From positions 124,001 to 188,000 of the forward strand of contig NZ_BMJM01000006.1 in assembly GCF_014643455.1 (NCBI RefSeq): a stretch of 64,000 nt of DNA. Direction: 5' to 3'. Shown here one piece after another: positions 1-64,000 of the stretch. Source of the stretch: Sandarakinorhabdus glacialis (lineage in GTDB: Bacteria; Pseudomonadota; Alphaproteobacteria; Sphingomonadales; Sphingomonadaceae). How positions within the stretch are numbered: position 1 is the first letter of the stretch; each line of letters begins with the position of its first letter. The translations under genes were made by a program, and so were the position numbers. The notes under the pieces are model-generated. The model saw only the letters and a list, made by a program, of their open reading frames with translations, ran no database searches and was not told the origin of the DNA.

Positions 1-149
1 GCAACTATGTCGACACGGACGCTGTTAACGATTATATCGTTCCCCTTACGCGCAAACGTCACGCGCCGTGTGTAGCCCAGTGTCCCGGGCCGCATCGGCG
101 CACCACCCCGGCAACGACCGGCGGCGGAACAACGGAAAAGCGAGGGTCA

Positions 150-461
150 ATGTTATTGCTGAGACAGACGTTCGGCAAACAGGATGACGGCACGGCTGCG
201 GAAGCGTCCCGCTGCGAGGGCCTTCTGCGCCAGTCCGCGGCGCATCGCATCCGGCTCGGTCTGACCGGGCTCGCGGCAATCTTCCTGGTTGTCATGATCG
301 CCGCTGCCGGCTTGCGTCCGACCGCATCGGTCGCCGCCACCGGCCCCCAGGCCGAACCGCTCGCCGTTCTCGGCGTCGCGCCCGGCGCGCCCGCCAGCAT
401 GGCGGTATCGAGCAGCCAGCCCCGGCCAGCCGAGCTGCCACGCCAGCGCGCCCGCATCTAG
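150..461 (+). CDS. Hypothetical single-pass membrane protein, 103 aa
   Basis: Small open frame with one clear hydrophobic segment at about residues 38-54 (LTGLAAIFLVVMIAAAG). Before it is a charged N-terminal stretch; after it is an Ala/Pro-rich tail ending in RQRARI. A purine-rich GAGGG lies a few bases before the ATG. I do not recognise a family. Competing antisense frames cover the same bases, which is common in this GC-rich DNA, so this is a plausible but unproven gene. If real, it would be a short inner-membrane or tail-anchored protein encoded just upstream of the dcw cluster, about 500 bp before mraZ. Confidence 0.4.
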   Translation: MLLLRQTFGKQDDGTAAEASRCEGLLRQSAAHRIRLGLTGLAAIFLVVMIAAAGLRPTASVAATGPQAEPLAVLGVAPGAPASMAVSSSQPRPAELPRQRARI

Positions 462-723
462 GCGCGTGCTCTTACCGGAGCGCAACTCCGAGTCATTTTT
501 TAACGAATCGCAAATCGCGCCCGGCAATCAGCGCCGCGCGCGGCAGCTCGATTCGGCTGATATGCCCGAACTGGTTCTTTCTCCAGCGCCCTGCCAAATT
601 TGGCCCAACCCCCGCAACGCATTAACCTTTGTTTGATTTGGCAACCCAGGCAGGCCCGATCCATCGCCTTCCAGGCCCTCGAAACAGCAAATATCCCGTC
701 CGCCACGCAAGTTCATCACAGAC

Positions 724-732
724 TTATCCACA
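724..732 (+). promoter_or_regulatory. DnaA box (TTATCCACA), perfect consensus
   Basis: TTATCCACA matches the high-affinity DnaA recognition sequence exactly. It lies about 240 bp upstream of mraZ and about 65 bp upstream of the TGGGN array, inside the AT-richer control region. A weaker look-alike (TGTCCACAA) occurs at 861-869. One perfect box is expected by chance now and then, so direct control of dcw transcription by DnaA is only inferred from position. Confidence 0.5.
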
Positions 733-795
733 GGCAAGTAACAATAGAACAAGCCAAGAACACATTAAGTTGTCCGGTTGTTTTACCATGGATAT

Positions 796-851
796 CCCCA
801 TGAATTGGACCCTTCGACCATGATTACCCATTGAGGCCCATGATATCCCAT
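796..851 (-). promoter_or_regulatory. MraZ operator-like array: TGGGN repeats with 5-nt spacers
   Basis: On the minus strand, reading from 850 downwards, TGGGA, TGGGC and TGGGT follow one another with exactly five bases between them. A degenerate TGGTC comes next in the same 10-bp phase, and a further TGGGG lies at 796-800. On the plus strand the core is CCCAT at 827-831, 837-841 and 847-851. Direct TGGGN repeats with 5-nt spacers are the published recognition pattern of the MraZ regulator. Here they lie about 120 bp before mraZ itself, as expected for autoregulation. The array is on the strand opposite to mraZ, which is the main caveat. Confidence 0.7.
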
Positions 852-970
852 GGTAGATACTGTCCACAACATGGGCGGTAACGTCGCTGCATGGTCAGGT
901 CGAAGCGTCCATCCGGATTAGCCGGTAACGTTGCAGCCAGGCCACCGCCCGCGTTGAGGGGACAGCACGG

Positions 971-1459
971 GTGGCCGACGATTTTTTCCATGGCTATGCG
1001 CTGAATGCGGTCGACGCCAAGAGCCGGCTGTCGATCCCCGCCGAATTTCGCGATGCCATCATGGCCCGCTCGGGCACCAAGGACGTCTTCATCGGCCCGG
1101 CGCCCGGCATCGATTGCCTGCTCGGCTATGACAAGTCGCACGCCGCCAAGCTCCAAGCCCGCCTCGATCGCCTCGATCATGACGAGGACACCGCCGAAGG
1201 CGCCTTCAAGTCGACCTTCCTGTTCGGCTCGGCGACGCCGCTCAAAATCGACGAAGCCGGCCGCATCGTGCTCACCGCCGGCTTGCGCGATCTCGGCGAC
1301 ATCACCTCGCACGTCTGGTTCGTCGCCGGCGGCAACTGGTTCCAGATGTGGAACCCCTACCGCTACCTCGAACAGACCGGCATCGACGCCCGCATGTTCC
1401 GCATCCTGCGCCGCGAAATGGAAGCCAAGGGTCTTCCTGTCACGGAGGCAGCACGATGA
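971..1459 (+). CDS. mraZ: Transcriptional regulator MraZ
   Basis: 162 aa, the usual MraZ size. MraZ is a ring-forming DNA-binding regulator that represses its own dcw operon in E. coli. It has two tandem AbrB-like swapped-hairpin domains, each carrying the DXXXR signature: DAKSR near residue 14 and DEAGR near residue 92. It starts with GTG, supported by GAGGGGA 8 bases upstream. It overlaps rsmH by four bases (ATGA), so the two are translationally coupled. It opens the dcw cluster, with candidate MraZ sites about 120 bp upstream. Confidence 0.96.
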   Translation: MADDFFHGYALNAVDAKSRLSIPAEFRDAIMARSGTKDVFIGPAPGIDCLLGYDKSHAAKLQARLDRLDHDEDTAEGAFKSTFLFGSATPLKIDEAGRIVLTAGLRDLGDITSHVWFVAGGNWFQMWNPYRYLEQTGIDARMFRILRREMEAKGLPVTEAAR

Positions 1460-2451
1460 ACGCCGCCCCGCATAACCCCGTCCTTCTCGCCGAAGTCCTC
1501 GCCGCGCTGCGTCTCGCGCCCGGCGACATCTACGTCGACGCCACGCTGGGGGCAGGGGGCTATCTCCGCGCCGCCCGCACCGCAGCGCGGCTCGGCCACG
1601 CCTATGGCTTCGACCGCGACGGCACCGCCATCGCGCTCAATTCCGACATCGCCGGCGCCGACGACGTCACCCTGATTGCCCGGCCCTTCGCCGAAATGGA
1701 GGCCGGGCTCGCCGATCACGACTGCAGCCCAGTACTCGGCGGCGTCGATGCCATCGCCTTCGACATCGGCGTCTCCTCGATGCAGATCGACCAGCCCGAG
1801 CGCGGCTTTTCCTTTCAGTCCGACGGCCCGCTCGACATGCGAATGGGCCAGGACGGCATGACCGCCGCCGATTTCATCAATTCGGCATCGGAAGCTGAAA
1901 TCGCCGACGTGCTGTTCCAGCTCGGCGACGAGCCCGGCGCGCGCCGCATCGCCCGCGCCATCGTCAACGACCGCCCGCTGACCCGCACTTCGGAACTGGC
2001 CCGCCTCGTCCGCTCGGTGCTCGGCCACCAGCCCGCCAAGAAAAGCGACCCCGCCACCCGCAGCTTCCAGGCGCTGCGCATCCACGTCAACGACGAACTC
2101 GGCCAGCTCGATGCCGGGCTCGAAGCCGCCGAACGCCTGCTGCGTCCCGGCGGGCGTCTCGCCGTGGTCAGCTTCCATTCGGCCGAGGACCGCCGGGTCA
2201 AGACCTTCCTGCGCGACCGTGCCGGCGGTGCCCCTGCCGGCTCGCGCCACATGCCCGCCATCGCCCGCCCGCGCGATCCCAGCTTCGAACGCCCGGCGCG
2301 CGCCATCCGCGCCTCCGAAGCCGAGATCGCCGCCAACCCGCGCGCCCGCTCGGCAACGCTGCGCGCCGCTGTCCGCACCGCCGCAACGGCATGGGCAGCA
2401 ACCCCCTCCTTTTCCACCGCCCCCTCCTTTTCCACCACGAGGTCCGCATGA
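1456..2451 (+). CDS. rsmH: 16S rRNA (cytosine(1402)-N(4))-methyltransferase RsmH
   Basis: 331 aa. RsmH N4-methylates C1402 of 16S rRNA with S-adenosylmethionine, tuning the ribosomal P site. Visible motifs are HNPVLLAEVL at the N terminus, the SAM-binding DATLGAGGY, FDIGVSSMQID, ALRIHVNDEL and FHSAEDRRVK. The start at the ATG overlapping the mraZ stop gives the canonical N terminus, although the frame is open further upstream. The C-terminal tail is Ala/Pro/Ser-rich and includes a short repeat (PSFST). Its stop overlaps the ftsL start (ATGA). Confidence 0.96.
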   Translation: MNAAPHNPVLLAEVLAALRLAPGDIYVDATLGAGGYLRAARTAARLGHAYGFDRDGTAIALNSDIAGADDVTLIARPFAEMEAGLADHDCSPVLGGVDAIAFDIGVSSMQIDQPERGFSFQSDGPLDMRMGQDGMTAADFINSASEAEIADVLFQLGDEPGARRIARAIVNDRPLTRTSELARLVRSVLGHQPAKKSDPATRSFQALRIHVNDELGQLDAGLEAAERLLRPGGRLAVVSFHSAEDRRVKTFLRDRAGGAPAGSRHMPAIARPRDPSFERPARAIRASEAEIAANPRARSATLRAAVRTAATAWAATPSFSTAPSFSTTRSA

Positions 2452-3167
2452 GGAACTATTCCAGCTCGGCGCTGATGCTGTTCGTCACCATGGCGGCGGT
2501 CATCGGCAGCTATACCGTCAACCTCAAGGTGTCGGGCGAACGCGCCGCCGTCCGCAAGCTCGAGCGCCAGCTCGTCGCCGACGCCCATGACATGCGGATG
2601 CTCGAGGTCGAGCTCCGCACCCGCGCCCGCCTGCCCGAAATGCAGCGCTGGAACGACAGCGTCCTGCAGATGTCGGCCCCCGCCGCCGGCCAGTATCTCA
2701 ATTCCGCCGTCCAGCTCGTCGCCTATGCCGCTGTCCCGGCCGGCGAAGCTGCCGCACTGCCCGGCGCGATTGTCGCTGCCAATCCCGCCGTGCGTTTCGC
2801 CGTCGCCGGCGACGCTGCCCAGCCGGCCCCCGCCGCCGCCCGTATCGTGCAGGTAACCTACAGCGAGCCGGCACGAGCCCTGGTTCGCGCCGCCCAGCCG
2901 GTGGAGCATATCGTGCGCGCCGCCCGGCCGGAGCGGGCCATTTCCGCACCCCCGGCGCCGATGACCGCCCGCATTATCCGCGCCGGTTATTCGCCTGGCG
3001 CAATGTCCTCGTCGTCCGGGGCGTCGCAGCGCCGCATTGTCGACGCCATCCGCCGTCCCGCGCCGCAAGTCGCGATGCGGTCGATCGTCGACACCCTCGT
3101 CATCCCGGTCGGCGTGCCGTCATCCGGCGCCGCGCCGATCGACCTTCTGCCCGAAGGCGGACAGTAA
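2448..3167 (+). CDS. ftsL: FtsL-like cell division protein
   Basis: 239 aa starting at the ATG that overlaps the rsmH stop. It has a membrane segment at about residues 7-24 followed by a charged coiled-coil-like stretch (ERAAVRKLERQL), then LEVELRTRARLPEMQRWN, which resembles the FtsL periplasmic region. The position between rsmH and ftsI is the classical ftsL slot. FtsL scaffolds FtsB, FtsQ, FtsW and FtsI at the septum. It is much longer than typical FtsL (about 100-120 aa) because of an Ala/Pro-rich C-terminal extension with repeats such as RAAQPVEHIVRAARPERA. The name rests on position and topology more than on sequence identity. Confidence 0.8.
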   Translation: MRNYSSSALMLFVTMAAVIGSYTVNLKVSGERAAVRKLERQLVADAHDMRMLEVELRTRARLPEMQRWNDSVLQMSAPAAGQYLNSAVQLVAYAAVPAGEAAALPGAIVAANPAVRFAVAGDAAQPAPAAARIVQVTYSEPARALVRAAQPVEHIVRAARPERAISAPPAPMTARIIRAGYSPGAMSSSSGASQRRIVDAIRRPAPQVAMRSIVDTLVIPVGVPSSGAAPIDLLPEGGQ

Positions 3168-3176
3168 AACACAAAA

Positions 3177-4925
3177 ATGGCAGGGCCGCTGATCCTTCCC
3201 ACCGCCGCCGCCGCTGCCGCGGCGCGTCCGTCGGCAACCGTGGTAAACCGGCCGCCGGCCCTTGAAGGCCAGCGCCTGACCGCGCAAAGTGTCGCGCGCC
3301 AACGCCTCGTCGTCCTGTTGCTGCTGTTCCTCGCCGTGCCGCCGCTGCTGGCGCTGCGGCTGACCGATCTGGCGATTTTCGAAGCCCGGCCCGAAGCCAG
3401 CCGCACCGTCACCGGTTCAGCGCCGCCGCGCGCCGACATCGTCGATCGCAACGGCGTCGAACTCGCCCGAACCATCGAGGCCTATGCGGTCTCGGTCGAA
3501 CCGCGCAAGCTTGCCTCCAATCCCGCCGTCCTGGCGCACCGCATCGCCGCCGTGCTGCCCGAAACGACCGAGGCCGAAATCCTCGCCGAACTGACCCACA
3601 AGGGCCAGTTCCGCTACATCTCGCGCCGCGTGCTGCCGTCCGAAGCGAAACGCATCAACGATATCGGCGAACCCGCCATCTACCTGCGCCGCGAAGCCGA
3701 ACGACTTTATCCCAATATCAGCCTCGCCGCTCACGCCATCGGCTATGCCGACGACAAGGGCATCGGCAAGGTCGGCATGGAAAAGGCCTTCGACACCCGC
3801 CTCGGCGGCAAGGACACCCGCGAGCAGCCGCTGCAACTGGCGCTCGATGTCCGCGTCCAGCAGGCACTCGAACATGAATTGCGGGCGCTTTATCTCGATC
3901 AGAGCGCCAAGGGCGCCGCGGGTGTTGTCCTCGACGTCGACACCGGCGAAATCGTCGCGATGACGTCGCTGCCCGATTTCAACCCCAACCGTCCGGGCCA
4001 ATCCGACGACGACAGCCGCTACAACAAGGTCACGTTCGCCGGCTACGAGCTGGGCAGCACCTTCAAGGCGCTGACCATCGCCAGCGCGCTCAACGCCGGC
4101 ACCATCAAGTCGATGCAGCAGAAATACGACGCCACCCGGCCGATCTACATGGGCGGTTTCCGGATCCGCGACGACCATGCCAAGAATCGCTGGCTGACCG
4201 TGCCCGAGATCTTCATCCACTCGTCGAACATCGGCACGGCGCGCATCGCCATGGAGGCCGGCCGCGACACCCAGCGCGCCATGCTCGAATCGCTGGGCTT
4301 CTTCAAGCAGGTCGAAGTCGAGCTGCCCGAACGTGCCCGCCCGCAATACCCGCCGCTGTCGAACTGGGGCGACCTCGCCACCATGACCATCGCCTATGGC
4401 CATGGCATCACCGTCACGCCGCTCCACCTTGCCAACGCCTATGCCACCGTCGTCAACGGCGGCATCTACCGCGCCCCGACACTGCTCAAGCGCGCCCCCG
4501 GCGACGTGCCCGAAGGCCGGCGCGTGTTCACCTCGGCAACGTCGGACACGATGCGCGCGCTGCTCCGCCTCGTCGTCACCAACGGCACCGGCCGCAAGGC
4601 GAATGCGCCGGGCTACCGCGTCGGCGGCAAGACCGGCACCGCCGAAAAGATCGCCAACGGCCGCTACGTCCGCGGCGCCAACGTCTCGACCTTCGCCGCT
4701 GCCTTCCCGATGGACAAGCCGCGCTACGTCATCGTCGCCATGGTCGACGATCCGCGCGGCTCCAAATCGACCTATGGTTTCAAGACCGCCGGCATGGTCG
4801 TCGCCCCCGCCATTTCCCGCCTCGTGCAGCGCATCGGACCGATACTCGGCGTGCAGCCCGATGCGTCGAAGGACATCGACGTCGCCAGCCTGCTGGCGAA
4901 CGCCAACGACGCTCCGACGGAATAG
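3177..4925 (+). CDS. ftsI: Peptidoglycan transpeptidase FtsI (PBP3-type, class B PBP)
   Basis: 582 aa. It cross-links septal peptidoglycan as partner of the glycosyltransferase FtsW. Order: cytoplasmic N terminus, one membrane segment at about residues 43-58, a PBP dimerisation domain (RADIVDRNGVELA onward), then the transpeptidase domain. The three catalytic motifs are present: STFK with nucleophile Ser294, SSN at 349-351 and KTGT with Lys485. It begins 9 bases after ftsL and is followed by murE after 4 bases. It is essential for division and a beta-lactam target. Confidence 0.96.
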   Translation: MAGPLILPTAAAAAAARPSATVVNRPPALEGQRLTAQSVARQRLVVLLLLFLAVPPLLALRLTDLAIFEARPEASRTVTGSAPPRADIVDRNGVELARTIEAYAVSVEPRKLASNPAVLAHRIAAVLPETTEAEILAELTHKGQFRYISRRVLPSEAKRINDIGEPAIYLRREAERLYPNISLAAHAIGYADDKGIGKVGMEKAFDTRLGGKDTREQPLQLALDVRVQQALEHELRALYLDQSAKGAAGVVLDVDTGEIVAMTSLPDFNPNRPGQSDDDSRYNKVTFAGYELGSTFKALTIASALNAGTIKSMQQKYDATRPIYMGGFRIRDDHAKNRWLTVPEIFIHSSNIGTARIAMEAGRDTQRAMLESLGFFKQVEVELPERARPQYPPLSNWGDLATMTIAYGHGITVTPLHLANAYATVVNGGIYRAPTLLKRAPGDVPEGRRVFTSATSDTMRALLRLVVTNGTGRKANAPGYRVGGKTGTAEKIANGRYVRGANVSTFAAAFPMDKPRYVIVAMVDDPRGSKSTYGFKTAGMVVAPAISRLVQRIGPILGVQPDASKDIDVASLLANANDAPTE

Positions 4926-4929
4926 CGGC

Positions 4930-6339
4930 GTGCGCCTGGGGGACCTTGTGGACGGCGGAAGCGCCGAAACCGTGACCGGATTCGCACTCGATCACCGCAA
5001 GGTCGCCCCCGGCACGATCTTCGGCGCCTTCCGCGGCGCCCGCGTCAACGGCGAGGACTATATCCCGCAAGCCATCGCTAACGGCGCGATCGCAATCGTC
5101 ACCCGCGCCGGCGTCCCCGTGACGGGCGCGCAGGCGATCACCGCCGACGAACCCCGCGCCGTCTTCGCCCACCTCGCCGCCCGCTATTTCGCGCCGTTCC
5201 CATCGACCGTCGTCGCCATTACCGGCACCAACGGCAAGACTTCGACCGCGGAACTGACCCGGCAGCTCTGGCACCAGGCCGGCCACGTCGCCGCCAGCAT
5301 CGGCACGCTCGGCGTCACCACCGCCCACGATCAGGTCAGCACGGGCCTTACCACCCCCGACGTCGTCACCTTCCTCGCCAACATGGCCGGGCTGCAGCGC
5401 GAGGGCGTCACCCACGCCAGTTTCGAAGCCAGCAGCCACGGTCTCGACCAATTCCGCACCGAGGGCCTGCCCGTCGCCGCCGCCGCCTTCACCAACCTGT
5501 CCCGCGACCACCTCGATTACCACAGCACGATGGAGGCCTATTTCGCCGCCAAGCTGCGCCTGTTCACCGAAGTCGTCGACCCGGCCGGAACCGCGGTAAT
5601 CTGGGCCGACGACGAATGGTCGGACCTGGTCATCGCCGCCTGCCAGGAACGCCATCTCCGCACATATACCGTCGGCACCCGCGGCGAGGGTTTGAAACTC
5701 CTCTCGCGCACCCCCACCATGCTCGGCCAGACCCTGCGCCTGACCGCCGGCGGGTCCGAAATCACCGTGAATCTCCCGCTCATCGGCGCCTATCAAGCCG
5801 CCAACGCGCTTTTGGCGGCCGGCCTCGTCATCGCCGTCGGCGGCGACGTCGCCACCACGATTTCGAACCTGTCCCGCCTGCAACCCGTCCGCGGCCGCCT
5901 CGAACGCGCTGTAATCGCTCGCTCCGGCGCCGCCGTCTATGTCGACTACGCCCACACCCCCGACGCCCTCGAGGCCGCTGCCGCCGCCCTCCGCCCCCAC
6001 ACAAAGGGCCGCCTCATCCTGGTCTTCGGCGCCGGCGGCGACCGCGACCAGGGCAAGCGCCCCCTGATGGGCCAAGCCGCTGCAAACATTGCGGATTACG
6101 TCATCGTCACCGACGACAACCCGCGCTCCGAAGACCCCGCCACCATCCGCGCCGCCATCGCATCCCCCGGCGCCACCGAAATCGCCGACCGCCGCCAGGC
6201 CATCGCCGCCGCCATCGCCGCCAGCGGTCCCCAAGACATTGTTCTGATTGCCGGAAAGGGCCATGAACAAGGCCAGATCGTCGGCGACCAGGTCCTGCCT
6301 TTCGACGACGTCCAGGTCGCCCGCGAGTCCGCGCAATGA
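4930..6339 (+). CDS. murE: UDP-MurNAc-L-Ala-D-Glu:meso-DAP ligase MurE
   Basis: 469 aa from a GTG start. This start leaves only 4 bases after ftsI, whereas the open frame extends well back into ftsI. It adds the third stem-peptide residue in the cytoplasm. Motifs: ATP-binding ITGTNGKTSTAEL, VDYAHTPDALE, GAGGDRDQGKRPLMG and the DNPRSEDP loop. The DNPR signature indicates meso-diaminopimelate specificity rather than lysine, as expected for a Gram-negative organism. It overlaps murF by four bases (ATGA). Confidence 0.95.
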   Translation: MRLGDLVDGGSAETVTGFALDHRKVAPGTIFGAFRGARVNGEDYIPQAIANGAIAIVTRAGVPVTGAQAITADEPRAVFAHLAARYFAPFPSTVVAITGTNGKTSTAELTRQLWHQAGHVAASIGTLGVTTAHDQVSTGLTTPDVVTFLANMAGLQREGVTHASFEASSHGLDQFRTEGLPVAAAAFTNLSRDHLDYHSTMEAYFAAKLRLFTEVVDPAGTAVIWADDEWSDLVIAACQERHLRTYTVGTRGEGLKLLSRTPTMLGQTLRLTAGGSEITVNLPLIGAYQAANALLAAGLVIAVGGDVATTISNLSRLQPVRGRLERAVIARSGAAVYVDYAHTPDALEAAAAALRPHTKGRLILVFGAGGDRDQGKRPLMGQAAANIADYVIVTDDNPRSEDPATIRAAIASPGATEIADRRQAIAAAIAASGPQDIVLIAGKGHEQGQIVGDQVLPFDDVQVARESAQ

Positions 6340-7721
6340 CTCCGCTATGGACCGCCGCCGAAATCGCAACCGCCTGTAACGGCACGCAGAATGGCGACTT
6401 CAGCGTCGCCAACGTAACCTTCGACAGCCGCGAAGTCATCGGCGGCGAACTCTTCATCGCCCTCAAAGGCGAGGCCATGGACGGCCACCGCTTCCTCCCC
6501 CAGGCTATCGAACGCGGCGCCGCCGGGCTGCTCGTCTCGCAACCCACTGAAATCCCGCACGTCCTCGTCGCCGACACCACCGCCGCCCTGACCGCCCTCG
6601 CCATGGCCGCCCGCGACCGCGCCCCCGCGCTCCGCATCGGCGTCACCGGCTCGGTCGGAAAAACCGGCGTAAAAGAAGCCCTTCGCCTCGCCCTGACGCG
6701 CTTCGCCCCCGACGCCGTCCATGCGTCGGTAAAAAGCTACAACAACCACACCGGCGTCCCCCTCAGCCTCGCCCGCATGCCCCGCGAAACCCGCTTCGGC
6801 GTGTTCGAGATGGGCATGAACCACAGCGGTGAGCTCAACGCCCTGACATCGTTCGTCAAACCCGACATCGCCATCGTCACCTGGGTCGCCTCCGCCCACC
6901 GCGAATTCTTCGCCGCCGAAACCGACATCGCCGACGCCAAGGGCGAGATCTTCGCCGGCCTTCAAACCGGCGGCACCGCGATCATCCCCCACGACAGCCG
7001 GCACCGCGACCGCCTCCTGTCGCACGCGAAAAACGCCAGTAACATCATCACCTTCGGCCTCGAACCCGGCGCCGATGTCCACGCCGAAACCTTCGTCCTC
7101 CATCCCGATTGCTCGTGCGTCACCGCCCGCATCGGCGACCACCGCCTGACCTTCAAGATCGGCATGGCGGGCCGCCACTGGGTCAACAACGCCCTCGCCG
7201 TCCTCGCCGCCGTCCACGCCGCCGGCGCCGACCTTGCCCTCGCCGGTCTCGCCCTCGCCGAACTCTCCGACCTCCCCGGTCGCGGGCAACGGTTGCGCGT
7301 CGAAGCCGGCAAGGGCCACGCCATCGTCATCGACGAAAGCTACAACGCCAACCCCGCCTCGATGGCCGCCGCGCTCGCCGTCCTCGGTGAAATCGCCCCG
7401 GCAGGGCAGGGGCGCCGCGTCGCCATGCTCGGCGCCATGCGCGAACTGGGCAGGCTTTCGGACCAGTTCCACGCCGAACTGGCACCACATATAGTGGCCG
7501 CCGGCATCGAAAGCATAATTCTTGTGGGTAACGAGATGAAACCGCTGGCGGCGGCCCTGTCGCGGCGGCTAGATGTCCGCCACGTCGCAGACGCGCCTGC
7601 CGCCGAGTCCGAGATCGCTCGATTGCTCGCTCCGAACGATGTCTTGCTGGTCAAGGGCTCGAACAGCCTGCGGCTCGGCGATGTTGTATCGGCGCTACGC
7701 GGCGGGGAGGGCTCGAGTTGA
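6336..7721 (+). CDS. murF: UDP-MurNAc-tripeptide:D-Ala-D-Ala ligase MurF
   Basis: 461 aa. It attaches the D-Ala-D-Ala dipeptide to complete the UDP-MurNAc-pentapeptide. The Mur-ligase ATP loop reads [14 protein letters not shown], the usual MurF variant with GSVGKT. Further motifs are [22 protein letters not shown] and [11 protein letters not shown]. Its start overlaps the murE stop, and its own stop overlaps the TTG start of mraY, so the genes are translationally linked. Confidence 0.95.
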
Positions 7722-8791
7722 TCAACGCTTTGGCCAATCTGGCCGGTTTCGAAGGCATTTTCAATGTCTTCCGCTACATCACCTTCCGCTCGATGGGCGC
7801 ATTGGTAACCGCGCTGATCATCGCCTTGCTCATCGGGCCACGCTTCATCGGCTTCCTTCGCTCGCGCCAGGGCAAGGGCCAGCCGATCCGCGAGGACGGC
7901 CCCGCCTCGCACCTGCTCACCAAAAAGGGCACCCCGACAATGGGTGGCCTGATGATCCTGATCGCGCTGACGATTTCAACGCTGATCTGGATGGACATGG
8001 GCAACGGCTTCGTCTGGGCCAGCCTGTTCGTGACGCTGGGTTTCGGCGCGATCGGCTTCATGGACGACTATGACAAGGTCACCAAAAGCAGCCACAAGGG
8101 CGTCTCCGGCCGCACCCGCCTGCTCATCGAGTTCCTCATCGCCGGCCTCGCCTGCACCTGGATCGCCAGCCAGACCGGCACCCTCCTGTATTTCCCCTTC
8201 CTCAAGGACGTCGGCGTCGATCTCGGCTATGTCTATATCCTGTTCGCCGCCTTCATCATCACCGGCTTCGGCAACGCGGTAAACCTCACCGACGGCCTCG
8301 ACGGCCTCGCTTCGATGCCCGTCGCCATCGCCGCCGCCTCGTTCGCCGTCATCGCCTATCTCGTTGGCAACATTCGCTTTGCCGATTACCTCGGCGTCCA
8401 CCACGTCCCCGGTTCGGGCGAACTCGCGGTCTTCGCCTCTGCCCTCATCGGCGCCTGCCTCGGCTTCCTCTGGTACAACGCCCCGCCCGCTGCGGTGTTC
8501 ATGGGCGACACCGGCAGCCTGGCGCTCGGCGGCGCCCTCGGCAGCATCGCCGTCATCACCAACCACGAGATCGTGCTCCTCGTGGTCGGCGGGCTATTCG
8601 TGCTCGAAACCGTCAGCGTCATCGTCCAGGTCGCAAGCTTCAAGACGACGGGCAAACGCGTCTTCCGAATGGCCCCCCTCCACCATCATTTCGAGCAAAA
8701 AGGCTGGGCCGAATCCACCGTCGTCATCCGCTTCTGGATCGTCTCCATCGTCCTGGCCCTGGCCGGCCTAGCCACCCTAAAACTGAGATGA
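7718..8791 (+). CDS. mraY: Phospho-N-acetylmuramoyl-pentapeptide transferase MraY
   Basis: 357 aa polytopic membrane enzyme that transfers phospho-MurNAc-pentapeptide to undecaprenyl phosphate, giving lipid I. Family motifs: [17 protein letters not shown] with the catalytic Asp pair, [21 protein letters not shown] and the C-terminal HHHFE loop. The start is TTG at the overlap with the murF stop, preceded by a GGGGAGGG ribosome binding site. A palindromic repeat occupies the gap to murD, breaking the otherwise overlapping gene chain. Confidence 0.96.
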
Positions 8792-8806
8792 GCACAACCC
8801 CCTTTT

Positions 8807-8867
8807 CCTCCCCCTCAAGGGGGGAGGCGAGAGGCGCCGCTCTTGCGGTGCCCCGGGTGGGGGTGTC
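8807..8867 (+). repeat. Palindromic intergenic repeat, copy A (between mraY and murD)
   Basis: About 60 bp with a C-run/G-run hairpin (CCTCCCCC facing GGGGGGAGG), then a CGAGAG-type spacer and a second GC-rich block ending in CCCGGGTGGGGGTGTC. The same layout recurs at 21217, 27216 and 46810, with relatives at 19449, 25007 and 38578. It resembles REP/BIME-type extragenic elements. It interrupts the dcw operon and leaves murD without a visible ribosome binding site. Confidence 0.85.
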
Positions 8868-8894
8868 TCCCTGCGCCAAAAACAGCGCCCAAAA

Positions 8895-10151
8895 ATGATC
8901 ACCTCCCCCACCTTCGCCAACAAAACCTACGGCGTCTTCGGCCTCGCCCGCAGCGGCAAAGCCACAGTCGCAGCCCTGACCACATCCGGCGCCGCCACCC
9001 TCAACTGGGACGACAGCGAACCCGCGCGCACCGCCTTCACCGGCCCCGTCACCAACCTCCACCAGACGGACCTCACCACCCTCGACGCCATAATCGTCTC
9101 CCCCGGCGTCCCCCATTCCGCGCCGCTGTTCGTCGCCGCCGTCGCCGCCAACATCCCGGTAATCGGCGACATCGAACTCTTCGCCCAGGCCCGCCCCAGC
9201 CTCCCATCCCACAAGGTGGTCGGCATCACCGGCACCAACGGCAAATCGACCACCACCGCCCTCATCCACCACATCCTCATCCACGCCGGCCGCCCCGCCA
9301 CCATGGCCGGCAACATCGGCCTCCCCATCCTCTCGCAGGACCCCCTCCCCGAAAACGGCGTCTATGTCCTCGAGCTCAGCAGCTACCAGCTCGACCTGAC
9401 CTTCAGCCTCGATTGCGACATCGCCATCCTGCTCAACATCACCCCCGACCATCTCGAGCGCCACGGCACCGTCGAAGCCTATGCCGCTGCAAAAGCGCGG
9501 CTCTTCGCCATGCAGTCGTCCGGCCAGATCGCCATCATCGGCACCGCCGCCCAGACCGAATTCGCCATGGTCACCGACCCCCAGCTCATCGAGGACACCG
9601 ACGCCGGCGACCAGTCCGCCTGGCCCGCCCTCCAGGGCCCCCACAACCTCCAGAACGCCCGCGCCGCCGTCGCCGCCTGCGCCGCGCTCGGCCTCACCCC
9701 CGCAGAAATCGCCACAGGCCTCGCCACCTACGCGGGCCTCCCGCACCGCATGGAGCGCATCGCCGAAAAATCCGGCGTGCTCTGGGTCAACGATTCCAAG
9801 GCCACCAACCCCGACAGCAGCGCCCCCGCGCTCGCCGCCTTCCCGCGCACCCACTGGATCGCCGGTGGCCGCGCAAAGGGCGACGACCTGTCCGCGGTGC
9901 TGCCCTATCTTTCCGGCGTCCGCGCCGCCTACCTCATCGGCGAGGCCGCCCCCATCTTCGCCCCCATCCTCGCGCCCCATATTCCCGTCACCCAATCCGG
10001 CACCCTCCAACAGGCCGTCGCCGCCGCCGCCGCCGCTGCCATCCCGGGCGACACCGTGCTCCTTTCCCCCGCCTGCGCCAGCTTCGATCAGTTCCGTGAT
10101 TTCGAAGCCCGCGGCGACGCATTCCGTACCCTTGTCGAGGCGCTGGCATGA
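8895..10151 (+). CDS. murD: UDP-N-acetylmuramoyl-L-alanine:D-glutamate ligase MurD
   Basis: 418 aa. It adds D-glutamate as the second stem-peptide residue. Motifs: N-terminal nucleotide-fold GVFGLARSGKATV, ATP loop ITGTNGKSTTTALI, ELSSYQLD, NITPDHLERH and NDSKATNPDSSA. It is the only gene between rsmH and ftsA separated from its upstream neighbour by more than about ten bases. The 103-bp gap holds palindromic repeat A, and no clear Shine-Dalgarno precedes the ATG. Its stop overlaps the ftsW start. Confidence 0.95.
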   Translation: MITSPTFANKTYGVFGLARSGKATVAALTTSGAATLNWDDSEPARTAFTGPVTNLHQTDLTTLDAIIVSPGVPHSAPLFVAAVAANIPVIGDIELFAQARPSLPSHKVVGITGTNGKSTTTALIHHILIHAGRPATMAGNIGLPILSQDPLPENGVYVLELSSYQLDLTFSLDCDIAILLNITPDHLERHGTVEAYAAAKARLFAMQSSGQIAIIGTAAQTEFAMVTDPQLIEDTDAGDQSAWPALQGPHNLQNARAAVAACAALGLTPAEIATGLATYAGLPHRMERIAEKSGVLWVNDSKATNPDSSAPALAAFPRTHWIAGGRAKGDDLSAVLPYLSGVRAAYLIGEAAPIFAPILAPHIPVTQSGTLQQAVAAAAAAAIPGDTVLLSPACASFDQFRDFEARGDAFRTLVEALA

Positions 10152-11350
10152 CCGACACCATCCGCGCCCGCCCCTGGGTTTCCGCCACCAGCGCGCCGTT
10201 CTCGCGCGGCGACAAATCGTGGCTCGGCCGCTGGTTCTGGACCATCGACAAGCTGCTGCTGACCTTCGTCTTCGCGCTCATCGGTTGCGGCATCATCGCC
10301 GTCGCCGCCGCATCCCCCGCCGCGGCCCAGCGGCTGTCGGGCGCCGCCTTCAAATACGGCGACCTGTATTTCCTCAAGCGCCAGGTCTTCTGGGTCGCCA
10401 TCGGCCTGCCGGTGATGTTCGGCGTCTCGATGCTGCCGGTGTCCTGGGCCAAGCGCGCCGCCCTGATCGGCACCGCGGTCTTCCTCGCCGCGCTCATCCT
10501 CGTGCCCTCCTTCGGTGCCGCCAAGAATGGCGCCGAGCGCTGGCTGTCGATCGCCGGCTTCGAGGTCCAGCCTTCGGAATTCCTCAAACCGATGTTCGTC
10601 GTCACCACCGCCTGGCTGCTGGCGCTGCGTTTCGAGGACCGCAGCCTGCCGACGATGCAGCTCAGCTTCGGCGTGCTGGTCCTGATCGCCTTCCTGCTCG
10701 TCAAGCAACCCGATTTCGGCCAGACCGCGCTCATCATGACGGTCTGGCTCGTCCAGGCCGTCCTCGCCGGCATGTCGCTGTGGATGCTCGGTATTCTCGC
10801 CGGCATCGCGACTTTGGGCCTCGGCCTCGCCTATCTCACCGTCGATCACGTCAGCCAGCGCATCGACAAGTTCCTGACCGGCGGCGGCGACACCTACCAG
10901 ATCGACAAGGCGCTCGACTGTTTCCGCGCCGGCGGCCTCTTCGGCGTCGGCCCCGGCGAAGGCCAGATGAAATTCCGCCTGCCGGAACCGCACACCGACT
11001 ATATCTTCTCGGTCATCGGCGAGGAATTCGGCATGATCGCCTGCCTTGTCATCGCCGGGCTGTATATCGCCATCGTCGTCCGCGTCTTCCTGATGATGCT
11101 CGATGAAGACGACCCCTTCATCATGCTCGCCAGCGTCGGCCTCGCCACCCAGTTCGGCCTCCAGGCGACGATCAACATGGCGGTCAATATCAAGCTGTTG
11201 CCCTCCAAAGGCATGACCCTGCCGTTCATCAGCCACGGCGGTTCGTCGTTCCTCGCGCTGTGCCTCGGCATGGGGCTGCTGCTGTCGCTGACCCGGCGCA
11301 ATCCGTTCCTCAAGGCCTCGCCCTACGTCGAACGCTGGCGCGCCGGATGA
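10148..11350 (+). CDS. ftsW: Septal peptidoglycan glycosyltransferase FtsW
   Basis: 400 aa SEDS-family membrane protein that polymerises glycan strands at the septum together with FtsI. Hydrophobic segments run through the whole protein. SEDS signatures: NGAERWLSIAGFEVQPSEF, KQPDFGQTALIM, GEGQMKFRLPEPHTDYIF, and near the C terminus KGMTLPFISHGGSS. It overlaps murD upstream and murG downstream by four bases each. Confidence 0.96.
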   Translation: MTDTIRARPWVSATSAPFSRGDKSWLGRWFWTIDKLLLTFVFALIGCGIIAVAAASPAAAQRLSGAAFKYGDLYFLKRQVFWVAIGLPVMFGVSMLPVSWAKRAALIGTAVFLAALILVPSFGAAKNGAERWLSIAGFEVQPSEFLKPMFVVTTAWLLALRFEDRSLPTMQLSFGVLVLIAFLLVKQPDFGQTALIMTVWLVQAVLAGMSLWMLGILAGIATLGLGLAYLTVDHVSQRIDKFLTGGGDTYQIDKALDCFRAGGLFGVGPGEGQMKFRLPEPHTDYIFSVIGEEFGMIACLVIAGLYIAIVVRVFLMMLDEDDPFIMLASVGLATQFGLQATINMAVNIKLLPSKGMTLPFISHGGSSFLALCLGMGLLLSLTRRNPFLKASPYVERWRAG

Positions 11351-12444
11351 CGGCAAATCGGCCTTATATCCTCGCGGCAGGCGGCACCGGCGGCCACATG
11401 GTCCCGGCGCACGTCCTCGCGCTCGAGCTCAAGGCGCGCGGCCACGCTGTCCACCTCGTCACCGACACCCGCGGGCTGCGTTTTCCCGGCCTGTTCGAAG
11501 GCGTCCCGCGCACCGTCGTCGACAGCGGTTCTCCCGGCCGCTCCGGCTGGAAATCCGCGCCCGGCGTCGCGCTCAGCATCTGGCGCGGGCGCTCGGCAGC
11601 GCGGAAACTGTTCCGTGATCTCAAACCCCGCGCCGTCATCGGCTTCGGCGGCTATCCGGCGCTGCCCTCGCTGCTCGCCGCCGTGTCATTGAAGCTGCCG
11701 ACGCTCATCCACGAACAGAACGCCGTCCTCGGCCGGGTCAACCGCTTCCTCGCGCCGCGCGTCCGCGCCATCGGCACCAGCTACGCCAGCGTCCGCCGTT
11801 TGATCCCCGGCTGGGCTGCAAAGACCACCCTGACCGGCAACCCGGTCCGCGCCGAAATCATCGCCGCTCGCGCTATCGCCTTCGACGCCGACGCCCCGCG
11901 CCTGCTCCTGCTCGTCACCGGCGGCAGCCAGGGCGCCGCCATCCTCAACACGGTCGTTCCCGCCGCCGTGGCGCTGCTCCCCGAAACCCTGCGCGCCCGG
12001 CTCTCGGTCGTCCACCAGGGCCGCGACGAGGATGCCGCGCACATCGGCGAGACCTACCGCGCTGCCGGAGTCGCCGCCCAGACCCAGGCCTATTTCACCG
12101 ATCTCCCCGCCCAGATCGCCGCCGCACACATCGTCGTCGCCCGCTCCGGCGCCTCGACCGTCGCGGAGCTCGCCGTCGCCGGCCGCCCGGCGATTCTGGT
12201 GCCGCTGCCGATCGCGACCGACGACCACCAGACCGATAATGCGCAAGGTTTGGCGGCCGCTGGCGGTGCTATCGTCATCCCGCAACCACGATTTAACGCA
12301 GAGGTCGTCGCACAGGCCTTGACCGCGTGGCTATCCGACCCGAAAGCGCTCGCAGCAGCGGCGGCAGGCGCCCGCAGCGCCGGCCACCCCGACGCAGCAG
12401 CCCGCCTCGCCGACCTCGTAATCTCGACCGGATACCCCTCATGA
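11347..12444 (+). CDS. murG: Lipid II synthase MurG (UDP-GlcNAc transferase)
   Basis: 365 aa GT-B enzyme that transfers GlcNAc from UDP-GlcNAc to lipid I on the inner face of the membrane. The N terminus carries [12 protein letters not shown], a glycine-rich loop typical of MurG. GGSQGA and [13 protein letters not shown] follow, and the UDP-sugar site region reads [24 protein letters not shown]. The start chosen overlaps the ftsW stop (ATGA); the frame is also open 29 codons upstream. The stop overlaps the murC start. Confidence 0.96.
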
Positions 12445-13877
12445 GTCCCGCCACCCGCACGTCCGGTTTCCGCACCGATATCGGCGTCATCCACTTCATC
12501 GGCATCGGCGGCATCGGCATGTCGGGCATCGCCGAAGTCATGGCCAACCTCGGATTCACCGTCCAGGGCAGCGACAGCGCCGAGGGCTATGTCATTGCCG
12601 GCCTTCGCGAAAAAGGCATCAAGGTCTTCATCGGCCAGGATGCGGCGAACGTCGCCGATGCCGCCGTCGTCGTCACCTCGACCGCCATCAAGCGCGACAA
12701 TCCCGAAGTCGTCGCCGCCAAGGCCAAGCGCATCCCCATCGTCCGCCGCGCCGAAATGCTCGCCGAGCTGATGCGTCTCAAGTCCTGCGTCGCCGTCGCC
12801 GGCACCCACGGCAAGACCACCACCACCTCGATGGTCGCCGCATTGCTCGACGCCGGCGGGCTCGACCCGACGGTCATCAACGGCGGCATCATCAACACCT
12901 ATGGCTCGAACGCCCGGCTCGGCGAAGGCGAATGGATGGTCGTCGAGGCCGACGAATCGGACGGCAGCTTCCTGCGCCTCGGCGGCACCATCGGCATCGT
13001 CACCAACATCGACCCCGAGCATCTCGATCACTGGGGCGACTTCGAAAAAGTCCGCGACGCCTTCGCCCAGTTCATCCACCACATCCCGTTCTACGGCGCC
13101 GGCGTGCTCTGCATCGACCACCCCGAAGTCCAGGCGCTGCTGCCCAAGGTCCAGGATCGCCGGATCATCACCTACGGCTTTTCGGCAACCGCCGACATCC
13201 GCGGCGAAAACGTGCGGCCCGTACCCGGCGGCAATAACTTTTCGGTCATCGTCCGCACCCGTGACGGCGAACGCACGATCGAAAACCTGACCCTGCCGAT
13301 GCCCGGCCGCCACAACGTCCTCAACGCCCTTGCCGCCGTCGCCGTCGCCGTCGAACTCGGCATGGCCGACGACGAAATCCGCACCGGCTTCGCCCGCTTC
13401 GGCGGGGTAAAACGCCGCTTCACAAAAGTCGGCGAAGTCGACGGCATCACCATCATCGACGACTACGGCCACCATCCCGTCGAGATCAAAGCCGTCCTCG
13501 CCGCCGCCCGCGAAGGCATTGCCACGAGTTCTGGGGCCCGCGTCCTCGCCGTCGTCCAGCCCCACCGCTTCACCCGCCTCCGCGACCTGATGCCCGAGTT
13601 CCAGGCCGCCTTCAACGACGCCGACGCCGTCTATGTCGCGCCCGTCTACGCCGCCGGCGAATCCCCCATCCCCGGCACCGACGCCGAAGCCCTCGTCACC
13701 GGCCTCCGCAACGCCGGCCACCGCGTCGCCCAATCGGTCACCGGCCCCGAAGACCTCGCCCAGCAACTCGCCGCCGACGCAAAACCCGGCGACATGGTCG
13801 TCTGCCTCGGCGCCGGCGACATCACCAAATGGGCTGCCGGTTTGGCGGACGCGATCGCAAAGATCCGCGCCGAATGA
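12441..13877 (+). CDS. murC: UDP-N-acetylmuramate:L-alanine ligase MurC
   Basis: 478 aa. It catalyses the first amino-acid addition to UDP-MurNAc. Motifs: [30 protein letters not shown] for [24 protein letters not shown] and [12 protein letters not shown]. The start overlaps the murG stop. Its TGA overlaps two adjacent ATG codons that could start murB. Confidence 0.96.
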
Positions 13878-14782
13878 TGCCGGCTCACGCCTCGACACCT
13901 GCTGCACTTCCCCCCCTCGCCGGCAGCCTCGAAACAAACGCGTCCTACGCCGATTTCATCTGGTTCCGCACCGGCGGCGCCGCCCAATACCTCGCCCGCC
14001 CCAAAGACCCCGCCGACCTGGCCCAGTTCCTCGCCGCACTCCCCCCCAAAACCCCGGTTTTCCCCGTCGGCGTCGGCTCGAACCTCATCGTCCGCGACGG
14101 CGGCCTCCCCGGCGTCACCATCCGCCTCCCCAAATCCTTCGCCCGCGTCACCACTGAGGGCAACCTGATCCGCGCCGGCGCCGCCGCCATGGGCATCACC
14201 GTCGCCTCCGCCGCCCGCGACGCCTCGCTTTCCGGCCTCGAATTCCTGCGCGGCATCCCCGGCACCACCGGCGGCGCCGTCCGCATGAACGCCGGCGCCT
14301 ATGGCCGGGACATCGCCGACATCCTCGTCGAAGCGACCGTCATCCGCCGCAACGGCACCACCGAAACCCTCCCCGCCGCGGCCTTCGGCTTCAGCTACCG
14401 CCACTCCGCGCTCCCCCAAGGCGACATCGTCATCGAAGCCGTCTTCCGTGCAACCCCCGGCGACAAGACCGTCATCACCGCCGAAATGGACCGCATCGCC
14501 GCCGAACGTGAAGCCTCGCAGCCGCTCCGCTCACGCACCGGCGGCTCGACCTTCAAGAACCCCCCCGGCCACAAGGCCTGGCAACTCGTCGACCAGGCCG
14601 GCTGCCGCGGCCTGACCATCGGCGGTGCCCAGGTCAGCGAAAAACACACCAACTTCCTCATCAACACCGGCACCGCCACCAGCGCCGACATCGAGGCGCT
14701 CGGCGACGAAGTCCGGTCCCGCGTCCTCGCCCACAGCGGCATTGCGCTCGAATGGGAGATCGAAAGGGTGGGCCACAAGTGA
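13874..14782 (+). CDS. murB: UDP-N-acetylenolpyruvoylglucosamine reductase MurB
   Basis: 302 aa flavoenzyme that reduces UDP-GlcNAc-enolpyruvate to UDP-MurNAc with NADPH. FAD-binding signatures are [13 protein letters not shown] and [18 protein letters not shown]. The catalytic serine lies in GSTFKNPPG, and the C terminus has [13 protein letters not shown]. Two start codons are possible, ATG at 13874 or 13877. The first overlaps the murC stop in the pattern used throughout this cluster. Confidence 0.95.
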
Positions 14783-15696
14783 CTCTGCACGTCGTCGTCC
14801 TGATGGGCGGCTGGTCCGCCGAGCGCGAAGTCTCGCTAACCTCGGGCAAGGGCATCGCAGCCGCGTGCCGCGCACTCGGCCACCGCGTCACCGAAATCGA
14901 CATGGACCGCGACATCGCCGCGCGCCTCGCCGAAGCCGCGCCGGACGTGGTCTTCAACGCCCTCCACGGCACCCCCGGCGAAGACGGCAGCGTCCAGGGC
15001 CTGCTCGACCTGATGGGCCTCAAATACACCCATTCCGGCGTCAGCACCTCGGCGATCGCCATCGACAAGGAACTGACCAAGCTCGTCCTCGCCCCGCACG
15101 GCATCCGCATGCCCGCCGGCACTATCGTCGCCTCCGAAACCCTCTACGCCGGCGACCCCCTGCCGCGCCCCTACGTCCTCAAGCCCGTCAACGAAGGCTC
15201 CTCGGTCGGCGTCGCCATCGTCACCGACGCCTCCAACTACGGCAACCCGATCTCGGCACAGGCCAGCGGTCCGTGGCAAGTGTTCCCGTCATTGCTCGCC
15301 GAACCGTTCATCGCCGGCAAGGAACTCACCGTCGCCGTTCTCGATGACGAAGCCCTGGCTGTGACCGAACTTCAGACAGACACCGGCTTCTATGACTATG
15401 AGGCCAAATATACCGAAGGCCGCACGCTCCACATCTGCCCCGCCGACCTGCCGCCCGAAATCACCGCAGCCTGCCTCAAAATGGCCCTCGACGCCCACCG
15501 CGCCCTCGGCTGCAAGGGCACGTCGCGCTCCGATTTCCGCTATGACCCGGCGCAAGGGGAGGGCGGTCTCTATCTTCTCGAAGTCAACACCCAGCCCGGC
15601 ATGACCCCGCTCAGCCTCGTCCCCGAACAGGCCCGCTACCGCGGCATCGACTATGAATCCCTTGTCCAACGCCTCATCGATGCAGCCCTGAAATGA
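14779..15696 (+). CDS. ddl: D-alanine:D-alanine ligase
   Basis: 305 aa ATP-grasp enzyme making the D-Ala-D-Ala dipeptide used by MurF. Motifs: MGGWSAEREVSL, HGTPGEDGSVQGLL, KPVNEGSSVGV and the metal-binding LEVNTQPGMTPLSL. A GTG overlapping the murB stop (GTGA) gives the canonical N terminus. An ATG nine codons earlier is also in frame, so the exact start is not settled. It fits the ddlB position between murB and ftsQ. Confidence 0.94.
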   Translation: MTLHVVVLMGGWSAEREVSLTSGKGIAAACRALGHRVTEIDMDRDIAARLAEAAPDVVFNALHGTPGEDGSVQGLLDLMGLKYTHSGVSTSAIAIDKELTKLVLAPHGIRMPAGTIVASETLYAGDPLPRPYVLKPVNEGSSVGVAIVTDASNYGNPISAQASGPWQVFPSLLAEPFIAGKELTVAVLDDEALAVTELQTDTGFYDYEAKYTEGRTLHICPADLPPEITAACLKMALDAHRALGCKGTSRSDFRYDPAQGEGGLYLLEVNTQPGMTPLSLVPEQARYRGIDYESLVQRLIDAALK

Positions 15697-16616
15697 CCAC
15701 CTCGACCCTCAAGCGCGGCGCCGCCCCCCCCAAACGCAAACCCACCCCCGCGCGCAAGCGCGAACCCGCGACCGTCGCCCTGCCGGTCAATGCCGCCGTC
15801 CTGCGCCGCAACGTCATCCGCATCAGCCTCGTTGCCGCGGTCAGCCTCGTCGCCCTCACCCTCGCCGGCATCCCGCAGCGCCTATGGACGCAGTTCATCC
15901 ATAACACCGCCGACGCCGGCTTCGAAATCCGCCACGTCGAAGTCACCGGCGCCAAGGAAAGCGATCGCCTGCCGATATACGAAGCCGTCCTCTCGGGCGA
16001 CACCAACGCCATGCTGACCGCCGATCTCGGGGCCATCCGCGCCCGCCTGCTGGCGCTGCCCTGGGTCGCCGACGTCAGCGTCGCCCGCCGCCTGCCCGAT
16101 ACCCTCGCCATCCAAGTTACCGAGCGCCGTCCCGTCGCCCTCTGGCAGCATCGCCGCCGCTTCACCGCCATCGACATCACCGGGCAATCGCTGACCGGCA
16201 CCGATCTCAAGCGCTTCGCCAGCCTGCCCGTCGTCGTCGGCGCCGGCGCCAACACCCGCGTCCGCGAAGTCCTCGCGCTCACCGCCTCGGCCCCCACGCT
16301 GGCGCCCCAGGTCGATGCCGCCGTCCTCGTCGGCGGGCGCCGCTGGGACCTGAAATTCAAGACCGGCGAGACCCTGGCGCTGCCCGACACACCCGCCGCC
16401 GCCCGCGCCGCCTATCGCAAGTTCGCCCGCATGGAGGCAGCGCTCGCCGACGACCAGAAACTCCTCGGTGGCCGTTTCGAGCGCTTCGACATGCGTCTCC
16501 CCGGCCAGATGACGGTGCGTGGCCCGGCCGTTGCACAGGCCCTTGAATCCGCTGCCAAGGCTGCTGCAACCGCCGCCGCCGCCGCCGCCAAAGCGCAGAA
16601 GCCGACGACAATCTGA
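15693..16616 (+). CDS. ftsQ: Cell division protein FtsQ
   Basis: 307 aa bitopic division protein linking FtsL/FtsB to the rest of the divisome. Order: a basic cytoplasmic tail of about 45 residues (RKPTPARKREP), a membrane segment at about 50-65, then a POTRA domain starting FEIRHVEVTGAKES, and the FtsQ beta domain (LPDTLAIQVTERRPVALWQ). The C terminus is an unusual Ala/Lys-rich tail (KAAATAAAAAAKAQK). It overlaps ddl by four bases and ftsA by one. Confidence 0.94.
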   Translation: MTTSTLKRGAAPPKRKPTPARKREPATVALPVNAAVLRRNVIRISLVAAVSLVALTLAGIPQRLWTQFIHNTADAGFEIRHVEVTGAKESDRLPIYEAVLSGDTNAMLTADLGAIRARLLALPWVADVSVARRLPDTLAIQVTERRPVALWQHRRRFTAIDITGQSLTGTDLKRFASLPVVVGAGANTRVREVLALTASAPTLAPQVDAAVLVGGRRWDLKFKTGETLALPDTPAAARAAYRKFARMEAALADDQKLLGGRFERFDMRLPGQMTVRGPAVAQALESAAKAAATAAAAAAKAQKPTTI

Positions 16617-17887
16617 TGGTCAACAAGATCCCCCTCACCCCCAAGGGCGCCGAGCGCATCATCGCCGTGCTCGATGTCGGCACCTCCAAGGTCGCCGCGC
16701 TCATCGCCCTTGTCGGCGCCGACGGCGAACCCCGCGTCATCGGCACCGGCCAGAAACCCTGCGCCGGGCTCCGGCGGGGCCTCGTCACCGATTTCGAAAA
16801 GACCGAGGCCGCCATCCGCGGTGCCATGGACCAGGCCGAACGCGCCGCCGGCACCCAGGTCGAATTCGTCCACGCCTCGATCTCGGCGGGCAACCTCGGC
16901 TCCGACGTCGCCACCGCCGAAATCGATATCGCCGGCGCCAGCATCACCGGCGCCGACATGACGCTGCTGCGCGAGGCCGGCCGCACCCGCATCGATCCGC
17001 GCGGCCGCACCGTCGTCCACGCCCAGCCGGCGCTCTACGCCCTCGATGGCCAGCCCGGCGTCGAAAGCCCGGTCGGCTTCCACGCCGATCGCCTCGGCAT
17101 GGATATCCATGTCGTCACCGCCGATACGCCGCCATTGAAGAATCTCGATCGCGCCATCAAGCAGGCGCATATCGGCCTGCGCAGCCTCGTCGCCTCGCCG
17201 CTCGCCGCCAGCCTGTCGACGCTCGAACGCGAGGAACGCGAACTCGGCGTCGCCCTCATCGAGATCGGCGCCGGCGTCACCACCATCGCCGTCCACAGCA
17301 TGGGCATGCTGGTCGGTGTCGCCGCGATCCCGATGGGTGCCGACGACATCACCTATGATCTCGCCGCTGCCTTTGCCACCCGCCGCAGCCATGCCGAACG
17401 GCTCAAGGCGCTCGACGGCGCGGCGGTCGCCGTTCCCAAGGACAATCACGAAGCCGTCGAGATCCCGCCGATGAGCGACGACGGCCTCGCCGAACCCTTG
17501 CGCGTGCCAAAGGCGCAGATCATCGGCGTCATCCGCCACCGCCTCGACCTCCTGTTCCGCGAAATCGCCCTCAAGCTCGATTCGCTGGGCTTCACCGGCC
17601 CGCAGGCGCGACAGGTCGTTTTGACCGGCGGCGGCGCCGAATTGCGCTCGATTGCCGATTTTGCACAGGGGTCGCTGGGCCGCAATGTCCGCATCGGCCG
17701 GCCTCGCGGTCTGACCGGCTTGCCGCCTGCACAGTCTGGCCCGGCCTTTGCCACACTCGCCGGTTTGGTGCTGTTCGCGGCGCACGAAGTGCCCGATATC
17801 TGGCACATGACGGCGCCGGCCAAGAAACACGGCGGAAATGGTGGTCGCCTCGCCACCATGATCGAAAAACTTCGAGGTAGTCTGTGA
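16616..17887 (+). CDS. ftsA: Cell division protein FtsA (actin-like Z-ring tether)
   Basis: 423 aa actin-fold ATPase that anchors FtsZ filaments to the membrane. Nucleotide-binding motifs are VLDVGTSKVAALIA near the N terminus and VVLTGGGAELRSIADFA near the C terminus. An SHS2/1C-like segment lies between (RGLVTDFEKTEAAI). The last residues (LATMIEKLRGSL) fit the amphipathic membrane-targeting helix. Its ATG shares a base with the ftsQ stop. A 58-bp gap to ftsZ contains a small hairpin. Confidence 0.96.
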   Translation: MVNKIPLTPKGAERIIAVLDVGTSKVAALIALVGADGEPRVIGTGQKPCAGLRRGLVTDFEKTEAAIRGAMDQAERAAGTQVEFVHASISAGNLGSDVATAEIDIAGASITGADMTLLREAGRTRIDPRGRTVVHAQPALYALDGQPGVESPVGFHADRLGMDIHVVTADTPPLKNLDRAIKQAHIGLRSLVASPLAASLSTLEREERELGVALIEIGAGVTTIAVHSMGMLVGVAAIPMGADDITYDLAAAFATRRSHAERLKALDGAAVAVPKDNHEAVEIPPMSDDGLAEPLRVPKAQIIGVIRHRLDLLFREIALKLDSLGFTGPQARQVVLTGGGAELRSIADFAQGSLGRNVRIGRPRGLTGLPPAQSGPAFATLAGLVLFAAHEVPDIWHMTAPAKKHGGNGGRLATMIEKLRGSL

Positions 17888-17945
17888 TGCGACTTGCGGC
17901 GTCGCATAGCTTATATAGTATGAATCCTTGAAGGGGAGACACGAA
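17887..17945 (+). promoter_or_regulatory. ftsA-ftsZ intergenic: hairpin, TATAGT, GANTC site, strong RBS
   Basis: A perfect 7-bp inverted repeat (ATGCGAC at 17887-17893, GTCGCAT at 17901-17907) starts at the ftsA stop. An AT-rich TATAGT-like hexamer follows at 17914-17919, a GANTC site (GAATC) at 17922-17926, and the ribosome binding site AGGGGAG at 17932-17938 before the ftsZ ATG. GANTC is the CcrM methylation target in most Alphaproteobacteria, and ftsZ promoters in Caulobacter are methylation-dependent. A separate ftsZ promoter here is an inference. Confidence 0.45.
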
Positions 17946-19409
17946 ATGCTGGAATTCGAACGTCCCGAACTGACCGAGCTGAAGCCCCGCATCACGGTCA
18001 TCGGAGTCGGTGGTGCGGGCTGCAACGCCGTCACCAACATGATCAACGCCGATCTCCAGGGCGTCGAGTTCATCGTCGCCAATACCGACGCGCAATCGCT
18101 TGCCTCGAGCAAGGCGGAAACCCGCATTCAGCTCGGCATGAAGATCACCCAGGGGCTCGGCGCCGGCGCCCGTCCCGAGATCGGCCGCGCTGCCGCCGAA
18201 GAAACCCTCGACCAGCTCGAAGCCAGCCTCGAAGGCGCCCACATGTGCTTCATCGCCGCCGGCATGGGCGGCGGCACCGGCACCGGGGCAGCCCCCGTCG
18301 TTGCCCGCGCCGCGCGTGAAAAGGGCATCCTGACCGTCGGTGTCGTCACCAAGCCGTTCACCTTCGAAGGCAACAAGCGCATGCGCGCCGCCGAGGAAGG
18401 CATCGCCGAGTTGCAGAAGGTCGTCGACACCCTCATCATCATTCCGAACCAGAATCTGTTCCTCATCGCCAACGCCAACACCACGTTCAAGGAAGCGTTC
18501 GCGATGGCCGACCAGGTCCTCCACCAGGGCGTCCGCGGCATCACCGATCTCATGATCATGCCTGGCCTGATCAACCTCGATTTCGCCGATATCCGCACCG
18601 TCATGTCCGAAATGGGCAAGGCGATGATGGGCACCGGCGAAGCGACGGGCGAGCGCCGCGCCATCGAGGCCGCCGAAAAGGCCATCGCCAACCCGCTGCT
18701 CGACGAAGTCTCGATGCGCGGTGCCAAGGGCGTCATCATCAACATCACCGGCGGCGACGATCTCCGCCTGATGGAAGTCGATGAAGCCGCGACGCACATC
18801 CGCGACATGGTCGATCCCGACGCCAACATCATCGTCGGCTCGGCCTTCAACAAGGACCTCGACGGCGTCATGCGCGTCTCGGTCGTCGCCACCGGCATCG
18901 ATGCCGCGACGCGTCCGTCCGCCGCCGCGCCGCGCCCACGCCCAAGCAACAGCTTCGCCAGCCAGCCGAGCATCTTCACGACCGCACCGATCACTGCGCC
19001 GCAGCCGGTCCCCGAAGCCGCGGCAACCGTGCCGATCCTCGAGGACCTGCCGGTAGCCGCGATGGTTGCCGCCGATGCCGACCTGCCCGAAATCGAGCCC
19101 GAAGCCGAAGACATCGACCTCGCCATCGCAGCGGAACGCATCCCCGACATGTCGCCGGCCGAAACCTTCCGCTTTACCCCGAGCGAGACGCCGGCCGCAG
19201 CTGTTCACGTGCCCGCACCCGCCCCCGTCGCCGCGCCGCCGGTCGAGGAAGAGCGCCCGATGACACTGTTCGAAAAGATGATGAACCTGTCGCGCGGCCC
19301 CCGCAACAAGCCCAGCGCCCCGAACCCGACCAACCTGGCGCCCGAGCCCCAACCCGGCTCCCCCGAAGTCGACATCCCGCCGTTCTTCAAGCGGCAGGTC
19401 AACAACTAG
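17946..19409 (+). CDS. ftsZ: Cell division protein FtsZ
   Basis: 487 aa tubulin-like GTPase that forms the Z ring. The GTP-binding core has [21 protein letters not shown] and the tubulin signature [12 protein letters not shown]; the T7 loop reads [11 protein letters not shown]. After about residue 325 comes a long Pro/Ala/Glu-rich linker. The conserved C-terminal peptide (DIPPFFKRQ) that binds FtsA and other tethers closes the protein. The start is fixed by AGGGGAG 7 bases before the ATG, although the frame is open six codons earlier from a TTG. It ends the dcw cluster. Confidence 0.97.
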
Positions 19410-19677
19410 AACTTGACTAAAGCAACCAAACAGGTTAACAAGGCGCGCCTCCCTCCCCCCTGCGGGGAGGGCGACTCGCGCCCTTGCGCGAGCGGGGCGG
19501 GGGTCCCGCCCAACCCGATGAAGCCTCCACAAAAACCTACAAAATTCGCGTCCCAGTGAACTTGACGGGGTCAACCCACCGCAATCACTCAACTATTCCG
19601 CAAACCACCCGACGCCACTTTTTTTCGCGCGCCGAGATCGCCCAATAACAAGCTAACCGACTGACAACACCCACAAA
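19410..19677. other. Gap after ftsZ with palindromic repeat copy B
   Basis: This 268-bp gap has no gene. Bases 19449-19510 hold a relative of the intergenic palindromic repeat, with the CGACTCGCGCCC-type middle also seen at 38578. The rest is A/C-rich single-copy sequence. I saw no convincing intrinsic terminator with a T-run after ftsZ. Confidence 0.7.
19449..19510 (+). repeat. Palindromic intergenic repeat, copy B (variant 2)
   Basis: It starts CTCCCTCCCCCC, then GGGGAGGG, GCGACTCGCGCCC, and ends CGGGGCGGGGGTCCC. It shares the CGACTCGCGCCC middle with the copy at 38578 and the overall two-hairpin layout with copies A, C, E and G. It lies just after ftsZ. Confidence 0.75.
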
Positions 19678-20046
19678 CTACCCGGAAACCGGCACCCCGC
19701 CGCCCAAAACAGCCACCACCGTCTCCGCCGGCCGCGCCAGCACAATCCCCCCCGGCGCAATCACCACCGGCCGCTCGATCAACCCCGGGTCCGCCGCCAT
19801 AGCCGCCAAGATCGCCCCATCCTCCGCCCCAACCAACCCCAGCGCCTCGGCCCGCGTCCCGCGCACCCGCAGCAGCTTCGCCGCGCCGACCGCCGCCGCG
19901 ACCCGCGCCAGCACCGCCGCATCCGGCGGCGTCTTCAGATACTCAATCACCACCGGCTCGATCCCCGCCGCCCGGATCATCGCCAGCACAGTCCGCGATG
20001 TCCCACAGGCGGGATTGTGCCAGATCGTCGTTTCGGCTGTTTGCAT
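19678..20046 (-). CDS. arsC: ArsC-family reductase (glutaredoxin-type arsenate reductase)
   Basis: 122 aa. The N terminus WHNPACGTSRTVL matches the active-site loop of the glutaredoxin-coupled ArsC family, with Cys14 as the reactive thiol. The substrate-binding arginine region reads LLRVRGT, and LIERPVVIAPGG plus LARPAE follow near the C terminus as in E. coli ArsC. This is somewhat shorter than E. coli ArsC (141 aa). No arsB or arsR lies nearby, so a stand-alone arsenate reductase or a related oxidoreductase is possible. It is divergent from the racemase-type gene, with about 100 bp between the starts. Confidence 0.85.
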   Translation of the reverse strand: MQTAETTIWHNPACGTSRTVLAMIRAAGIEPVVIEYLKTPPDAAVLARVAAAVGAAKLLRVRGTRAEALGLVGAEDGAILAAMAADPGLIERPVVIAPGGIVLARPAETVVAVLGGGVPVSG

Positions 20047-20148
20047 CGCACCACCATATCGCCGTGACCCTCCCGTCTGCAACAGCTTGACGCTCGCCGC
20101 CAAGCTGGCAGGGATGGCGAAACATACATCGCAACGGGGATCATCATC

Positions 20149-21207
20149 ATGGCCGGACCACTCGCGGGCCTTCGCATCATCGAGCTCGCCGGCATCGGCC
20201 CCGGCCCGTTCGCCGCCATGATGCTCGCCGACCACGGCGCCGAAGTCATCCGCGTCGACCGCCCCGGCGCGCGTATCGATGCACGCGATCCGCTGCTCCG
20301 CTCGCGCCGCCTGATCGGCGTCGATCTCAAGTCCGACGAAGGCAAGGCCAGGGTCCGCGAGCTGGTCAAATCCGCCGACGGCCTCATCGAAGGCTTCCGC
20401 CCCGGCGTCACCGAACGCCTCGGTCTCGGACCCGAAGTGCTGCTCGCTGACAACCCCAAGCTGGTCTATGGCCGCATGACCGGCTGGGGCCAGACCGGGC
20501 CGTACGCTGCCGCGGCAGGCCATGATATCAACTACATCGCCCTTGCCGGCGCCCTCCACGCCTATGGCCGCGCCGGCGAAAAACCGACGCCGCCGATCAA
20601 CATGGTCGGCGACTTCGGCGGCGGCGGCATGATGCTGGCTTTCGGCATGGTCGCGGCGCTCCTCCACGCCCAGAAAACCGGCCAGGGCCAGGTCATCGAC
20701 ACCGCCATGACCGACGGCGCCGCCGTCCTCATGAGCATGATCTGGGGCTTTCGCGCCAACGGCATCTGGACCGACGAGCGCGGCACCAACATGCTCGATA
20801 CCGGCGCGCATTTCTACGACACGTATGAAACCTCCGACGGCAAATGGATCTCGATCGGCAGCATCGAGCCGCAGTTCTATGCCGAACTCCGCCGCCTCGC
20901 CGGGCTGGCCGACGACAAGGATTTCGACGCCCAGATGGACCGCGCCGCCTGGGGCCCGTTGAAGGACAAGCTGACGGGCTTGTTCCTGTCGAAAACCCGC
21001 AACCAGTGGTGCGCGCTGATGGAAATGACCGACGTCTGCTTCGCCCCGGTCCTCAGCATGGCCGAGGCGCCATCGCACCCCCACAACGCCGCCCGCCAGA
21101 CCTACATCGAAATCGGCGGCGTCATGCAACCCGCCCCCGCACCGCGCTACTCGGTCACCACCACCGACACCCCCCGCATGACCACCGCCTTCGACAAGGA
21201 CCTATAA
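20149..21207 (+). CDS. Alpha-methylacyl-CoA racemase-like CoA-transferase family III protein
   Basis: 352 aa, CaiB/BaiF fold. The stretch GHDINYIALAGAL followed by INMVGDFGGGGM closely matches the racemase branch (AMACR/MCR), which epimerises 2-methylacyl-CoA esters so that the chain can enter beta-oxidation. GQGQVIDTAMTDGAA carries the acidic active-site residue region. The N terminus (LAGLRIIELAGIGPGPFAAM) is typical, so the ATG chosen is probably right. The downstream 105-bp gap holds repeat copy C. The exact substrate cannot be read from sequence. Confidence 0.85.
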   Translation: MAGPLAGLRIIELAGIGPGPFAAMMLADHGAEVIRVDRPGARIDARDPLLRSRRLIGVDLKSDEGKARVRELVKSADGLIEGFRPGVTERLGLGPEVLLADNPKLVYGRMTGWGQTGPYAAAAGHDINYIALAGALHAYGRAGEKPTPPINMVGDFGGGGMMLAFGMVAALLHAQKTGQGQVIDTAMTDGAAVLMSMIWGFRANGIWTDERGTNMLDTGAHFYDTYETSDGKWISIGSIEPQFYAELRRLAGLADDKDFDAQMDRAAWGPLKDKLTGLFLSKTRNQWCALMEMTDVCFAPVLSMAEAPSHPHNAARQTYIEIGGVMQPAPAPRYSVTTTDTPRMTTAFDKDL

Positions 21208-21216
21208 TGCCCTTGT

Positions 21217-21277
21217 CCTCCCCCTCGAGGGGGGAGGCGAGAGACGCGCATCTTCGCGCGGCCCGGGTGGGGGTGTT
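21217..21277 (+). repeat. Palindromic intergenic repeat, copy C
   Basis: Same layout as copy A: CCTCCCCC hairpin with GGGGGGAGG, then CGAGAGACGCGC, then CGGCCCGGGTGGGGGTGT. It sits 10 bp after the racemase-type gene and about 35 bp before the dGTPase-like gene, which has no obvious ribosome binding site. Confidence 0.85.
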
Positions 21278-21312
21278 CGCCCCACAAGCAAAACCATGCC
21301 ATTGAATCGCAA

Positions 21313-22473
21313 ATGACCCCCTACGCCACCAACCCCGCCCAATCCCGCGGCCGCCGCCACCAAGAATCCCCCTCCGCCACGCGCACCGCCTTCCAGCGCG
21401 ACCGCGACCGCATCGTCCACAGCAGCGCCTTCCGCCGCCTGCGCTACAAGACCCAGGTCTTCGTAGCCCCCGATGGCGACCATTTCCGCGTCCGCCTCAC
21501 CCACAGCCTCGAAGTCGCGCAGATCGCCCGCACCCTCGCCCGCGCCCTCGGCCTGAATGACGACCTGACCGAAGCCCTGGCCCTCGCCCACGACCTCGGC
21601 CACCCGCCCTTCGGCCACTCCGGCGAGGACGCTCTCGAAGCGGCGCTCGCCCCCTATGGCGGCTTCGACCACAATGCCCAGACGCTGCGCATCGTCACCA
21701 AACTTGAAACCCGCTACCCCGGCTGGGACGGCCTAAACCTGTCATGGGAGACCCTCGAAGGCCTCGCCAAGCACAACGGCCCGATCCACCTGCCGACCTG
21801 GGCCATGGCCCAGGCCGACGCCGACTACCCCCTCGATCTCGCCAGCCACGCCGGCCTCGAGGCGCAGGTCGCCGCGCTCGCTGACGACATCGCCTATGAC
21901 AACCACGATCTCGACGACGGCATCCGCGCCGGGCTTTTCACCCCGGAGGACGTCGCCGCCGCCGTCCCCTTCACCGCGCAAAGCTGGAGCGCCGTCATCG
22001 CCCGTTGGCCCGCGATCACCGCGCGCCGGCGATTGGTGCCCGAACTCATCCGCGACCAGATCGGCCGCATGACGGACGACCTGCTCACCGAAACCCGCCG
22101 CCGCCTCGCCGAGGCAACTCCGCAATCGGTCGCCGATATCCGCGCCGCCGGTCGACCTCTCGCCGGCTTCTCCCCCGAAATGGCCGCGCAAACCGCCGCC
22201 CTCAAAACCTTCCTGCGCAACAGCATGTACCGCCACCCCCACGTCGCCGCACTCCGGGATCCCTCCAAGCTCGTCGTCGCCGGGCTGTTCGCCGCGCTCC
22301 AGGCAGACCCCGCCGCGATGCCCGCCGACTGGGCCGCCGCCACGCCCGCCGAACAACCAGGCCGCGCCCGGCATATCGCCGATTTCATCGCCGGCATGAC
22401 CGATCGCTTCGCCCTGAACACCTACCAGCGCCTCGTCGGCGCATCGCCATTACCCGCTGAAATCATCATCTAA
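21313..22473 (+). CDS. dgt: dGTPase-like HD-domain triphosphohydrolase
   Basis: 386 aa. Proteins of this family hydrolyse dNTPs to deoxynucleosides and triphosphate. HD-superfamily metal ligands are visible: HSSAFRRLRYKTQVF, LTHSLEVAQIAR, the HD pair in LAHDLGHPPFGHSGE, and a later Asp in ADDIAYDNHDLDDG. The length matches the shorter alphaproteobacterial type 2 group rather than E. coli Dgt (505 aa). It lies ten bases upstream of a serine hydrolase gene. Alphaproteobacterial genomes often place this gene next to argS, which is not seen here. Confidence 0.9.
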   Translation: MTPYATNPAQSRGRRHQESPSATRTAFQRDRDRIVHSSAFRRLRYKTQVFVAPDGDHFRVRLTHSLEVAQIARTLARALGLNDDLTEALALAHDLGHPPFGHSGEDALEAALAPYGGFDHNAQTLRIVTKLETRYPGWDGLNLSWETLEGLAKHNGPIHLPTWAMAQADADYPLDLASHAGLEAQVAALADDIAYDNHDLDDGIRAGLFTPEDVAAAVPFTAQSWSAVIARWPAITARRRLVPELIRDQIGRMTDDLLTETRRRLAEATPQSVADIRAAGRPLAGFSPEMAAQTAALKTFLRNSMYRHPHVAALRDPSKLVVAGLFAALQADPAAMPADWAAATPAEQPGRARHIADFIAGMTDRFALNTYQRLVGASPLPAEIII

Positions 22474-22483
22474 GGAACATTCG

Positions 22484-23617
22484 ATGACCGAAATCCATGG
22501 CACCACCCACCCCCGCTTCGCCGCCGTTCGCGACGCCTTCGCCGCGAACTTCACCAATGGCTCCGACATCGGCGCCAGCTTCGCCGCCACCCTCGAAGGC
22601 GAACCCATCGTCGACCTCTGGGCCGGCCACGCCGACGAAGCCCGGACCCGCCCCTGGGAAAAGGACACCATCGTCAACGTCTATTCGACCACCAAGACGA
22701 TGACCGCGCTCACCGCCCTCCTGCTCGCCGACCGCGGCGAACTCGATTTCGCCCAGAAGGTTGCGCATTACTGGCCCGAATTCGCTGCCGCCGGCAAACA
22801 GGACGTCACCGTCGCCCACCTCATGGCGCACAGCGCCGGCCTGTCGGGCTTCCACGAAAAAATGACCAAATCCGACCTCTACGACTGGGAAAAGGTGACC
22901 ACCTTGCTCGCCGCGCAGGCGCCGTTCTGGACCCCCGGCACCGCGCCCGGCTATCACGGCATCACCCAGGGCTATCTCGTCGGCGAAGTCATCCGCCGCA
23001 TCACCGGCCAAAGCCTCGGCACGGTCTTCAAGACCGAAATTGCCGAGCCCTTGGGAGCCGATTTCCATATCGGCCTCGATGCCAGCGAGGATCACCGCGT
23101 CGCGGATCTCATTCCGCCGCCGCCCGGTGGCGGCATCACCGATTCCGCCACGTCCGAGTTGGCGAAAAACATGTCGACCAACCCCGCCATCAATCCGCTC
23201 GAGACCCGCACCCGCGAATGGCGCGCCGCCGAAATCCCCGCCGCCAACGGCCATGGCAATGCCCGTTCGGTCGCCCGGATCCAGACCCTCGTCGCCAACG
23301 GCGGTTTCGCCAATGGCAAGCAGATCCTTTCCGAAGCCGGCGTCCGCCGCGCTCTCGAACCCCAGATCAAGGGCGACGATCTCGTCCTCGGCATGCCGAT
23401 CAGCTACGGCCTCGGCTATGGCCTGCCCGGCGCCGCCCTGCCGCTGCCCAACGCCGACAGCGTCTATTGGGGCGGCTATGGCGGCTCGCTGGTCATCGCC
23501 GACATGAAATCCCGCCTCTGCCTGTCCTATGTGATGAACAAGATGGCGCCCACCACCGTCGGCGACACCCGCGCCGGCGGCATCGCCGCTGCCCTGTGGC
23601 AGGCCCTCGCCGCATGA
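22484..23617 (+). CDS. Beta-lactamase-fold serine hydrolase (EstB-like esterase)
   Basis: 377 aa. The active-site S-x-x-K is in NVYSTTKTMTALTALLLADRGELDF, followed by VTVAHLMAHSAGLSGF and a Tyr motif region around GYHGITQGYL. This pattern belongs to class C beta-lactamase-like esterases rather than true beta-lactamases. No signal peptide is seen, so it is probably cytoplasmic. The ATG is preceded by AAGGAAC. Its stop overlaps the start of a second serine hydrolase by four bases, so the two are co-translated. Substrate unknown. Confidence 0.85.
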   Translation: MTEIHGTTHPRFAAVRDAFAANFTNGSDIGASFAATLEGEPIVDLWAGHADEARTRPWEKDTIVNVYSTTKTMTALTALLLADRGELDFAQKVAHYWPEFAAAGKQDVTVAHLMAHSAGLSGFHEKMTKSDLYDWEKVTTLLAAQAPFWTPGTAPGYHGITQGYLVGEVIRRITGQSLGTVFKTEIAEPLGADFHIGLDASEDHRVADLIPPPPGGGITDSATSELAKNMSTNPAINPLETRTREWRAAEIPAANGHGNARSVARIQTLVANGGFANGKQILSEAGVRRALEPQIKGDDLVLGMPISYGLGYGLPGAALPLPNADSVYWGGYGGSLVIADMKSRLCLSYVMNKMAPTTVGDTRAGGIAAALWQALAA

Positions 23618-24999
23618 AGGCGCTGCTGGTTGCGCTGCTACTTGCGGCAGTCCCCGCTGCTGCGGCGGATACGCAGCGCGATCGCGCCTTAGCGGCGGGC
23701 TACAAGGCCGCCTTTCTCTGCTCGGGCATCTTCAACGCCGGGCAGACCGAGGCGCAAGTCACCGCCGACGACCTCAACGGCATCTACCCCGAATACCAGT
23801 CGCTCATCGCCGCGCTTCCCGCCAAGATCGACCGAACCGCCCGCACCGTCAGCGTCACCTTCGACCCAGCGCTGCCGCCGCGCATCGCCGCCTGGCGCCC
23901 GCTCCTCGGCTGCGCCAGCCTGCCCATCGGCGGCACGAACACCGAGGTCATTCCGCGTCTAACTCCCGATTTCCGCAAGCCCGACCTCGCCGCCGTCGAC
24001 GCCGCGCGCTGGCCGCTCGGCGACCGGGGCGCCGCCGTCCGCCCACCTCGCGCGGCGGCCAAGGCCCTTGCCGCCGTCGTCGCCCGCGCCTTCGACCCGG
24101 CAGCCTTTGGCGGCAAGAACAACGACACCAGCGCCACCACCGCCGTCATCATCCTCCACAATGGCAAGATCGTCGCCGAACGCTACCGCCCGGGCTTCGA
24201 TAGCCACACCCCGCAGCGCACCTGGAGCGTCGCCAAAAGCTTGACCGCCGCCCTCATCGGCCGCGCCGCCGAACTCGGCCGCATCGACATCGCCGCGCCC
24301 GCCGCCATCCCCACCTGGTCCGCCTCCGGCGACCCGCGCGCCGCCATCACCACCGAGCAACTGCTGCGCATGAACTCAGGCCTGTGGACCGCCGGCCCCG
24401 GCAACCGAACCGACGCCATTTACATCGGCGGCGCCACCGTCCCGCAAGCCGCCGCAACCATGCCGCTCGAATACGCCCCCGGCGCCCATTTCAACTATTC
24501 GAACAACGACATCATGCTCGCCGCCCTCGGCCTCGAAGCCCGCGTCGCCGATCCGCTCGGCTTCCCGTTCACCGAACTCCTGTGGCCGCTCGGCATGACA
24601 CGCACGACGCCCGAAACCGATTGGCAGGGCCATTTCATCCTATCGAGCCAGGTCTGGATGACCGGCCGCGACCTCGCCCGCCTCGCGCTCCTCTACAGCC
24701 GTGACGGCATCGCCCCCGACGGCCGCCGCCTGCTCCCCGCCGGCTGGATCGCCAGAAGCACCACCCCCAGCGGCATCCAGCCACCCCCGGGACGCGGCGG
24801 CTACGGCCTCGGCATCTGGCTATACGGTCCCGCCGACGGCTTGCCCGCCGGCACCTATGGCTTCATCGGCAACCGCGGCCAGTTCGCCATCATCGTCCCC
24901 GCCCGCGACCTGATCATAATCCGCCGCGGCTTCGACGCCAGCGGCGCAGCGTTCAACCCGTTGGCGTTCACAAAGGAAGTTCTAAACCTGCCCCTCTAA
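23614..24999 (+). CDS. Secreted beta-lactamase-fold serine hydrolase
   Basis: 461 aa. The chosen ATG overlaps the upstream gene stop and gives a clean signal peptide (MKALLVALLLAAVPAAAADT); the longer open frame to the left is an overlap artefact. The N-terminal 170 residues carry no motif I recognise. The hydrolase domain has the S-x-x-K in TWSVAKSLTAALIG, YSNND as the second motif, and a C-terminal GFIGNRGQFAIIVP region. It probably acts in the periplasm. The pairing with a cytoplasmic relative suggests a shared ester or amide substrate, which is inference. Confidence 0.85.
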   Translation: MKALLVALLLAAVPAAAADTQRDRALAAGYKAAFLCSGIFNAGQTEAQVTADDLNGIYPEYQSLIAALPAKIDRTARTVSVTFDPALPPRIAAWRPLLGCASLPIGGTNTEVIPRLTPDFRKPDLAAVDAARWPLGDRGAAVRPPRAAAKALAAVVARAFDPAAFGGKNNDTSATTAVIILHNGKIVAERYRPGFDSHTPQRTWSVAKSLTAALIGRAAELGRIDIAAPAAIPTWSASGDPRAAITTEQLLRMNSGLWTAGPGNRTDAIYIGGATVPQAAATMPLEYAPGAHFNYSNNDIMLAALGLEARVADPLGFPFTELLWPLGMTRTTPETDWQGHFILSSQVWMTGRDLARLALLYSRDGIAPDGRRLLPAGWIARSTTPSGIQPPPGRGGYGLGIWLYGPADGLPAGTYGFIGNRGQFAIIVPARDLIIIRRGFDASGAAFNPLAFTKEVLNLPL

Positions 25000-25006
25000 C
25001 CTCCTG

Positions 25007-25064
25007 CCCCTCTCCCGCTTGCGGGAGAGGCGAGAGACGCCGAAGGCGGCCCGGGTGAGGGTGA
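25007..25064 (+). repeat. Palindromic intergenic repeat, copy D
   Basis: CCCCTCTCCCGC faces GCGGGAGAGG, followed by CGAGAGACGCC and GGCCCGGGTGAGGGTG. It is intermediate between the two variants of the family. It lies between the convergent serine-hydrolase and gntR genes, where it could also act as a bidirectional stem-loop. Confidence 0.75.
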
Positions 25065-25069
25065 CCGGC

Positions 25070-25405
25070 CTACACTGTCTCGAGCAAATCCCGGGCCGTC
25101 AACCCCAGCCGCTCGATCCGCGCTTGCACCCGCGGCCATTCCTCATCGAGAAACCGCGACCGCTCGGCCTTGAGCAACGCCCGCGCCGCGCCCTCGGCAG
25201 CAAACAGCCCGACGCCCTTCTTGGCGACCACCAGCCCGCTCGCCTGCAACTCGTGATACGCCTTGGCCACCGTCAACGGGTTGACGCCCGCCTCGGCAGC
25301 CAGCGCGCGCACCGAAGGCAGCAGCGCGCCATCGCCGGACCCAAGGATCCGTTCGACGATCACATCGCGAATCTGGCGATAAATGGGGCGTTCGGTCGAA
25401 AACAT
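25070..25405 (-). CDS. GntR-family (YtrA-like) transcriptional regulator
   Basis: 111 aa. A winged-helix GntR DNA-binding domain (PIYRQIRDVIVERI, then LLPSVRALAAEAGVNPLTV, then ASGLVVAKKGVGLFA) is followed by only a short helical tail (FLDEEWPRVQARIERLG). That is the compact YtrA-type layout. The start at ATG 25405 gives a normal YtrA-like N terminus; a GTG eight codons upstream is also open. It lies 42 bp downstream of the dioxygenase gene on the same strand, so it may regulate that gene. The palindrome at 26310 is a candidate operator. Confidence 0.85.
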   Translation of the reverse strand: MFSTERPIYRQIRDVIVERILGSGDGALLPSVRALAAEAGVNPLTVAKAYHELQASGLVVAKKGVGLFAAEGAARALLKAERSRFLDEEWPRVQARIERLGLTARDLLETV

Positions 25406-25447
25406 GACTGTCTTATGGCGATGGGACACCGGCAGGTCAACTGTACG

Positions 25448-26278
25448 TTAGAACGCTGTCCCGCCGATCGTCGTCCGGTGCAGCAACCGCGCCTCGCCAT
25501 CATAACCGCCGGTCGCCTTGTGCAACACGGCGCGGTTGTCCCACATCACCAGCATCCGCGGGCGCCATTGGTGTCGATAGACGAAGCGCTCCTGCGTCTG
25601 CCATGCATATAATTCCATCATCAGCCCCTGCGGGTCGTCGACTCCTTCAAGCGCCACGATATAGCCCGGCGCGCCATAGATCGCCGGCACGCCGGTCTCC
25701 GGATGCCGCCGGATCAGCGGATGCCGCTGCAATGCCAGTGCCGATTCGGACGGCCGGATGTCCATCGTCCGGCCCTTGTCGTTCGCCCCGTACATCCCGT
25801 CCGGCGCATAGCCCGCCCGCGCCGAATGCACGGCGACCGCGTCCCTGACCCGGTCGAGCAGGGCAGGGGGCATCGCCGCCAGCGCCGCCTGCTGGTTGGC
25901 GAACAGCGTGTCACCGCCGCGCCCCGGTATCGTGATCCCGTACAGGCAGGTCCCATCCGGCGGCACCACCTGGAAACTCCAGTCGGTATGCCAGGCCTCG
26001 GCAAAGATCGGCGCCGTCTCATCCGCCCCGCGCGCCACCGCGATCACATGCTCGCGCCCGGCAATCGGCGCGATGAACGGGTCCTCGCCGAACGCCCCGA
26101 ATGCCAGCGTAAACCGCTCGAGCGCGTCGTCGTCCAGGTCCTGGTCCGGGAATGCCAGCACCAGGTGCCGCGTCCATGCCGCCCGCAGCGCCGCGACGTC
26201 CCCGGGCGCCAACGGCTGCGCCAGGTCGATCCCCGTCACCTCGGCCCCGCAGGCCATGCCGCTCGGCTCGATCCGCAT
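25448..26278 (-). CDS. TauD/TfdA-family Fe(II)/2-oxoglutarate dioxygenase
   Basis: 276 aa. This family hydroxylates small substrates such as taurine, 2,4-D or alkyl sulfates using Fe(II) and 2-oxoglutarate. The iron-binding HxD motif is in EAWHTDWSF, the distal His in WDNRAVLHKAT, and the oxoglutarate-binding Arg in RLLHRTTIGG. N-terminal MRIEPSGMACGAEVTGIDL is typical. It is divergent from bfd, with 133 bp between them containing a perfect 16-bp palindrome. The specific substrate is not evident; no sulfonate transporter lies next to it. Confidence 0.88.
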   Translation of the reverse strand: MRIEPSGMACGAEVTGIDLAQPLAPGDVAALRAAWTRHLVLAFPDQDLDDDALERFTLAFGAFGEDPFIAPIAGREHVIAVARGADETAPIFAEAWHTDWSFQVVPPDGTCLYGITIPGRGGDTLFANQQAALAAMPPALLDRVRDAVAVHSARAGYAPDGMYGANDKGRTMDIRPSESALALQRHPLIRRHPETGVPAIYGAPGYIVALEGVDDPQGLMMELYAWQTQERFVYRHQWRPRMLVMWDNRAVLHKATGGYDGEARLLHRTTIGGTAF

Positions 26279-26309
26279 CGCGATACTCCCCGACCTGTTC
26301 GCTAGCCCG

Positions 26310-26325
26310 GTCGCAAATTTGCGAC
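26310..26325. promoter_or_regulatory. Perfect 16-bp palindrome between tauD-like gene and bfd
   Basis: GTCGCAAATTTGCGAC is its own reverse complement. It lies 32 bp upstream of the dioxygenase start and 86 bp upstream of bfd. The divergent position suits an operator for either gene. The nearby GntR/YtrA regulator is one candidate binder and an iron-responsive regulator another. It does not match the Fur, Irr or RirA consensus forms I know. Confidence 0.5.
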
Positions 26326-26411
26326 AAGCTGGTCTTTCTGCGTCTGCGAACGACTTGCATTAGCTTCGCGGATGCGCGATAGCGATTCGCGATAACAGTC
26401 CGTGCCGTGGG

Positions 26412-26594
26412 GTGAATCTCTTGATCGTCTGCGTTTGCAATGCCCTTCGCGAAAACCAGGTTCGCGAGGCCGTGCGCGTCACGCGCAGTGATTGCCCGGT
26501 CACGGCCTTTGCCCAGCTCGGCTGCAAGCCAAAATGCGGGCAATGCCTGCCCTTCGCCCGTGAAGTCGCGCGCAGCGAATCGGTTTTCGCCTAG
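26412..26594 (+). CDS. bfd: Bacterioferritin-associated ferredoxin
   Basis: About 60 aa. The [2Fe-2S] cysteine pattern of Bfd is complete: C7-x-C9 (VCVCNALRE), then C42-x2-C45 in KPKCGQC, with a spacing of 32 residues. Bfd reduces the heme of bacterioferritin so that stored iron can be released. The start is uncertain: GTG at 26412, or TTG at 26421, which would give the usual MIVCVCNALRE. The bacterioferritin gene follows 130 bp downstream on the same strand. Confidence 0.92.
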   Translation: MNLLIVCVCNALRENQVREAVRVTRSDCPVTAFAQLGCKPKCGQCLPFAREVARSESVFA

Positions 26595-26724
26595 CCCGTC
26601 CAAAGCCGCAACTGATAGCCATACTCAATTTCAACAGACTGTTTTCATTCGGCTTTTCTTGCCCGGCCATTGACCGCGGGCGATTCCCGGTGCATCCGCC
26701 CCTGGCAAGTTTCAGGAGGCCCTT

Positions 26725-27204
26725 ATGCGCGGCGACACCAAGGTCATCGAATTTCTCAACGCCGTGCTCAAGGGCGAACTGACTGCAGTCAATCAATATT
26801 GGCTGCACTACCGCCTTCTCGACAACCTCGGCATCAAGAAGCTTGCCGCCTATGAGCGCAAGGAATCGATCGAGGAGATGCAGCATGCCGACCGGCTGAT
26901 GGAGCGCATCTTCTTCCTCGATGGCCTGCCCGGCATGCAGGCGCTCAACCGCCTTCGCATCGGCGAAAACGTCCCCGAAATTCTTGACGCCGACCTGGCC
27001 CTCGAATACGAGGCGACCGGCTTGCTCCGCGATGCCATCGCATATTGCGAAACCGTCCGCGACTATCCCAGCCGCGATCTGTTCGCCGAAATCCTCCGCG
27101 CCGAGGAGGAGCATATCGACTTCATCGAAACCCAGAAAACCATGATCGCCCAGATGGGCCTGCAGAACTACATCCAGCTCCAGTCCGAACCAGCCGGCAG
27201 CTGA
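26725..27204 (+). CDS. bfr: Bacterioferritin
   Basis: 159 aa, the standard length. The ferroxidase ligands Glu18, Glu51 and His54 and the heme ligand Met52 are at the textbook positions (LKGELTAV, SIEEMQHADRL). Further ferroxidase residues follow in LEYEATGLLRDAI and AEEEHIDFIETQ. It forms a 24-mer that oxidises and stores iron. A strong AGGAGG ribosome binding site precedes the ATG. Paired with bfd, it makes a storage and mobilisation unit. Repeat copy E follows directly. Confidence 0.96.
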   Translation: MRGDTKVIEFLNAVLKGELTAVNQYWLHYRLLDNLGIKKLAAYERKESIEEMQHADRLMERIFFLDGLPGMQALNRLRIGENVPEILDADLALEYEATGLLRDAIAYCETVRDYPSRDLFAEILRAEEEHIDFIETQKTMIAQMGLQNYIQLQSEPAGS

Positions 27205-27215
27205 CCAATCCTTGT

Positions 27216-27272
27216 CCTCCCCCTGTAGGGGGGAGGCGAGAGACGCGTCTTCGCGGCCCGGGTGGGGGTGTC
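27216..27272 (+). repeat. Palindromic intergenic repeat, copy E
   Basis: Slightly shortened copy of the family: CCTCCCCCTGTAGGGGGGAG hairpin, CGAGAGACGCG, then CGGCCCGGGTGGGGGTGTC. It begins 12 bp after the bfr stop and precedes a 100-bp leader of the next gene. Confidence 0.85.
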
Positions 27273-27374
27273 TCCCTTGCCAAATGAAGCCCACCCCGCG
27301 GCATAATGCCCAACGCGCCCCCGGAACCCACCCCCGCTCCATAGGTTGACCTCAAAGGCCAATAGGGGTGCCCC

Positions 27375-27824
27375 ATGTCCGAAGACCCCGAGACCCCCTC
27401 CGACGACAATGTGTTGGGCGTGCGCAAGGGTTCTGGGCCAGACCAGTACGGCGGCAGTTTCGCCGGCGGTCAGTCCGGCGGCGGCGCCTACGCCAACCCT
27501 CACATACCCGGCGAAAAATCCGACAAACCCTCCCCCGGCGGCCAAAGCCAACAAGGCTATTATGGCGGCGGCCAGGCCGGCGAAGACGGCGCTGCCGAAT
27601 ACGACCACCATGCCGCCAGCGTCCGCAACTCGCCCAGCGACGACACCGGCAAATACACCGATCACCCCAGCCAGAAATCCGGCTCCGACCGCGCCGACTT
27701 TGACAAGGCCGTCACCCGCAAACCGGGCAACCCTGATCATGGCCCGGACCATGCCGAAGAAGCCGCCGCCCCCGGCGATCTCGTCCAGGGCAGCGACGGC
27801 GAGCAGGTCACCGGAAAACCCTAG
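27375..27824 (+). CDS. Hydrophilic, probably disordered hypothetical protein
   Basis: 149 aa, rich in Gly, Asp, Ser, Pro and Gln, with no hydrophobic core and no cysteines. Gly-rich segments (YYGGGQAGEDGAAEY) and short DPET/SDDN acidic stretches suggest a disordered, highly soluble protein of the kind often induced by desiccation or stress. An AGGGG lies 6-7 bases before the ATG. I do not recognise a named family. Overlapping frames in this GC-rich stretch exist, but this one has the best composition and start context. Confidence 0.6.
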   Translation: MSEDPETPSDDNVLGVRKGSGPDQYGGSFAGGQSGGGAYANPHIPGEKSDKPSPGGQSQQGYYGGGQAGEDGAAEYDHHAASVRNSPSDDTGKYTDHPSQKSGSDRADFDKAVTRKPGNPDHGPDHAEEAAAPGDLVQGSDGEQVTGKP

Positions 27825-27931
27825 CAGAGCGGCACCACATACCCCTTCCGGGAACCGCCGGCCCCGTAACGCATTCACCAATATAGTTTCTGCCAAATCG
27901 CTGTAACCTGCCCTCCAACTGAGGAAACGCC

Positions 27932-29119
27932 ATGAGCGTAATGCCGAGGCACGACCACATTCCGGCTGCCAGGCCATTACTTATTGTTTTTTCGCATTTG
28001 CGTTGGGATTTTGTCTATCAGCGTCCGCAGCATTTGCTTGGCCGCGCAGCCCGAGACTTCGACATCTGCTTCATCGAAGAGCCCTTGTTCGACAGCAATG
28101 CCAGCGGCTTCCGCGAAATCGGCACGCCCGAAGGCGTTTGCGTCATTCAGCCATTGCTCGCCGACGGCGTCGACCACCAAGCTGCGATCGAGCACCAGTG
28201 CATGGTCGCGAGGACCATCGCCGCGCGCGCCGGCACGCGGCCGCTTTACCTGTGGTTCTACACCCCGATGGCGCTCGCCTTCGCCCGCGATATTTCCGCC
28301 GACCTCATCCTGTTCGACAAGATGGACGAGCTTTCGGCCTTCGATTTCGCACCGCCCGAACTCCACGCCGCCGAGGCCGATCTCATGGCCCGCGCCGACC
28401 TCGTCTTCACCGGCGGCGCCTCGCTCCAGCGTGTTGCCGAAGGCCGCAATCCCGAAGTCCATTGCTTCCCCTCGAGCATCGACGCCGCCCATTTCGGCCA
28501 AGCTCGTACCGCCGGTCCAGCCGACCCTCATCTCGAAAATATCCCTCATCCGCGCATCGGCTTCTTCGGCGTCATCGACGAGCGCATCGACCAGCCGCTG
28601 ATCGCCGCCGTCGCCGCGCTGCGTCCGGACTGGCAGTTCATCATGATCGGCCCAACCGCGAAGATCGATCCGGCGCAACTGCCGAACGCTCCCAACATTC
28701 ATTGGCTCGGCATGCGGGGCTATGCCGAACTGCCGTCGTACATGGCGCATTGGGACCTCGGCTGGATGCCCTTTGCCCGTAATAGCGCGACGCGCTTCAT
28801 CTCGCCGACCAAGACCCCTGAGTTCCTCGCCGCCGGCCTGCCGCTGATGTCGACCTCGATCACCGATGTCGTCGAACCCTATGGCCGTCTCGGCCTCGTC
28901 CAGATCGCCGACGAAGCCGCTGCCATGGTCGCCGCCGGCGACCGCCTGCTTGCTGCAAATGATCGCACCGCGCGCCTCGCTGCCGTCGATGCACGGCTCG
29001 AAGGCAATAGCTGGGACACCACCTGGGCCGCGATGCGCGCCCTTATCCACAACGCCGCGGCGCCTTCGGCGCGAAGCGCCGCCGCGCCTGCCACCAGGGA
29101 GGTCATGAATGCCAACTAG
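27932..29119 (+). CDS. Glycosyltransferase, GT1/GT4-like (GT-B fold)
   Basis: 395 aa. The N terminus (LLIVFSHLRWDFVYQRPQHLL) is typical of a group of putative GT-B transferases found next to UDP-galactopyranose mutase. Further along, RIGFFGVIDERID and IHWLGMRGYAELPSYM lead to FISPTKTPEFLAAGLPLMST, the donor-binding region. The product probably transfers a sugar in the cytoplasm. Its end overlaps glf by 11 bases with a GGGAGG just upstream. A galactofuranose donor is a reasonable guess because glf is coupled to it. Confidence 0.82.
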   Translation: MSVMPRHDHIPAARPLLIVFSHLRWDFVYQRPQHLLGRAARDFDICFIEEPLFDSNASGFREIGTPEGVCVIQPLLADGVDHQAAIEHQCMVARTIAARAGTRPLYLWFYTPMALAFARDISADLILFDKMDELSAFDFAPPELHAAEADLMARADLVFTGGASLQRVAEGRNPEVHCFPSSIDAAHFGQARTAGPADPHLENIPHPRIGFFGVIDERIDQPLIAAVAALRPDWQFIMIGPTAKIDPAQLPNAPNIHWLGMRGYAELPSYMAHWDLGWMPFARNSATRFISPTKTPEFLAAGLPLMSTSITDVVEPYGRLGLVQIADEAAAMVAAGDRLLAANDRTARLAAVDARLEGNSWDTTWAAMRALIHNAAAPSARSAAAPATREVMNAN

Positions 29120-30266
29120 TCCCAAGAAGTTCGACTGGCTGATCGTCGGTGCCGGGTTCGCCGGCGCAGTCCTCGCCGAGCGCCTCGCCAGCCAGCGCGG
29201 CGACCGCGTCCTCGTCGTCGATCGCCGCAATCACATCGGCGGCAATGCCTATGACCGCCACGACGACGCCGGTGTCCTCATCCACCAATACGGCCCGCAC
29301 ATCTTCCACACCAATTCCGACATGGTCTTCGATCACCTGTCGAACTTCACCGATTGGCGGCCCTATGAACATCGCGTCCTCGGCATGGTCGACGACATGC
29401 TGGTGCCGATCCCGATCAACCTCGATACCGTCAACAAGCTCTATGACCTGTCTTTGACCAGCGAGGAGTTGACCGAGTGGTTCGCCGCGCGCGCCGAGCC
29501 CGTCGAGACCATCCGCACCTCCGAGGACGTCGTCGTCTCGGTCGTCGGCCGCGAGCTGTATGAGAAATTCTTTCAGGGCTATACCCGCAAGCAATGGGGC
29601 CTCGACCCGTCGCAGCTCGACAAGTCGATCACCGCGCGGGTGCCGATCCGCACCGACCGCGACGACCGATATTTCACCGACAAGCACCAGGCCATGCCGG
29701 CGCAGGGCTACACCCGCATGTTCGAGGCGATGCTCGACCACCCCAACATCTCGGTCATGCTCGGCACCGACTTCCGCGACATCCGCGAGCTGATCCCGCA
29801 CGACCGCGTTATCTACACCGGCCCCATCGATGAATATTTCGATTATCGCTTCGGCGAGCTGCCCTATCGCTCGCTGCGTTTCGAACACGAGACCATCGAC
29901 AAGGAATTTGCCTTGCCGACCGGAACGGTCAATTATCCGCAGACCGAGGCCTTCACGCGGATAAGCGAATACAAGCACATGACCGGCCAACTCCATTCGC
30001 GCACGGCGATCACCCGCGAATATCCGTCGGCGGAGGGGGACCCCTATTACCCCATCCTCAATCCTGACAGCGCCGAGCTCTTCAAGCGCTACGAGGCACT
30101 TGCCATGCAGACTCCCGATGTCTGGTTCGTCGGCCGGCTGGCAACCTTTCGCTACTACAACATGGACCAGGTCACCGGCCAGGCGCTCGCCACCTTCCGC
30201 CGCATCGACGAGATGCTGCCGCGCGCGATGCCGACCCTGGCAACTGCGGCCGTCGCTGCCGAATGA
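29109..30266 (+). CDS. glf: UDP-galactopyranose mutase
   Basis: 385 aa flavoenzyme that interconverts UDP-galactopyranose and UDP-galactofuranose. The FAD-binding loop is LIVGAGFAGAVLAERLA, followed by NHIGGNAYD, YGPHIFHTN, FFQGYTRKQWGLDPSQL and the C-terminal GRLATFRYYNMDQV. It is coupled by overlap to the upstream glycosyltransferase and by four bases to the following GH1-like gene. galE on the same locus supplies UDP-Gal. Its presence implies a galactofuranose-containing glycan. Confidence 0.95.
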   Translation: MPTSPKKFDWLIVGAGFAGAVLAERLASQRGDRVLVVDRRNHIGGNAYDRHDDAGVLIHQYGPHIFHTNSDMVFDHLSNFTDWRPYEHRVLGMVDDMLVPIPINLDTVNKLYDLSLTSEELTEWFAARAEPVETIRTSEDVVVSVVGRELYEKFFQGYTRKQWGLDPSQLDKSITARVPIRTDRDDRYFTDKHQAMPAQGYTRMFEAMLDHPNISVMLGTDFRDIRELIPHDRVIYTGPIDEYFDYRFGELPYRSLRFEHETIDKEFALPTGTVNYPQTEAFTRISEYKHMTGQLHSRTAITREYPSAEGDPYYPILNPDSAELFKRYEALAMQTPDVWFVGRLATFRYYNMDQVTGQALATFRRIDEMLPRAMPTLATAAVAAE

Positions 30267-31510
30267 CGATTGCCGGGCATCCGGACGCGAGTGCACAAGC
30301 CGAGCAGGGGGCGTTTCGCCCCCTGCTCGGTTCGATGCTGCTCGGCGGCTTCGAATGTTCGGCGCATAAACTGCGCAGCGGTCGCCGGCTCGATCTCATC
30401 GCCTCCACCGGCCACGACCTGCGCGCCGCCGACGATTATGCGCTTCTGCAACATCACGGCATGGCCGGCGGCCGCGATGGCCTGCGCTGGCACCGCATCG
30501 AGCAACGCCCCGGCCGCTACGACTGGTCGAGCTTCCTGCCGATGCTCCACGCCGCGCGCGACAGCGGCTTCACCGTGGCTTGGGATCTTCTTCACTACGG
30601 CCTGCCCAACGGCCTCGACGTCTTCTCGCCGGCGTTCATCACGCGCTTTGCCGCCTTCGCCCGCGTCGCCGCCGTGCTGGTCCGCGCCGAAACCGACGAA
30701 CCCCCGACCTGGACGCCGATCAACGAAATCAGCTTCTGGGCGTTTGCCGGCGGCGAAAAAGGCGGCCTCAACCCCTTCGCCCGCAATCGTGGCCCCGCCC
30801 TCAAAAAACAGCTCGCCCGCGCCGCGCTGGCCGCCATCGACGCCGTGCGCAGCGTCGATCCCCGCGCGCGAATCGCCGTCGCCGAACCCCTCATCCACAT
30901 CTTCCCCGCCGACGATACGCCCCGGTCGGCGGAGCTGGTCCGCATCCACAACGCCAGCCAGTTCGAGGCGCTCGACATGCTGCTCGGCCGGCGGGCGCCC
31001 GAACTCGGCGGCTTCGCCGGCGCCGTCGATATCATCGGGCTCAACTATTACAACAACAACCAATGGGTCGATCACGGCCGCCCGGTCCACCTCGGCGACC
31101 ATCTCTACCTCCCGCTACGCACCCTCCTTGCCGGCGTCGCCGCCCGCTACGACCAACCGCTCTACATCGCCGAAACCGGCACCGAGGGCATCTTCCGGCC
31201 CTATTGGTTGCGCTATGTCTGCGACGAAGTCCGCGCCGCCATCGCCGCCGTCGCCAATATCGGCGGCATCTGCCTTTACCCCATCGTCAGCCACCTCGGC
31301 TGGGACGACGACCGCCATTGCCACAACGGCCTGTTCGAAGGCCATGGCCCCGATTGCGCCCGCAGCGTCGACGCCGCCCTTGCCGCCGAACTCGCGCTCC
31401 AGGTCGCCGCCTTCGGCGGTGTCCAGCCGGCCGCCGCCCCGGCGCACATTCCCCTGTCGCCGCGCGCGCCCTGGCCCCGTTACGCACCCGCGCTGACCTT
31501 GTCGGCATGA
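30263..31510 (+). CDS. Glycoside hydrolase family 1-like protein
   Basis: 415 aa from the ATG overlapping the glf stop. A second start at ATG 30335 would give MLLGGFECSAHKLR and would leave a strong hairpin outside the gene. GH1-type catalytic positions are visible: the acid/base Glu in TPINEISFWA and the nucleophile Glu in YIAETGTEG. It is shorter than classical beta-glucosidases (about 450 aa). No signal peptide is seen, so it probably acts in the cytoplasm. Within a biosynthetic locus, it could be a trimming or transglycosylating enzyme rather than a catabolic one. Confidence 0.8.
   Translation: MTIAGHPDASAQAEQGAFRPLLGSMLLGGFECSAHKLRSGRRLDLIASTGHDLRAADDYALLQHHGMAGGRDGLRWHRIEQRPGRYDWSSFLPMLHAARDSGFTVAWDLLHYGLPNGLDVFSPAFITRFAAFARVAAVLVRAETDEPPTWTPINEISFWAFAGGEKGGLNPFARNRGPALKKQLARAALAAIDAVRSVDPRARIAVAEPLIHIFPADDTPRSAELVRIHNASQFEALDMLLGRRAPELGGFAGAVDIIGLNYYNNNQWVDHGRPVHLGDHLYLPLRTLLAGVAARYDQPLYIAETGTEGIFRPYWLRYVCDEVRAAIAAVANIGGICLYPIVSHLGWDDDRHCHNGLFEGHGPDCARSVDAALAAELALQVAAFGGVQPAAAPAHIPLSPRAPWPRYAPALTLSA
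30300..30330. other. Perfect 13-bp stem-loop at the glf/GH1 junction
   Basis: CCGAGCAGGGGGC (30300-30312) and its exact complement (30318-30330) are separated by GTTTC. Downstream there are only two T residues, so a standard terminator is doubtful. It lies inside the GH1-like frame if that gene starts at 30263, or just before it if the start is 30335. It could reduce expression downstream of glf. Confidence 0.6.
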
Positions 31511-32610
31511 CCGGTCCGGTCTTCGCCGTCGCCATCCCCGCGCACGACGAGGCCGAGCGCATCGCCGCCTGCATCGCCGCTCTCGCCGCCCAGCCGCGCG
31601 CCGCCGACCGCATCGCCGGGGTGATCGTCTATGCCAACAACTGCCGCGACGACACCGCCGCCATCGCCCGCGCCTGCCCGGCGCCATTTCCGCTGATCGT
31701 CGTCGAAGCCGAGCACCCCCCCGAACGCGCCCATATCGGCTGGGCCCGGCGCGGCGCCACCGATGCCGCCATCGCCCGCCTGACCGAAATCGGCCGCCCC
31801 GATGGCATCGTCGCCGGTACCGACGCCGACTCGCGCGTCGCTACCGGCTGGCTTGCCGCAATGCACGCCGCCTTCGCGGCCGGCGCCGACGCCGTCGCCG
31901 GCGCCATCGACATCGATCCCGACGATGACGCCTCGCTCGGAGGCGTCGCCCGCCGCCGCGACGAGGCCGCCTATGCCAACGCCGTCGCCCGCGTCGCCGC
32001 CCACCTCGATCCGCTCCCCCATGATCCCTACCCCAACCATATCTGGGCATGGGGCGCCAATCTGGCCGTCCGCGCCCCAGTCCTCGCTGCCGTCGGCGGC
32101 ATACCCCTCGTCGATCTCGCCGAGGACCACGCCCTCCACCGTGCCTTGCTCCACCACGATGCCCGCATCCGTCACACTCTCGATGCCCGCGTCTGGACGT
32201 CGGGCCGCAGCGACGGTCGCGCCCCCGGCGGCTTTGCCGACCTGCTGACCAGCTACGCCGTCGAACCCGGCGCCCTCGCCGATTTCGAGCTCGAACCCGC
32301 CGCCATCGCCTGGCGCCGCGCCCGCCTCCGCGGCACCGCCCGCCGACTATGGCAGGGCGGTGAACTCGCGCCCCTTGCCGCCCGCCTCGGTGCCGAAGCC
32401 GCCACCACCTTCGGCGCCGCCTGGGATTCCTTCTGCGAAACCTGCACCTTGCTGCAAAAATCGCGTGTCCCGGTAACCGCGCTCGCCGCCCAGACTAGCC
32501 TGCTGAACAGCCGCCTTACCGCAATCAAACCCGCCGCAGGCGATCGATCCGATACTGCGGCGTCGCTGCATGAAATTCCGGTTCGGCAATTCCATTCAGC
32601 GCAGCCATGA
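31507..32610 (+). CDS. Glycosyltransferase family 2 protein
   Basis: 367 aa from the ATG overlapping the GH1-like stop; the open frame further left is a shadow. GT-A signatures: FAVAIPAHDEAERIAACIAAL at the N terminus, YANNCRDDT, the metal-binding DxD in GTDADSRV, and LAEDHALHRALL. It is probably cytoplasmic and uses a nucleotide sugar. Its last 86 bases overlap the 3' end of the methyltransferase gene on the opposite strand, an unusual convergent overlap. It is adjacent to the methyltransferase, acyl-CoA dehydrogenase and PIG-L genes. Confidence 0.85.
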   Translation: MTGPVFAVAIPAHDEAERIAACIAALAAQPRAADRIAGVIVYANNCRDDTAAIARACPAPFPLIVVEAEHPPERAHIGWARRGATDAAIARLTEIGRPDGIVAGTDADSRVATGWLAAMHAAFAAGADAVAGAIDIDPDDDASLGGVARRRDEAAYANAVARVAAHLDPLPHDPYPNHIWAWGANLAVRAPVLAAVGGIPLVDLAEDHALHRALLHHDARIRHTLDARVWTSGRSDGRAPGGFADLLTSYAVEPGALADFELEPAAIAWRRARLRGTARRLWQGGELAPLAARLGAEAATTFGAAWDSFCETCTLLQKSRVPVTALAAQTSLLNSRLTAIKPAAGDRSDTAASLHEIPVRQFHSAQP

Positions 32611-33112
32611 AGCCTTCCGCCGCCTCGTTGCCATTGAGCGGATAATCCGGCGTCTCGCCCAGCCAATGCACCAGCACGATATCCGCGCCCGGCCGCGCCA
32701 TCCCGACCGTGACGGCCGCCGCCTGCTCCAGCGTCGGCGCATCGAGATAATACAGCACTTCGGAAAACACCATCAGGTCGAAATCGCCCCTCAAACCGTC
32801 GCCCGACACCTCGCAGGGAAACTGCCGCAGTTCGAACCGCACCTGCGGCTGGTCGGCATTCAGCGCCCGCGCTTCGTCCAGCGCCGCCGCCGCCACATCG
32901 GTCGCCAGCAAGTCGTCGCACCGCGCCGCCAGCATCCGCGTCAACATCCCGATCGAGCAGCCGATCTCCAGCCCGGCCGCATACCGGCCCCGGGGTATCG
33001 CATCCAGGGTCGCTGCATATTTTGCCGCTTCATATTCGCTGCCGCGAAACTTCCACGGGTCGATGTCCTGCTTATACAAATCGTCGAAGTAGGCCGGCGG
33101 CAGGCTGTCCAT
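32525..33112 (-). CDS. NodS-like SAM-dependent methyltransferase
   Basis: 195 aa. The N terminus (SLPPAYFDDLYKQDIDPWKF, then SEYEAAKYAATL) and the SAM-binding loop LEIGCSIGMLTRMLA match the NodS group. In rhizobia, NodS N-methylates the deacetylated glucosamine of Nod factor precursors. FSEVLYYLD is the post-II motif. It is translationally coupled (TGATG) behind the acyl-CoA dehydrogenase gene. Its last 86 bases run antisense to the end of the GT2 gene. The actual acceptor here is unknown; an amino sugar is suggested by the PIG-L deacetylase nearby. Confidence 0.85.
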   Translation of the reverse strand: MDSLPPAYFDDLYKQDIDPWKFRGSEYEAAKYAATLDAIPRGRYAAGLEIGCSIGMLTRMLAARCDDLLATDVAAAALDEARALNADQPQVRFELRQFPCEVSGDGLRGDFDLMVFSEVLYYLDAPTLEQAAAVTVGMARPGADIVLVHWLGETPDYPLNGNEAAEGFMAALNGIAEPEFHAATPQYRIDRLRRV

Positions 33113-34296
33113 CAATAATCTCCTATGTCGGTATGCATGTCGCCACCCGCAGCCATCGACCACCCCGACGCCGCATCGAGCGCCGCATCCGGAAACGGCT
33201 GCCGCAGGTACGTCGACAGGTCGCGCACGATCCGCTCCACCGGCGACGGCCGCAGCATCGCCGACAGGCCGATGCCCCGCTGCACCCGCTCGATCACCTC
33301 CAGCGCCGCGCGCTCGAATCCATGCCGCGCCAGATTGACGAACGCATCGACCGCGGCCGCATCGCGCGCCGGGTCCTCGGCGATCGCTGCCGCCCGCGCC
33401 GTCCACAACCGCGCCGCCTCGCAGCGCGCCAGCGCCTCGCCGAATCGCGCCCGCTGCACCGGGTCGCCGCTCCGCCCGCGAACATTCATCGCCTCGCGGT
33501 GCAGCCCGACCAGCCGCTCGACGGCACCCAACTGCACCGCCAGCACCCGCCACGCACCACCGGCAAACAACGGCGTCCGGTAATAATCGCCCGGTGCCCC
33601 GACGATCTCGCTCGCCGCCACCACGATCCCGGTCATCTCGGTGCCGCCCGTCGCCGACGCCGCGATCCCCGTCGGCAACCATTCCGACAAATCGCCCACC
33701 GCGCCGCTGATGTCGGGAATCGCCATCACCATGCCCGCGGGCGTCATCGCCGTTACCAGCGGCCGCCGCACCATCCCGGTCCCCGACGTGTAGCGTTTCG
33801 CCCCGACCAGCCGGCCGCCGGTCAGCACCAGTCCCGGTGGACTCTCGGCATTCCACACCGCCGAGATCCGCCCGGCGTTGCACTCGGCCGCGAGCAGCGC
33901 CATCTGCGCCGCAGCGCCGCATCGCCGCATCGCCGCATCGCCGCATCGCCGCATCGCCGCATCGCCGCATCGCCGCATCGCCGCATCGCCGTATCGCGCC
34001 GTCAGCCGCACCGCATTGACATGCCCCTCGTACAGCCGCCCCAGCGGCAGCGACGCCCCGCCGATGATCCGCAGCACATCGCGCAGCACCGGCGCCGTCG
34101 CCGCGTTCAGCCCCGTCGCGGCACCGCCCAGCCGCAGCGGCAGCGGCGCGTGCAGCAATCCGTACCGGTGCAACGCGGCGACCTCGGTGTTCGGCAGGCT
34201 GGCATCGTGATCGCGCCGCGCCGCCAGCCGGTCGGCAACACGCGCCGCCCGCCGCGCCGCTGCGGGAACCAGATGCGGAACGGGCAGGTTGCGCAT
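33112..34296 (-). CDS. Acyl-CoA dehydrogenase family protein with coding octanucleotide repeat
   Basis: 394 aa from ATG 34296; a TTG three codons upstream is also open. The acyl-CoA dehydrogenase layout is recognisable: helical N-terminal domain, middle segment around KRYTSGTGMVRRPLV, and helical C-terminal domain with VQRGIGLSAMLRPSPVERIVRDLSTYLRQ. Residues about 101-128 are a repeated GDAAMRRC unit encoded by an 8-bp tandem repeat, so gain or loss of one unit would shift the frame. Its ATG lies 2 bp from the divergent PIG-L ATG. It could desaturate or oxidise an acyl chain on a carrier or a glycolipid precursor; the substrate is unknown. Confidence 0.85.
   Translation of the reverse strand: MRNLPVPHLVPAAARRAARVADRLAARRDHDASLPNTEVAALHRYGLLHAPLPLRLGGAATGLNAATAPVLRDVLRIIGGASLPLGRLYEGHVNAVRLTARYGDAAMRRCGDAAMRRCGDAAMRRCGAAAQMALLAAECNAGRISAVWNAESPPGLVLTGGRLVGAKRYTSGTGMVRRPLVTAMTPAGMVMAIPDISGAVGDLSEWLPTGIAASATGGTEMTGIVVAASEIVGAPGDYYRTPLFAGGAWRVLAVQLGAVERLVGLHREAMNVRGRSGDPVQRARFGEALARCEAARLWTARAAAIAEDPARDAAAVDAFVNLARHGFERAALEVIERVQRGIGLSAMLRPSPVERIVRDLSTYLRQPFPDAALDAASGWSMAAGGDMHTDIGDY
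33915..33994 (-). repeat. Octanucleotide tandem repeat inside the acyl-CoA dehydrogenase gene
   Basis: Nine perfect copies of CGCCGCAT (33915-33986) are followed by one variant copy, CGCCGTAT (33987-33994). The unit is 8 bp, so each single-unit change alters the reading frame, while a change of three keeps it. The frame is open in this sequence. Short tandem repeats like this within coding regions are typical substrates for slipped-strand mispairing and phase variation. Confidence 0.93.
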
Positions 34297-34298
34297 CC

Positions 34299-35039
34299 AT
34301 GACAAACTCGCCAGCCGCGCCGCTGTTCCAACCCCGCAACAGTCCGTCGCCGCATGCAGAAACGCTGTCCCGCTGGCACGCCGCCGCCGCGCCCGTCACC
34401 ATCGACGCACTACTCGGCAACGCTCGCTCGCTGGGTGTCGTGGTGCCCCATGCCGATGATGAAACCCTTGGTTGTGGCGGGCTGATCGCCGCCGCCGCCG
34501 ATCGCGGCCTCGCCGTCCATGTCACGGTCCTGACCGACGGCGCCGCTTCGCACCCCGGCTCGGTGCAATGGCCGCCGGCCCGCCTCCGTGCGCACCGCCG
34601 CACCGAAGCGGCCGCCGTCGCCATCCTGACGCGCGGCCGCGGCACCATGGGTTTCGCCGACGCCCCGGACGGCGCGCTCGCCGACTATCCCGAAACCGCC
34701 GACAAGATCCTTGGTGCCGACCTGCTGGTGACCCGCTGGCAGGGCGATCCACACCCCGACCACCAGGCCGCCTTTCGCATCGCGCGCGCCGCCGCCGAGC
34801 GCCTCGGCGCCCAGCTCATCGCCTTTCCCTTATGGGTTCTCACCACCGTTGACGGTCCGCCGGCCCATCGACTTGTAGCTTGCGACGTCGATGCCGCGCT
34901 GGCGCTCAAGCGCGCTGCGCTTGCTGCTCATCGCAGTCAGCTCGGAAACCTCGTCGAGGATTGTCGCGGCTTCGTCCTCGACGACGAGCTTCAGGCGCTG
35001 TTCGTCCGCGCCGAAGAGCTTTATCTGGTCATTCGCTGA
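34299..35039 (+). CDS. PIG-L/LmbE family N-deacetylase
   Basis: 246 aa. The zinc-binding motif PHADDETLGCGG (usual form PHPDDE, here with Ala for Pro) and the distal HPDH in QGDPHPDHQAAF are both present. Family members remove N-acetyl groups from GlcNAc-containing glycolipids or pseudodisaccharides (PIG-L, MshB). The start is divergent from the acyl-CoA dehydrogenase, with only 2 bp between the two ATG codons. The last 210 bases overlap the galE 3' end antisense. The C-terminal segment AALAAHRSQLGN is typical for the family, so this frame is the real one in the overlap. Confidence 0.9.
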   Translation: MTNSPAAPLFQPRNSPSPHAETLSRWHAAAAPVTIDALLGNARSLGVVVPHADDETLGCGGLIAAAADRGLAVHVTVLTDGAASHPGSVQWPPARLRAHRRTEAAAVAILTRGRGTMGFADAPDGALADYPETADKILGADLLVTRWQGDPHPDHQAAFRIARAAAERLGAQLIAFPLWVLTTVDGPPAHRLVACDVDAALALKRAALAAHRSQLGNLVEDCRGFVLDDELQALFVRAEELYLVIR

Positions 35040-36044
35040 CGCCATCGCGGCGATCCGCGTCCGCTCCCACGCCAGGGCATGGCCGACGATCGTCTCGAGG
35101 TCATCGTATTGCGGCGTCCAGCCCAGCGATTTCGCCGCATCGGCATTGGCCACCAGCCGTGCCGGATCGCCCGCCCGCCGTGGTCCCATGACCCGCGGCA
35201 CCGCGCCGCCCGACACCCGCTCGAGCGCATCGATGACCTCGATGACGCTGTTGCCCTGCCCATAACCAAGGTTGAACAACCGGCTGCACCCGCGCTCTTC
35301 CAGGCACGCCCGCAGCAGCAGCACATGCGCCTCGGCGATATCGCTGACATGCACATAGTCCCGCACCCCGGTGCCGTCGTGCGTCGCATAATCGTCGCCA
35401 TAGACGGTAAAGCTGCCGCGCTTGCCGGTGACAACCTGCGTCGCGATCTCGATGAGGTGATGCGCGTGGCGGCTGTTCTGCCCTGAACGCCCCTTGGGAT
35501 CCGCCCCGGCAACGTTGAAATAACGCAATATGCCCAGCGACAACCGGCCGTCCGCTGCCGCCAGGTCGCGCAGCATCTGTTCCGCCATCATCTTCGACCA
35601 GCCATAGGGGTTGATCGGCTGCAGCGGCGCTTTTTCCTCCAGCGCCGCGCCGTCGTTCTCGGCATAAACCGCCGCGGTCGATGAAAACACCATCGCCGAC
35701 ACACCCGATGAAATCGCCGTTTCGGCCAATGCCAGCGTCTCGACGAAATTGTTCCGGTAATAGTCGCCCGGCTGGGTCACCGAATCGCCAACGCTGATCG
35801 ACGCGGCAAAATGCATGATTGCCTCGATGCCGTGGCTGGCGATCACCCGGGCGACCAGCGCCCGGTCGCCGGCGCGGCCCCGAACGAATATCGCGCCCTT
35901 GGGGATGAGCAGTTCCGATCCGGTCGACAGATCGTCGATGATAACCACCTTGCATCCGCGATCGAGCAGCGCGAGCGCCGCGTGACTGCCGATATAACCA
36001 GCGCCGCCGGTTACGAGGACGGGAGGTAGGTCAGTCTCGCGCAT
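34830..36044 (-). CDS. galE: UDP-glucose 4-epimerase GalE with C-terminal extension
   Basis: 404 aa. The Rossmann loop VTGGAGYIGSHAALAL, the catalytic Tyr in NPYGWSKMMAEQ, LRYFNVAGADPKGR and GTGVRDYVHVSDIAEAH are all canonical. It makes UDP-Gal from UDP-Glc for the UDP-galactopyranose mutase. An AGGAG ribosome binding site precedes the ATG. Most GalE proteins end near residue 335-340 after HALAWER. Here about 65 extra residues are encoded antisense to the PIG-L gene, probably because an original stop codon was lost. The extension is unlike GalE and may be non-functional. Confidence 0.93.
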   Translation of the reverse strand: MRETDLPPVLVTGGAGYIGSHAALALLDRGCKVVIIDDLSTGSELLIPKGAIFVRGRAGDRALVARVIASHGIEAIMHFAASISVGDSVTQPGDYYRNNFVETLALAETAISSGVSAMVFSSTAAVYAENDGAALEEKAPLQPINPYGWSKMMAEQMLRDLAAADGRLSLGILRYFNVAGADPKGRSGQNSRHAHHLIEIATQVVTGKRGSFTVYGDDYATHDGTGVRDYVHVSDIAEAHVLLLRACLEERGCSRLFNLGYGQGNSVIEVIDALERVSGGAVPRVMGPRRAGDPARLVANADAAKSLGWTPQYDDLETIVGHALAWERTRIAAMASANDQIKLFGADEQRLKLVVEDEAATILDEVSELTAMSSKRSALERQRGIDVASYKSMGRRTVNGGENP

Positions 36045-36144
36045 GATCGGCTCCTGATGTTGCCGACTGCAAACGACGCCGCGCGCCGATCCGTTCCTGC
36101 ACCATCGCGGCAGCGACGATTTGCCCTCATCTCCCGTTCATGTT

Positions 36145-36180
36145 GAAACCCCGGCTGCGCCATTTCGCGCAGCCGGGGCC
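36145..36180 (-). terminator. Intrinsic terminator-like hairpin after the TPR gene
   Basis: A perfect 12-bp GC-rich stem (CCCCGGCTGCGC at 36149-36160, its complement at 36167-36178) with a 6-base loop lies 7 bases beyond the TPR gene stop in its direction of transcription. A short TTT follows. The T-run is weak, so this is probable rather than certain. Confidence 0.65.
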
Positions 36181-36185
36181 CATTA

Positions 36186-37361
36186 TCAGACGGCCTTGGC
36201 TACAGCCGGTGCCGCCACCGGCGCCTTCACCGCACCCGGCGTGCCGGCATACAACGCCCACAGATCGGCGATATCGCGCAGGCCGCCACTGGCGCTCACT
36301 GCGGCAAAGCTGGTCTTGGCCACTGCCGCATTGCCGCCCTTCAAAGCCGCGATGCCCTTGAACAACCGTGCCTGGTCGGCATCGGCGCCATTGGTCGCGA
36401 TCGCCTTGTCATACGCCGCGACCGCCTGCGGATAGCGGCCCAGTCCGAAATAGGCCTGCCCGCCCTTGAAGGCCGTCGCCGGATTGGCGGCCAGTTTCGG
36501 CGCGTCGGTAGCGGCCTTGGCATTCATCTGCCCTGCCGCCTGCAGCAACCGCATCGACATCGCATCGGTGCCGGTCACGCCGCCCTTGGTCAGTGCCTGT
36601 TCGGCCGTGCCGGCCTGTCCGGACACCAGTGCCAGCTTGGCGAACTCCTGGAAATCGGCCGGGCGATCGATGGTGTTGGTCGCGCTCATCAGGTGGAACA
36701 GCGCCAGCTTGGCTTCGGGACGCATCTGGTTCTGGCGCAGATTGACCAACAGCGTCTGCCAGCGTGCCGGCGATGAATCGATCTTGATCAGCTTCTGCGT
36801 GGTCGCCAGGTAACCCTTCTTGTCGCCCGACCGGAACTGCGCGCCCGCCAAATTCTCGAGATACACGGGTTTCGGCCCGTTCGACGCAATCAGCTTGTTG
36901 TAAGCCGTCACCGCATCGGCGCTCTTGCCCTGCTTCGAATAGGCCTGGGCGATCAGGATCTGCATGTCCTCGCCGCCGCCCTTCTTGGCTTCGGTCACGG
37001 CGCGATCATATTGCCCGGCGCGATAATATAGCGGTGCCAGCTGCTTGGGGCCGGCACCGGCGGACGACAGCGCGTTCGCGGCTTCGCCATAACGCCCTGC
37101 CTTGGTGTAGACATAGCCCGCCATCTGCGCGGACTTCTGCTTTTCCTCGGCGGTGCTGGCGGCGGCCTGCGCAGCCTTGACGGCATTGATCGCGGCGGCG
37201 GTGTTGCCGGACTTGGCAGCGGCGGTCGCCTGGTTCAGCGACTTGCCGACTGCGGGCGAAACCGCGGCATTGACCGGCAATGCCGGCAAGGTCGCCACCA
37301 TCGCCGTCAGGGCGATGCGGGCAACAGTCGAACGGGCGGCAATACGAGCGGTCTGAAACAT
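36186..37361 (-). CDS. Secreted TPR-repeat protein
   Basis: 391 aa. The start at ATG 37361 is supported by GAGGA five bases upstream; the frame is open 11 codons earlier. A signal peptide with a long n-region is visible (ALTAMVATLPALPVNA). The mature part consists of TPR-like helix pairs (AGYVYTKAGRYGEAANAL, LYYRAGQYDRAVTEAK, AYFGLGRYPQAVAAYDKAI) separated by Ala/Lys-rich linkers. It is probably a periplasmic scaffold or adaptor. Function unknown. It is divergent from fabD across a 272-bp gap. Confidence 0.85.
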   Translation of the reverse strand: MFQTARIAARSTVARIALTAMVATLPALPVNAAVSPAVGKSLNQATAAAKSGNTAAAINAVKAAQAAASTAEEKQKSAQMAGYVYTKAGRYGEAANALSSAGAGPKQLAPLYYRAGQYDRAVTEAKKGGGEDMQILIAQAYSKQGKSADAVTAYNKLIASNGPKPVYLENLAGAQFRSGDKKGYLATTQKLIKIDSSPARWQTLLVNLRQNQMRPEAKLALFHLMSATNTIDRPADFQEFAKLALVSGQAGTAEQALTKGGVTGTDAMSMRLLQAAGQMNAKAATDAPKLAANPATAFKGGQAYFGLGRYPQAVAAYDKAIATNGADADQARLFKGIAALKGGNAAVAKTSFAAVSASGGLRDIADLWALYAGTPGAVKAPVAAPAVAKAV

Positions 37362-37633
37362 GTACATCCTCATTGAACTAGAACAGGATTCCATCGGGCT
37401 GCAGTGTAGTCCGATCCTTATGGCGCACTGGCGCTGGCCCTTACATTAACACTCGGGTGGTGCAACCTCTCAGCTACACTTATCCAAACCGCTGCGCCGT
37501 GCAACGGCCCATGTTGCACCTGCAAACAACAAGCCGTCTGCACCCGCGTTCCCATCGATGTTGCGCCGCCTCGTCCAAGCGCTTATTCGCCCGCTAAAGC
37601 CATATACGGCGCAATACGCAGGGGAGCTTCACC
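37362..37633. other. Divergent gap between the TPR gene and fabD
   Basis: 272 bp without a gene. It holds a GANTC site (GATTC at 37387-37391) near the TPR gene start and an in-frame TAA at 37595 upstream of fabD. A GGGGAG ribosome binding site for fabD lies at 37621-37626. The middle is moderately AT-rich and presumably contains both promoters. No clear operator was seen. Confidence 0.5.
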
Positions 37634-38572
37634 ATTCGCGCTTTCATCTTTCCAGGCCAGGGCAGCCAGGCCGTCGGCATGGGCCGCGGCCTCGCCGAAG
37701 CCAGCCCCGCCGCCCGCGCCGTCTTCGAGGAAGTCGACGAGGCGCTCGGCCAGCACCTGTCGAAGCTGATGTGGGAAGGCCCCGAGGCCGAACTGACCCT
37801 TACCGCCAACGCCCAGCCGGCGATCATGGCGGTCTCGATCGCCGCACTGCGCGTCCTCGAATCGGAGATGGGCCTGCGCCTGTCCGACAAGGCCGCCTTC
37901 GTCGCCGGCCACAGCCTCGGCGAATATACAGCGCTCGCCGCCGCCGGCAGCCTCGGCATCGCCGATACCGCCCGGCTCCTGCGGCGGCGCGGCGACGCCA
38001 TGCAGGCCGCCGTGGCACCGGGCATCGGCGCGATGGCGGCGCTGCTCGGCCTCGGTTTCGACGCCGTCGCCGAAATCGCTGCCGAAGCCGCTGAACCCGG
38101 CGAAGTCTGCGCCGCCGCGAACGACAACGCTCCCGGCCAGGTCGTCGTCTCCGGCCACGCCGCCGCCGTCGCCCGCGCCATGGCCATCGCCCGCACCCGC
38201 GGCGCCCGCCACGCGGTATTGCTGCCGGTGTCGGCGCCCTTCCACTGCAGCCTGATGCAACCGGCCGCCGACGCCATGGCCAAAGCCCTCGAAGGCGCCC
38301 CGCTGCAACGCCCGTTCGTGCCGCTCATCGCCAACGTCACCGCCGCCGCCGTAACCGACCCGGGCGAAATCCGCCGCCTGCTCGTCGAACAGGTCACCGG
38401 CACCGTCCGTTGGCGCGAATCGGTCCTCGCCATGGCCGATCTCGGCGTCACCGGCTTCGTCGAACTCGGCGGCAAGGTCCTCGGGCCGATGATCAAGCGG
38501 ATCACGCCCGACGCAAAAAACCAGAGCGCCGCCGACATGCCCGGCATCGAAGCCCTCGCCAAAGACCTTTAA
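37634..38572 (+). CDS. fabD: Malonyl-CoA:ACP transacylase FabD (apparent ATT start)
   Basis: 312 aa when read from ATT at 37634. It transfers malonyl from CoA to acyl carrier protein, feeding fatty acid synthesis. From this ATT the protein begins (M)RAFIFPGQGSQAVGMG, the canonical FabD N terminus with the GQGSQ oxyanion loop. The nucleophile is in AGHSLGEYTALAAAG. No ATG, GTG or TTG lies in frame between the upstream TAA (37595) and ATG 37679, and starting at 37679 would remove GQGSQ. GGGGAG lies 7 bases before the ATT. The gene leads the fab cluster and is separated from fabG by repeat copy F. Confidence 0.9.
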   Translation: MRAFIFPGQGSQAVGMGRGLAEASPAARAVFEEVDEALGQHLSKLMWEGPEAELTLTANAQPAIMAVSIAALRVLESEMGLRLSDKAAFVAGHSLGEYTALAAAGSLGIADTARLLRRRGDAMQAAVAPGIGAMAALLGLGFDAVAEIAAEAAEPGEVCAAANDNAPGQVVVSGHAAAVARAMAIARTRGARHAVLLPVSAPFHCSLMQPAADAMAKALEGAPLQRPFVPLIANVTAAAVTDPGEIRRLLVEQVTGTVRWRESVLAMADLGVTGFVELGGKVLGPMIKRITPDAKNQSAADMPGIEALAKDL

Positions 38573-38577
38573 CTCGA

Positions 38578-38638
38578 CCCTCTCCCCTTGCGGGAGAGGG
38601 CGACTCGCGCCCCTCGGCGCGGCGGGGAGAGGGGTCCC
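38578..38638 (+). repeat. Palindromic intergenic repeat, copy F (variant 2)
   Basis: CCCTCTCCCC facing GGGAGAGGG, then GCGACTCGCGCCC and CGGGGAGAGGGGTCCC. Same variant as copy B at 19449. It fills the space between fabD and the fabG ribosome binding site. Confidence 0.8.
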
Positions 38639-38660
38639 TTCCTTTCAAAGGAGCACAAGA

Positions 38661-39401
38661 ATGTTCGACCTCACCGGCATGACCGCCCTCGTCACCGGCG
38701 CCAGCGGCGGCATCGGCAGCGCCATCGCCGCGGCGCTCGCCGCCCAGGGCGCCCGTGTCGCCCTCTCCGGCACCCGCGCCGACGCGCTGGAGTCAGTCTG
38801 CGCGCAGATCGGCAACGACACCCTCGTCCTGCCCTGCAACCTCGGCGACGCCGCCGCCGTCGACGCCCTCGTCCCCCAGGCCGTCGCCGCGCTCGGCCGC
38901 CTCGACATCCTCGTCAACAACGCCGGCGTCACTCGCGACAACCTCGCCCTGCGCATGAAGGACGAGGAGTGGGATACCGTCATCCGCATCAACCTGGAGG
39001 CCGCCTTCCGCCTCGCCCGCGCCGCCCTGAAACCAATGATGATGAAGCAGCGCTTCGGCCGCATCATCTCGGTCACCTCGGTCGTCGGCGTCACCGGCAA
39101 CCCCGGCCAGGCCAATTACGCCGCCTCCAAGGCCGGCCTCATCGGCATGTCGAAGGCGCTGGCGCAGGAAGTCGCCAGCCGCAACGTCACCGTCAACTGC
39201 ATCGCGCCGGGCTTCATCACCTCGCCGATGACAGACGATTTGCCCGACGCCCAAAAGGTCGCACTCACCGCCCGCATCCCCGCCGGACGCCTCGGCGAAG
39301 GCAGCGATATCGGGGCAGGGGTCGTGTATCTGGCTAGCAAGGAAGCCGGCTACGTCACGGGCCAGACCCTCCACGTCAACGGCGGCATGGCGATGATATA
39401 G
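38661..39401 (+). CDS. fabG: 3-oxoacyl-ACP reductase FabG
   Basis: 246 aa short-chain dehydrogenase. It reduces 3-oxoacyl-ACP to 3-hydroxyacyl-ACP with NADPH. The nucleotide-binding TGASGGIGSAIA, NNAGVTRDNLALRM, the active-site Ser region (ISVTSVVGVTGNPGQ) and YAASKAG with the Tyr-Lys pair are all present. GSDIGAGVVYLASKEAGYVTGQTLHVNGG closes the protein. AAAGGAG precedes the ATG. It sits between fabD and acpP as in many bacteria. Confidence 0.95.
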   Translation: MFDLTGMTALVTGASGGIGSAIAAALAAQGARVALSGTRADALESVCAQIGNDTLVLPCNLGDAAAVDALVPQAVAALGRLDILVNNAGVTRDNLALRMKDEEWDTVIRINLEAAFRLARAALKPMMMKQRFGRIISVTSVVGVTGNPGQANYAASKAGLIGMSKALAQEVASRNVTVNCIAPGFITSPMTDDLPDAQKVALTARIPAGRLGEGSDIGAGVVYLASKEAGYVTGQTLHVNGGMAMI

Positions 39402-39533
39402 GCGCAGCGCCGCTTTCGTTCCGCGCCCAGGCAATGTCTCCGGACGGTTCACCCGTTCTTGCATCATGCCAATTCCCCCGCTATCGCCATCACTCAATCA
39501 CCGACACCAATACCCAAGCGAAAGAGGGCTACC

Positions 39534-39773
39534 ATGAGCGACGTTGCCGAACGCGTTAAGAAGATCGTTGTAGAGCATCTCGGCGTCGAAGCCGACAAGG
39601 TGACCGAAGATGCCAGCTTCATCGACGACCTCGGTGCCGACAGCCTCGACACGGTCGAACTCGTCATGGCCTTCGAGGAAGAATTCGGCGTCGAGATCCC
39701 CGACGATGCCGCCGAAAAGATCCTCACCGTCAAGGACGCGATCGGCTTCATCGCCGCCAATCAAAAGGGCTGA
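39534..39773 (+). CDS. acpP: Acyl carrier protein
   Basis: 79 aa, acidic. The phosphopantetheine attachment site is Ser37 in [20 protein letters not shown]. The start is ATG 39534, giving [18 protein letters not shown], with AAAGAGG upstream. It carries growing acyl chains for FabD, FabG and FabF. A 12-bp stem-loop in the long gap to fabF may account for different expression of the two genes. Confidence 0.97.
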
Positions 39774-39828
39774 TCCAGCCCTTACCGGTCGCCCGGACAT
39801 GATTCCGGACCGCCAATGAATTTCGGTG

Positions 39829-39860
39829 AACGGCTCTTCGTGCATATGCGAAGGGCCGTT
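39829..39860 (+). terminator. Stem-loop between acpP and fabF (possible terminator/attenuator)
   Basis: AACGGCTCTTCG (39829-39840) pairs with CGAAGGGCCGTT (39849-39860) through one G-U pair, with an 8-base loop. There is no proper T-run, so it may be an mRNA stability element or attenuator. Further on, GCGAAACAG-A-CTGTTTTGC (39878-39896) is a near-perfect inverted repeat in the fabF leader that could be an operator. Confidence 0.5.
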
Positions 39861-39979
39861 TCGCGTATAAAGCGCTTGCGAAACAGACTGTTTTGCGGCG
39901 AAATCGAGTAAAGTCCGGGTAAAAGACGCTAAAGCGACACAGACCGGACAGCGCGACAGATGGGAAGGATGAATTGCCG

Positions 39980-41242
39980 ATGCGGCGCGTAGTAATCACT
40001 GGTCTCGGCATGGTCACGCCGCTCGGCGCGCATGTCGAGACAGTCTGGGCCAACATCCTCGCGTCGAAATCCGGCGCCGCCACTATCACCCGCTTCGACG
40101 CCACCGATTACGTCTGCCGCATCGCCTGCGAGGTCAAGCGCGGCGACGGCTCGGGCCTGACCTTTAACGCCGATACCCGCGTCGACTACAAGGTCCAGCG
40201 CCAGGTCGACCCGTTCATCACCTATGGCATCGACGCCGCCGGCCAGGCCCTCGAGGACGCCGGCCTCACCGACATGACCGAGGAACAACGCTACCGCGCC
40301 GGCTGCTCGATCGGCTCGGGCATCGGCGGCCTGCCCGGCATCGAGGAAGAATCGATCGTCCTCCACACCAAGGGCCCGCGCCGCGTCTCGCCGCACTTCG
40401 TCCACGGCCGCCTCATCAACCTCATCTCCGGCCAGGTCTCGATCAAATACGGTCTGATGGGCCCCAACCACGCCGTCGTCACCGCTTGCTCGACCGGCGC
40501 CCACGCCATCGGTGATGCGGCGCGCATGATCGCTCTCGACGATGCCGACGTCATGCTCGCCGGCGGTTCCGAAGGCGCGATCTGCCCGCTCGGTATCGCC
40601 GGTTTCTCGCAGGCCAAGGCGCTGTCGACCCACTTCAACGACACCCCCGAACGCGGCAGCCGCCCCTATGACAAGGACCGCGACGGCTTCGTCATGGGCG
40701 AGGGCGCCGGCGTCGTCTGCCTCGAGGAATACGAGCACGCCAAGGCCCGCGGCGCCAAGATCTACGGCGAAGTCATCGGCTATGGCCTGACCGGCGACGC
40801 CTGGCACGTCACCGCCCCACATCCCGAAGGCTCGGGCGCCTTCCGCTCGATGGCGATGGCGCTCAAGCGCGCCGGCCTCGACCCGTCCGACATCGACTAT
40901 ATCAACGCCCACGGCACCTCGACCCCGATGGGCGACGAACTCGAGCTGGGCGCCGTCCGCCGGCTGTTCGGCAGCGCCATCGAAACCGTCTCGATGTCGT
41001 CGACAAAGTCCGCCATCGGGCACCTGCTCGGCGGTGCCGGCGCCGTCGAGGCGATCTTCTGCCTGCTCGCCATGCGCGACCAGGTCGCCCCGCCGACGCT
41101 CAACCTCGATAATCCATCCGACGCCTGCATCGGCGTCGATCTCGTCCCGCATGTCGCAAAACAGCGCAAGATCAAGGCGGTGCTCAACAACAGCTTCGGC
41201 TTTGGCGGCACCAACGCGACGCTGGTGATGCGCGCCATCTGA
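39980..41242 (+). CDS. fabF: 3-oxoacyl-ACP synthase II FabF
   Basis: 420 aa from ATG 39980 (MRRVVITGLGMVTPLG); a TTG two codons earlier also fits GGAAGGA. It condenses malonyl-ACP with acyl-ACP. The active-site Cys is in VVTACSTGAHAIGDA, and the two His residues are in INAHGTSTPMGDELE and STKSAIGHLLGGAGA. FGFGGTNATLV is at the end. A 205-bp leader after acpP contains a stem-loop and an inverted repeat. mltG follows after 7 bases. Confidence 0.96.
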   Translation: MRRVVITGLGMVTPLGAHVETVWANILASKSGAATITRFDATDYVCRIACEVKRGDGSGLTFNADTRVDYKVQRQVDPFITYGIDAAGQALEDAGLTDMTEEQRYRAGCSIGSGIGGLPGIEEESIVLHTKGPRRVSPHFVHGRLINLISGQVSIKYGLMGPNHAVVTACSTGAHAIGDAARMIALDDADVMLAGGSEGAICPLGIAGFSQAKALSTHFNDTPERGSRPYDKDRDGFVMGEGAGVVCLEEYEHAKARGAKIYGEVIGYGLTGDAWHVTAPHPEGSGAFRSMAMALKRAGLDPSDIDYINAHGTSTPMGDELELGAVRRLFGSAIETVSMSSTKSAIGHLLGGAGAVEAIFCLLAMRDQVAPPTLNLDNPSDACIGVDLVPHVAKQRKIKAVLNNSFGFGGTNATLVMRAI

Positions 41243-41249
41243 TGCGCGC

Positions 41250-42218
41250 ATGATCCGCAGGGCCGCCTTCGCCTTCATCGGGCTATTGCTGTTCATCGGC
41301 CTGCCGCTGCTGGTGGCGCCGTGGTTCGGCTGGGGCATGGTGCCGGGGCGCGGCGTCCCCTTCACCGTCGAAAAGGGCCAGTCACTGACCGCGGTCGCGC
41401 AGAATCTCGACCGCGGCGAGCTGATCGACGCGCCGCGCCAGTTCCGCATCCTCGCCCGCCTGCTCGGCAACGACGCCCCCGTCCAGGCCGGCCGCTATCG
41501 CCTGCGCCAGGGCCTCGGCTGGCGCCATTATCTCGAGACCCTGCAAAACGGCGACGTCGAGCGCGCCTTCATCACGATCCCCGAAGGCCTGCCCTCGGTC
41601 ATGGTCGCCGACCGCCTCCTCGCCGACAAGAACCTGACCGGCGCCGTCATCATCCCAAGGGAGGGCACCGTTCTTCCCGAAACCTATGAATACCAACCCG
41701 GCGAATCGCGCGCCGCCGTCCTCGCCCGCATGCAAAGCGCCATGACCAGAACGCTCGCCGACCTGTGGAAAGCCCGCAGCAAGTCGACCGCCGTAAAATC
41801 CCCGGACGAGACCATCATCCTTGCCTCGATCGTCGAAAAGGAAACCGGCAAGGCCTCCGAGCGCCGCATGGTCGCCGGCGTCTATTCGAACCGTCTGCGG
41901 CAGGGCATCAAGCTCGATGCCGACCCCACCGTCATCTACCCGGTGACCAAGGGGCGTCCGCTCGGCCGCCGCATCCGCCGCTCCGAATTGGGGCGCGACA
42001 ACGGCTACAACACCTATCTGAAGCCCGGTCTGCCGGCCGGTCCGATCGCCAATCCTGGCCGCGACAGCATCGCCGCGGTCCTCAACCCGGAACCCACCAA
42101 GGCGCTGTATTTCGTCGCCGACGGCAGCGGCGGGCACGTATTCGCCGCCACGCTCGCCGAGCACAACGCCAATGTGCAGAAATGGTATGCGCTGCGTCGC
42201 CAGCGCGGCGAAATGTGA
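41250..42218 (+). CDS. mltG: Endolytic murein transglycosylase MltG
   Basis: 322 aa. An N-terminal membrane helix (residues 4-22) is followed by a LysM-like YceG domain and the catalytic region. The catalytic Glu is in ILASIVEKETGKASER, followed by VYSNRLRQGIKLDADPTVIY and YNTYLKPGLPAGPIANPG. It cleaves nascent glycan strands at the membrane and is thought to terminate chain growth. The fabF-mltG order is conserved in many Alphaproteobacteria. It overlaps the next gene by four bases (GTGA). Confidence 0.95.
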   Translation: MIRRAAFAFIGLLLFIGLPLLVAPWFGWGMVPGRGVPFTVEKGQSLTAVAQNLDRGELIDAPRQFRILARLLGNDAPVQAGRYRLRQGLGWRHYLETLQNGDVERAFITIPEGLPSVMVADRLLADKNLTGAVIIPREGTVLPETYEYQPGESRAAVLARMQSAMTRTLADLWKARSKSTAVKSPDETIILASIVEKETGKASERRMVAGVYSNRLRQGIKLDADPTVIYPVTKGRPLGRRIRRSELGRDNGYNTYLKPGLPAGPIANPGRDSIAAVLNPEPTKALYFVADGSGGHVFAATLAEHNANVQKWYALRRQRGEM

Positions 42219-42841
42219 AGGCCCAGCGCAACAGGCAACCGGTGGTCCGCGAGACACCGCGGCGGCGCAATGGGGGGCGTAACGGCAGCAAGATCGGCTT
42301 GTTCGGCATCCTCGGCCGCGTCGTCGCCATCCTTGCGCTGGTCTGGCTCGGCGGCTTCCTGTGGTTCAGCCTGACCCTCCCCGAACCAGCAGCGCTCGCC
42401 CAGAAAACCGATGCCGTGGTCGTCCTCACCGGCGGCGCCGGCCGCACCGCACGCGGGCTCGAGGTGCTGAAGGCCGGCGGCGCCGAACGCATGCTGGTCT
42501 CGGGCGTCGGCCGCTCGACCACCCGCAAGCAGCTCGCCGCCGCCGCCGGCATGCCCAAATCGCGCTTCGCCACCACCGATCTCGGCTACGAGGCCGTCGA
42601 CACCCGCTCCAACGCCGAGGAAACCATGCGCTGGGTCCGCGCCAACAATTTTACCTCGATCCGCCTGGTCACCTCCGCCGGCCACATGCGCCGCGCCCGG
42701 CTCGAACTCGCCCGCGTCCTGCCCGCCAGCGTCACCGTCCTCCCCGACGCCGTCCCGACCCAACCCCAGGCCCCCAGCATCGCTGCCGAATATTCGAAAT
42801 TCCTCCTCCGCCGCATCGCACTGGCGCTGGGTGCAATATGA
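42215..42841 (+). CDS. YdcF/DUF218-family membrane protein
   Basis: 208 aa from GTG 42215 overlapping the mltG stop. A basic N-terminal tail (RETPRRRNGGRNGS) leads into a membrane segment at about residues 31-47. The DUF218 domain then begins KTDAVVVLTGGAGRTARGLEVL and continues GAERMLVSGVGRST, LGYEAVDTRSNAEET and LVTSAGHMRRARLEL. Relatives (YdcF, SanA, ElyC) affect envelope integrity and undecaprenyl-phosphate use. Position between mltG and plsC supports an envelope role. Confidence 0.88.
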   Translation: MKAQRNRQPVVRETPRRRNGGRNGSKIGLFGILGRVVAILALVWLGGFLWFSLTLPEPAALAQKTDAVVVLTGGAGRTARGLEVLKAGGAERMLVSGVGRSTTRKQLAAAAGMPKSRFATTDLGYEAVDTRSNAEETMRWVRANNFTSIRLVTSAGHMRRARLELARVLPASVTVLPDAVPTQPQAPSIAAEYSKFLLRRIALALGAI

Positions 42842-42871
42842 TCCCCTCAATTCGTCGCCCATTCTTATTTC

Positions 42872-42898
42872 GTCACCCCGGCGAAGGCCGGGGCCCAT
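42872..42898 (+). repeat. Short inverted-repeat element, second family
   Basis: GTCACCCCGGCGAAGGCCGG followed by GGCCCAT: a CCCCGG/CCGGGG hairpin with a GTCA entry. Two relatives occur at 44630-44657 and 44689-44715. Elements of the GTCATCCCGG...CCGGG type are widespread between genes in Alphaproteobacteria. Confidence 0.7.
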
Positions 42899-42941
42899 CT
42901 CCCGCTCTCCCCAAAAAGAGCCCGCGCAGCACCACCCTCCA

Positions 42942-43652
42942 ATGACCACCACCATCGCCTTCATCCGCTCGCTGGCCTTCACCATCGCCTTCTATCTCGG
43001 CTCGATCATCATCGTCCCGCTCGTCTTGCTCAGCGGCTGGCTATTCCCCAACCACCTGCTCTTCCTGGGGCCAAAACTATGGGCCGGCTGGTTCTACTGG
43101 TGCGCGCGCTGGCTCGGCGGCATCCGCCTGCATATCGACGGCGTCATCCCCAAGGGCCCGCACCTGTTCGCCATCAAGCACGAGTCGGCCTATGAAGCGA
43201 TCATGACGCTATGGCTGTTCGAACGCCCCGCCGTCGTCATGAAGGCCGAATTGCGCAAGATCCCGGTCTGGGGCGCTGCCTCGAACCGCCACGGCTCGAT
43301 CTGGGTCGATCGCGCCGGCTCCGCCACCATGCTGCGCGCCATGATGAAGGCCGCACAGGCCGCCGTAGCCGCCGGTCGCCCGGTGGTGATCTTCCCTGAG
43401 GGCACCCGCAACGCCCGCGGCGCGACTCCGCCGCTCGCCGCCGGTTTCGCCGGCCTCTACAAGATGCTCAAGCTGCCCGTCGTCCCGATCGCGCTCGATA
43501 CCGGCACCGTCTGGCCCAAGGCCTTCATCAAGCACCCCGGCACGATCACGCTCAAGGTCGGCGCGCCCATTCCCCCCGGCCTGCCGCGCGCCGAAATCGA
43601 ATCGCGCGTCCACACCGCCATAAACGCCCTCCAACCGATCGCACCGCAATGA
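42942..43652 (+). CDS. plsC: 1-acyl-sn-glycerol-3-phosphate acyltransferase (PlsC-like)
   Basis: 236 aa from ATG 42942. An N-terminal membrane helix pair is followed by the acyltransferase motifs. The block I motif reads KHESAYE, that is HX4E instead of HX4D, a substitution I believe is common in alphaproteobacterial PlsC-like proteins. Block III is IFPEGTRNARG, and VVPIALDTGTVWPK forms block IV. It acylates lysophosphatidic acid, or possibly lysolipids, using the acyl-ACP made by the upstream fab genes. It overlaps the DUF2125 gene by four bases. Confidence 0.9.
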   Translation: MTTTIAFIRSLAFTIAFYLGSIIIVPLVLLSGWLFPNHLLFLGPKLWAGWFYWCARWLGGIRLHIDGVIPKGPHLFAIKHESAYEAIMTLWLFERPAVVMKAELRKIPVWGAASNRHGSIWVDRAGSATMLRAMMKAAQAAVAAGRPVVIFPEGTRNARGATPPLAAGFAGLYKMLKLPVVPIALDTGTVWPKAFIKHPGTITLKVGAPIPPGLPRAEIESRVHTAINALQPIAPQ

Positions 43653-44620
43653 GCCGCCGCATCCCGCTCTGGCTGACCCTCGTCCCCCTCATCGCCGCGC
43701 TCGCGATCTACTTCTGGCTGTGGAGCGGCTGGGCGCGCGCGTTCAAGGCTGTGCTAACCCATTGGCTGCCCGGCACCGAAATCGCCGTCACCGGTTTCCC
43801 CTACCGTCTCGAATCGAACCCGGTCGCACCCAGGATCAGCCTCGGCGAGACCGTCAAGATCACCATCACCGCAGCGCAGGCCCGCATCAACCGCGGCCCG
43901 TGGCGCCCCGAACTCACCGTTATCGGCGCCGAGACACCGTCCCTGTCGGTCATCGTCAGCCCGCTGCTGTCAGCCAGCATCACCGGCAAATCCGTCCAGA
44001 CCAGCGTCCACATCCAGGACGCCCGCCTGACGCGCCTGTCGAGCGTCATCACCGGCGCCGTCGCCCGCCTCGGTCTAACCGCCGCGCCGATCACCGCTGA
44101 CACGCTCGAACTCCACCTGCGCGAACGTACCCCCGGCCCCAAGGCCGTCACCGGTCCCACCGAAACCCCGCGCGGGCAATTGGTCATCACCGGCAAAGCC
44201 CTGCGCCTCGGTGCCGGAGATCCTTTGTCCCTCGCCGCCGACATCACTGTCACCGGCGCCGCCCGCCTGCTCGGCTACGACGCCTGGGCCACCACCGGCA
44301 CCCTCGAACTCGACAGCCTGAAACTGAGCGACCCAACCGGCGAAATCGCTTCGGCAAAAGCCACCATCACCCCCATCGGCCGCACCGGCATCCGCTTCGC
44401 CGGCACCATCGACACCGTCTGTCCGGCCACCATCGCCGCCGCCCTTCAGGCCCAACCAGCCCTCACCGAAAAACGCCTCCGCGCCCCCCTGCGCCTCACC
44501 TTCGAAGGCACACCCGCGAGCCTCCGCATAACCGGCCTCCCCGCCGACCTGGCCACCCGCGCCACCCGCAACCAACTCCCCCCCTGCCCAAAAGCCCGGG
44601 GAACGGGCGCCAAACCATAA
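43649..44620 (+). CDS. DUF2125-family envelope protein
   Basis: 323 aa. An N-terminal membrane helix (LTLVPLIAALAIYFWLW) is followed by a periplasmic beta-rich region. The GFPYRLE motif with PRISLGETVKITITAAQARI is the DUF2125 signature found in many Alphaproteobacteria. Function is not established; the resemblance in style to AsmA-like lipid-transfer proteins is only a guess. It is coupled by overlap to plsC and closes the fab-envelope transcription unit. Confidence 0.85.
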   Translation: MSRRIPLWLTLVPLIAALAIYFWLWSGWARAFKAVLTHWLPGTEIAVTGFPYRLESNPVAPRISLGETVKITITAAQARINRGPWRPELTVIGAETPSLSVIVSPLLSASITGKSVQTSVHIQDARLTRLSSVITGAVARLGLTAAPITADTLELHLRERTPGPKAVTGPTETPRGQLVITGKALRLGAGDPLSLAADITVTGAARLLGYDAWATTGTLELDSLKLSDPTGEIASAKATITPIGRTGIRFAGTIDTVCPATIAAALQAQPALTEKRLRAPLRLTFEGTPASLRITGLPADLATRATRNQLPPCPKARGTGAKP

Positions 44621-44629
44621 TTAGGACCT

Positions 44630-44715
44630 GTCATCCCGGGCTCGACCCGGGGCCCAGCTACCTTCCGCAAGCACCCACCCTCAAACCTGTCATACCAGCG
44701 AAGGCTGGTATCCAG
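44630..44715 (+). repeat. Two inverted-repeat elements, second family
   Basis: GTCATCCCGGGCTCGACCCG followed by GGGCCCAG at 44630-44657, and GTCATACCAGCGAAGGCTGG followed by TATCCAG at 44689-44715, both forming short hairpins. They lie in the convergent gap between the DUF2125 and CoA-transferase genes and are related to the element at 42872. Confidence 0.7.
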
Positions 44716-44790
44716 TCCAACCGCGCGGTCAATCGCACCAGAACAGAGCATCCGTCGGCTGAGGCCGCAGCCCCAGCCGCAAAAAGCCCC

Positions 44791-45978
44791 TTACCCCTGC
44801 CGAGCCGCCCGACTGGCCAGCAACGCCGCAATATCCCCCGCATCGAACCCGGCCTCAGCCAGCACCGCGCTCGTATGTTCCCCCAACCGCGGCGGCACCC
44901 CTACCGGCGGCCGCTCGCCATCGAAAATCACCGGCACCCCCGGATAACGCAGCGTCCCCGCCGCCGTCGCCACATCGGCAAAGAACCCCGTCGCCATTAA
45001 ATGCGGGTCGCTCTCCAAGGTCTCCAGCGCAAACACCGGCGCACACGGCACCTGTGCCGCCTCGAGCAACGAAAGCCATTCCGCCGTCGTCCGCCGCGTG
45101 ATCAACTCCCCCGCAATTGCATACAATGCCCCGATATGCGTCGTCCTTGTCCCGATATCGACAAACCGCGGATCATCCACCCACTCGGCCGCGCCCGCCG
45201 CGGCAAAAAACCCGCGCCAGTGATAATCGGTATACGGCATGATGCAGACATGCCCGTCCGCCGTCGGCAACGGTTTCCGCCACGGCGCCATCGCCCGCGG
45301 ATACCCCATCTCCCCCAAGGGCGGCACGAACTGATGCCCATAAAGATGCTCGACGAGGTTGAACGCCACCATCGTCTCGAACATCGGCACCTCGACGAAC
45401 CCCCCGGTACCCGTCGTCTGCCGCCGCACCACCGCCGCCAGGATCGCCATTGCCGCGACCAGCCCCGAAACCTTGTCGGCGGCAATCGTCGGCAGGTACC
45501 GCGGCTCGCCCGATTGCTTCGCCATCAAATCGGCGATCCCCGACATGCCCTGGATGACATCGTCGTACGCCGGCCGCCCGCCATAGGGCCCCGCCTCGCC
45601 GAACCCGTGCAATCCGGCATAAATCAGCCGCGGGTGCCGCCCCAGCGTCTCGCCGGGATCGAGCCCCAGCGACGCCAACTTCTGCGGCCGGATCGAATGC
45701 AGCAGCACATCAGCACCCGCCAGCAGCCGGTCGAGCGCCGCGCGCCCCTCCGCCAGCTTCAAATCCAGCACAATGCCGCGCTTGCCCCGATTGACCCCGA
45801 GGAACAACGCCGACATGCCGCGCTCCAGCGCCGGCCCCGTCAGCCGCGTTGAATCCCCTTCGGGCGCCTCGACCTTGATGACATCGGCGCCGAGGTCGGC
45901 CAGCCACTGCGAACAATAAGGCCCGAACACCACCGATCCCAGGTCGATGACCCGCAGCCCCGCCAACGGCAACATCAT
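44791..45978 (-). CDS. CaiB/BaiF-type CoA-transferase family III protein
   Basis: 395 aa. The N terminus (PLAGLRVIDLGSVVFGPYCSQWLADLGADVIKVE) is typical, followed by GVNRGKRGIVLDLK and YDDVIQGMSGIADLM. The catalytic acidic residue is expected in GGFVEVPMFETMVAF, where Glu occupies the site region usually written D/E. It probably moves CoA between carboxylic acids; the substrate is unknown. It differs clearly from the racemase-type relative at 20149. It stands alone, convergent with the DUF2125 gene. Confidence 0.88.
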   Translation of the reverse strand: MMLPLAGLRVIDLGSVVFGPYCSQWLADLGADVIKVEAPEGDSTRLTGPALERGMSALFLGVNRGKRGIVLDLKLAEGRAALDRLLAGADVLLHSIRPQKLASLGLDPGETLGRHPRLIYAGLHGFGEAGPYGGRPAYDDVIQGMSGIADLMAKQSGEPRYLPTIAADKVSGLVAAMAILAAVVRRQTTGTGGFVEVPMFETMVAFNLVEHLYGHQFVPPLGEMGYPRAMAPWRKPLPTADGHVCIMPYTDYHWRGFFAAAGAAEWVDDPRFVDIGTRTTHIGALYAIAGELITRRTTAEWLSLLEAAQVPCAPVFALETLESDPHLMATGFFADVATAAGTLRYPGVPVIFDGERPPVGVPPRLGEHTSAVLAEAGFDAGDIAALLASRAARQG

Positions 45979-46254
45979 CCGCGCCGGGTATCGCGAGCAA
46001 AATCAACGGCAGCAGGCATTTTCATGGCGTTTCCTCAGGTGAGCGCTCATTCCTAGCTGCAAATCCCGTAGCTGCGGAACGCAAAGATTGATCCCCCGCT
46101 TGCATTTTGACCGCTTTGCGTGCATTGGCCGCTGGCGCGAAGGTGCCTGCAAGCGATCCGCGGTGCTTCGGCCCCCTCTTCGATGAACGGTCCCCGATGG
46201 CATTCGGCGGACTTCTTCCGTCGAAATTCTTACTATGATGATCAAGGAACTGAC
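45979..46254 (+). other. Leader region of cspA
   Basis: 276 bp without a gene between two divergent genes. TAGCTGC is repeated at 46054 and 46069. AAGGA lies 7 bases before the cspA ATG. A long structured cold-shock leader is possible, as known for cspA of E. coli, but no conserved cold box was recognised. Confidence 0.4.
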
Positions 46255-46461
46255 ATGGCCACTGGCACCGTCAAATTTTTCAACGCCACCAAGGGTTACG
46301 GCTTCATTGCTCCCGATGGCGCTTCCAAGGACGTTTTCGTCCACATTTCGGCCGTCGAGCGTGCTGGTCTTTCCGACCTGACCGAAGGCGCCAAGGTCCA
46401 GTTCGACCTCGAGAACGACCGCCAGGGTCGCGCATCGGCGGTCAATCTTTCGATGGCCTGA
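46255..46461 (+). CDS. cspA: Cold-shock protein, CspA family
   Basis: 68 aa single cold-shock domain. RNP1 (KGYGFI) and RNP2 (VFVHIS) are intact, within [20 protein letters not shown]. It binds single-stranded RNA and prevents secondary structure. AAGGA precedes the ATG. infA follows after 8 bases, so the two are co-transcribed and end at a strong terminator. Confidence 0.95.
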
Positions 46462-46469
46462 GGCTTTTC

Positions 46470-46730
46470 ATGCCAAAGGAAGAAGTGATCAAGATCGAAG
46501 GCGTCATCGCCGAGATCTTGCCTGATGGCCGGTTTCGCGTCCGTCTCGAAAATGAACATGAAATCATCGCCTACACGGCGGGCAAGATGCGCAAGAACCG
46601 CATCCGCTCGATCGTCGGCGACCGGGTTCATGTCGAAATGACGCCTTATGACCTCGACAAGGGCCGCATCGTCTTCCGCGAGAAGACAGCACCCATGCCG
46701 ATGAACCAGAGGCGCTTTTTCCGGCGCTAG
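46470..46730 (+). CDS. infA: Translation initiation factor IF-1 (long form)
   Basis: 86 aa. An S1-like OB fold with the IF-1 signatures [40 protein letters not shown] and [20 protein letters not shown]. It is about 14 residues longer than standard IF-1 (72 aa), with a basic tail (MNQRRFFRR). The tail and the pairing with cspA suggest a cold-adapted or second IF-1. Alphaproteobacteria can carry more than one infA; the others would lie outside this window. Confidence 0.92.
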
Positions 46731-46760
46731 ACCACCATCGGCACTTGCCGAACGATAATG

Positions 46761-46797
46761 AAAAGGCGCGGGGCCAAAAGCCCCGCGCCTTTTTTAT
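46761..46797 (+). terminator. Rho-independent terminator after infA
   Basis: AAGGCGCGGGGC (46763-46774) pairs perfectly with GCCCCGCGCCTT (46780-46791) around a CAAAA loop, followed by a run of T residues. This is the clearest intrinsic terminator of the window and ends the cspA-infA unit. Confidence 0.95.
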
Positions 46798-46809
46798 GTT
46801 TTTTCTTGT

Positions 46810-46869
46810 CCTCCCCCTCAAGGGGGGAGGTCGAGAGACGCGTCTTCACGCGGCCCGGGTGGGGGTGTC
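46810..46869 (+). repeat. Palindromic intergenic repeat, copy G
   Basis: CCTCCCCCTCAAGGGGGGAG, then TCGAGAGACGCG and CGGCCCGGGTGGGGGTGTC: same layout as copies A, C and E. It is the last member of the family seen in the window; none was found from 47 to 64 kb. The 156 bp from here to hrpB are C/A-rich and carry nothing recognisable. Confidence 0.85.
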
Positions 46870-47025
46870 CCCCCGCGCCAAAAAAGCCCTCTCCACCCAC
46901 ATACCCCCAATCCCCCATCCCAAGGCGCAAACAACCCCGCCACAGCCCCACCACAACCCCCAAACACACCCCAAACCACCCCGCCACAAACTTGCAAACC
47001 CCCGCTTTTCCCCTAGACGCAGCCC

Positions 47026-49464
47026 ATGTTGCCCGTCCTGGAAATCCTGCCGGCCCTAAAATCCGCGCTGGCAGCCAACGCCCCCATCGCCCTCATCGCC
47101 CCACCCGGCGCCGGCAAAACCACTGCCATCGCGCCCCAACTCCTCGCCGAACCCTGGGCCCAGGTTGGCAAGATCATCCTCCTCTCCCCCCGCCGCCTCG
47201 CCGCCCGCGCCGCTGCCGAACGCATGGCCGAACTCGCCGGCGAACCTGTCGGCCAGACCATCGGCTACCGAACTCGAATGGACAGCAAAACCAGCAGCTT
47301 GACCCGCATCGAAGTCGTCACCGAAGGCATCTTCACCCGCATGCTCGTCAGCGACCCCGAAGTCCCCGGCATCGCCGCCGTCCTCTTCGACGAAGTCCAC
47401 GAACGCAGCCTCGACAGTGATTTGGCGTTGGCCCTGACTCTCGAAGTCCGCGAAGCCCTCCGCCCCGACCTGCGCCTCGTACTGATGTCCGCCACCCTCG
47501 ACGGCGCCGCCTATGAAGCCATTATCCCGGGCCTCGTCCGCCTCACCAGCGAAGGCCGGATGTTCCCGGTCACCCTCCGCCATATCGGCAATAACTCATT
47601 GATCCGAATAGAAGATTCAATGGCAACCGCAATCCGCACCGCGCTTGCCGAAGACTCCGGTTCGATCCTCGCCTTCCTCCCCGGCGCCGCCGAAATCGAA
47701 CGCACCGCCGAACGCCTCGAGGGACGCATCCCCGAAGACGTTGAAATCCATCGCCTTTACGGCGCCCGCGACAGCGCCGACCAACGCGCTGCCATCCGCC
47801 CCGCCCCCGCCGGCCGCCGCAAGATCGTCCTCGCCACCTCGATCGCCGAAACCTCGATCACCATCGACGGAGTCCGCACGGTCATCGATTCCGGCCTCGC
47901 CCGCCGCCCCCGCTACGACCGCGCCGTCGGCCTCACCAGGCTGGTTACCGAACGCGCCAGCCAAGCCGCAGTAACCCAGCGCGCCGGCCGCGCCGGACGC
48001 ACCGCCCCCGGCGTCGCCATCCGCCTTTGGGAAGCCGGCGAGACGGCCGGACGCCCCAAGTTCGACCCCCCCGAAATCCTCGAAAGCGACCTCACCGGCC
48101 TCGTCCTCGAATGCGCCCGCTGGGGCGTCGCCGATCCGCAGGCGCTGCGCTGGCTCGATCGGCCCCCCGCCGCTGCCGTCGCCGAAGCCCGTAACCGACT
48201 GATAACGATGGCAGCCATCGACGCTTATGGCCGCCCGACCCCGCACGGCGAAGCCATTGCCGCGCTGCCGCTGCCCCCCGCGCTCGGCCATATGCTCGTC
48301 TCCGCCGCCGTCCTCGGCCTCGCACCACTCGCGGCCCGCATCGCCGTGATCATGACCGAACGCGGCCTCGGCGGCCGCAGCACCGACCTCGCCGATCGCC
48401 TCAGAATGCTTGCCCGCGACCGCACCCCCCGTGCCGAAGCCGCCCGCCGCCTCGCTGAACGCTGGGCCCGCGCCGCCGGCGGAGGCAACCGCAACGAAGG
48501 CGACCCCGCGCAAATACTCGCACTCGCTTTCCCCGACCGCGTCGCCCGCCGCCGCGGACCGCCCGGTGCCCCCTACCTCATGGCCAACGGCCGCGCCGTC
48601 ACCGTCCAGCCCGACGACCCGATCGCCGCCGCCCCCTGGATCGCCGTCGCCGACGCCAGCGGCTCCGCGGCAGGCGCCCGGCTCCTCCTTGGCACCCCGA
48701 TCGACGCCGCCGCGGTCGACCAACAACTTGGGCACAGCATTGAATCAAAAGCGATATTCGCCTTCGACCCCGCTACCGGCTCGATCACCGCCGAGACCGT
48801 CCGCCGCCTCGGCGCCATCGTCCTTGGCCGCTCCCCCGCCAACAATCCCGATCCCGCGCAAACATCCGCAGCGTTGCTGGAAGGCGTCCGCCAGCACGGC
48901 CTCCACCTCCTGCCCTGGGGCGAAACCAGCCTCGCCCTCCGCGCCCGCGCCGCCTTCGCCGCAACTCACGGCGACCTGCCCAGCCTGGCAGACGACCTGC
49001 TGATGAGCGATCTCGACAACTGGCTGCCGCCGCTTTTGGCCAAAAAACGGCGTCTGGACGGCATATCTGACGCCGCACTCGCGAGCGCGCTGGAGGAACT
49101 CATCGGCTGGGAAATCACCCGCCGCCTTGCCGCCTTCGCACCGATCATGTTCGAAACCCCGGCTGGCAGCCGCCACACCATTGATTATGCAGCAGAAGGC
49201 GGCCCCGCCGTCGACGTCCGTGTCCAGGCACTATTCGGCCTCGGCAAGCACCCGACAATCGCCGATGGACGCCAGCCCCTGACGCTGCGCCTGACCTCCC
49301 CCGCCGGCCGGCCGATCCAAGTTACCAAGGACTTGCCCCGGTTCTGGTCCGGCAGCTGGGCCGATGTCCGTCGCGAATTGCGCGGCCGCTACCCCCGCCA
49401 CCCTTGGCCCGAAGACCCGGCCACGGCACCGCCCACCCTGCGTGTCAAACGCCCTGCCAACTAG
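47026..49464 (+). CDS. hrpB: ATP-dependent RNA helicase HrpB
   Basis: 812 aa DEAH-box helicase. Motif I APPGAGKTTAIAPQLL, motif II LFDEVHERSLDSDLALAL, motif III LMSATLDG, then the C-terminal helicase domain (IVLATSIAETSITIDGV, QRAGRAGRTAPGVAIRLW) and the HrpB-specific C-terminal region. The biological role of HrpB is poorly known; it is non-essential in the species studied. Start at ATG 47026, without a clear ribosome binding site. It stands alone on the + strand. Confidence 0.95.
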   Translation: MLPVLEILPALKSALAANAPIALIAPPGAGKTTAIAPQLLAEPWAQVGKIILLSPRRLAARAAAERMAELAGEPVGQTIGYRTRMDSKTSSLTRIEVVTEGIFTRMLVSDPEVPGIAAVLFDEVHERSLDSDLALALTLEVREALRPDLRLVLMSATLDGAAYEAIIPGLVRLTSEGRMFPVTLRHIGNNSLIRIEDSMATAIRTALAEDSGSILAFLPGAAEIERTAERLEGRIPEDVEIHRLYGARDSADQRAAIRPAPAGRRKIVLATSIAETSITIDGVRTVIDSGLARRPRYDRAVGLTRLVTERASQAAVTQRAGRAGRTAPGVAIRLWEAGETAGRPKFDPPEILESDLTGLVLECARWGVADPQALRWLDRPPAAAVAEARNRLITMAAIDAYGRPTPHGEAIAALPLPPALGHMLVSAAVLGLAPLAARIAVIMTERGLGGRSTDLADRLRMLARDRTPRAEAARRLAERWARAAGGGNRNEGDPAQILALAFPDRVARRRGPPGAPYLMANGRAVTVQPDDPIAAAPWIAVADASGSAAGARLLLGTPIDAAAVDQQLGHSIESKAIFAFDPATGSITAETVRRLGAIVLGRSPANNPDPAQTSAALLEGVRQHGLHLLPWGETSLALRARAAFAATHGDLPSLADDLLMSDLDNWLPPLLAKKRRLDGISDAALASALEELIGWEITRRLAAFAPIMFETPAGSRHTIDYAAEGGPAVDVRVQALFGLGKHPTIADGRQPLTLRLTSPAGRPIQVTKDLPRFWSGSWADVRRELRGRYPRHPWPEDPATAPPTLRVKRPAN

Positions 49465-49529
49465 AGCCTTGGTCTCCCGGCACCGGGCGACGTAGGAATA
49501 GCGAGGGCCCCCGCCCACGGAGCAAAGAC

Positions 49530-49958
49530 ATGCAGATTCATCGCACAGGAAGCGCCACCTGGACCGGCGGCCTCAAGGACGGCGTCGGCTCGATCTCGAC
49601 CCAGAGCGGCGCGCTGACCGCCTATCCCTATGGTTTCAAAAGCCGTTTCGAAGGCGTCGCCGGATCAAACCCGGAAGAACTGCTCGGTGCCGCCCACGCC
49701 GCCTGCTTCACCATGGCGCTGTCGCTGGTGCTTGGCGAAGCCGGGATCACCGCCGAACGCATGGACACCAAGGCCATCGTCGAGCTGGCGCAAACCTCCG
49801 ACGGCTTCGCCATTCCCAAGATCGAACTACAGTTGACCGCGACCATCCCCGGCACCGACGACGCGACGTTTCAGAAGCATGCAGCGACTGCCAAGGCCAA
49901 TTGCCCGGTTTCCAAGCTGTTCAACGCCGAAATCACCCTCACGGCTGTGCTGGCCTGA
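49530..49958 (+). CDS. osmC: OsmC-family peroxiredoxin-like protein
   Basis: 142 aa from ATG 49530. Catalytic Cys residues are in AAHAACFTMALSLVL and the second in ATAKANCPVSKLFN, with SNPEELLGAAHAACF as the family signature and the Glu at PEE. It reduces organic hydroperoxides. GGAG lies upstream of the ATG. Its 3' end overlaps a small minus-strand gene by 20 bases. Confidence 0.93.
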   Translation: MQIHRTGSATWTGGLKDGVGSISTQSGALTAYPYGFKSRFEGVAGSNPEELLGAAHAACFTMALSLVLGEAGITAERMDTKAIVELAQTSDGFAIPKIELQLTATIPGTDDATFQKHAATAKANCPVSKLFNAEITLTAVLA

Positions 49959-50172
49959 CGATCTCGTCGTCCAGCACGGCGCGCTGGACGACCCGTTCCC
50001 CCAACGCCGCCACCGCGTCACCGACCAGTTCGGCATCGATGTGGCGCCGAGCGGCAACTGCAGTGGTCAGGCTGCCGCTCGCAGGCGACGGGATCAACCA
50101 GAGCGAGAGGGTGATCCCGCCCAGCGCCAGCAGCGGCGCCAGCACACGCGTAAAGATGGAGCGCGCCACCAT
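49939..50172 (-). CDS. Small putative membrane protein, 77 aa
   Basis: Begins with an N-terminal hydrophobic segment (VLAPLLALGGITLSLWLIP) and continues as a soluble, charged tail. Its start overlaps the autotransporter-fragment stop in a TGATG arrangement, which favours real translation. I do not recognise the family. Its last 20 bases overlap the end of osmC on the other strand. Confidence 0.5.
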   Translation of the reverse strand: MVARSIFTRVLAPLLALGGITLSLWLIPSPASGSLTTAVAARRHIDAELVGDAVAALGERVVQRAVLDDEIVRPAQP

Positions 50173-51140
50173 CAGAGCCCGAAGGTCAGGCTGACACGCG
50201 CGGCGATCGCAGCGCGGCCCTGCTGTTCCTCGGCGCTGAACTCACCTGCCATGCGGAACATCGAATTGCCGCCCACCGCGCGGATCTTGCCGACCCAGCC
50301 GTTGGTGCGCTCCTCCGGGGTCAGGGTGAAATCGGCGCCGCCTGCGAAATGTGCCGTGGTGGCCCCCAGCGCGCCGCCGACGATCTGGCGCCGGCCGCCT
50401 TCGATCTCGGTCCGGAACCAATTGTCTTCGCTTGCCTTGCCGCCGAAGTCGAGCCCGGCGGCGATCGTGCCGGAAGCCGCCAGTTCGTCGCTATTCCGCG
50501 AATTCACCATTAGATCGAACGCCTTGCCGCCACCGATCTCGGTATAGTCGCTTTCACTGAGCCGGTAATAGTCAATGGCCGCGATCGGTCGCAGCGAGAA
50601 GCGGCCGAAACGCGCTTCATAAGCGACGCCTCCGGACGCCGACCACAGCTTGCCGTTCCAGTCGGCGGTGTTCGTTCGCTCGACGACTTCACGGCCGATG
50701 GTGCCGTTGAACTGGCGCTCGCCGGCAAAGGCGATATGCGCGCCGGAAATGCGGGCATTGGCCTGGAACCCTTTCCAGTCGCCGCGCCAATAGGCGGCGA
50801 GCTCGTATTGTGCCGAATTTGCTTCGTTTTCAGTGCCGCCATCAGCATCTGTGCCGAACAACACCGCCGCGCCAAGGCCGAAATTCCCGACCCCGGTGGC
50901 AAGTTCGCCGCCGCCGGCAAGACCCCAACCGCTGACATCGAAGCCAGCCGTGCTGCCGATCGATTTGGACGTACCCCAGGCGACCTGCTGGACCCAGCCG
51001 GCGCCATTGCCGTCGGTCGCGGTTGTCAGATTGGGGTCGGCGACCATCCGCGCCGTAGCGCGCGACCCCTGGGTAACGGCCTCGAAAGTGCCGCCAGCGT
51101 GGTCGGGCAGCATCTGGAGTGAAGACGGTGCCGCAGCCAC
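50172..51140 (-). pseudogene. 5'-truncated autotransporter beta-barrel gene
   Basis: 322 aa. The sequence LPDHAGGTFEAVTQGSRATA, then GWVQQVAWGTSKSIGSTAGF and many amphipathic strands, is the end of an autotransporter passenger plus the beta-domain. The C-terminal residues (RVSLTFGL) lie at the usual outer-membrane insertion position. No signal peptide and almost no passenger remain. The frame is the same as that of the TonB receptor 24 bases upstream, separated only by its TAA. The only nearby start is GTG 51140. It is probably a remnant left by a deletion; a re-used barrel is less likely. Confidence 0.75.
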
Positions 51141-51164
51141 CCAGCCTTGGCGGCCGGCGATATT

Positions 51165-53513
51165 TTAGAAGCGCGCGTCGAGGCCGAGGCGGAAGGTGCG
51201 CGGCCGCAGTGGCGTGATCTGGCCGGCGCCATCATCGATAAACGGCGTACCGAGCGAGAAACGGTTGCCGATCGTGTCGGCGAGATTGGTGACGCCGAGC
51301 GTCAGGCCAAAGGTCGGCCAGCCGAGGCGCGCAGTGACCGAACTATCGAAATAATCGCCCTGCGTATCGCCGAGCACCGGGCCGATGCCAAGGCGCGAGC
51401 GGCCGATATACTGGGCGTTGGCGCCGAGATGGAGATCGATCCGATCGGACAGTTCGGTGCGATAGTCGACGCCGATCCGACCGGCATAGCGCGCGACATT
51501 GGGGATTTGCGACATCGGCTCCGATGCTGGGCGGAATACCGAATACATGCCGGGATCGGTCACGCGGCTGTCGTTGAAGGTCATGCCGAGATCGAAGCGC
51601 AAGCCTTTGACGGGACGCCAACCGCCGGTCAAGGCGATCGAATATATGCGGCCGTCGCCGATGTTGGCAGTGGTCGGCAGGCCGCCGGCGTCGACATAAT
51701 CGGCCTGGATATCGGTCCAGCGGGTTGCCGACACACTCAGCGCCAGGTCGACCGGATCGCGGCCGGGCGTGCCGTGGCGGGTACCGATCTCCATCGTGGT
51801 GACGCGATCGTTCCGGAAGCGGCGGACGAAATCGTCGGCGATTGCCAGGCCACCCGGGCGGAAACCCTGTTGCACGCGAGCGAACAGAATGACGCCGGGC
51901 AGGGCAGTGGTGGAGATGGCGAACGATGGCAGGAAGCGGGTTTCGGTGCGATCGGCGGCAAGCGCGGCGCGAGATGCGGCAAGCGCGGCGAGGACGGCGG
52001 GCGCGATGTCCTCGCCGGCGCCCGACAGCCGGGCATGGGTGACACGTGCACCGCCGGTGATGGTCAGGCCTTTCGCCAGTTCATAGCTGGCTTCGCCGAA
52101 TACGGTTGCTTCGTCGATTGTGTTGGTGACGCCGGTCACGGGCGCCGGCGAGGCCAGCGGGCCGAGGGCTCGGTTGAGGCGGGTGCGGTTGTGAAGCAGG
52201 CTGACACCGGCGACCCAGCCGTAGCGGTCCGCCATCGGTCGCCACAGACGGGTTTCATTGGCGACGAGAAAATTGTGGTTGGCCTGGGTGAAGACACGGT
52301 CGGGGCCACCGGTCTGGCTCGCGTCGAAGGATTCGGTCAGTTCCTGGGCGGCGATGCCGGTCGAAGACAGGAGTTGCAGTTCATCCCATTGCTTGCCAAC
52401 AACCAGGTCGGCGAGGCCGTAGCGCGCGTCGAAGCCCTGTGCAAAGCGGCTGTTATGACTGAGCGGCGGATCGCCGCGATCGGCATACTGGCTGTCGGCA
52501 CCGTCGATCGATTGGCCGGTAATGCCAAGGTCGATGGTCCAGTCGTCGCCGGCATCGAGTCGGAGCGTGGCGCGGCCACCATAGGTTCGGATCCGGTTGA
52601 TATCCTCAAGATGGCGGCCGGTATCGTCGATATAACCGCCGTCGCTGACCGCGTAACCGACGACGCGGAGCGCTGCGGTCTCGCCGATCGGCAAGTTAAC
52701 CATGCCGCCGAGATCGGCGCCGGGATCGCCGTGCGAAATTGCCGAGACGCCGGCCGAGATCGAAGCTTCGCTGACGCCGGGTCGCGCCGGATTGCGAACG
52801 ATGCTGATGATGCCGCCGAGTGACCCTGCACCATAGAGCGTGCCCTGCGGGCCTTCCAGAACCTCGACCGAAGCGATGTCGTAGAGCCGCAAGTCCGGGT
52901 CGGGTGCATTGTACGTCAGGCGGATATCGCCGAAATACTGGCCGACCGTTGCCTGCGTCGGCCCGGTAAAACTCGAATCGGCAATGCCGCGAATGAACAG
53001 CTTGTTTCGACCGGCGCCGAGATGGGTCGATGACACGGTGGCGAGTCGCGACAGAACGGCGTCGGTCCCGCGCTCGCCACCGAAGGCGAGGTCCTGGCCA
53101 GCGAGCATGGTGACGCCGCCCTGAAACGTTCCGAGCGGCACGTCGCGCTTGCTGGCGATGACGATGATCGGTGCATCCTCGGTCACTATGGCCGGCAACA
53201 AGGCAGCCGGGGCGACCGGCTTGGTTTTCAAGCGCGCGACGCGCCAGTTGCCGGGTCCGATGGCAGTAATTTCGGCCTCTCCTCCGATTAGTCTATGCAG
53301 GGCGGTCGCGACCGACATCTCGCCGCGCACGGCCGGCACCTGACACCGCCACAATGCTGCATCGGCGACGCTGATGCTCGCCCCGGCCTGTACACCGAGC
53401 AGTGCCACTGCCTCGCCGAGCGTACCGCGCGGGACGTCGATCGGCACCGCCGCAGCAGGTGCGGCAGCGATCAGCACGGCGATGGCAGGAAAGAGGACCT
53501 TGCTACGCTTCAC
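51165..53513 (-). CDS. TonB-dependent receptor with STN signalling domain
   Basis: 782 aa. A signal peptide (SKVLFPAIAVLIAAAPAAA) precedes an STN domain at about residues 30-95 (LGEAVALLGVQAGASISVAD), as in FecA-like signalling receptors. The plug begins near 120 (FQGGVTMLAGQDLAFGGERG), and the 22-strand barrel ends in FRLGLDARF with the required terminal Phe. GTG start overlapping the FecR stop (GTGA). With the upstream sigma and anti-sigma genes it forms a cell-surface signalling set. The substrate is unknown; the divergent amidohydrolase/BKACE operon suggests an amide-containing nutrient. Confidence 0.93.
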   Translation of the reverse strand: MKRSKVLFPAIAVLIAAAPAAAVPIDVPRGTLGEAVALLGVQAGASISVADAALWRCQVPAVRGEMSVATALHRLIGGEAEITAIGPGNWRVARLKTKPVAPAALLPAIVTEDAPIIVIASKRDVPLGTFQGGVTMLAGQDLAFGGERGTDAVLSRLATVSSTHLGAGRNKLFIRGIADSSFTGPTQATVGQYFGDIRLTYNAPDPDLRLYDIASVEVLEGPQGTLYGAGSLGGIISIVRNPARPGVSEASISAGVSAISHGDPGADLGGMVNLPIGETAALRVVGYAVSDGGYIDDTGRHLEDINRIRTYGGRATLRLDAGDDWTIDLGITGQSIDGADSQYADRGDPPLSHNSRFAQGFDARYGLADLVVGKQWDELQLLSSTGIAAQELTESFDASQTGGPDRVFTQANHNFLVANETRLWRPMADRYGWVAGVSLLHNRTRLNRALGPLASPAPVTGVTNTIDEATVFGEASYELAKGLTITGGARVTHARLSGAGEDIAPAVLAALAASRAALAADRTETRFLPSFAISTTALPGVILFARVQQGFRPGGLAIADDFVRRFRNDRVTTMEIGTRHGTPGRDPVDLALSVSATRWTDIQADYVDAGGLPTTANIGDGRIYSIALTGGWRPVKGLRFDLGMTFNDSRVTDPGMYSVFRPASEPMSQIPNVARYAGRIGVDYRTELSDRIDLHLGANAQYIGRSRLGIGPVLGDTQGDYFDSSVTARLGWPTFGLTLGVTNLADTIGNRFSLGTPFIDDGAGQITPLRPRTFRLGLDARF

Positions 53514-54463
53514 GGCGTCTCCGCCGCGAAGCGCCAGCCGTCGCCCTGGCGAACGACCTTCACGCCGAGCAATAGCCCAAGGCCGGCCGGGAGCGCGGTA
53601 TGGTTATTGTTCAAGCTGATGACGCCGCGGAACGGACGCCCGGCAACGGCGGGATCGGCAACGATGGCGAGGCCGGTGTTGCGCGCCAGGTCGGCGGCGA
53701 CATCGTCGAGGGGTGCGCCATCATAGACCAACCGGCCACTGCGCCAACCGCCAACGGCAGCGGTGGATGTCCTGGCCAGCACGATTGTTCCCAAGCCATC
53801 GACAGCGCGCAGCGAACGTCCTGCCGGCAGGTGCACCGCCTCGCGGTCGGGGTTGAACACGACCGCGCCTTCGGACACGGCGACAGTCGTCAGCGAGCCC
53901 GAGCGCGAAACGTTGAAGATCGTACCGACATCGACCAGCGACGCGCTGCCGACCCCGACGCGGAACGGCCGCCGGTCGTCATGGACGACGGTGAAGACGA
54001 CTTCGCCGCGCTCGAGCACGGCTTCGCGCGGCGCCCGGCGATCGAGCCGCAGCCGCGTTCCACCATTGAGATCGAGCTTGGTGCCGTCGGCGAGGACGAG
54101 GCTGCGCGCCACGCCGGCGGGTGTCTCGACAAAATAGGGGGCGGGCCTTGTTTCGAGGACGGCATAGCCGGCAACGACGGCAAGCGAGGCGGCGATCGCG
54201 CCGCCGAACCAGGCGCGCGGGACGCGCCGGCGGGGGGCGGGCTGCAAAACCGGCTGCAGGACCAGCGCCGGCCTCGGCTGCGGCACAGCGGCCGCGATCA
54301 CCGCGATGTCCTGGTCGGCAATCGCCATGGCCTGATAGGAGTCGGCGTGGGCAGGGTTTGCTTCCAGCCAAAGTTCAAAGGCTTCCCAGCCGTCGAAACT
54401 AGGATCCTGCATCCGAATCACCCAGTTAAGTGCCGCGTTGTCGATGTTCTGGTCTGGTGTCAT
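53510..54463 (-). CDS. FecR-family anti-sigma/sigma regulator
   Basis: 317 aa. An N-terminal cytoplasmic DUF4880-like region (LNWVIRMQDPSFDGWEAFELW, NPAHADSYQAM) precedes a membrane helix near 91-108 (FGGAIAASLAVVAGYAV). The periplasmic FecR domain then follows (LVLADGTKLDLNGGTRLRL, GEVVFTVVHDDRRPF), and an STN-like tail near the end. It transmits substrate binding at the TonB receptor to the ECF sigma factor. It overlaps the receptor gene by four bases. Confidence 0.93.
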   Translation of the reverse strand: MTPDQNIDNAALNWVIRMQDPSFDGWEAFELWLEANPAHADSYQAMAIADQDIAVIAAAVPQPRPALVLQPVLQPAPRRRVPRAWFGGAIAASLAVVAGYAVLETRPAPYFVETPAGVARSLVLADGTKLDLNGGTRLRLDRRAPREAVLERGEVVFTVVHDDRRPFRVGVGSASLVDVGTIFNVSRSGSLTTVAVSEGAVVFNPDREAVHLPAGRSLRAVDGLGTIVLARTSTAAVGGWRSGRLVYDGAPLDDVAADLARNTGLAIVADPAVAGRPFRGVISLNNNHTALPAGLGLLLGVKVVRQGDGWRFAAETP

Positions 54464-54496
54464 GGCGTCCTCAAAGGCATGACGGAGACGTTGCGC

Positions 54497-55012
54497 TCAA
54501 ACCTCATCGAAGCGCCCTCGCAGTTCGATCATGGCCCGATAAGCGCGGCGCAGGTCGCTTTCGACAGTGCTCAGGCTGACGCCCAGTTCGGCGGCGATGT
54601 CGCGTTGGGGGATGCCGTCCAGCCGGTGACGCCGAAAGATCGTGGCGGTGCGATCGCCGAGCAGCTGGAGTTCGGCTTCGACTGCCAGCAATTGCTCGCG
54701 GGCGATGAGCCTGGTCTCGCCTGGCGAAATAACGACCAATCCGGATACCGGCGCATCGCTGGCTTCGACCCAATCCTGTTCGCGGCGTTCGGTCTGGCGT
54801 ACGCTGCGATAGCGATCGAGCATGAGATTATTGGCGGCGCGATACAGATACGCCAATGGCTGTGCCACCGGCCCGGTATCGACGCGGGACAGCTTGAACC
54901 ATAGTTCCTGCAGCAGGTCTTCGGCGGCATCGCCGGCACCATGCGCCCGCAGGAAACGCAGCAGGCGCGCGCGATTGGCGAGGAAAATCGCCTCGAGGCC
55001 GCCCGTTTCCAA
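54497..55012 (-). CDS. ECF-type RNA polymerase sigma factor (FecI-like)
   Basis: 171 aa. Region 2 (AEDLLQELWFKLSRV, then LAYLYRAANNLMLDRYRSVR) and region 4 (GIPQRDIAAELGVSLSTVES) are both clear. TTG start, with AAGGAG 10 bases upstream. It is followed after 33 bp by the FecR gene. In FecI-FecR-FecA systems the sigma factor transcribes the receptor gene when the ligand binds. It is divergent from the amidohydrolase operon with 211 bp between the starts. Confidence 0.93.
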   Translation of the reverse strand: METGGLEAIFLANRARLLRFLRAHGAGDAAEDLLQELWFKLSRVDTGPVAQPLAYLYRAANNLMLDRYRSVRQTERREQDWVEASDAPVSGLVVISPGETRLIAREQLLAVEAELQLLGDRTATIFRRHRLDGIPQRDIAAELGVSLSTVESDLRRAYRAMIELRGRFDEV

Positions 55013-55122
55013 GCTACAAAAACTCCTTCCGCCGCCGAAGCGACCAGACAGTAGGTGGGCCCTAGCCCAAGGCGGCCATTGGCGCCAGTCGTTGCAGGCC
55101 GAGCGCTTCGAGCGCTAATCAC

Positions 55123-55152
55123 ATATTCTGTATGCAGAATTATATTCTGTAT
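55123..55152. promoter_or_regulatory. Inverted and direct repeat in the divergent sigma/amidohydrolase promoter region
   Basis: ATTCTG-TATG-CAGAAT is a perfect 6-bp inverted repeat at 55125-55140. An 11-bp direct repeat ATATTCTGTAT occurs at 55123-55133 and 55142-55152. The position, between the sigma gene and the amidohydrolase operon, and the AT-rich nature suggest an operator. The IclR regulator in the operon is the obvious candidate binder, which is an inference. Confidence 0.55.
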
Positions 55153-55223
55153 CGAAAAGGTCAGGTTGAGGCGGAAGAAGCATGCGGGCAAACTGGATAT
55201 CTGGATTTGCGAGAGGATGGACG

Positions 55224-56957
55224 TTGTACGATCTGGTCTTGCGGGGCGGCACCATCATCGATGGATCGGGCGGTGCGCCGTATATCGGCGACATTGCGAT
55301 TGTCGGCGATCATATCGCGGCAATCGGCGCGTTTGCCGGCTCCGGAAGCCGCGAACTGGATGCGCACGGCCTGATGGTGACACCTGGCTGGGTCGATATT
55401 CACACCCATTACGATGGCCAGATCACCTGGGGATCACGGGTTACGCCGTCGTCGACGCTCGGTGCAACGACGGTCGTTGTCGGCAATTGCGGCGTGGGGT
55501 TCGCACCGGTACGGGCGCAGGACCATGATACGCTGATCCGGTTGATGGAGGGCGTCGAGGATATTCCCGGGGCGGCGCTTCACGAAGGCCTGTCGTGGAA
55601 CTGGGAGAGTTTCGCCGACTATATGGCTGCCATCGATGAACTGCCACACGACATCGACGTCGCTGTCCAGGTGCCCCACGGGGCGCTGAGGGTCTATGTG
55701 ATGGGCGATCGCGGCGCCAATCGCGATCCGGCGACGGCGCAGGAAAATGCCCAGATGCGGGCGCTGACCGCCGATGCCATTCGCGCCGGAGCGCTGGGTT
55801 TCTCGACGACGCGCACGATGGTCCACCGCACGGCGGACGGCGACCTGACGCCGACCGTGGGTGCCGCGCGAGCGGAGATGGAGGCGATCGCGCAAGGCCT
55901 AGGCGATGCCGGTGCCGGTGTTTTTCAGTGGGTTTCGGACTTTCGCGACATGGACGAGGAGTTTTCGCTGATCCGCGACCTGACCCGAATCTCGGGTCGG
56001 CCGCTGAGTTTTACCATGGTGCAGGCCGATGTGGTGCCCAACCAGTGGCGCGAATTGACCAAGCGGCTCGACCAGGCGGTTATCGACGGATTCCCGATCA
56101 AGGCGCAGGTCGCCGGACGCCCGGTCGGGTTGATGCTCGGGCTGCAGGGTTCGGTGCATCCGTTCATCAGCCGCCCGAGCTACCAGGCCATCGCGCACCT
56201 GCCGTTGGCGGAAAAAGTCGCTGCGCTGCGCGATCCGGAACTGCGCCAGACGCTTATCGCCGAAGTGCCGCTACCTGACCATCCGTTCGTCAATTCGGTG
56301 GCGGGCGCCTATCACAAGATGTTTCCGATCGGTGACCGGGTCGAGTACGAACCCAATCCCGACGACAGTCTCGGGGCCATCGCGGCCCGAACGGGTGTCA
56401 ACCCAGACGAACTTGTCTACGACGCGTTGCTCGAGGACGAAGGGCGGGCCTTCGTGTTTTTCCCGATGCACAATTACACCGACGGCGACCTCGAGAATGT
56501 CCGTCAGATGATTGCCAATCCGAACACGCTGGCGGGATTGTCGGATGGCGGCGCGCATGTCGGGGCAATTTGCGATGTCAGCCTGCCGACGTTCATGCTC
56601 ACACATTGGTGCCGTGACCGGACGCGCGGACCCCTGCTTGAGCTGGCAGAAACAGTGAAGCAACAGACGCTGGATACGGCGCTGGCCGTTGGGCTGGGCG
56701 ACCGCGGGCTGTTGGTGATCGGCTATCTTGCCGATATCAATGTCATCGATTTCAAGCGGTTGGAGCTCGGCAAGCCGTACATGGCGTTCGACCTGCCGAC
56801 CGGCGCACGGCGGCTGATGCAAGGCGCGGAGGGTTATGTCGCGACCATCAAATCGGGACAGGTCATCTATGCGGACGGCCAGCCCACCGAGGCGCTGCCG
56901 GGCAAGCTGGTGCGCGGCAGCCAGTCCGTGCCGATTCAGTCGACCGTAGCGGCCTGA
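55224..56957 (+). CDS. D-aminoacylase-like amidohydrolase, copy 1
   Basis: 577 aa from TTG 55224, with GAGAGGA 6 bases upstream; this start aligns with the N terminus of copy 2. The metal-binding HxH is in [15 protein letters not shown], the Cys ligand region in [11 protein letters not shown], and the late Asp in [14 protein letters not shown]. It belongs to the N-acyl-D-amino-acid deacylase branch of the amidohydrolase superfamily, which hydrolyses N-acyl or ring amides. Longer than classical D-aminoacylase (about 480 aa). No signal peptide, so cytoplasmic. Overlaps the BKACE gene (TGATG). Confidence 0.88.
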
Positions 56958-57841
56958 TGCAACCGCTGATCATCGAAGTGGCATTGAACGGCGGAACGCC
57001 GAAGTCGCGCAATCCCAATGTGCCGGTGACGCCGGCCGAGATTACCGCGGCCGCGCTCGCTGCGTTCGATGCCGGCGCGGCGATCGTGCGCAGTCACATC
57101 GACAGTTTCGACATGAACGGCGATGCGGCGGTGGCGCGTTACATGGAGGGCTATGCGCCGGTGCTGGCGGCGCGGCCGGATGCGGTCCTGTGGGGCACGG
57201 TGGCCGGCGGCAAGGGCGTCGATGCGCGGTTCGGACACTACCGTGGCCTTGCGGCGGCGGGGGTCAGGATGGGGGCTTTTGATCCGGGGTCGGTCAACCT
57301 GGGCAGCGAGGGCGAGGACGGCCTGCCGGGCATGTCGATCGTTTATTCTACGTCTTTCAGGGAGATAGCCTGGCTGGCTGATATGCACAGTGAGGCGAAG
57401 CTGGGGCCGGGGATCGCAATTTACGAGCCGGGCTGGCTGCGGACCGTGCTGGCCTATGAAAAGGCAGGGCGATTGCCGGCAGGCGCGTTTGTGAAGCTGT
57501 ATTTTAACGGCCGGTACAATTTCATCGATGGCAAGCGCAGCAATATCGCGTTCGGCTTGCCGCCGACGCGGACGGCGCTCGACGCCTATCTCGAATTGCT
57601 CGAGGGGTCGGCATTGCCATGGGCGGTGGCGGCGATCGGCGATTGTGTGATTGATACGGGGATTGCCCGGCTGGCGATCGAGCGCGGCGGGCATGTACGC
57701 GTCGGACTGGAAGATTTCGGCGGCGAGCGGGTGCCGACCAATGTCGGGTTGATCGAAGAAGTCGTTGCCCTGGCGCAGGCTGCGGGACGGCCGATCGCGA
57801 CGCCGCTGCAAGCTGCCGAGATCTTGGGGCTACCACAATGA
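56957..57841 (+). CDS. BKACE-family protein (3-keto-5-aminohexanoate cleavage-like)
   Basis: 294 aa. LIIEVALNGGTPKSRNPNVPVTP, FDAGAAIV, and the C-terminal GGHVRVGLEDFGG are BKACE signatures. The family cleaves beta-keto acids with acetyl-CoA to give acetoacetate and a new CoA ester. The first metal motif, normally HLHVRD, reads RSHIDS, so the first of the two Zn-binding His residues is replaced by Arg. The enzyme may therefore use a different metal site or reaction. It is coupled to both neighbours by overlaps. Confidence 0.88.
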   Translation: MQPLIIEVALNGGTPKSRNPNVPVTPAEITAAALAAFDAGAAIVRSHIDSFDMNGDAAVARYMEGYAPVLAARPDAVLWGTVAGGKGVDARFGHYRGLAAAGVRMGAFDPGSVNLGSEGEDGLPGMSIVYSTSFREIAWLADMHSEAKLGPGIAIYEPGWLRTVLAYEKAGRLPAGAFVKLYFNGRYNFIDGKRSNIAFGLPPTRTALDAYLELLEGSALPWAVAAIGDCVIDTGIARLAIERGGHVRVGLEDFGGERVPTNVGLIEEVVALAQAAGRPIATPLQAAEILGLPQ

Positions 57842-58602
57842 GTGCGACGCTGCACGCGCTGCCGGTACCGCCGCCGGTCAAGCCGGTGGGTGCGGTGGCG
57901 GCGGCGCTGCGGATATTGCGCTGCATTGGGCGGCACGCAGAGAGCGTTCGGCTTTCGGATATCGTTCGCGAGGAGGGGCTTAACCCTTCGACAACGCTCA
58001 ATATTTTGCGGACGCTTGAACATGAGGGGCTGGTCGGGTTCGACGTGCGCAGCAAGCGATATGCGCTAGCCGATGGTCTTGCCGACCTTGTAGCGCCGGT
58101 GCTTGGACGGCGTGATGCCGGGCGGCGGGCCGGGCAGGCCATGACGGCGGCGGCGCAGGAACTGGGGGCAACGATCGGCATGTGGAAGCGGGTCGGAGAT
58201 GAAGTCGAACTCGTTCGCGTCGGAGAATCGAGTGACGCCATGCGCATCGCCTTCACCGTCGGGCGGCGGTTGCCAATGTTCCTGGGCGCAATGGGCCGGC
58301 TGGTCGCGGCGCGCGGGGATTGGAGCGAAATGCAATTGCAACAAGGGTTTGCGGCCGTTCCTTGGGCGCGAGCACCCAATTATGGCGATTGGCGGCGGCA
58401 GGTCGAGGAGTCCCGGGCATGCGATACCGGAGTCGATCGCGGGAATGTGACTGCCGGTATCCTGGGTGTGGCGGTGCCGGTCGAGCGCGATGGACCGCTG
58501 GTTCATATCTTGGCGGCCGCGCTGTTCGATGCGGGCCAACATCCTGATCTTGTTGCTGTTGCCGAGCGCCTGCGCAGCGTTGCTGCCGCTGCTGCGAACT
58601 GA
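57838..58602 (+). CDS. IclR-family transcriptional regulator
   Basis: 254 aa. An N-terminal winged helix (VAAALRILRCIGRHAESVRLSDIVREEGLN, then TTLNILRTLEHEGLVGFD) is followed by the IclR effector-binding domain (ATIGMWKRVGDEVELVRV, GRRLPMFLGAMGRLVAA, and RGNVTAGILGVAVPVER). IclR regulators respond to small organic acids. It is located in the middle of the operon and overlaps the BKACE gene (ATGA). It probably controls this operon, perhaps through the repeat at 55123. Confidence 0.93.
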   Translation: MSATLHALPVPPPVKPVGAVAAALRILRCIGRHAESVRLSDIVREEGLNPSTTLNILRTLEHEGLVGFDVRSKRYALADGLADLVAPVLGRRDAGRRAGQAMTAAAQELGATIGMWKRVGDEVELVRVGESSDAMRIAFTVGRRLPMFLGAMGRLVAARGDWSEMQLQQGFAAVPWARAPNYGDWRRQVEESRACDTGVDRGNVTAGILGVAVPVERDGPLVHILAAALFDAGQHPDLVAVAERLRSVAAAAAN

Positions 58603-58613
58603 AGGACACGAAG

Positions 58614-60359
58614 ATGCATGATATCCTGGTGAAGAATGGCATTGTCATCGACGGCACGGGCGCGCCGCAGTTTCGCGGCGACGTGGCGATCGCCGACGGC
58701 CAAATCGTTGAAGTCGGGCAGGTTTCCGGCGCCGCGCGGCGCGTGATCGATGCCGAGGGTTGTGTGGTAACCCCGGGGTTCGTCGATATCCATACCCATT
58801 ACGATGGGCAGGTGTGCTGGGACAATGTGCTGGCGCCGTCGTCGATCAACGGCGTCACGTCGGCGGCGATGGGCAATTGCGGGGTCGGATTTGCACCGGC
58901 ACGGGCCGACAAGCATGACTGGCTGATTCAGTTGCTCGAAGGTGTCGAGGACATTCCGGGGACCGCGCTGACCGAGGGGCTGACCTGGGATTGGGAAAGT
59001 TTTCCAGATTATCTCAATAGCTTGGCGGCACGATCTTACACGATGGATTTGGGGACCCACATGCCGCATGCGGCGCTGCGGGCCTATGTCATGGGGGATC
59101 GCGGCGGCGATCATCTGGCACTGCCGAGCGAGAGCGAAATTGCCGAGATGGCGCGGTTGACGGTCGAGGCGCTCGATGCGGGGGCGCTGGGCTTTTCGAC
59201 GTCGCGGACGCATGCGCACCGGAGCCGGGACGGGCTGAATATCGGCACGTTGAGTGCCGGGGATCCGGAGTTGCTGGGCATTGCGGCGGCCATGGGTGCG
59301 CGGGGCAAGGGCGTTATCCAATTGATTTCGGACGCTTATCTGACGGCGGACGATGGCTATGCGCAGGCCGAGCTGGGGCTGATCCGGCGGTTGGCGGAGA
59401 CCAGTGGGCGGCGGCTTTCGTTCACGGTCCAGCAGAGCGATGACTCGCCGGACCGGTGGCGGAGCATCTATCGCGAGATCGATGCGATGGTGGCGGATGG
59501 GCTGGAAGTCAACGCACAGGTGGCGCCGCGGCCGATCGGGGCGATTTTGTCTTTTGCTTCAACGACTAATCCGTTTGTGTTGACGCCGACTTATCGCCGT
59601 ATCGCGGGTGGTAGCGCCGATATCGCCGCGCGCCTGGCGGCGTTGAGGGAACCCGAGGTGCGGGCGGCAATATTGAAGGAACACAATGACTCCCGGCCAA
59701 CGGAGGGATTTGCGGCGATCCTGACCTGGGGCTTTACGCGGATGTTCCGGATGGGCGACCCGGTCGATTACGAACCGCATGAAAGCCAGTCGCTGGCGGC
59801 GGAGGCGACGCGGGCCGGGGCCGGCATGGCGGCGTTCGTTTATGACGTCCTGCTTGAGGAAAACGGACAACGTTTGCTGTATATGCCATTGATAAATTAC
59901 GCAAAAGGCAATCTTGACGATGTCCATGCGATGATGACCGGGAGTCATGTCCTTTATGGTTTGTCGGATGGCGGGGCGCATTGCGGGACGATCTGTGACG
60001 GGAGTTTTCCGACGACGACGGTGGCCTTGTGGTCGAAGGGCAACAAATCGGGGTTGAGCGCGCCTCTGGAAAGCCTTGTGCATGGCTATACGCAGCGCAA
60101 CGCGGCGCATGTCGGCTGGTACGACCGGGGCGTGGTCAAGCCGGGGTATTTGGGCGATATCAATGTCATAGCGCTCGATGAGCTGTCGCTGAGTCCGCCG
60201 GAGATCGTCCAGGATTTGCCGGCGGGGGGGACGCGGCTGCTGCAGCAGCCGCATGGCTATCGGTGGACGATCAAGTCCGGCGTGCCGACGTTCGAGAATG
60301 GCGAATGGACCGGGAAGACACCGGGTGGTTTGCTGCGCGGTGAGCAGCGGCGCGGGTAA
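58614..60359 (+). CDS. D-aminoacylase-like amidohydrolase, copy 2
   Basis: 581 aa. Clear paralogue of the gene at 55224 with the same motif order: [47 protein letters not shown] and [14 protein letters not shown]. Divergence along the whole length suggests different substrates. Starts with an ATG with AAGGACACGAAG upstream, 11 bases after iclR. Presumably the last gene of the operon; a 116-bp gap follows to the convergent phytochrome gene. Confidence 0.88.
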   Translation: MHDILVKNGIVIDGTGAPQFRGDVAIADGQIVEVGQVSGAARRVIDAEGCVVTPGFVDIHTHYDGQVCWDNVLAPSSINGVTSAAMGNCGVGFAPARADKHDWLIQLLEGVEDIPGTALTEGLTWDWESFPDYLNSLAARSYTMDLGTHMPHAALRAYVMGDRGGDHLALPSESEIAEMARLTVEALDAGALGFSTSRTHAHRSRDGLNIGTLSAGDPELLGIAAAMGARGKGVIQLISDAYLTADDGYAQAELGLIRRLAETSGRRLSFTVQQSDDSPDRWRSIYREIDAMVADGLEVNAQVAPRPIGAILSFASTTNPFVLTPTYRRIAGGSADIAARLAALREPEVRAAILKEHNDSRPTEGFAAILTWGFTRMFRMGDPVDYEPHESQSLAAEATRAGAGMAAFVYDVLLEENGQRLLYMPLINYAKGNLDDVHAMMTGSHVLYGLSDGGAHCGTICDGSFPTTTVALWSKGNKSGLSAPLESLVHGYTQRNAAHVGWYDRGVVKPGYLGDINVIALDELSLSPPEIVQDLPAGGTRLLQQPHGYRWTIKSGVPTFENGEWTGKTPGGLLRGEQRRG

Positions 60360-60475
60360 AGCAGGGGATCCGGGGCTGTTTCGGAGACTGTCGGCGGCCT
60401 GTTGGCAGCACGTTTCGGGGATGTCGACGGCTTGTTTGCGCCCGCAAATCGGACTTGGCGGGTATTCCGGCGGAC

Positions 60476-63085
60476 TCAGGCCGTTTTGGCGAAGCCCAGC
60501 CGGGTCAGGATCTGGGCGATTTGCTGGCGGCCATAGGGTTTGCCGATGACCGGGACGTCGGGATGGCCGAGGCCCCCCGGGTCGCCGTCGTAGCCGGTGG
60601 CGAAGGCAAACGGGATACCGTGCGCGGCGAGGGCGTCAGCGACGGCGATGCTGGTTTCCTTGCCGAGGTTGTAGTCGAGGAGGGCGAAGGCGAAGCTATC
60701 GGATTCGATTGCCTCGAGTGCGGCACGGGCGGTGGCGGCGGTGACGACTTCGGAGGCGCCGAAGCCGCGCAACATGTCGGCGCAGTCCATCGCGATGATC
60801 ATCGTGTCCTCGACAAGCAGGACGTGGAGACCGGCGAGCAAAGCCGGGTTGCGATCGTCGACGAACACGGTTTCGGCGGCGACGTCGGTGCTCGACAGGC
60901 CGGCGAGATGGCGGCCGGGAATGCAGAAATTGGCAACGAACCCCGTCGGCAGATATTGCAGCGCCGCCGAGCCGCCGAGATCATAGGGCACCGAGCGTTC
61001 GATGATCGCCGAGCCGAAACCACGGCGGGTCGGCGGGACGACTTCGGGACCGCCGCTTTCGGACCAGTCGATGAGCAAGTCGCCGGCGCTGTCGAAGCGC
61101 CAGGCGACGGTGACGGTGCCGCCGCCGGCTTCGGCCCCGTCTTCCGACAGGGCGTCATCCGACAGGGCGTCTTCCGATACGCCGCCATTCGACAAAGCGC
61201 CGTATTTGGCGGCGTTGGTCATCAATTCGTGGAAGACCAGCGCCAGCGCGGTGAAGGCGGCCGGGCGGACCAGGACGTTGGGACCGGAGAGGCGAACGCG
61301 GTCGCGGCGGGGGCCGAGATAGGCGTCGCTTTCGGTGCTGATCAAATCCTTGAGGCGGGCGGGTCCCCAGCGGTCGCTGGTGATCTGGTCGTGGGCGCGG
61401 GCGAGCGACTGGACGCGTTTGCCCAATGTTTCGATGAAGCCTTCGGCGTCTTCGGCGCTGGTGCGGGTCTGCGAGATCACGCCGCGGATCAGCGCCAGGA
61501 TATTGCGGACGCGGTGGTTGAGCTCGGCAATGAGCAGTTCCTGCCCGCTGCGCAGCTGGACATCGGGGCTGAGCAGGCCGCGCGAGCGGTACAGCCCTTC
61601 GAGAAGCGCGACCCGGATGGTTTCGGCGGCAACGAGTTCCCCCGGAGTGAAGGACAGTGAGCGCCCGGTGACGAGCTCGGCCCAGGCGTTGAAGCTTTGG
61701 CGCGGTGCCAGGCGGCCGTTGGTGCCGGGGCCGTCGCTTTTGTCGGGGTCGCCGGCCCACAGGATCGTGGTCGCCTGTTCGGGTCGGAACAGCAGGAGAT
61801 AATCCTCGGGTCCGCGCATCAGCGGGATGGCGACGAGGCCGACCGCGGTGTCGGCATGATCGGCCGCCGGGGGGAAAACCGTGGACAGGGCCGCGCTGCT
61901 GAACATTCGGTGATGCGTTTCGGCGGCGAGCCAGCTGGTGATCGCGCTGCACTGGGCGGGATTGGGAACGGCGCCGGTCGACCAGATTTTACCATCGACG
62001 CGGACGGCAAGGCCGGCGGCGGGGATGATGTCAAAGATCAGTTCGCCGAGGCGGCGGGCGTTGGTGAGCAAGCCGCGGTCATGCTCCATTTCGGCGACCA
62101 GCAGCCGTGCCGCGGCATCGGCTCGGGCCTCGTCTTCGGCGGCGTCGCGGCGCAGGCGGCTTTCGAGCATCATCGAGAACATTTCGCCGAACAGCTCGGC
62201 GCCGGTGCGATAGGCGAAGCTGGGCAGGCGCGGCGCGGTGTGGTGGCAGGCGAACAGGCCCCATAGCTTGCCGTCGACGACGATCGAGATCGACATCGAG
62301 GCAGCGACGCCCATGTTGCGCAGATACTCGATATGGACCGGCGACACGGCGCGAAGGACCGACAGCGATTGATCGAGTTTTTCGGACGCGGCGCTGGGTA
62401 GCGAGTCGATCGGCACCGGGTCCGAAGCAACGTCGGCGATGATGCGGAAGGCGCTGCGCAGGTATAGCGCGCGCGCCTGTGCCGGGATGTCGCCGGCGGG
62501 ATAATGCAGCCCGAGATAGGGGGTGCCGGTGCCGGCGCCGCGCAGCGCCTCCGCGACGACTTCGCCATGGCCATCGGCGTCGAAGCGATAGACCATGACG
62601 CGGGCAAAGCCGGTCAGCGCCTGGATGTGGCGGGCGCCGTCGCGCAGGAACGCCGGCAGGGCCTCGCTGTGCTTGAGGCGGGCGAGCATGGCGCGGACCA
62701 GGGCGGCGGCTTCGCGCTCGTCGAGCATGGCGGGTTCGGCCTCGATGACGATGGCGTCACCCGACCGGTGCATGGCGATGTCGAACGGCGGCCGGCCGGC
62801 GATCAGTTCGATGGCGAACAGCCGGTGTATTTCATCGGTTTCGCGCAGATAGGCGGCCTGGTTGCGCAGCGTGTGGAGCGCCTGCGGAGCGATCAGGTCG
62901 GCGGCAATGCTGCCGAGCCAGGCGGCGGGAGGCAGGCCGGTGAAGGCGGCGACATTGGCCGAGACGCGCGTTATCGCCCAATCGAGCGTGAGGGCAAGCA
63001 GGAAACCATAGGACTGTACGGTTCCGGGCACATGGATCGGCTCACTGGCACAATCGAGAAGGTCCGTGGTGGCGGCTTCAGTCAT
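60476..63085 (-). CDS. bphP: Bacteriophytochrome histidine kinase with C-terminal receiver domain
   Basis: About 869 aa from ATG 63085; TTG 63127 would give 883. Domain order: PAS-2, GAF, PHY, HWE/HisKA2-type kinase, and REC. The biliverdin-binding Cys is in LLDCASEPIHVPG. The GAF motif, usually PASDIP, reads PAGDIPAQARALYL. The phospho-His is in ELNHRVRNILALI, the N box in VFHELMTNAAKYGAL, and the REC Asp in ALLDYNLGKET. It senses red/far-red light through biliverdin. No heme oxygenase gene is visible. Four 15-bp coding repeats add acidic residues near the ATP lid. Confidence 0.95.
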   Translation of the reverse strand: MTEAATTDLLDCASEPIHVPGTVQSYGFLLALTLDWAITRVSANVAAFTGLPPAAWLGSIAADLIAPQALHTLRNQAAYLRETDEIHRLFAIELIAGRPPFDIAMHRSGDAIVIEAEPAMLDEREAAALVRAMLARLKHSEALPAFLRDGARHIQALTGFARVMVYRFDADGHGEVVAEALRGAGTGTPYLGLHYPAGDIPAQARALYLRSAFRIIADVASDPVPIDSLPSAASEKLDQSLSVLRAVSPVHIEYLRNMGVAASMSISIVVDGKLWGLFACHHTAPRLPSFAYRTGAELFGEMFSMMLESRLRRDAAEDEARADAAARLLVAEMEHDRGLLTNARRLGELIFDIIPAAGLAVRVDGKIWSTGAVPNPAQCSAITSWLAAETHHRMFSSAALSTVFPPAADHADTAVGLVAIPLMRGPEDYLLLFRPEQATTILWAGDPDKSDGPGTNGRLAPRQSFNAWAELVTGRSLSFTPGELVAAETIRVALLEGLYRSRGLLSPDVQLRSGQELLIAELNHRVRNILALIRGVISQTRTSAEDAEGFIETLGKRVQSLARAHDQITSDRWGPARLKDLISTESDAYLGPRRDRVRLSGPNVLVRPAAFTALALVFHELMTNAAKYGALSNGGVSEDALSDDALSEDGAEAGGGTVTVAWRFDSAGDLLIDWSESGGPEVVPPTRRGFGSAIIERSVPYDLGGSAALQYLPTGFVANFCIPGRHLAGLSSTDVAAETVFVDDRNPALLAGLHVLLVEDTMIIAMDCADMLRGFGASEVVTAATARAALEAIESDSFAFALLDYNLGKETSIAVADALAAHGIPFAFATGYDGDPGGLGHPDVPVIGKPYGRQQIAQILTRLGFAKTA
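61143..61202 (-). repeat. 15-bp coding tandem repeat in bphP
   Basis: Four units of 15 bp (TCCGACAGGGCGTCA, a near-identical second, then two diverged) encode five-residue blocks of the type SEDAL / SDDAL / SEDGA in the kinase, between the N box and the rest of the ATP-binding domain. The period keeps the reading frame, so copy-number change would alter length without truncation. Confidence 0.8.
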
Positions 63086-63137
63086 TATTGTTGGGCATGC
63101 CAATGACCATGGGCAGGATTTGTGCAATAACGTGCAT
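63078..63137 (-). CDS. Possible 19-codon leader peptide coupled to bphP
   Basis: A short frame (MHVIAQILPMVIGMPNNND) starts at ATG 63137 with AAAGGAG 6 bases upstream, the best ribosome binding site in the region. Its TGA lies 4-5 bases beyond the first base of the bphP ATG at 63085 (ATGACTGA), so ribosomes could reinitiate on bphP, which lacks its own site. Alternatively bphP begins at TTG 63127 and this frame is not translated. Confidence 0.35.
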   Translation of the reverse strand: MHVIAQILPMVIGMPNNND

Positions 63138-63185
63138 TTCCTGCTCCTTTGGGGCGTGCGGATCCGATGTTTTATTGTGCGATTA

Positions 63186-63629
63186 CTAGACGGAACAAAG
63201 CAGCGAATACTTGGGGGTGCCGCTGCGGGAATTTAAAGATTTCATCGGTAACAGTTCCTTGAGACGGGGGATATGGTTATTTCGGGGCTGGCGGTGGGGA
63301 GTCTGGCCGGCATAGACTTGCGCGGCGATGAGCTTGACGGCGACACCGGCGGCCTGGGCGTAGATGGCGGGGGTGTCGCCGACGGCGCCAAAATCGACGA
63401 CACCGGCGTTCATGGCCTCGATGAGGGGTGGGCCGGAGGGGAACTGGGTCCAGGCGAGGGTGATGCCGGCGGCCTCCAGGCGCTTGTCGATGGCACCGCG
63501 GGTGCGGGCGATGAAGAGGATGCCGTTGCGCTGGAAGCCGATCGTCAGTCTGGAACCGCCATCCTTTGGCGCGCACGCTGCGACGCCGATCAGGGCGGCC
63601 GTGTGCAGCAGGTGGCGGCGATCGATCAT
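63186..63629 (-). pseudogene. Truncated sulfonate-type ABC transporter substrate-binding protein (SsuA-like)
   Basis: 148 aa; normal SsuA-type proteins have about 310-340. Residues 1-105 match the N-terminal lobe: a lipoprotein-like leader (ALIGVAACAPK), LTIGFQRNGILFIARTRG, WTQFPSGPPLIEAMNAG and VDFGAVGDTPAIYAQAAG. After about residue 105 (near 63314) the sequence no longer resembles the family and ends in unrelated residues. The second lobe is lost. No transporter permease or ATPase lies beside it, so this is a remnant. Confidence 0.8.
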
Positions 63630-63706
63630 GCCAGTCTCCGAAATTCCGGTGACCGTGGCAGGCCTGCGGCGGCGTGACAGCAAAGATTTGGTAGCGAGGC
63701 TGATAC

Positions 63707-63740
63707 GAAAACGCCGCCGGGGGTAAGCCGGCGGCGTTCA
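63707..63740 (-). terminator. Intrinsic terminator of the PEP-CTERM gene
   Basis: AACGCCGCCGG (63710-63720) pairs perfectly with CCGGCGGCGTT (63728-63738) around a 7-base loop. Read on the minus strand, TTTT follows the stem. It lies about 20 bases after the PEP-CTERM gene stop. Confidence 0.8.
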
Positions 63741-63757
63741 GGTCGGCTATGCCGGGT

Positions 63758-64000
63758 TCAGGCGGCGACGGTGGTGCGCGAACGGCGGCGCATGGTGGCG
63801 CCGACCAGGCCGAAACCGACCGTGAGCAAGGCCCAGGCGGCTGGCTCGGGAACCGAGGCGAGGGTGTCGGAGAAGGCGAGGTTGTCGACTTCGAAGGCGG
63901 GGCTGTTGGACGTGAGCGCGAGGCCCGCGATCAGGCGGCCGTCGCCGTTGATGATGAAGCTGCCCGAGGTCGAGCCGTTGGCCTGACCGCCGGAGAGGAT
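63758..64000 (-). CDS. PEP-CTERM sorting domain protein (3' end only)
   Basis: Only the last 80 codons are inside the window; the gene continues beyond 64000. The C terminus has the PEP-CTERM layout: VPEPAAWALL, a hydrophobic helix (LLTVGFGLVGA) and a basic end (RRRSRTTVAA). Before it, FEVDNLAFSDTLA is the usual lead-in of such proteins. They are exported and processed by an exosortase. No exosortase gene is seen here. The rest of the protein cannot be judged. Confidence 0.88.
   Translation of the reverse strand: MLSGGQANGSTSGSFIINGDGRLIAGLALTSNSPAFEVDNLAFSDTLASVPEPAAWALLTVGFGLVGATMRRRSRTTVAA

Follow-up and report, generated by a model that had tools for sequence, protein, structure and literature searches.

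Does the octanucleotide tract inside a predicted flavoenzyme gene of Sandarakinorhabdus glacialis act as an evolved switch, in which slippage turns the gene on and off, or is it an incidental expansion that places a reading frame at risk? We examined the tract, the gene that holds it, the genes around it and its counterparts in relatives. In what follows, the window is the whole 64-kb stretch of DNA that was analysed, and positions refer to it.

Anatomy and rarity of the octamer array

33112..34296, minus strand: gene holding the array, predicted to encode an acyl-CoA-dehydrogenase-fold (ACAD-fold) flavoenzyme; ATG at 34296, stop at 33112, 394 aa (Pfam, NCBIfam, PDB profile search, AlphaFold2)
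33907..33997, no strand assigned: octanucleotide tandem array, period 8, 11.4 copies, consisting of CGCCGCAG, nine CGCCGCAT, CGCCGTAT and CGC
33915..33986, no strand assigned: nine perfect contiguous units CGCCGCAT, 72 bp, equal to the 24-residue excess over homologues

On the plus strand, the nine-unit block is preceded by CGCCGCAG (33907-33914) and followed by CGCCGTAT (33987-33994) and a partial CGC that ends at 33997. The earlier note had described nine perfect units and one variant reaching 33994, located in an acyl-CoA dehydrogenase gene and encoding GDAAMRRC repeats. The units are exactly as described, they lie in that reading frame (34296-33112, minus strand) and encode those repeats, and the array extends further on both sides, to 33907 and 33997. 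The locus thus shares with simple-sequence-repeat (SSR) mediated phase-variable loci a pure tandem tract, with a unit not divisible by three, in coding sequence.

The longest self-match at a shift of 8 in the 64-kb window measured 69 bases, while in 100 order-2 Markov simulations of equal length the longest match averaged 9.1 bases and never exceeded 15. Three exact CGCCGCAT units in tandem occur at a single site of the 3,317,434-base genome (7 overlapping hits, all in this array). The same exact pattern, which is blind to tracts of a different unit, was absent from the 23 other genus genomes (1/24, this genome) and from the other 396 genomes of the family sample (1/397, again this genome). 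Our survey of arrays covered 864 kb, or 26% of the genome, made up of 800 kb of sampled stretches and the window. Within it, the tract at 33907-33997 was the only array of unit 8 with at least three perfect copies, and perfect arrays with units of 4-11 bases not divisible by three reached at most 5 copies elsewhere. In 400 kb of the congener Polymorphobacter multimanifer (G004), no unit of 7-20 bases had three perfect copies.

The host flavoenzyme and its gene neighbourhood

Based on profile matches, the gene product is an ACAD-fold flavoenzyme. Pfam models PF00441 and PF08028 match its C-terminal part just above their cut-offs, and the NCBIfam models for SfnB and DszC match far below theirs. 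A profile of the flavoenzyme family searched against the PDB recovered DszC, TdsC, methanesulfinate monooxygenase and ACAD chains (3x0x, 4doy, 4jek, 5xb8, 6u76), with a best E of 6e-21. By profile score the enzyme is nearer the DszC-type monooxygenases, and it may be a monooxygenase and not a dehydrogenase. The window enzyme shares its family profile with DszC/TdsC/SfnB-type flavin oxidoreductases and acyl-CoA dehydrogenases, but the relationship is remote, and the 24-residue insert is absent from all homologues measured. Since a match was found in only 7 of the 24 genus genomes, this one included, the gene is accessory in the genus.

The AlphaFold2 model of the flavoenzyme has a mean pLDDT of 87.1. 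In it the insert occupies about residues 103-126 and is placed, at low confidence, after helix 83-102 and before helix 126-140. The ten-residue blocks there score 66, 50 and 61. Among the other 37 such blocks, 29 are at 85 or above, and the lower ones are the first block, 201-220, 341-350 and 361 onward. Because no other alignment row covers the insert, low pLDDT is expected at this place and is no proof of tolerance; the turn probably tolerates the insert.

The flavoenzyme gene belongs to a cassette of four genes, the other members of which are:

32525..33112, minus strand: NodS-like SAM methyltransferase, 195 aa; its start overlaps the flavoenzyme stop (TGATG)
34299..35039, plus strand: PIG-L family deacetylase, 246 aa; divergent from the flavoenzyme gene
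31507..32610, plus strand: GT2 glycosyltransferase, 367 aa from the ATG chosen here; fourth cassette member

The GT2 and methyltransferase genes of the window run towards each other, their ends overlapping by 86 bp; further neighbours include genes for a UDP-galactopyranose mutase and an epimerase. This neighbourhood suggests a glycan or glycolipid product. We compared 32 loci from named genomes, chiefly Alphaproteobacteria: all three partners of the flavoenzyme were present within the fetched flanks in 20, two partners in 3 and none in 9, six of these nine being Methylobacterium loci with long flanks. P. multimanifer carries the cassette in the same order and orientation as the window. No paper on this combination of flavoenzyme, PIG-L, NodS-like methyltransferase and GT2 genes was found among openly licensed full texts.

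Translational coupling of the methyltransferase, as the earlier note proposed, agrees with the TGATG overlap; however, the methyltransferase has its own AGGAG seven bases ahead of its ATG, so its dependence on coupling need not be total. At the other end of the flavoenzyme gene, its start codon (minus strand) and that of the PIG-L gene (plus strand) are divergent and 2 bp apart at 34294-34301, reading CATCCATG in the window and CATCGATG in P. multimanifer. GTTCAT stands shortly ahead of the ATG in the five other genus members carrying the flavoenzyme gene. Given this spacing, the promoters of both genes would have to sit inside the opposite gene; a promoter scan around the divergent starts found none, and none was expected from shuffles.

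Origin of the tract and predicted outcomes of slippage

Spacing between conserved motifs revealed where the window protein is longer than its relatives. From GRLYEGH to VWN the window has 61 residues, compared with 37 in 40 of 66 rows, 35 in three and 29 in one; the two rows at 61 are both the window's own gene, 20 rows were unmatched by the pattern, and the set holds two duplicate row pairs. With a looser pattern and duplicates removed, the distance from the HVNA-type to the VW-type motif could be measured in 59 of 62 homologues. It was 26 residues in 48 of them and 18-24 in the remaining 11 (for some of which the pattern ended early), and none of the 59 exceeded 26, against 50 in the window. 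A 25-row alignment has a gap over the insert in all 24 other rows. The excess of the window protein is 24 residues, or 72 bp, which is exactly nine units.

None of the 59 measured homologues has a tandem tract at the site, so recurrence in relatives, which is expected of SSR-mediated phase-variable loci though not strictly defining, was not observed. A Tandem Repeats Finder (TRF) search at a score of at least 80 over the fetched homologue loci yielded no other frame-breaking array and two arrays with units that are multiples of three, of 21 bp (L010) and 15 bp (L070). The latter is the own array of the homologue in Sphingomonas sp. CFBP 8760 (L070 4295-4374, 15 bp x 5.3) and lies shortly after the VWNTE motif. 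According to the earlier note, homologues encoding the same residues with non-repetitive codons would count against a switch; this condition does not apply, as the measured homologues are without those residues.

Within the tract, a DNA period of 8 is nested in a peptide period of 24 bp, and the codons of the peptide repeats are identical. These periods make the array most likely a product of DNA-level slippage and not of selection on the peptide. A-R-Y-G is encoded by the imperfect units on the flanks, and these resemble the original seed. That all nine units are identical and that only one of the 24 genus genomes has them suggests a recent expansion, and because no measured homologue is longer and the excess is exactly nine units, we infer that in this lineage roughly two starting units were extended by nine more. 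The proposed course is as follows. By chance, the codons for A-R-Y-G-D-A-A, which lie in a helix-helix turn of the flavoenzyme, would have come to contain a seed of ~2.4 octamer units, and this seed would have grown by nine units through slipped-strand mispairing. As nine units make 72 bp, the frame would have been kept and the protein would have gained a 24-residue (GDAAMRRC)3 insert in the turn, where it was probably tolerated. With further slippage the tract would be a hotspot for frameshifts, from which full-length, truncated or run-on proteins could result.

We translated the gene in silico with different numbers of perfect units. With 0, 3, 6, 9, 12 or 15 units the flavoenzyme frame is kept, and the product ranges from 370 to 410 aa. 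One unit more (n=10) gives a truncated product of 160 aa, ending at the following stop:

33822..33824, minus strand: TGA met in the frame with one added unit, ending the 160-aa product (translation)

One unit fewer (n=8) meets no stop in the flavoenzyme gene; translation then enters the methyltransferase, which it reads in that gene's own frame up to 32525, giving 587 aa. A change in unit number is therefore predicted to alter the frame, as in SSR-mediated phase-variable loci, and the potential of the tract for frame switching is genuine. The earlier note's expectation that a slip by one unit switches the protein off holds, as both changes leave the frame, but the directions are unequal: a gain truncates at 33822 and a loss runs on. 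The sequenced copy, with nine units, is in frame; this state has a one-in-three chance and alone does not discriminate between readings.

The alternative frames could be counted in 58 of 62 homologues. The run-on frame passes the end of the gene in 10 of the 58 (in two of these by 5 bases only), and the other shifted frame does so in none. A designed run-on into the methyltransferase was rejected, as an open frame found in 10 of 58 homologues is not rare in these GC-rich relatives.

This genome contains a second array, longer than the octamer tract, with a 12-bp unit in 15.3 copies (98% matches; L120 14391-14574, G000:C4:94391-94574), which encodes GAGL repeats near the C-terminus of a 241-aa open reading frame (ORF). 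The adjoining ORF is presumably malate-synthase-like, judged from its translation. Three exact 12-bp units were absent from the 23 other genus genomes. Since an array with a unit that is a multiple of three cannot switch the frame, lineage-specific array growth occurs here without a switching benefit. Elsewhere in the genome, a 77-bp unit in 3.3 copies (97%; L098 4787-5043, G000:C6:44787-45043) overlaps the 3' part of a tRNA-Gly(CCC) gene (5018-5091, minus strand), as if the end of the tRNA gene had been duplicated downstream.

Two causes of instability were considered and rejected. A search for MutS gave a MutS-family match in an 886-aa open frame, which argues against a lack of mismatch repair. 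Hairpin-driven instability is disfavoured by single-strand folding: for the four array strands tested, shuffled sequences fold equally well or better in 200, 197, 200 and 165 of 200 cases.

Switch or incidental expansion

We consider it somewhat probable that the tract is a recent, lineage-specific and incidental expansion by DNA slippage, which has created a frameshift hotspot. We do not think that it is an evolved switch, and any switching would be a by-product. Against the incidental reading, the array stands out in 864 kb, and the gene around it is an accessory member of a glycan-type locus, a setting in which contingency loci are common. Ongoing switching could also be what keeps a tract free of interruptions.

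The strongest alternative, which we nevertheless regard as unlikely, is a true phase-variation (contingency) locus in which octamer slippage reversibly switches the flavoenzyme and the coupled methyltransferase and so varies a surface glycan or lipid. The unit length, the predicted frame outcomes and the nine pure units, compared with at most 5 copies in other perfect frame-breaking arrays (units of 4-11 bases) of the 864 kb surveyed, are all in its favour, as is the position of the gene among PIG-L, NodS-like methyltransferase, GT2, UDP-galactopyranose mutase and epimerase genes. A precedent exists in Haemophilus influenzae, for which excerpts of PMC2651432 report octamer tracts with 12-15 copies ahead of hmw genes. 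What weighs against the contingency locus proposed by the earlier note is that the tract is confined to one species and missing from the 59 measured homologues although the cassette is widespread, and that array growth in this lineage is not confined to places where it can switch a frame. The run-on frame is also open past the gene end in some homologues, and a MutS-family gene is present, albeit eight-base loops are not the usual MutS substrate.

Comparison with known tracts in H. influenzae, as they appear in excerpts of PMC2651432, shows both likeness and difference. A homologue of HI1369 has an intragenic heptamer tract, whose unit count is 13 in one strain but 8 in a second. As in the window, a tandem tract with a unit not a multiple of three lies in coding sequence, and ON and OFF states are predicted by unit count. 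In contrast to that tract, ours is a GC-rich octamer in an enzyme of a biosynthetic cassette of a sphingomonad relative, and is known from one sequenced copy, whereas the H. influenzae tract differs in unit number between strains; moreover, one direction of slippage here leads to a run-on with the next gene instead of a stop. Octanucleotide tracts of ATTATTTG and GCATCATC, in 1-6 and 12-15 copies, share the unit of eight and a comparable copy number with the window tract, but are located upstream of genes while ours is coding (same excerpts). Part of a 2015 paper (PMC4692102) describes reports of 6-9 nt repeats as rare. Among the matches listed in the openly licensed literature, from titles and abstract starts, there was no sphingomonad case of repeat-driven phase variation, and searches of that literature for Sphingomonas phase variation by slipped-strand mispairing and for Methylobacterium phase variation by tandem-repeat frameshift found no paper. 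By its sequence, the tract is a new candidate case of the known SSR frame-switching tracts.

A more elaborate form of switching strikes us as decidedly improbable. Here the number of units modulo three would set three states: a full-length enzyme with coupled methyltransferase, a truncated enzyme beside an uncoupled methyltransferase, or one run-on polypeptide with the methyltransferase at its end. The glycan or lipid made by the cassette would then vary from cell to cell.

We give very little credence to the possibility that the 24-residue (GDAAMRRC)3 insert was itself selected, with its cysteines and arginines having a role in the protein such as an interaction or a metal site. The insert is in frame, and the model suggests that the turn holding it could accommodate one; against this, identical codons with a DNA period of 8 inside each 24-bp peptide period make protein-level selection for the repeat unlikely, model confidence is low there, and the measured homologues have no insert.

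It is similarly hard to credit that this lineage can do without the enzyme and that the gene is drifting, with the array as a first sign of decay. The accessory status of the gene fits this explanation, and at near-invariant columns (those conserved to at least 95% among the other rows) the protein departs at M211I, R212A and D220E, the first two side by side. However, the ORF is full-length, 36 of the 39 near-invariant columns are kept, and 6 other rows of 25 likewise depart at three or four such columns, which places the window enzyme within the range of its family. In comparison with P. multimanifer over 345 codons, codon positions 1, 2 and 3 differ by 0.28, 0.19 and 0.47, the third position differing most. 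As far as the sequence tells, the enzyme is intact.

An assembly or sequencing error in the unit number is the faintest prospect: the genome is a draft in 40 contigs and repeat counts are a frequent assembly error, but a 91-bp array is short enough for one short read, the sequenced count is in frame, and the array as such is hardly an artefact.

If the tract does switch, a GC-rich sphingomonad relative, and with it a cassette found at 20 of 32 loci, would join the known cases of repeat-driven phase variation. If it does not, the incidental expansion that we favour would be a clean example of the birth of a frameshift-capable microsatellite, with a seed, growth by nine units, a possibly tolerant turn and a preserved frame.
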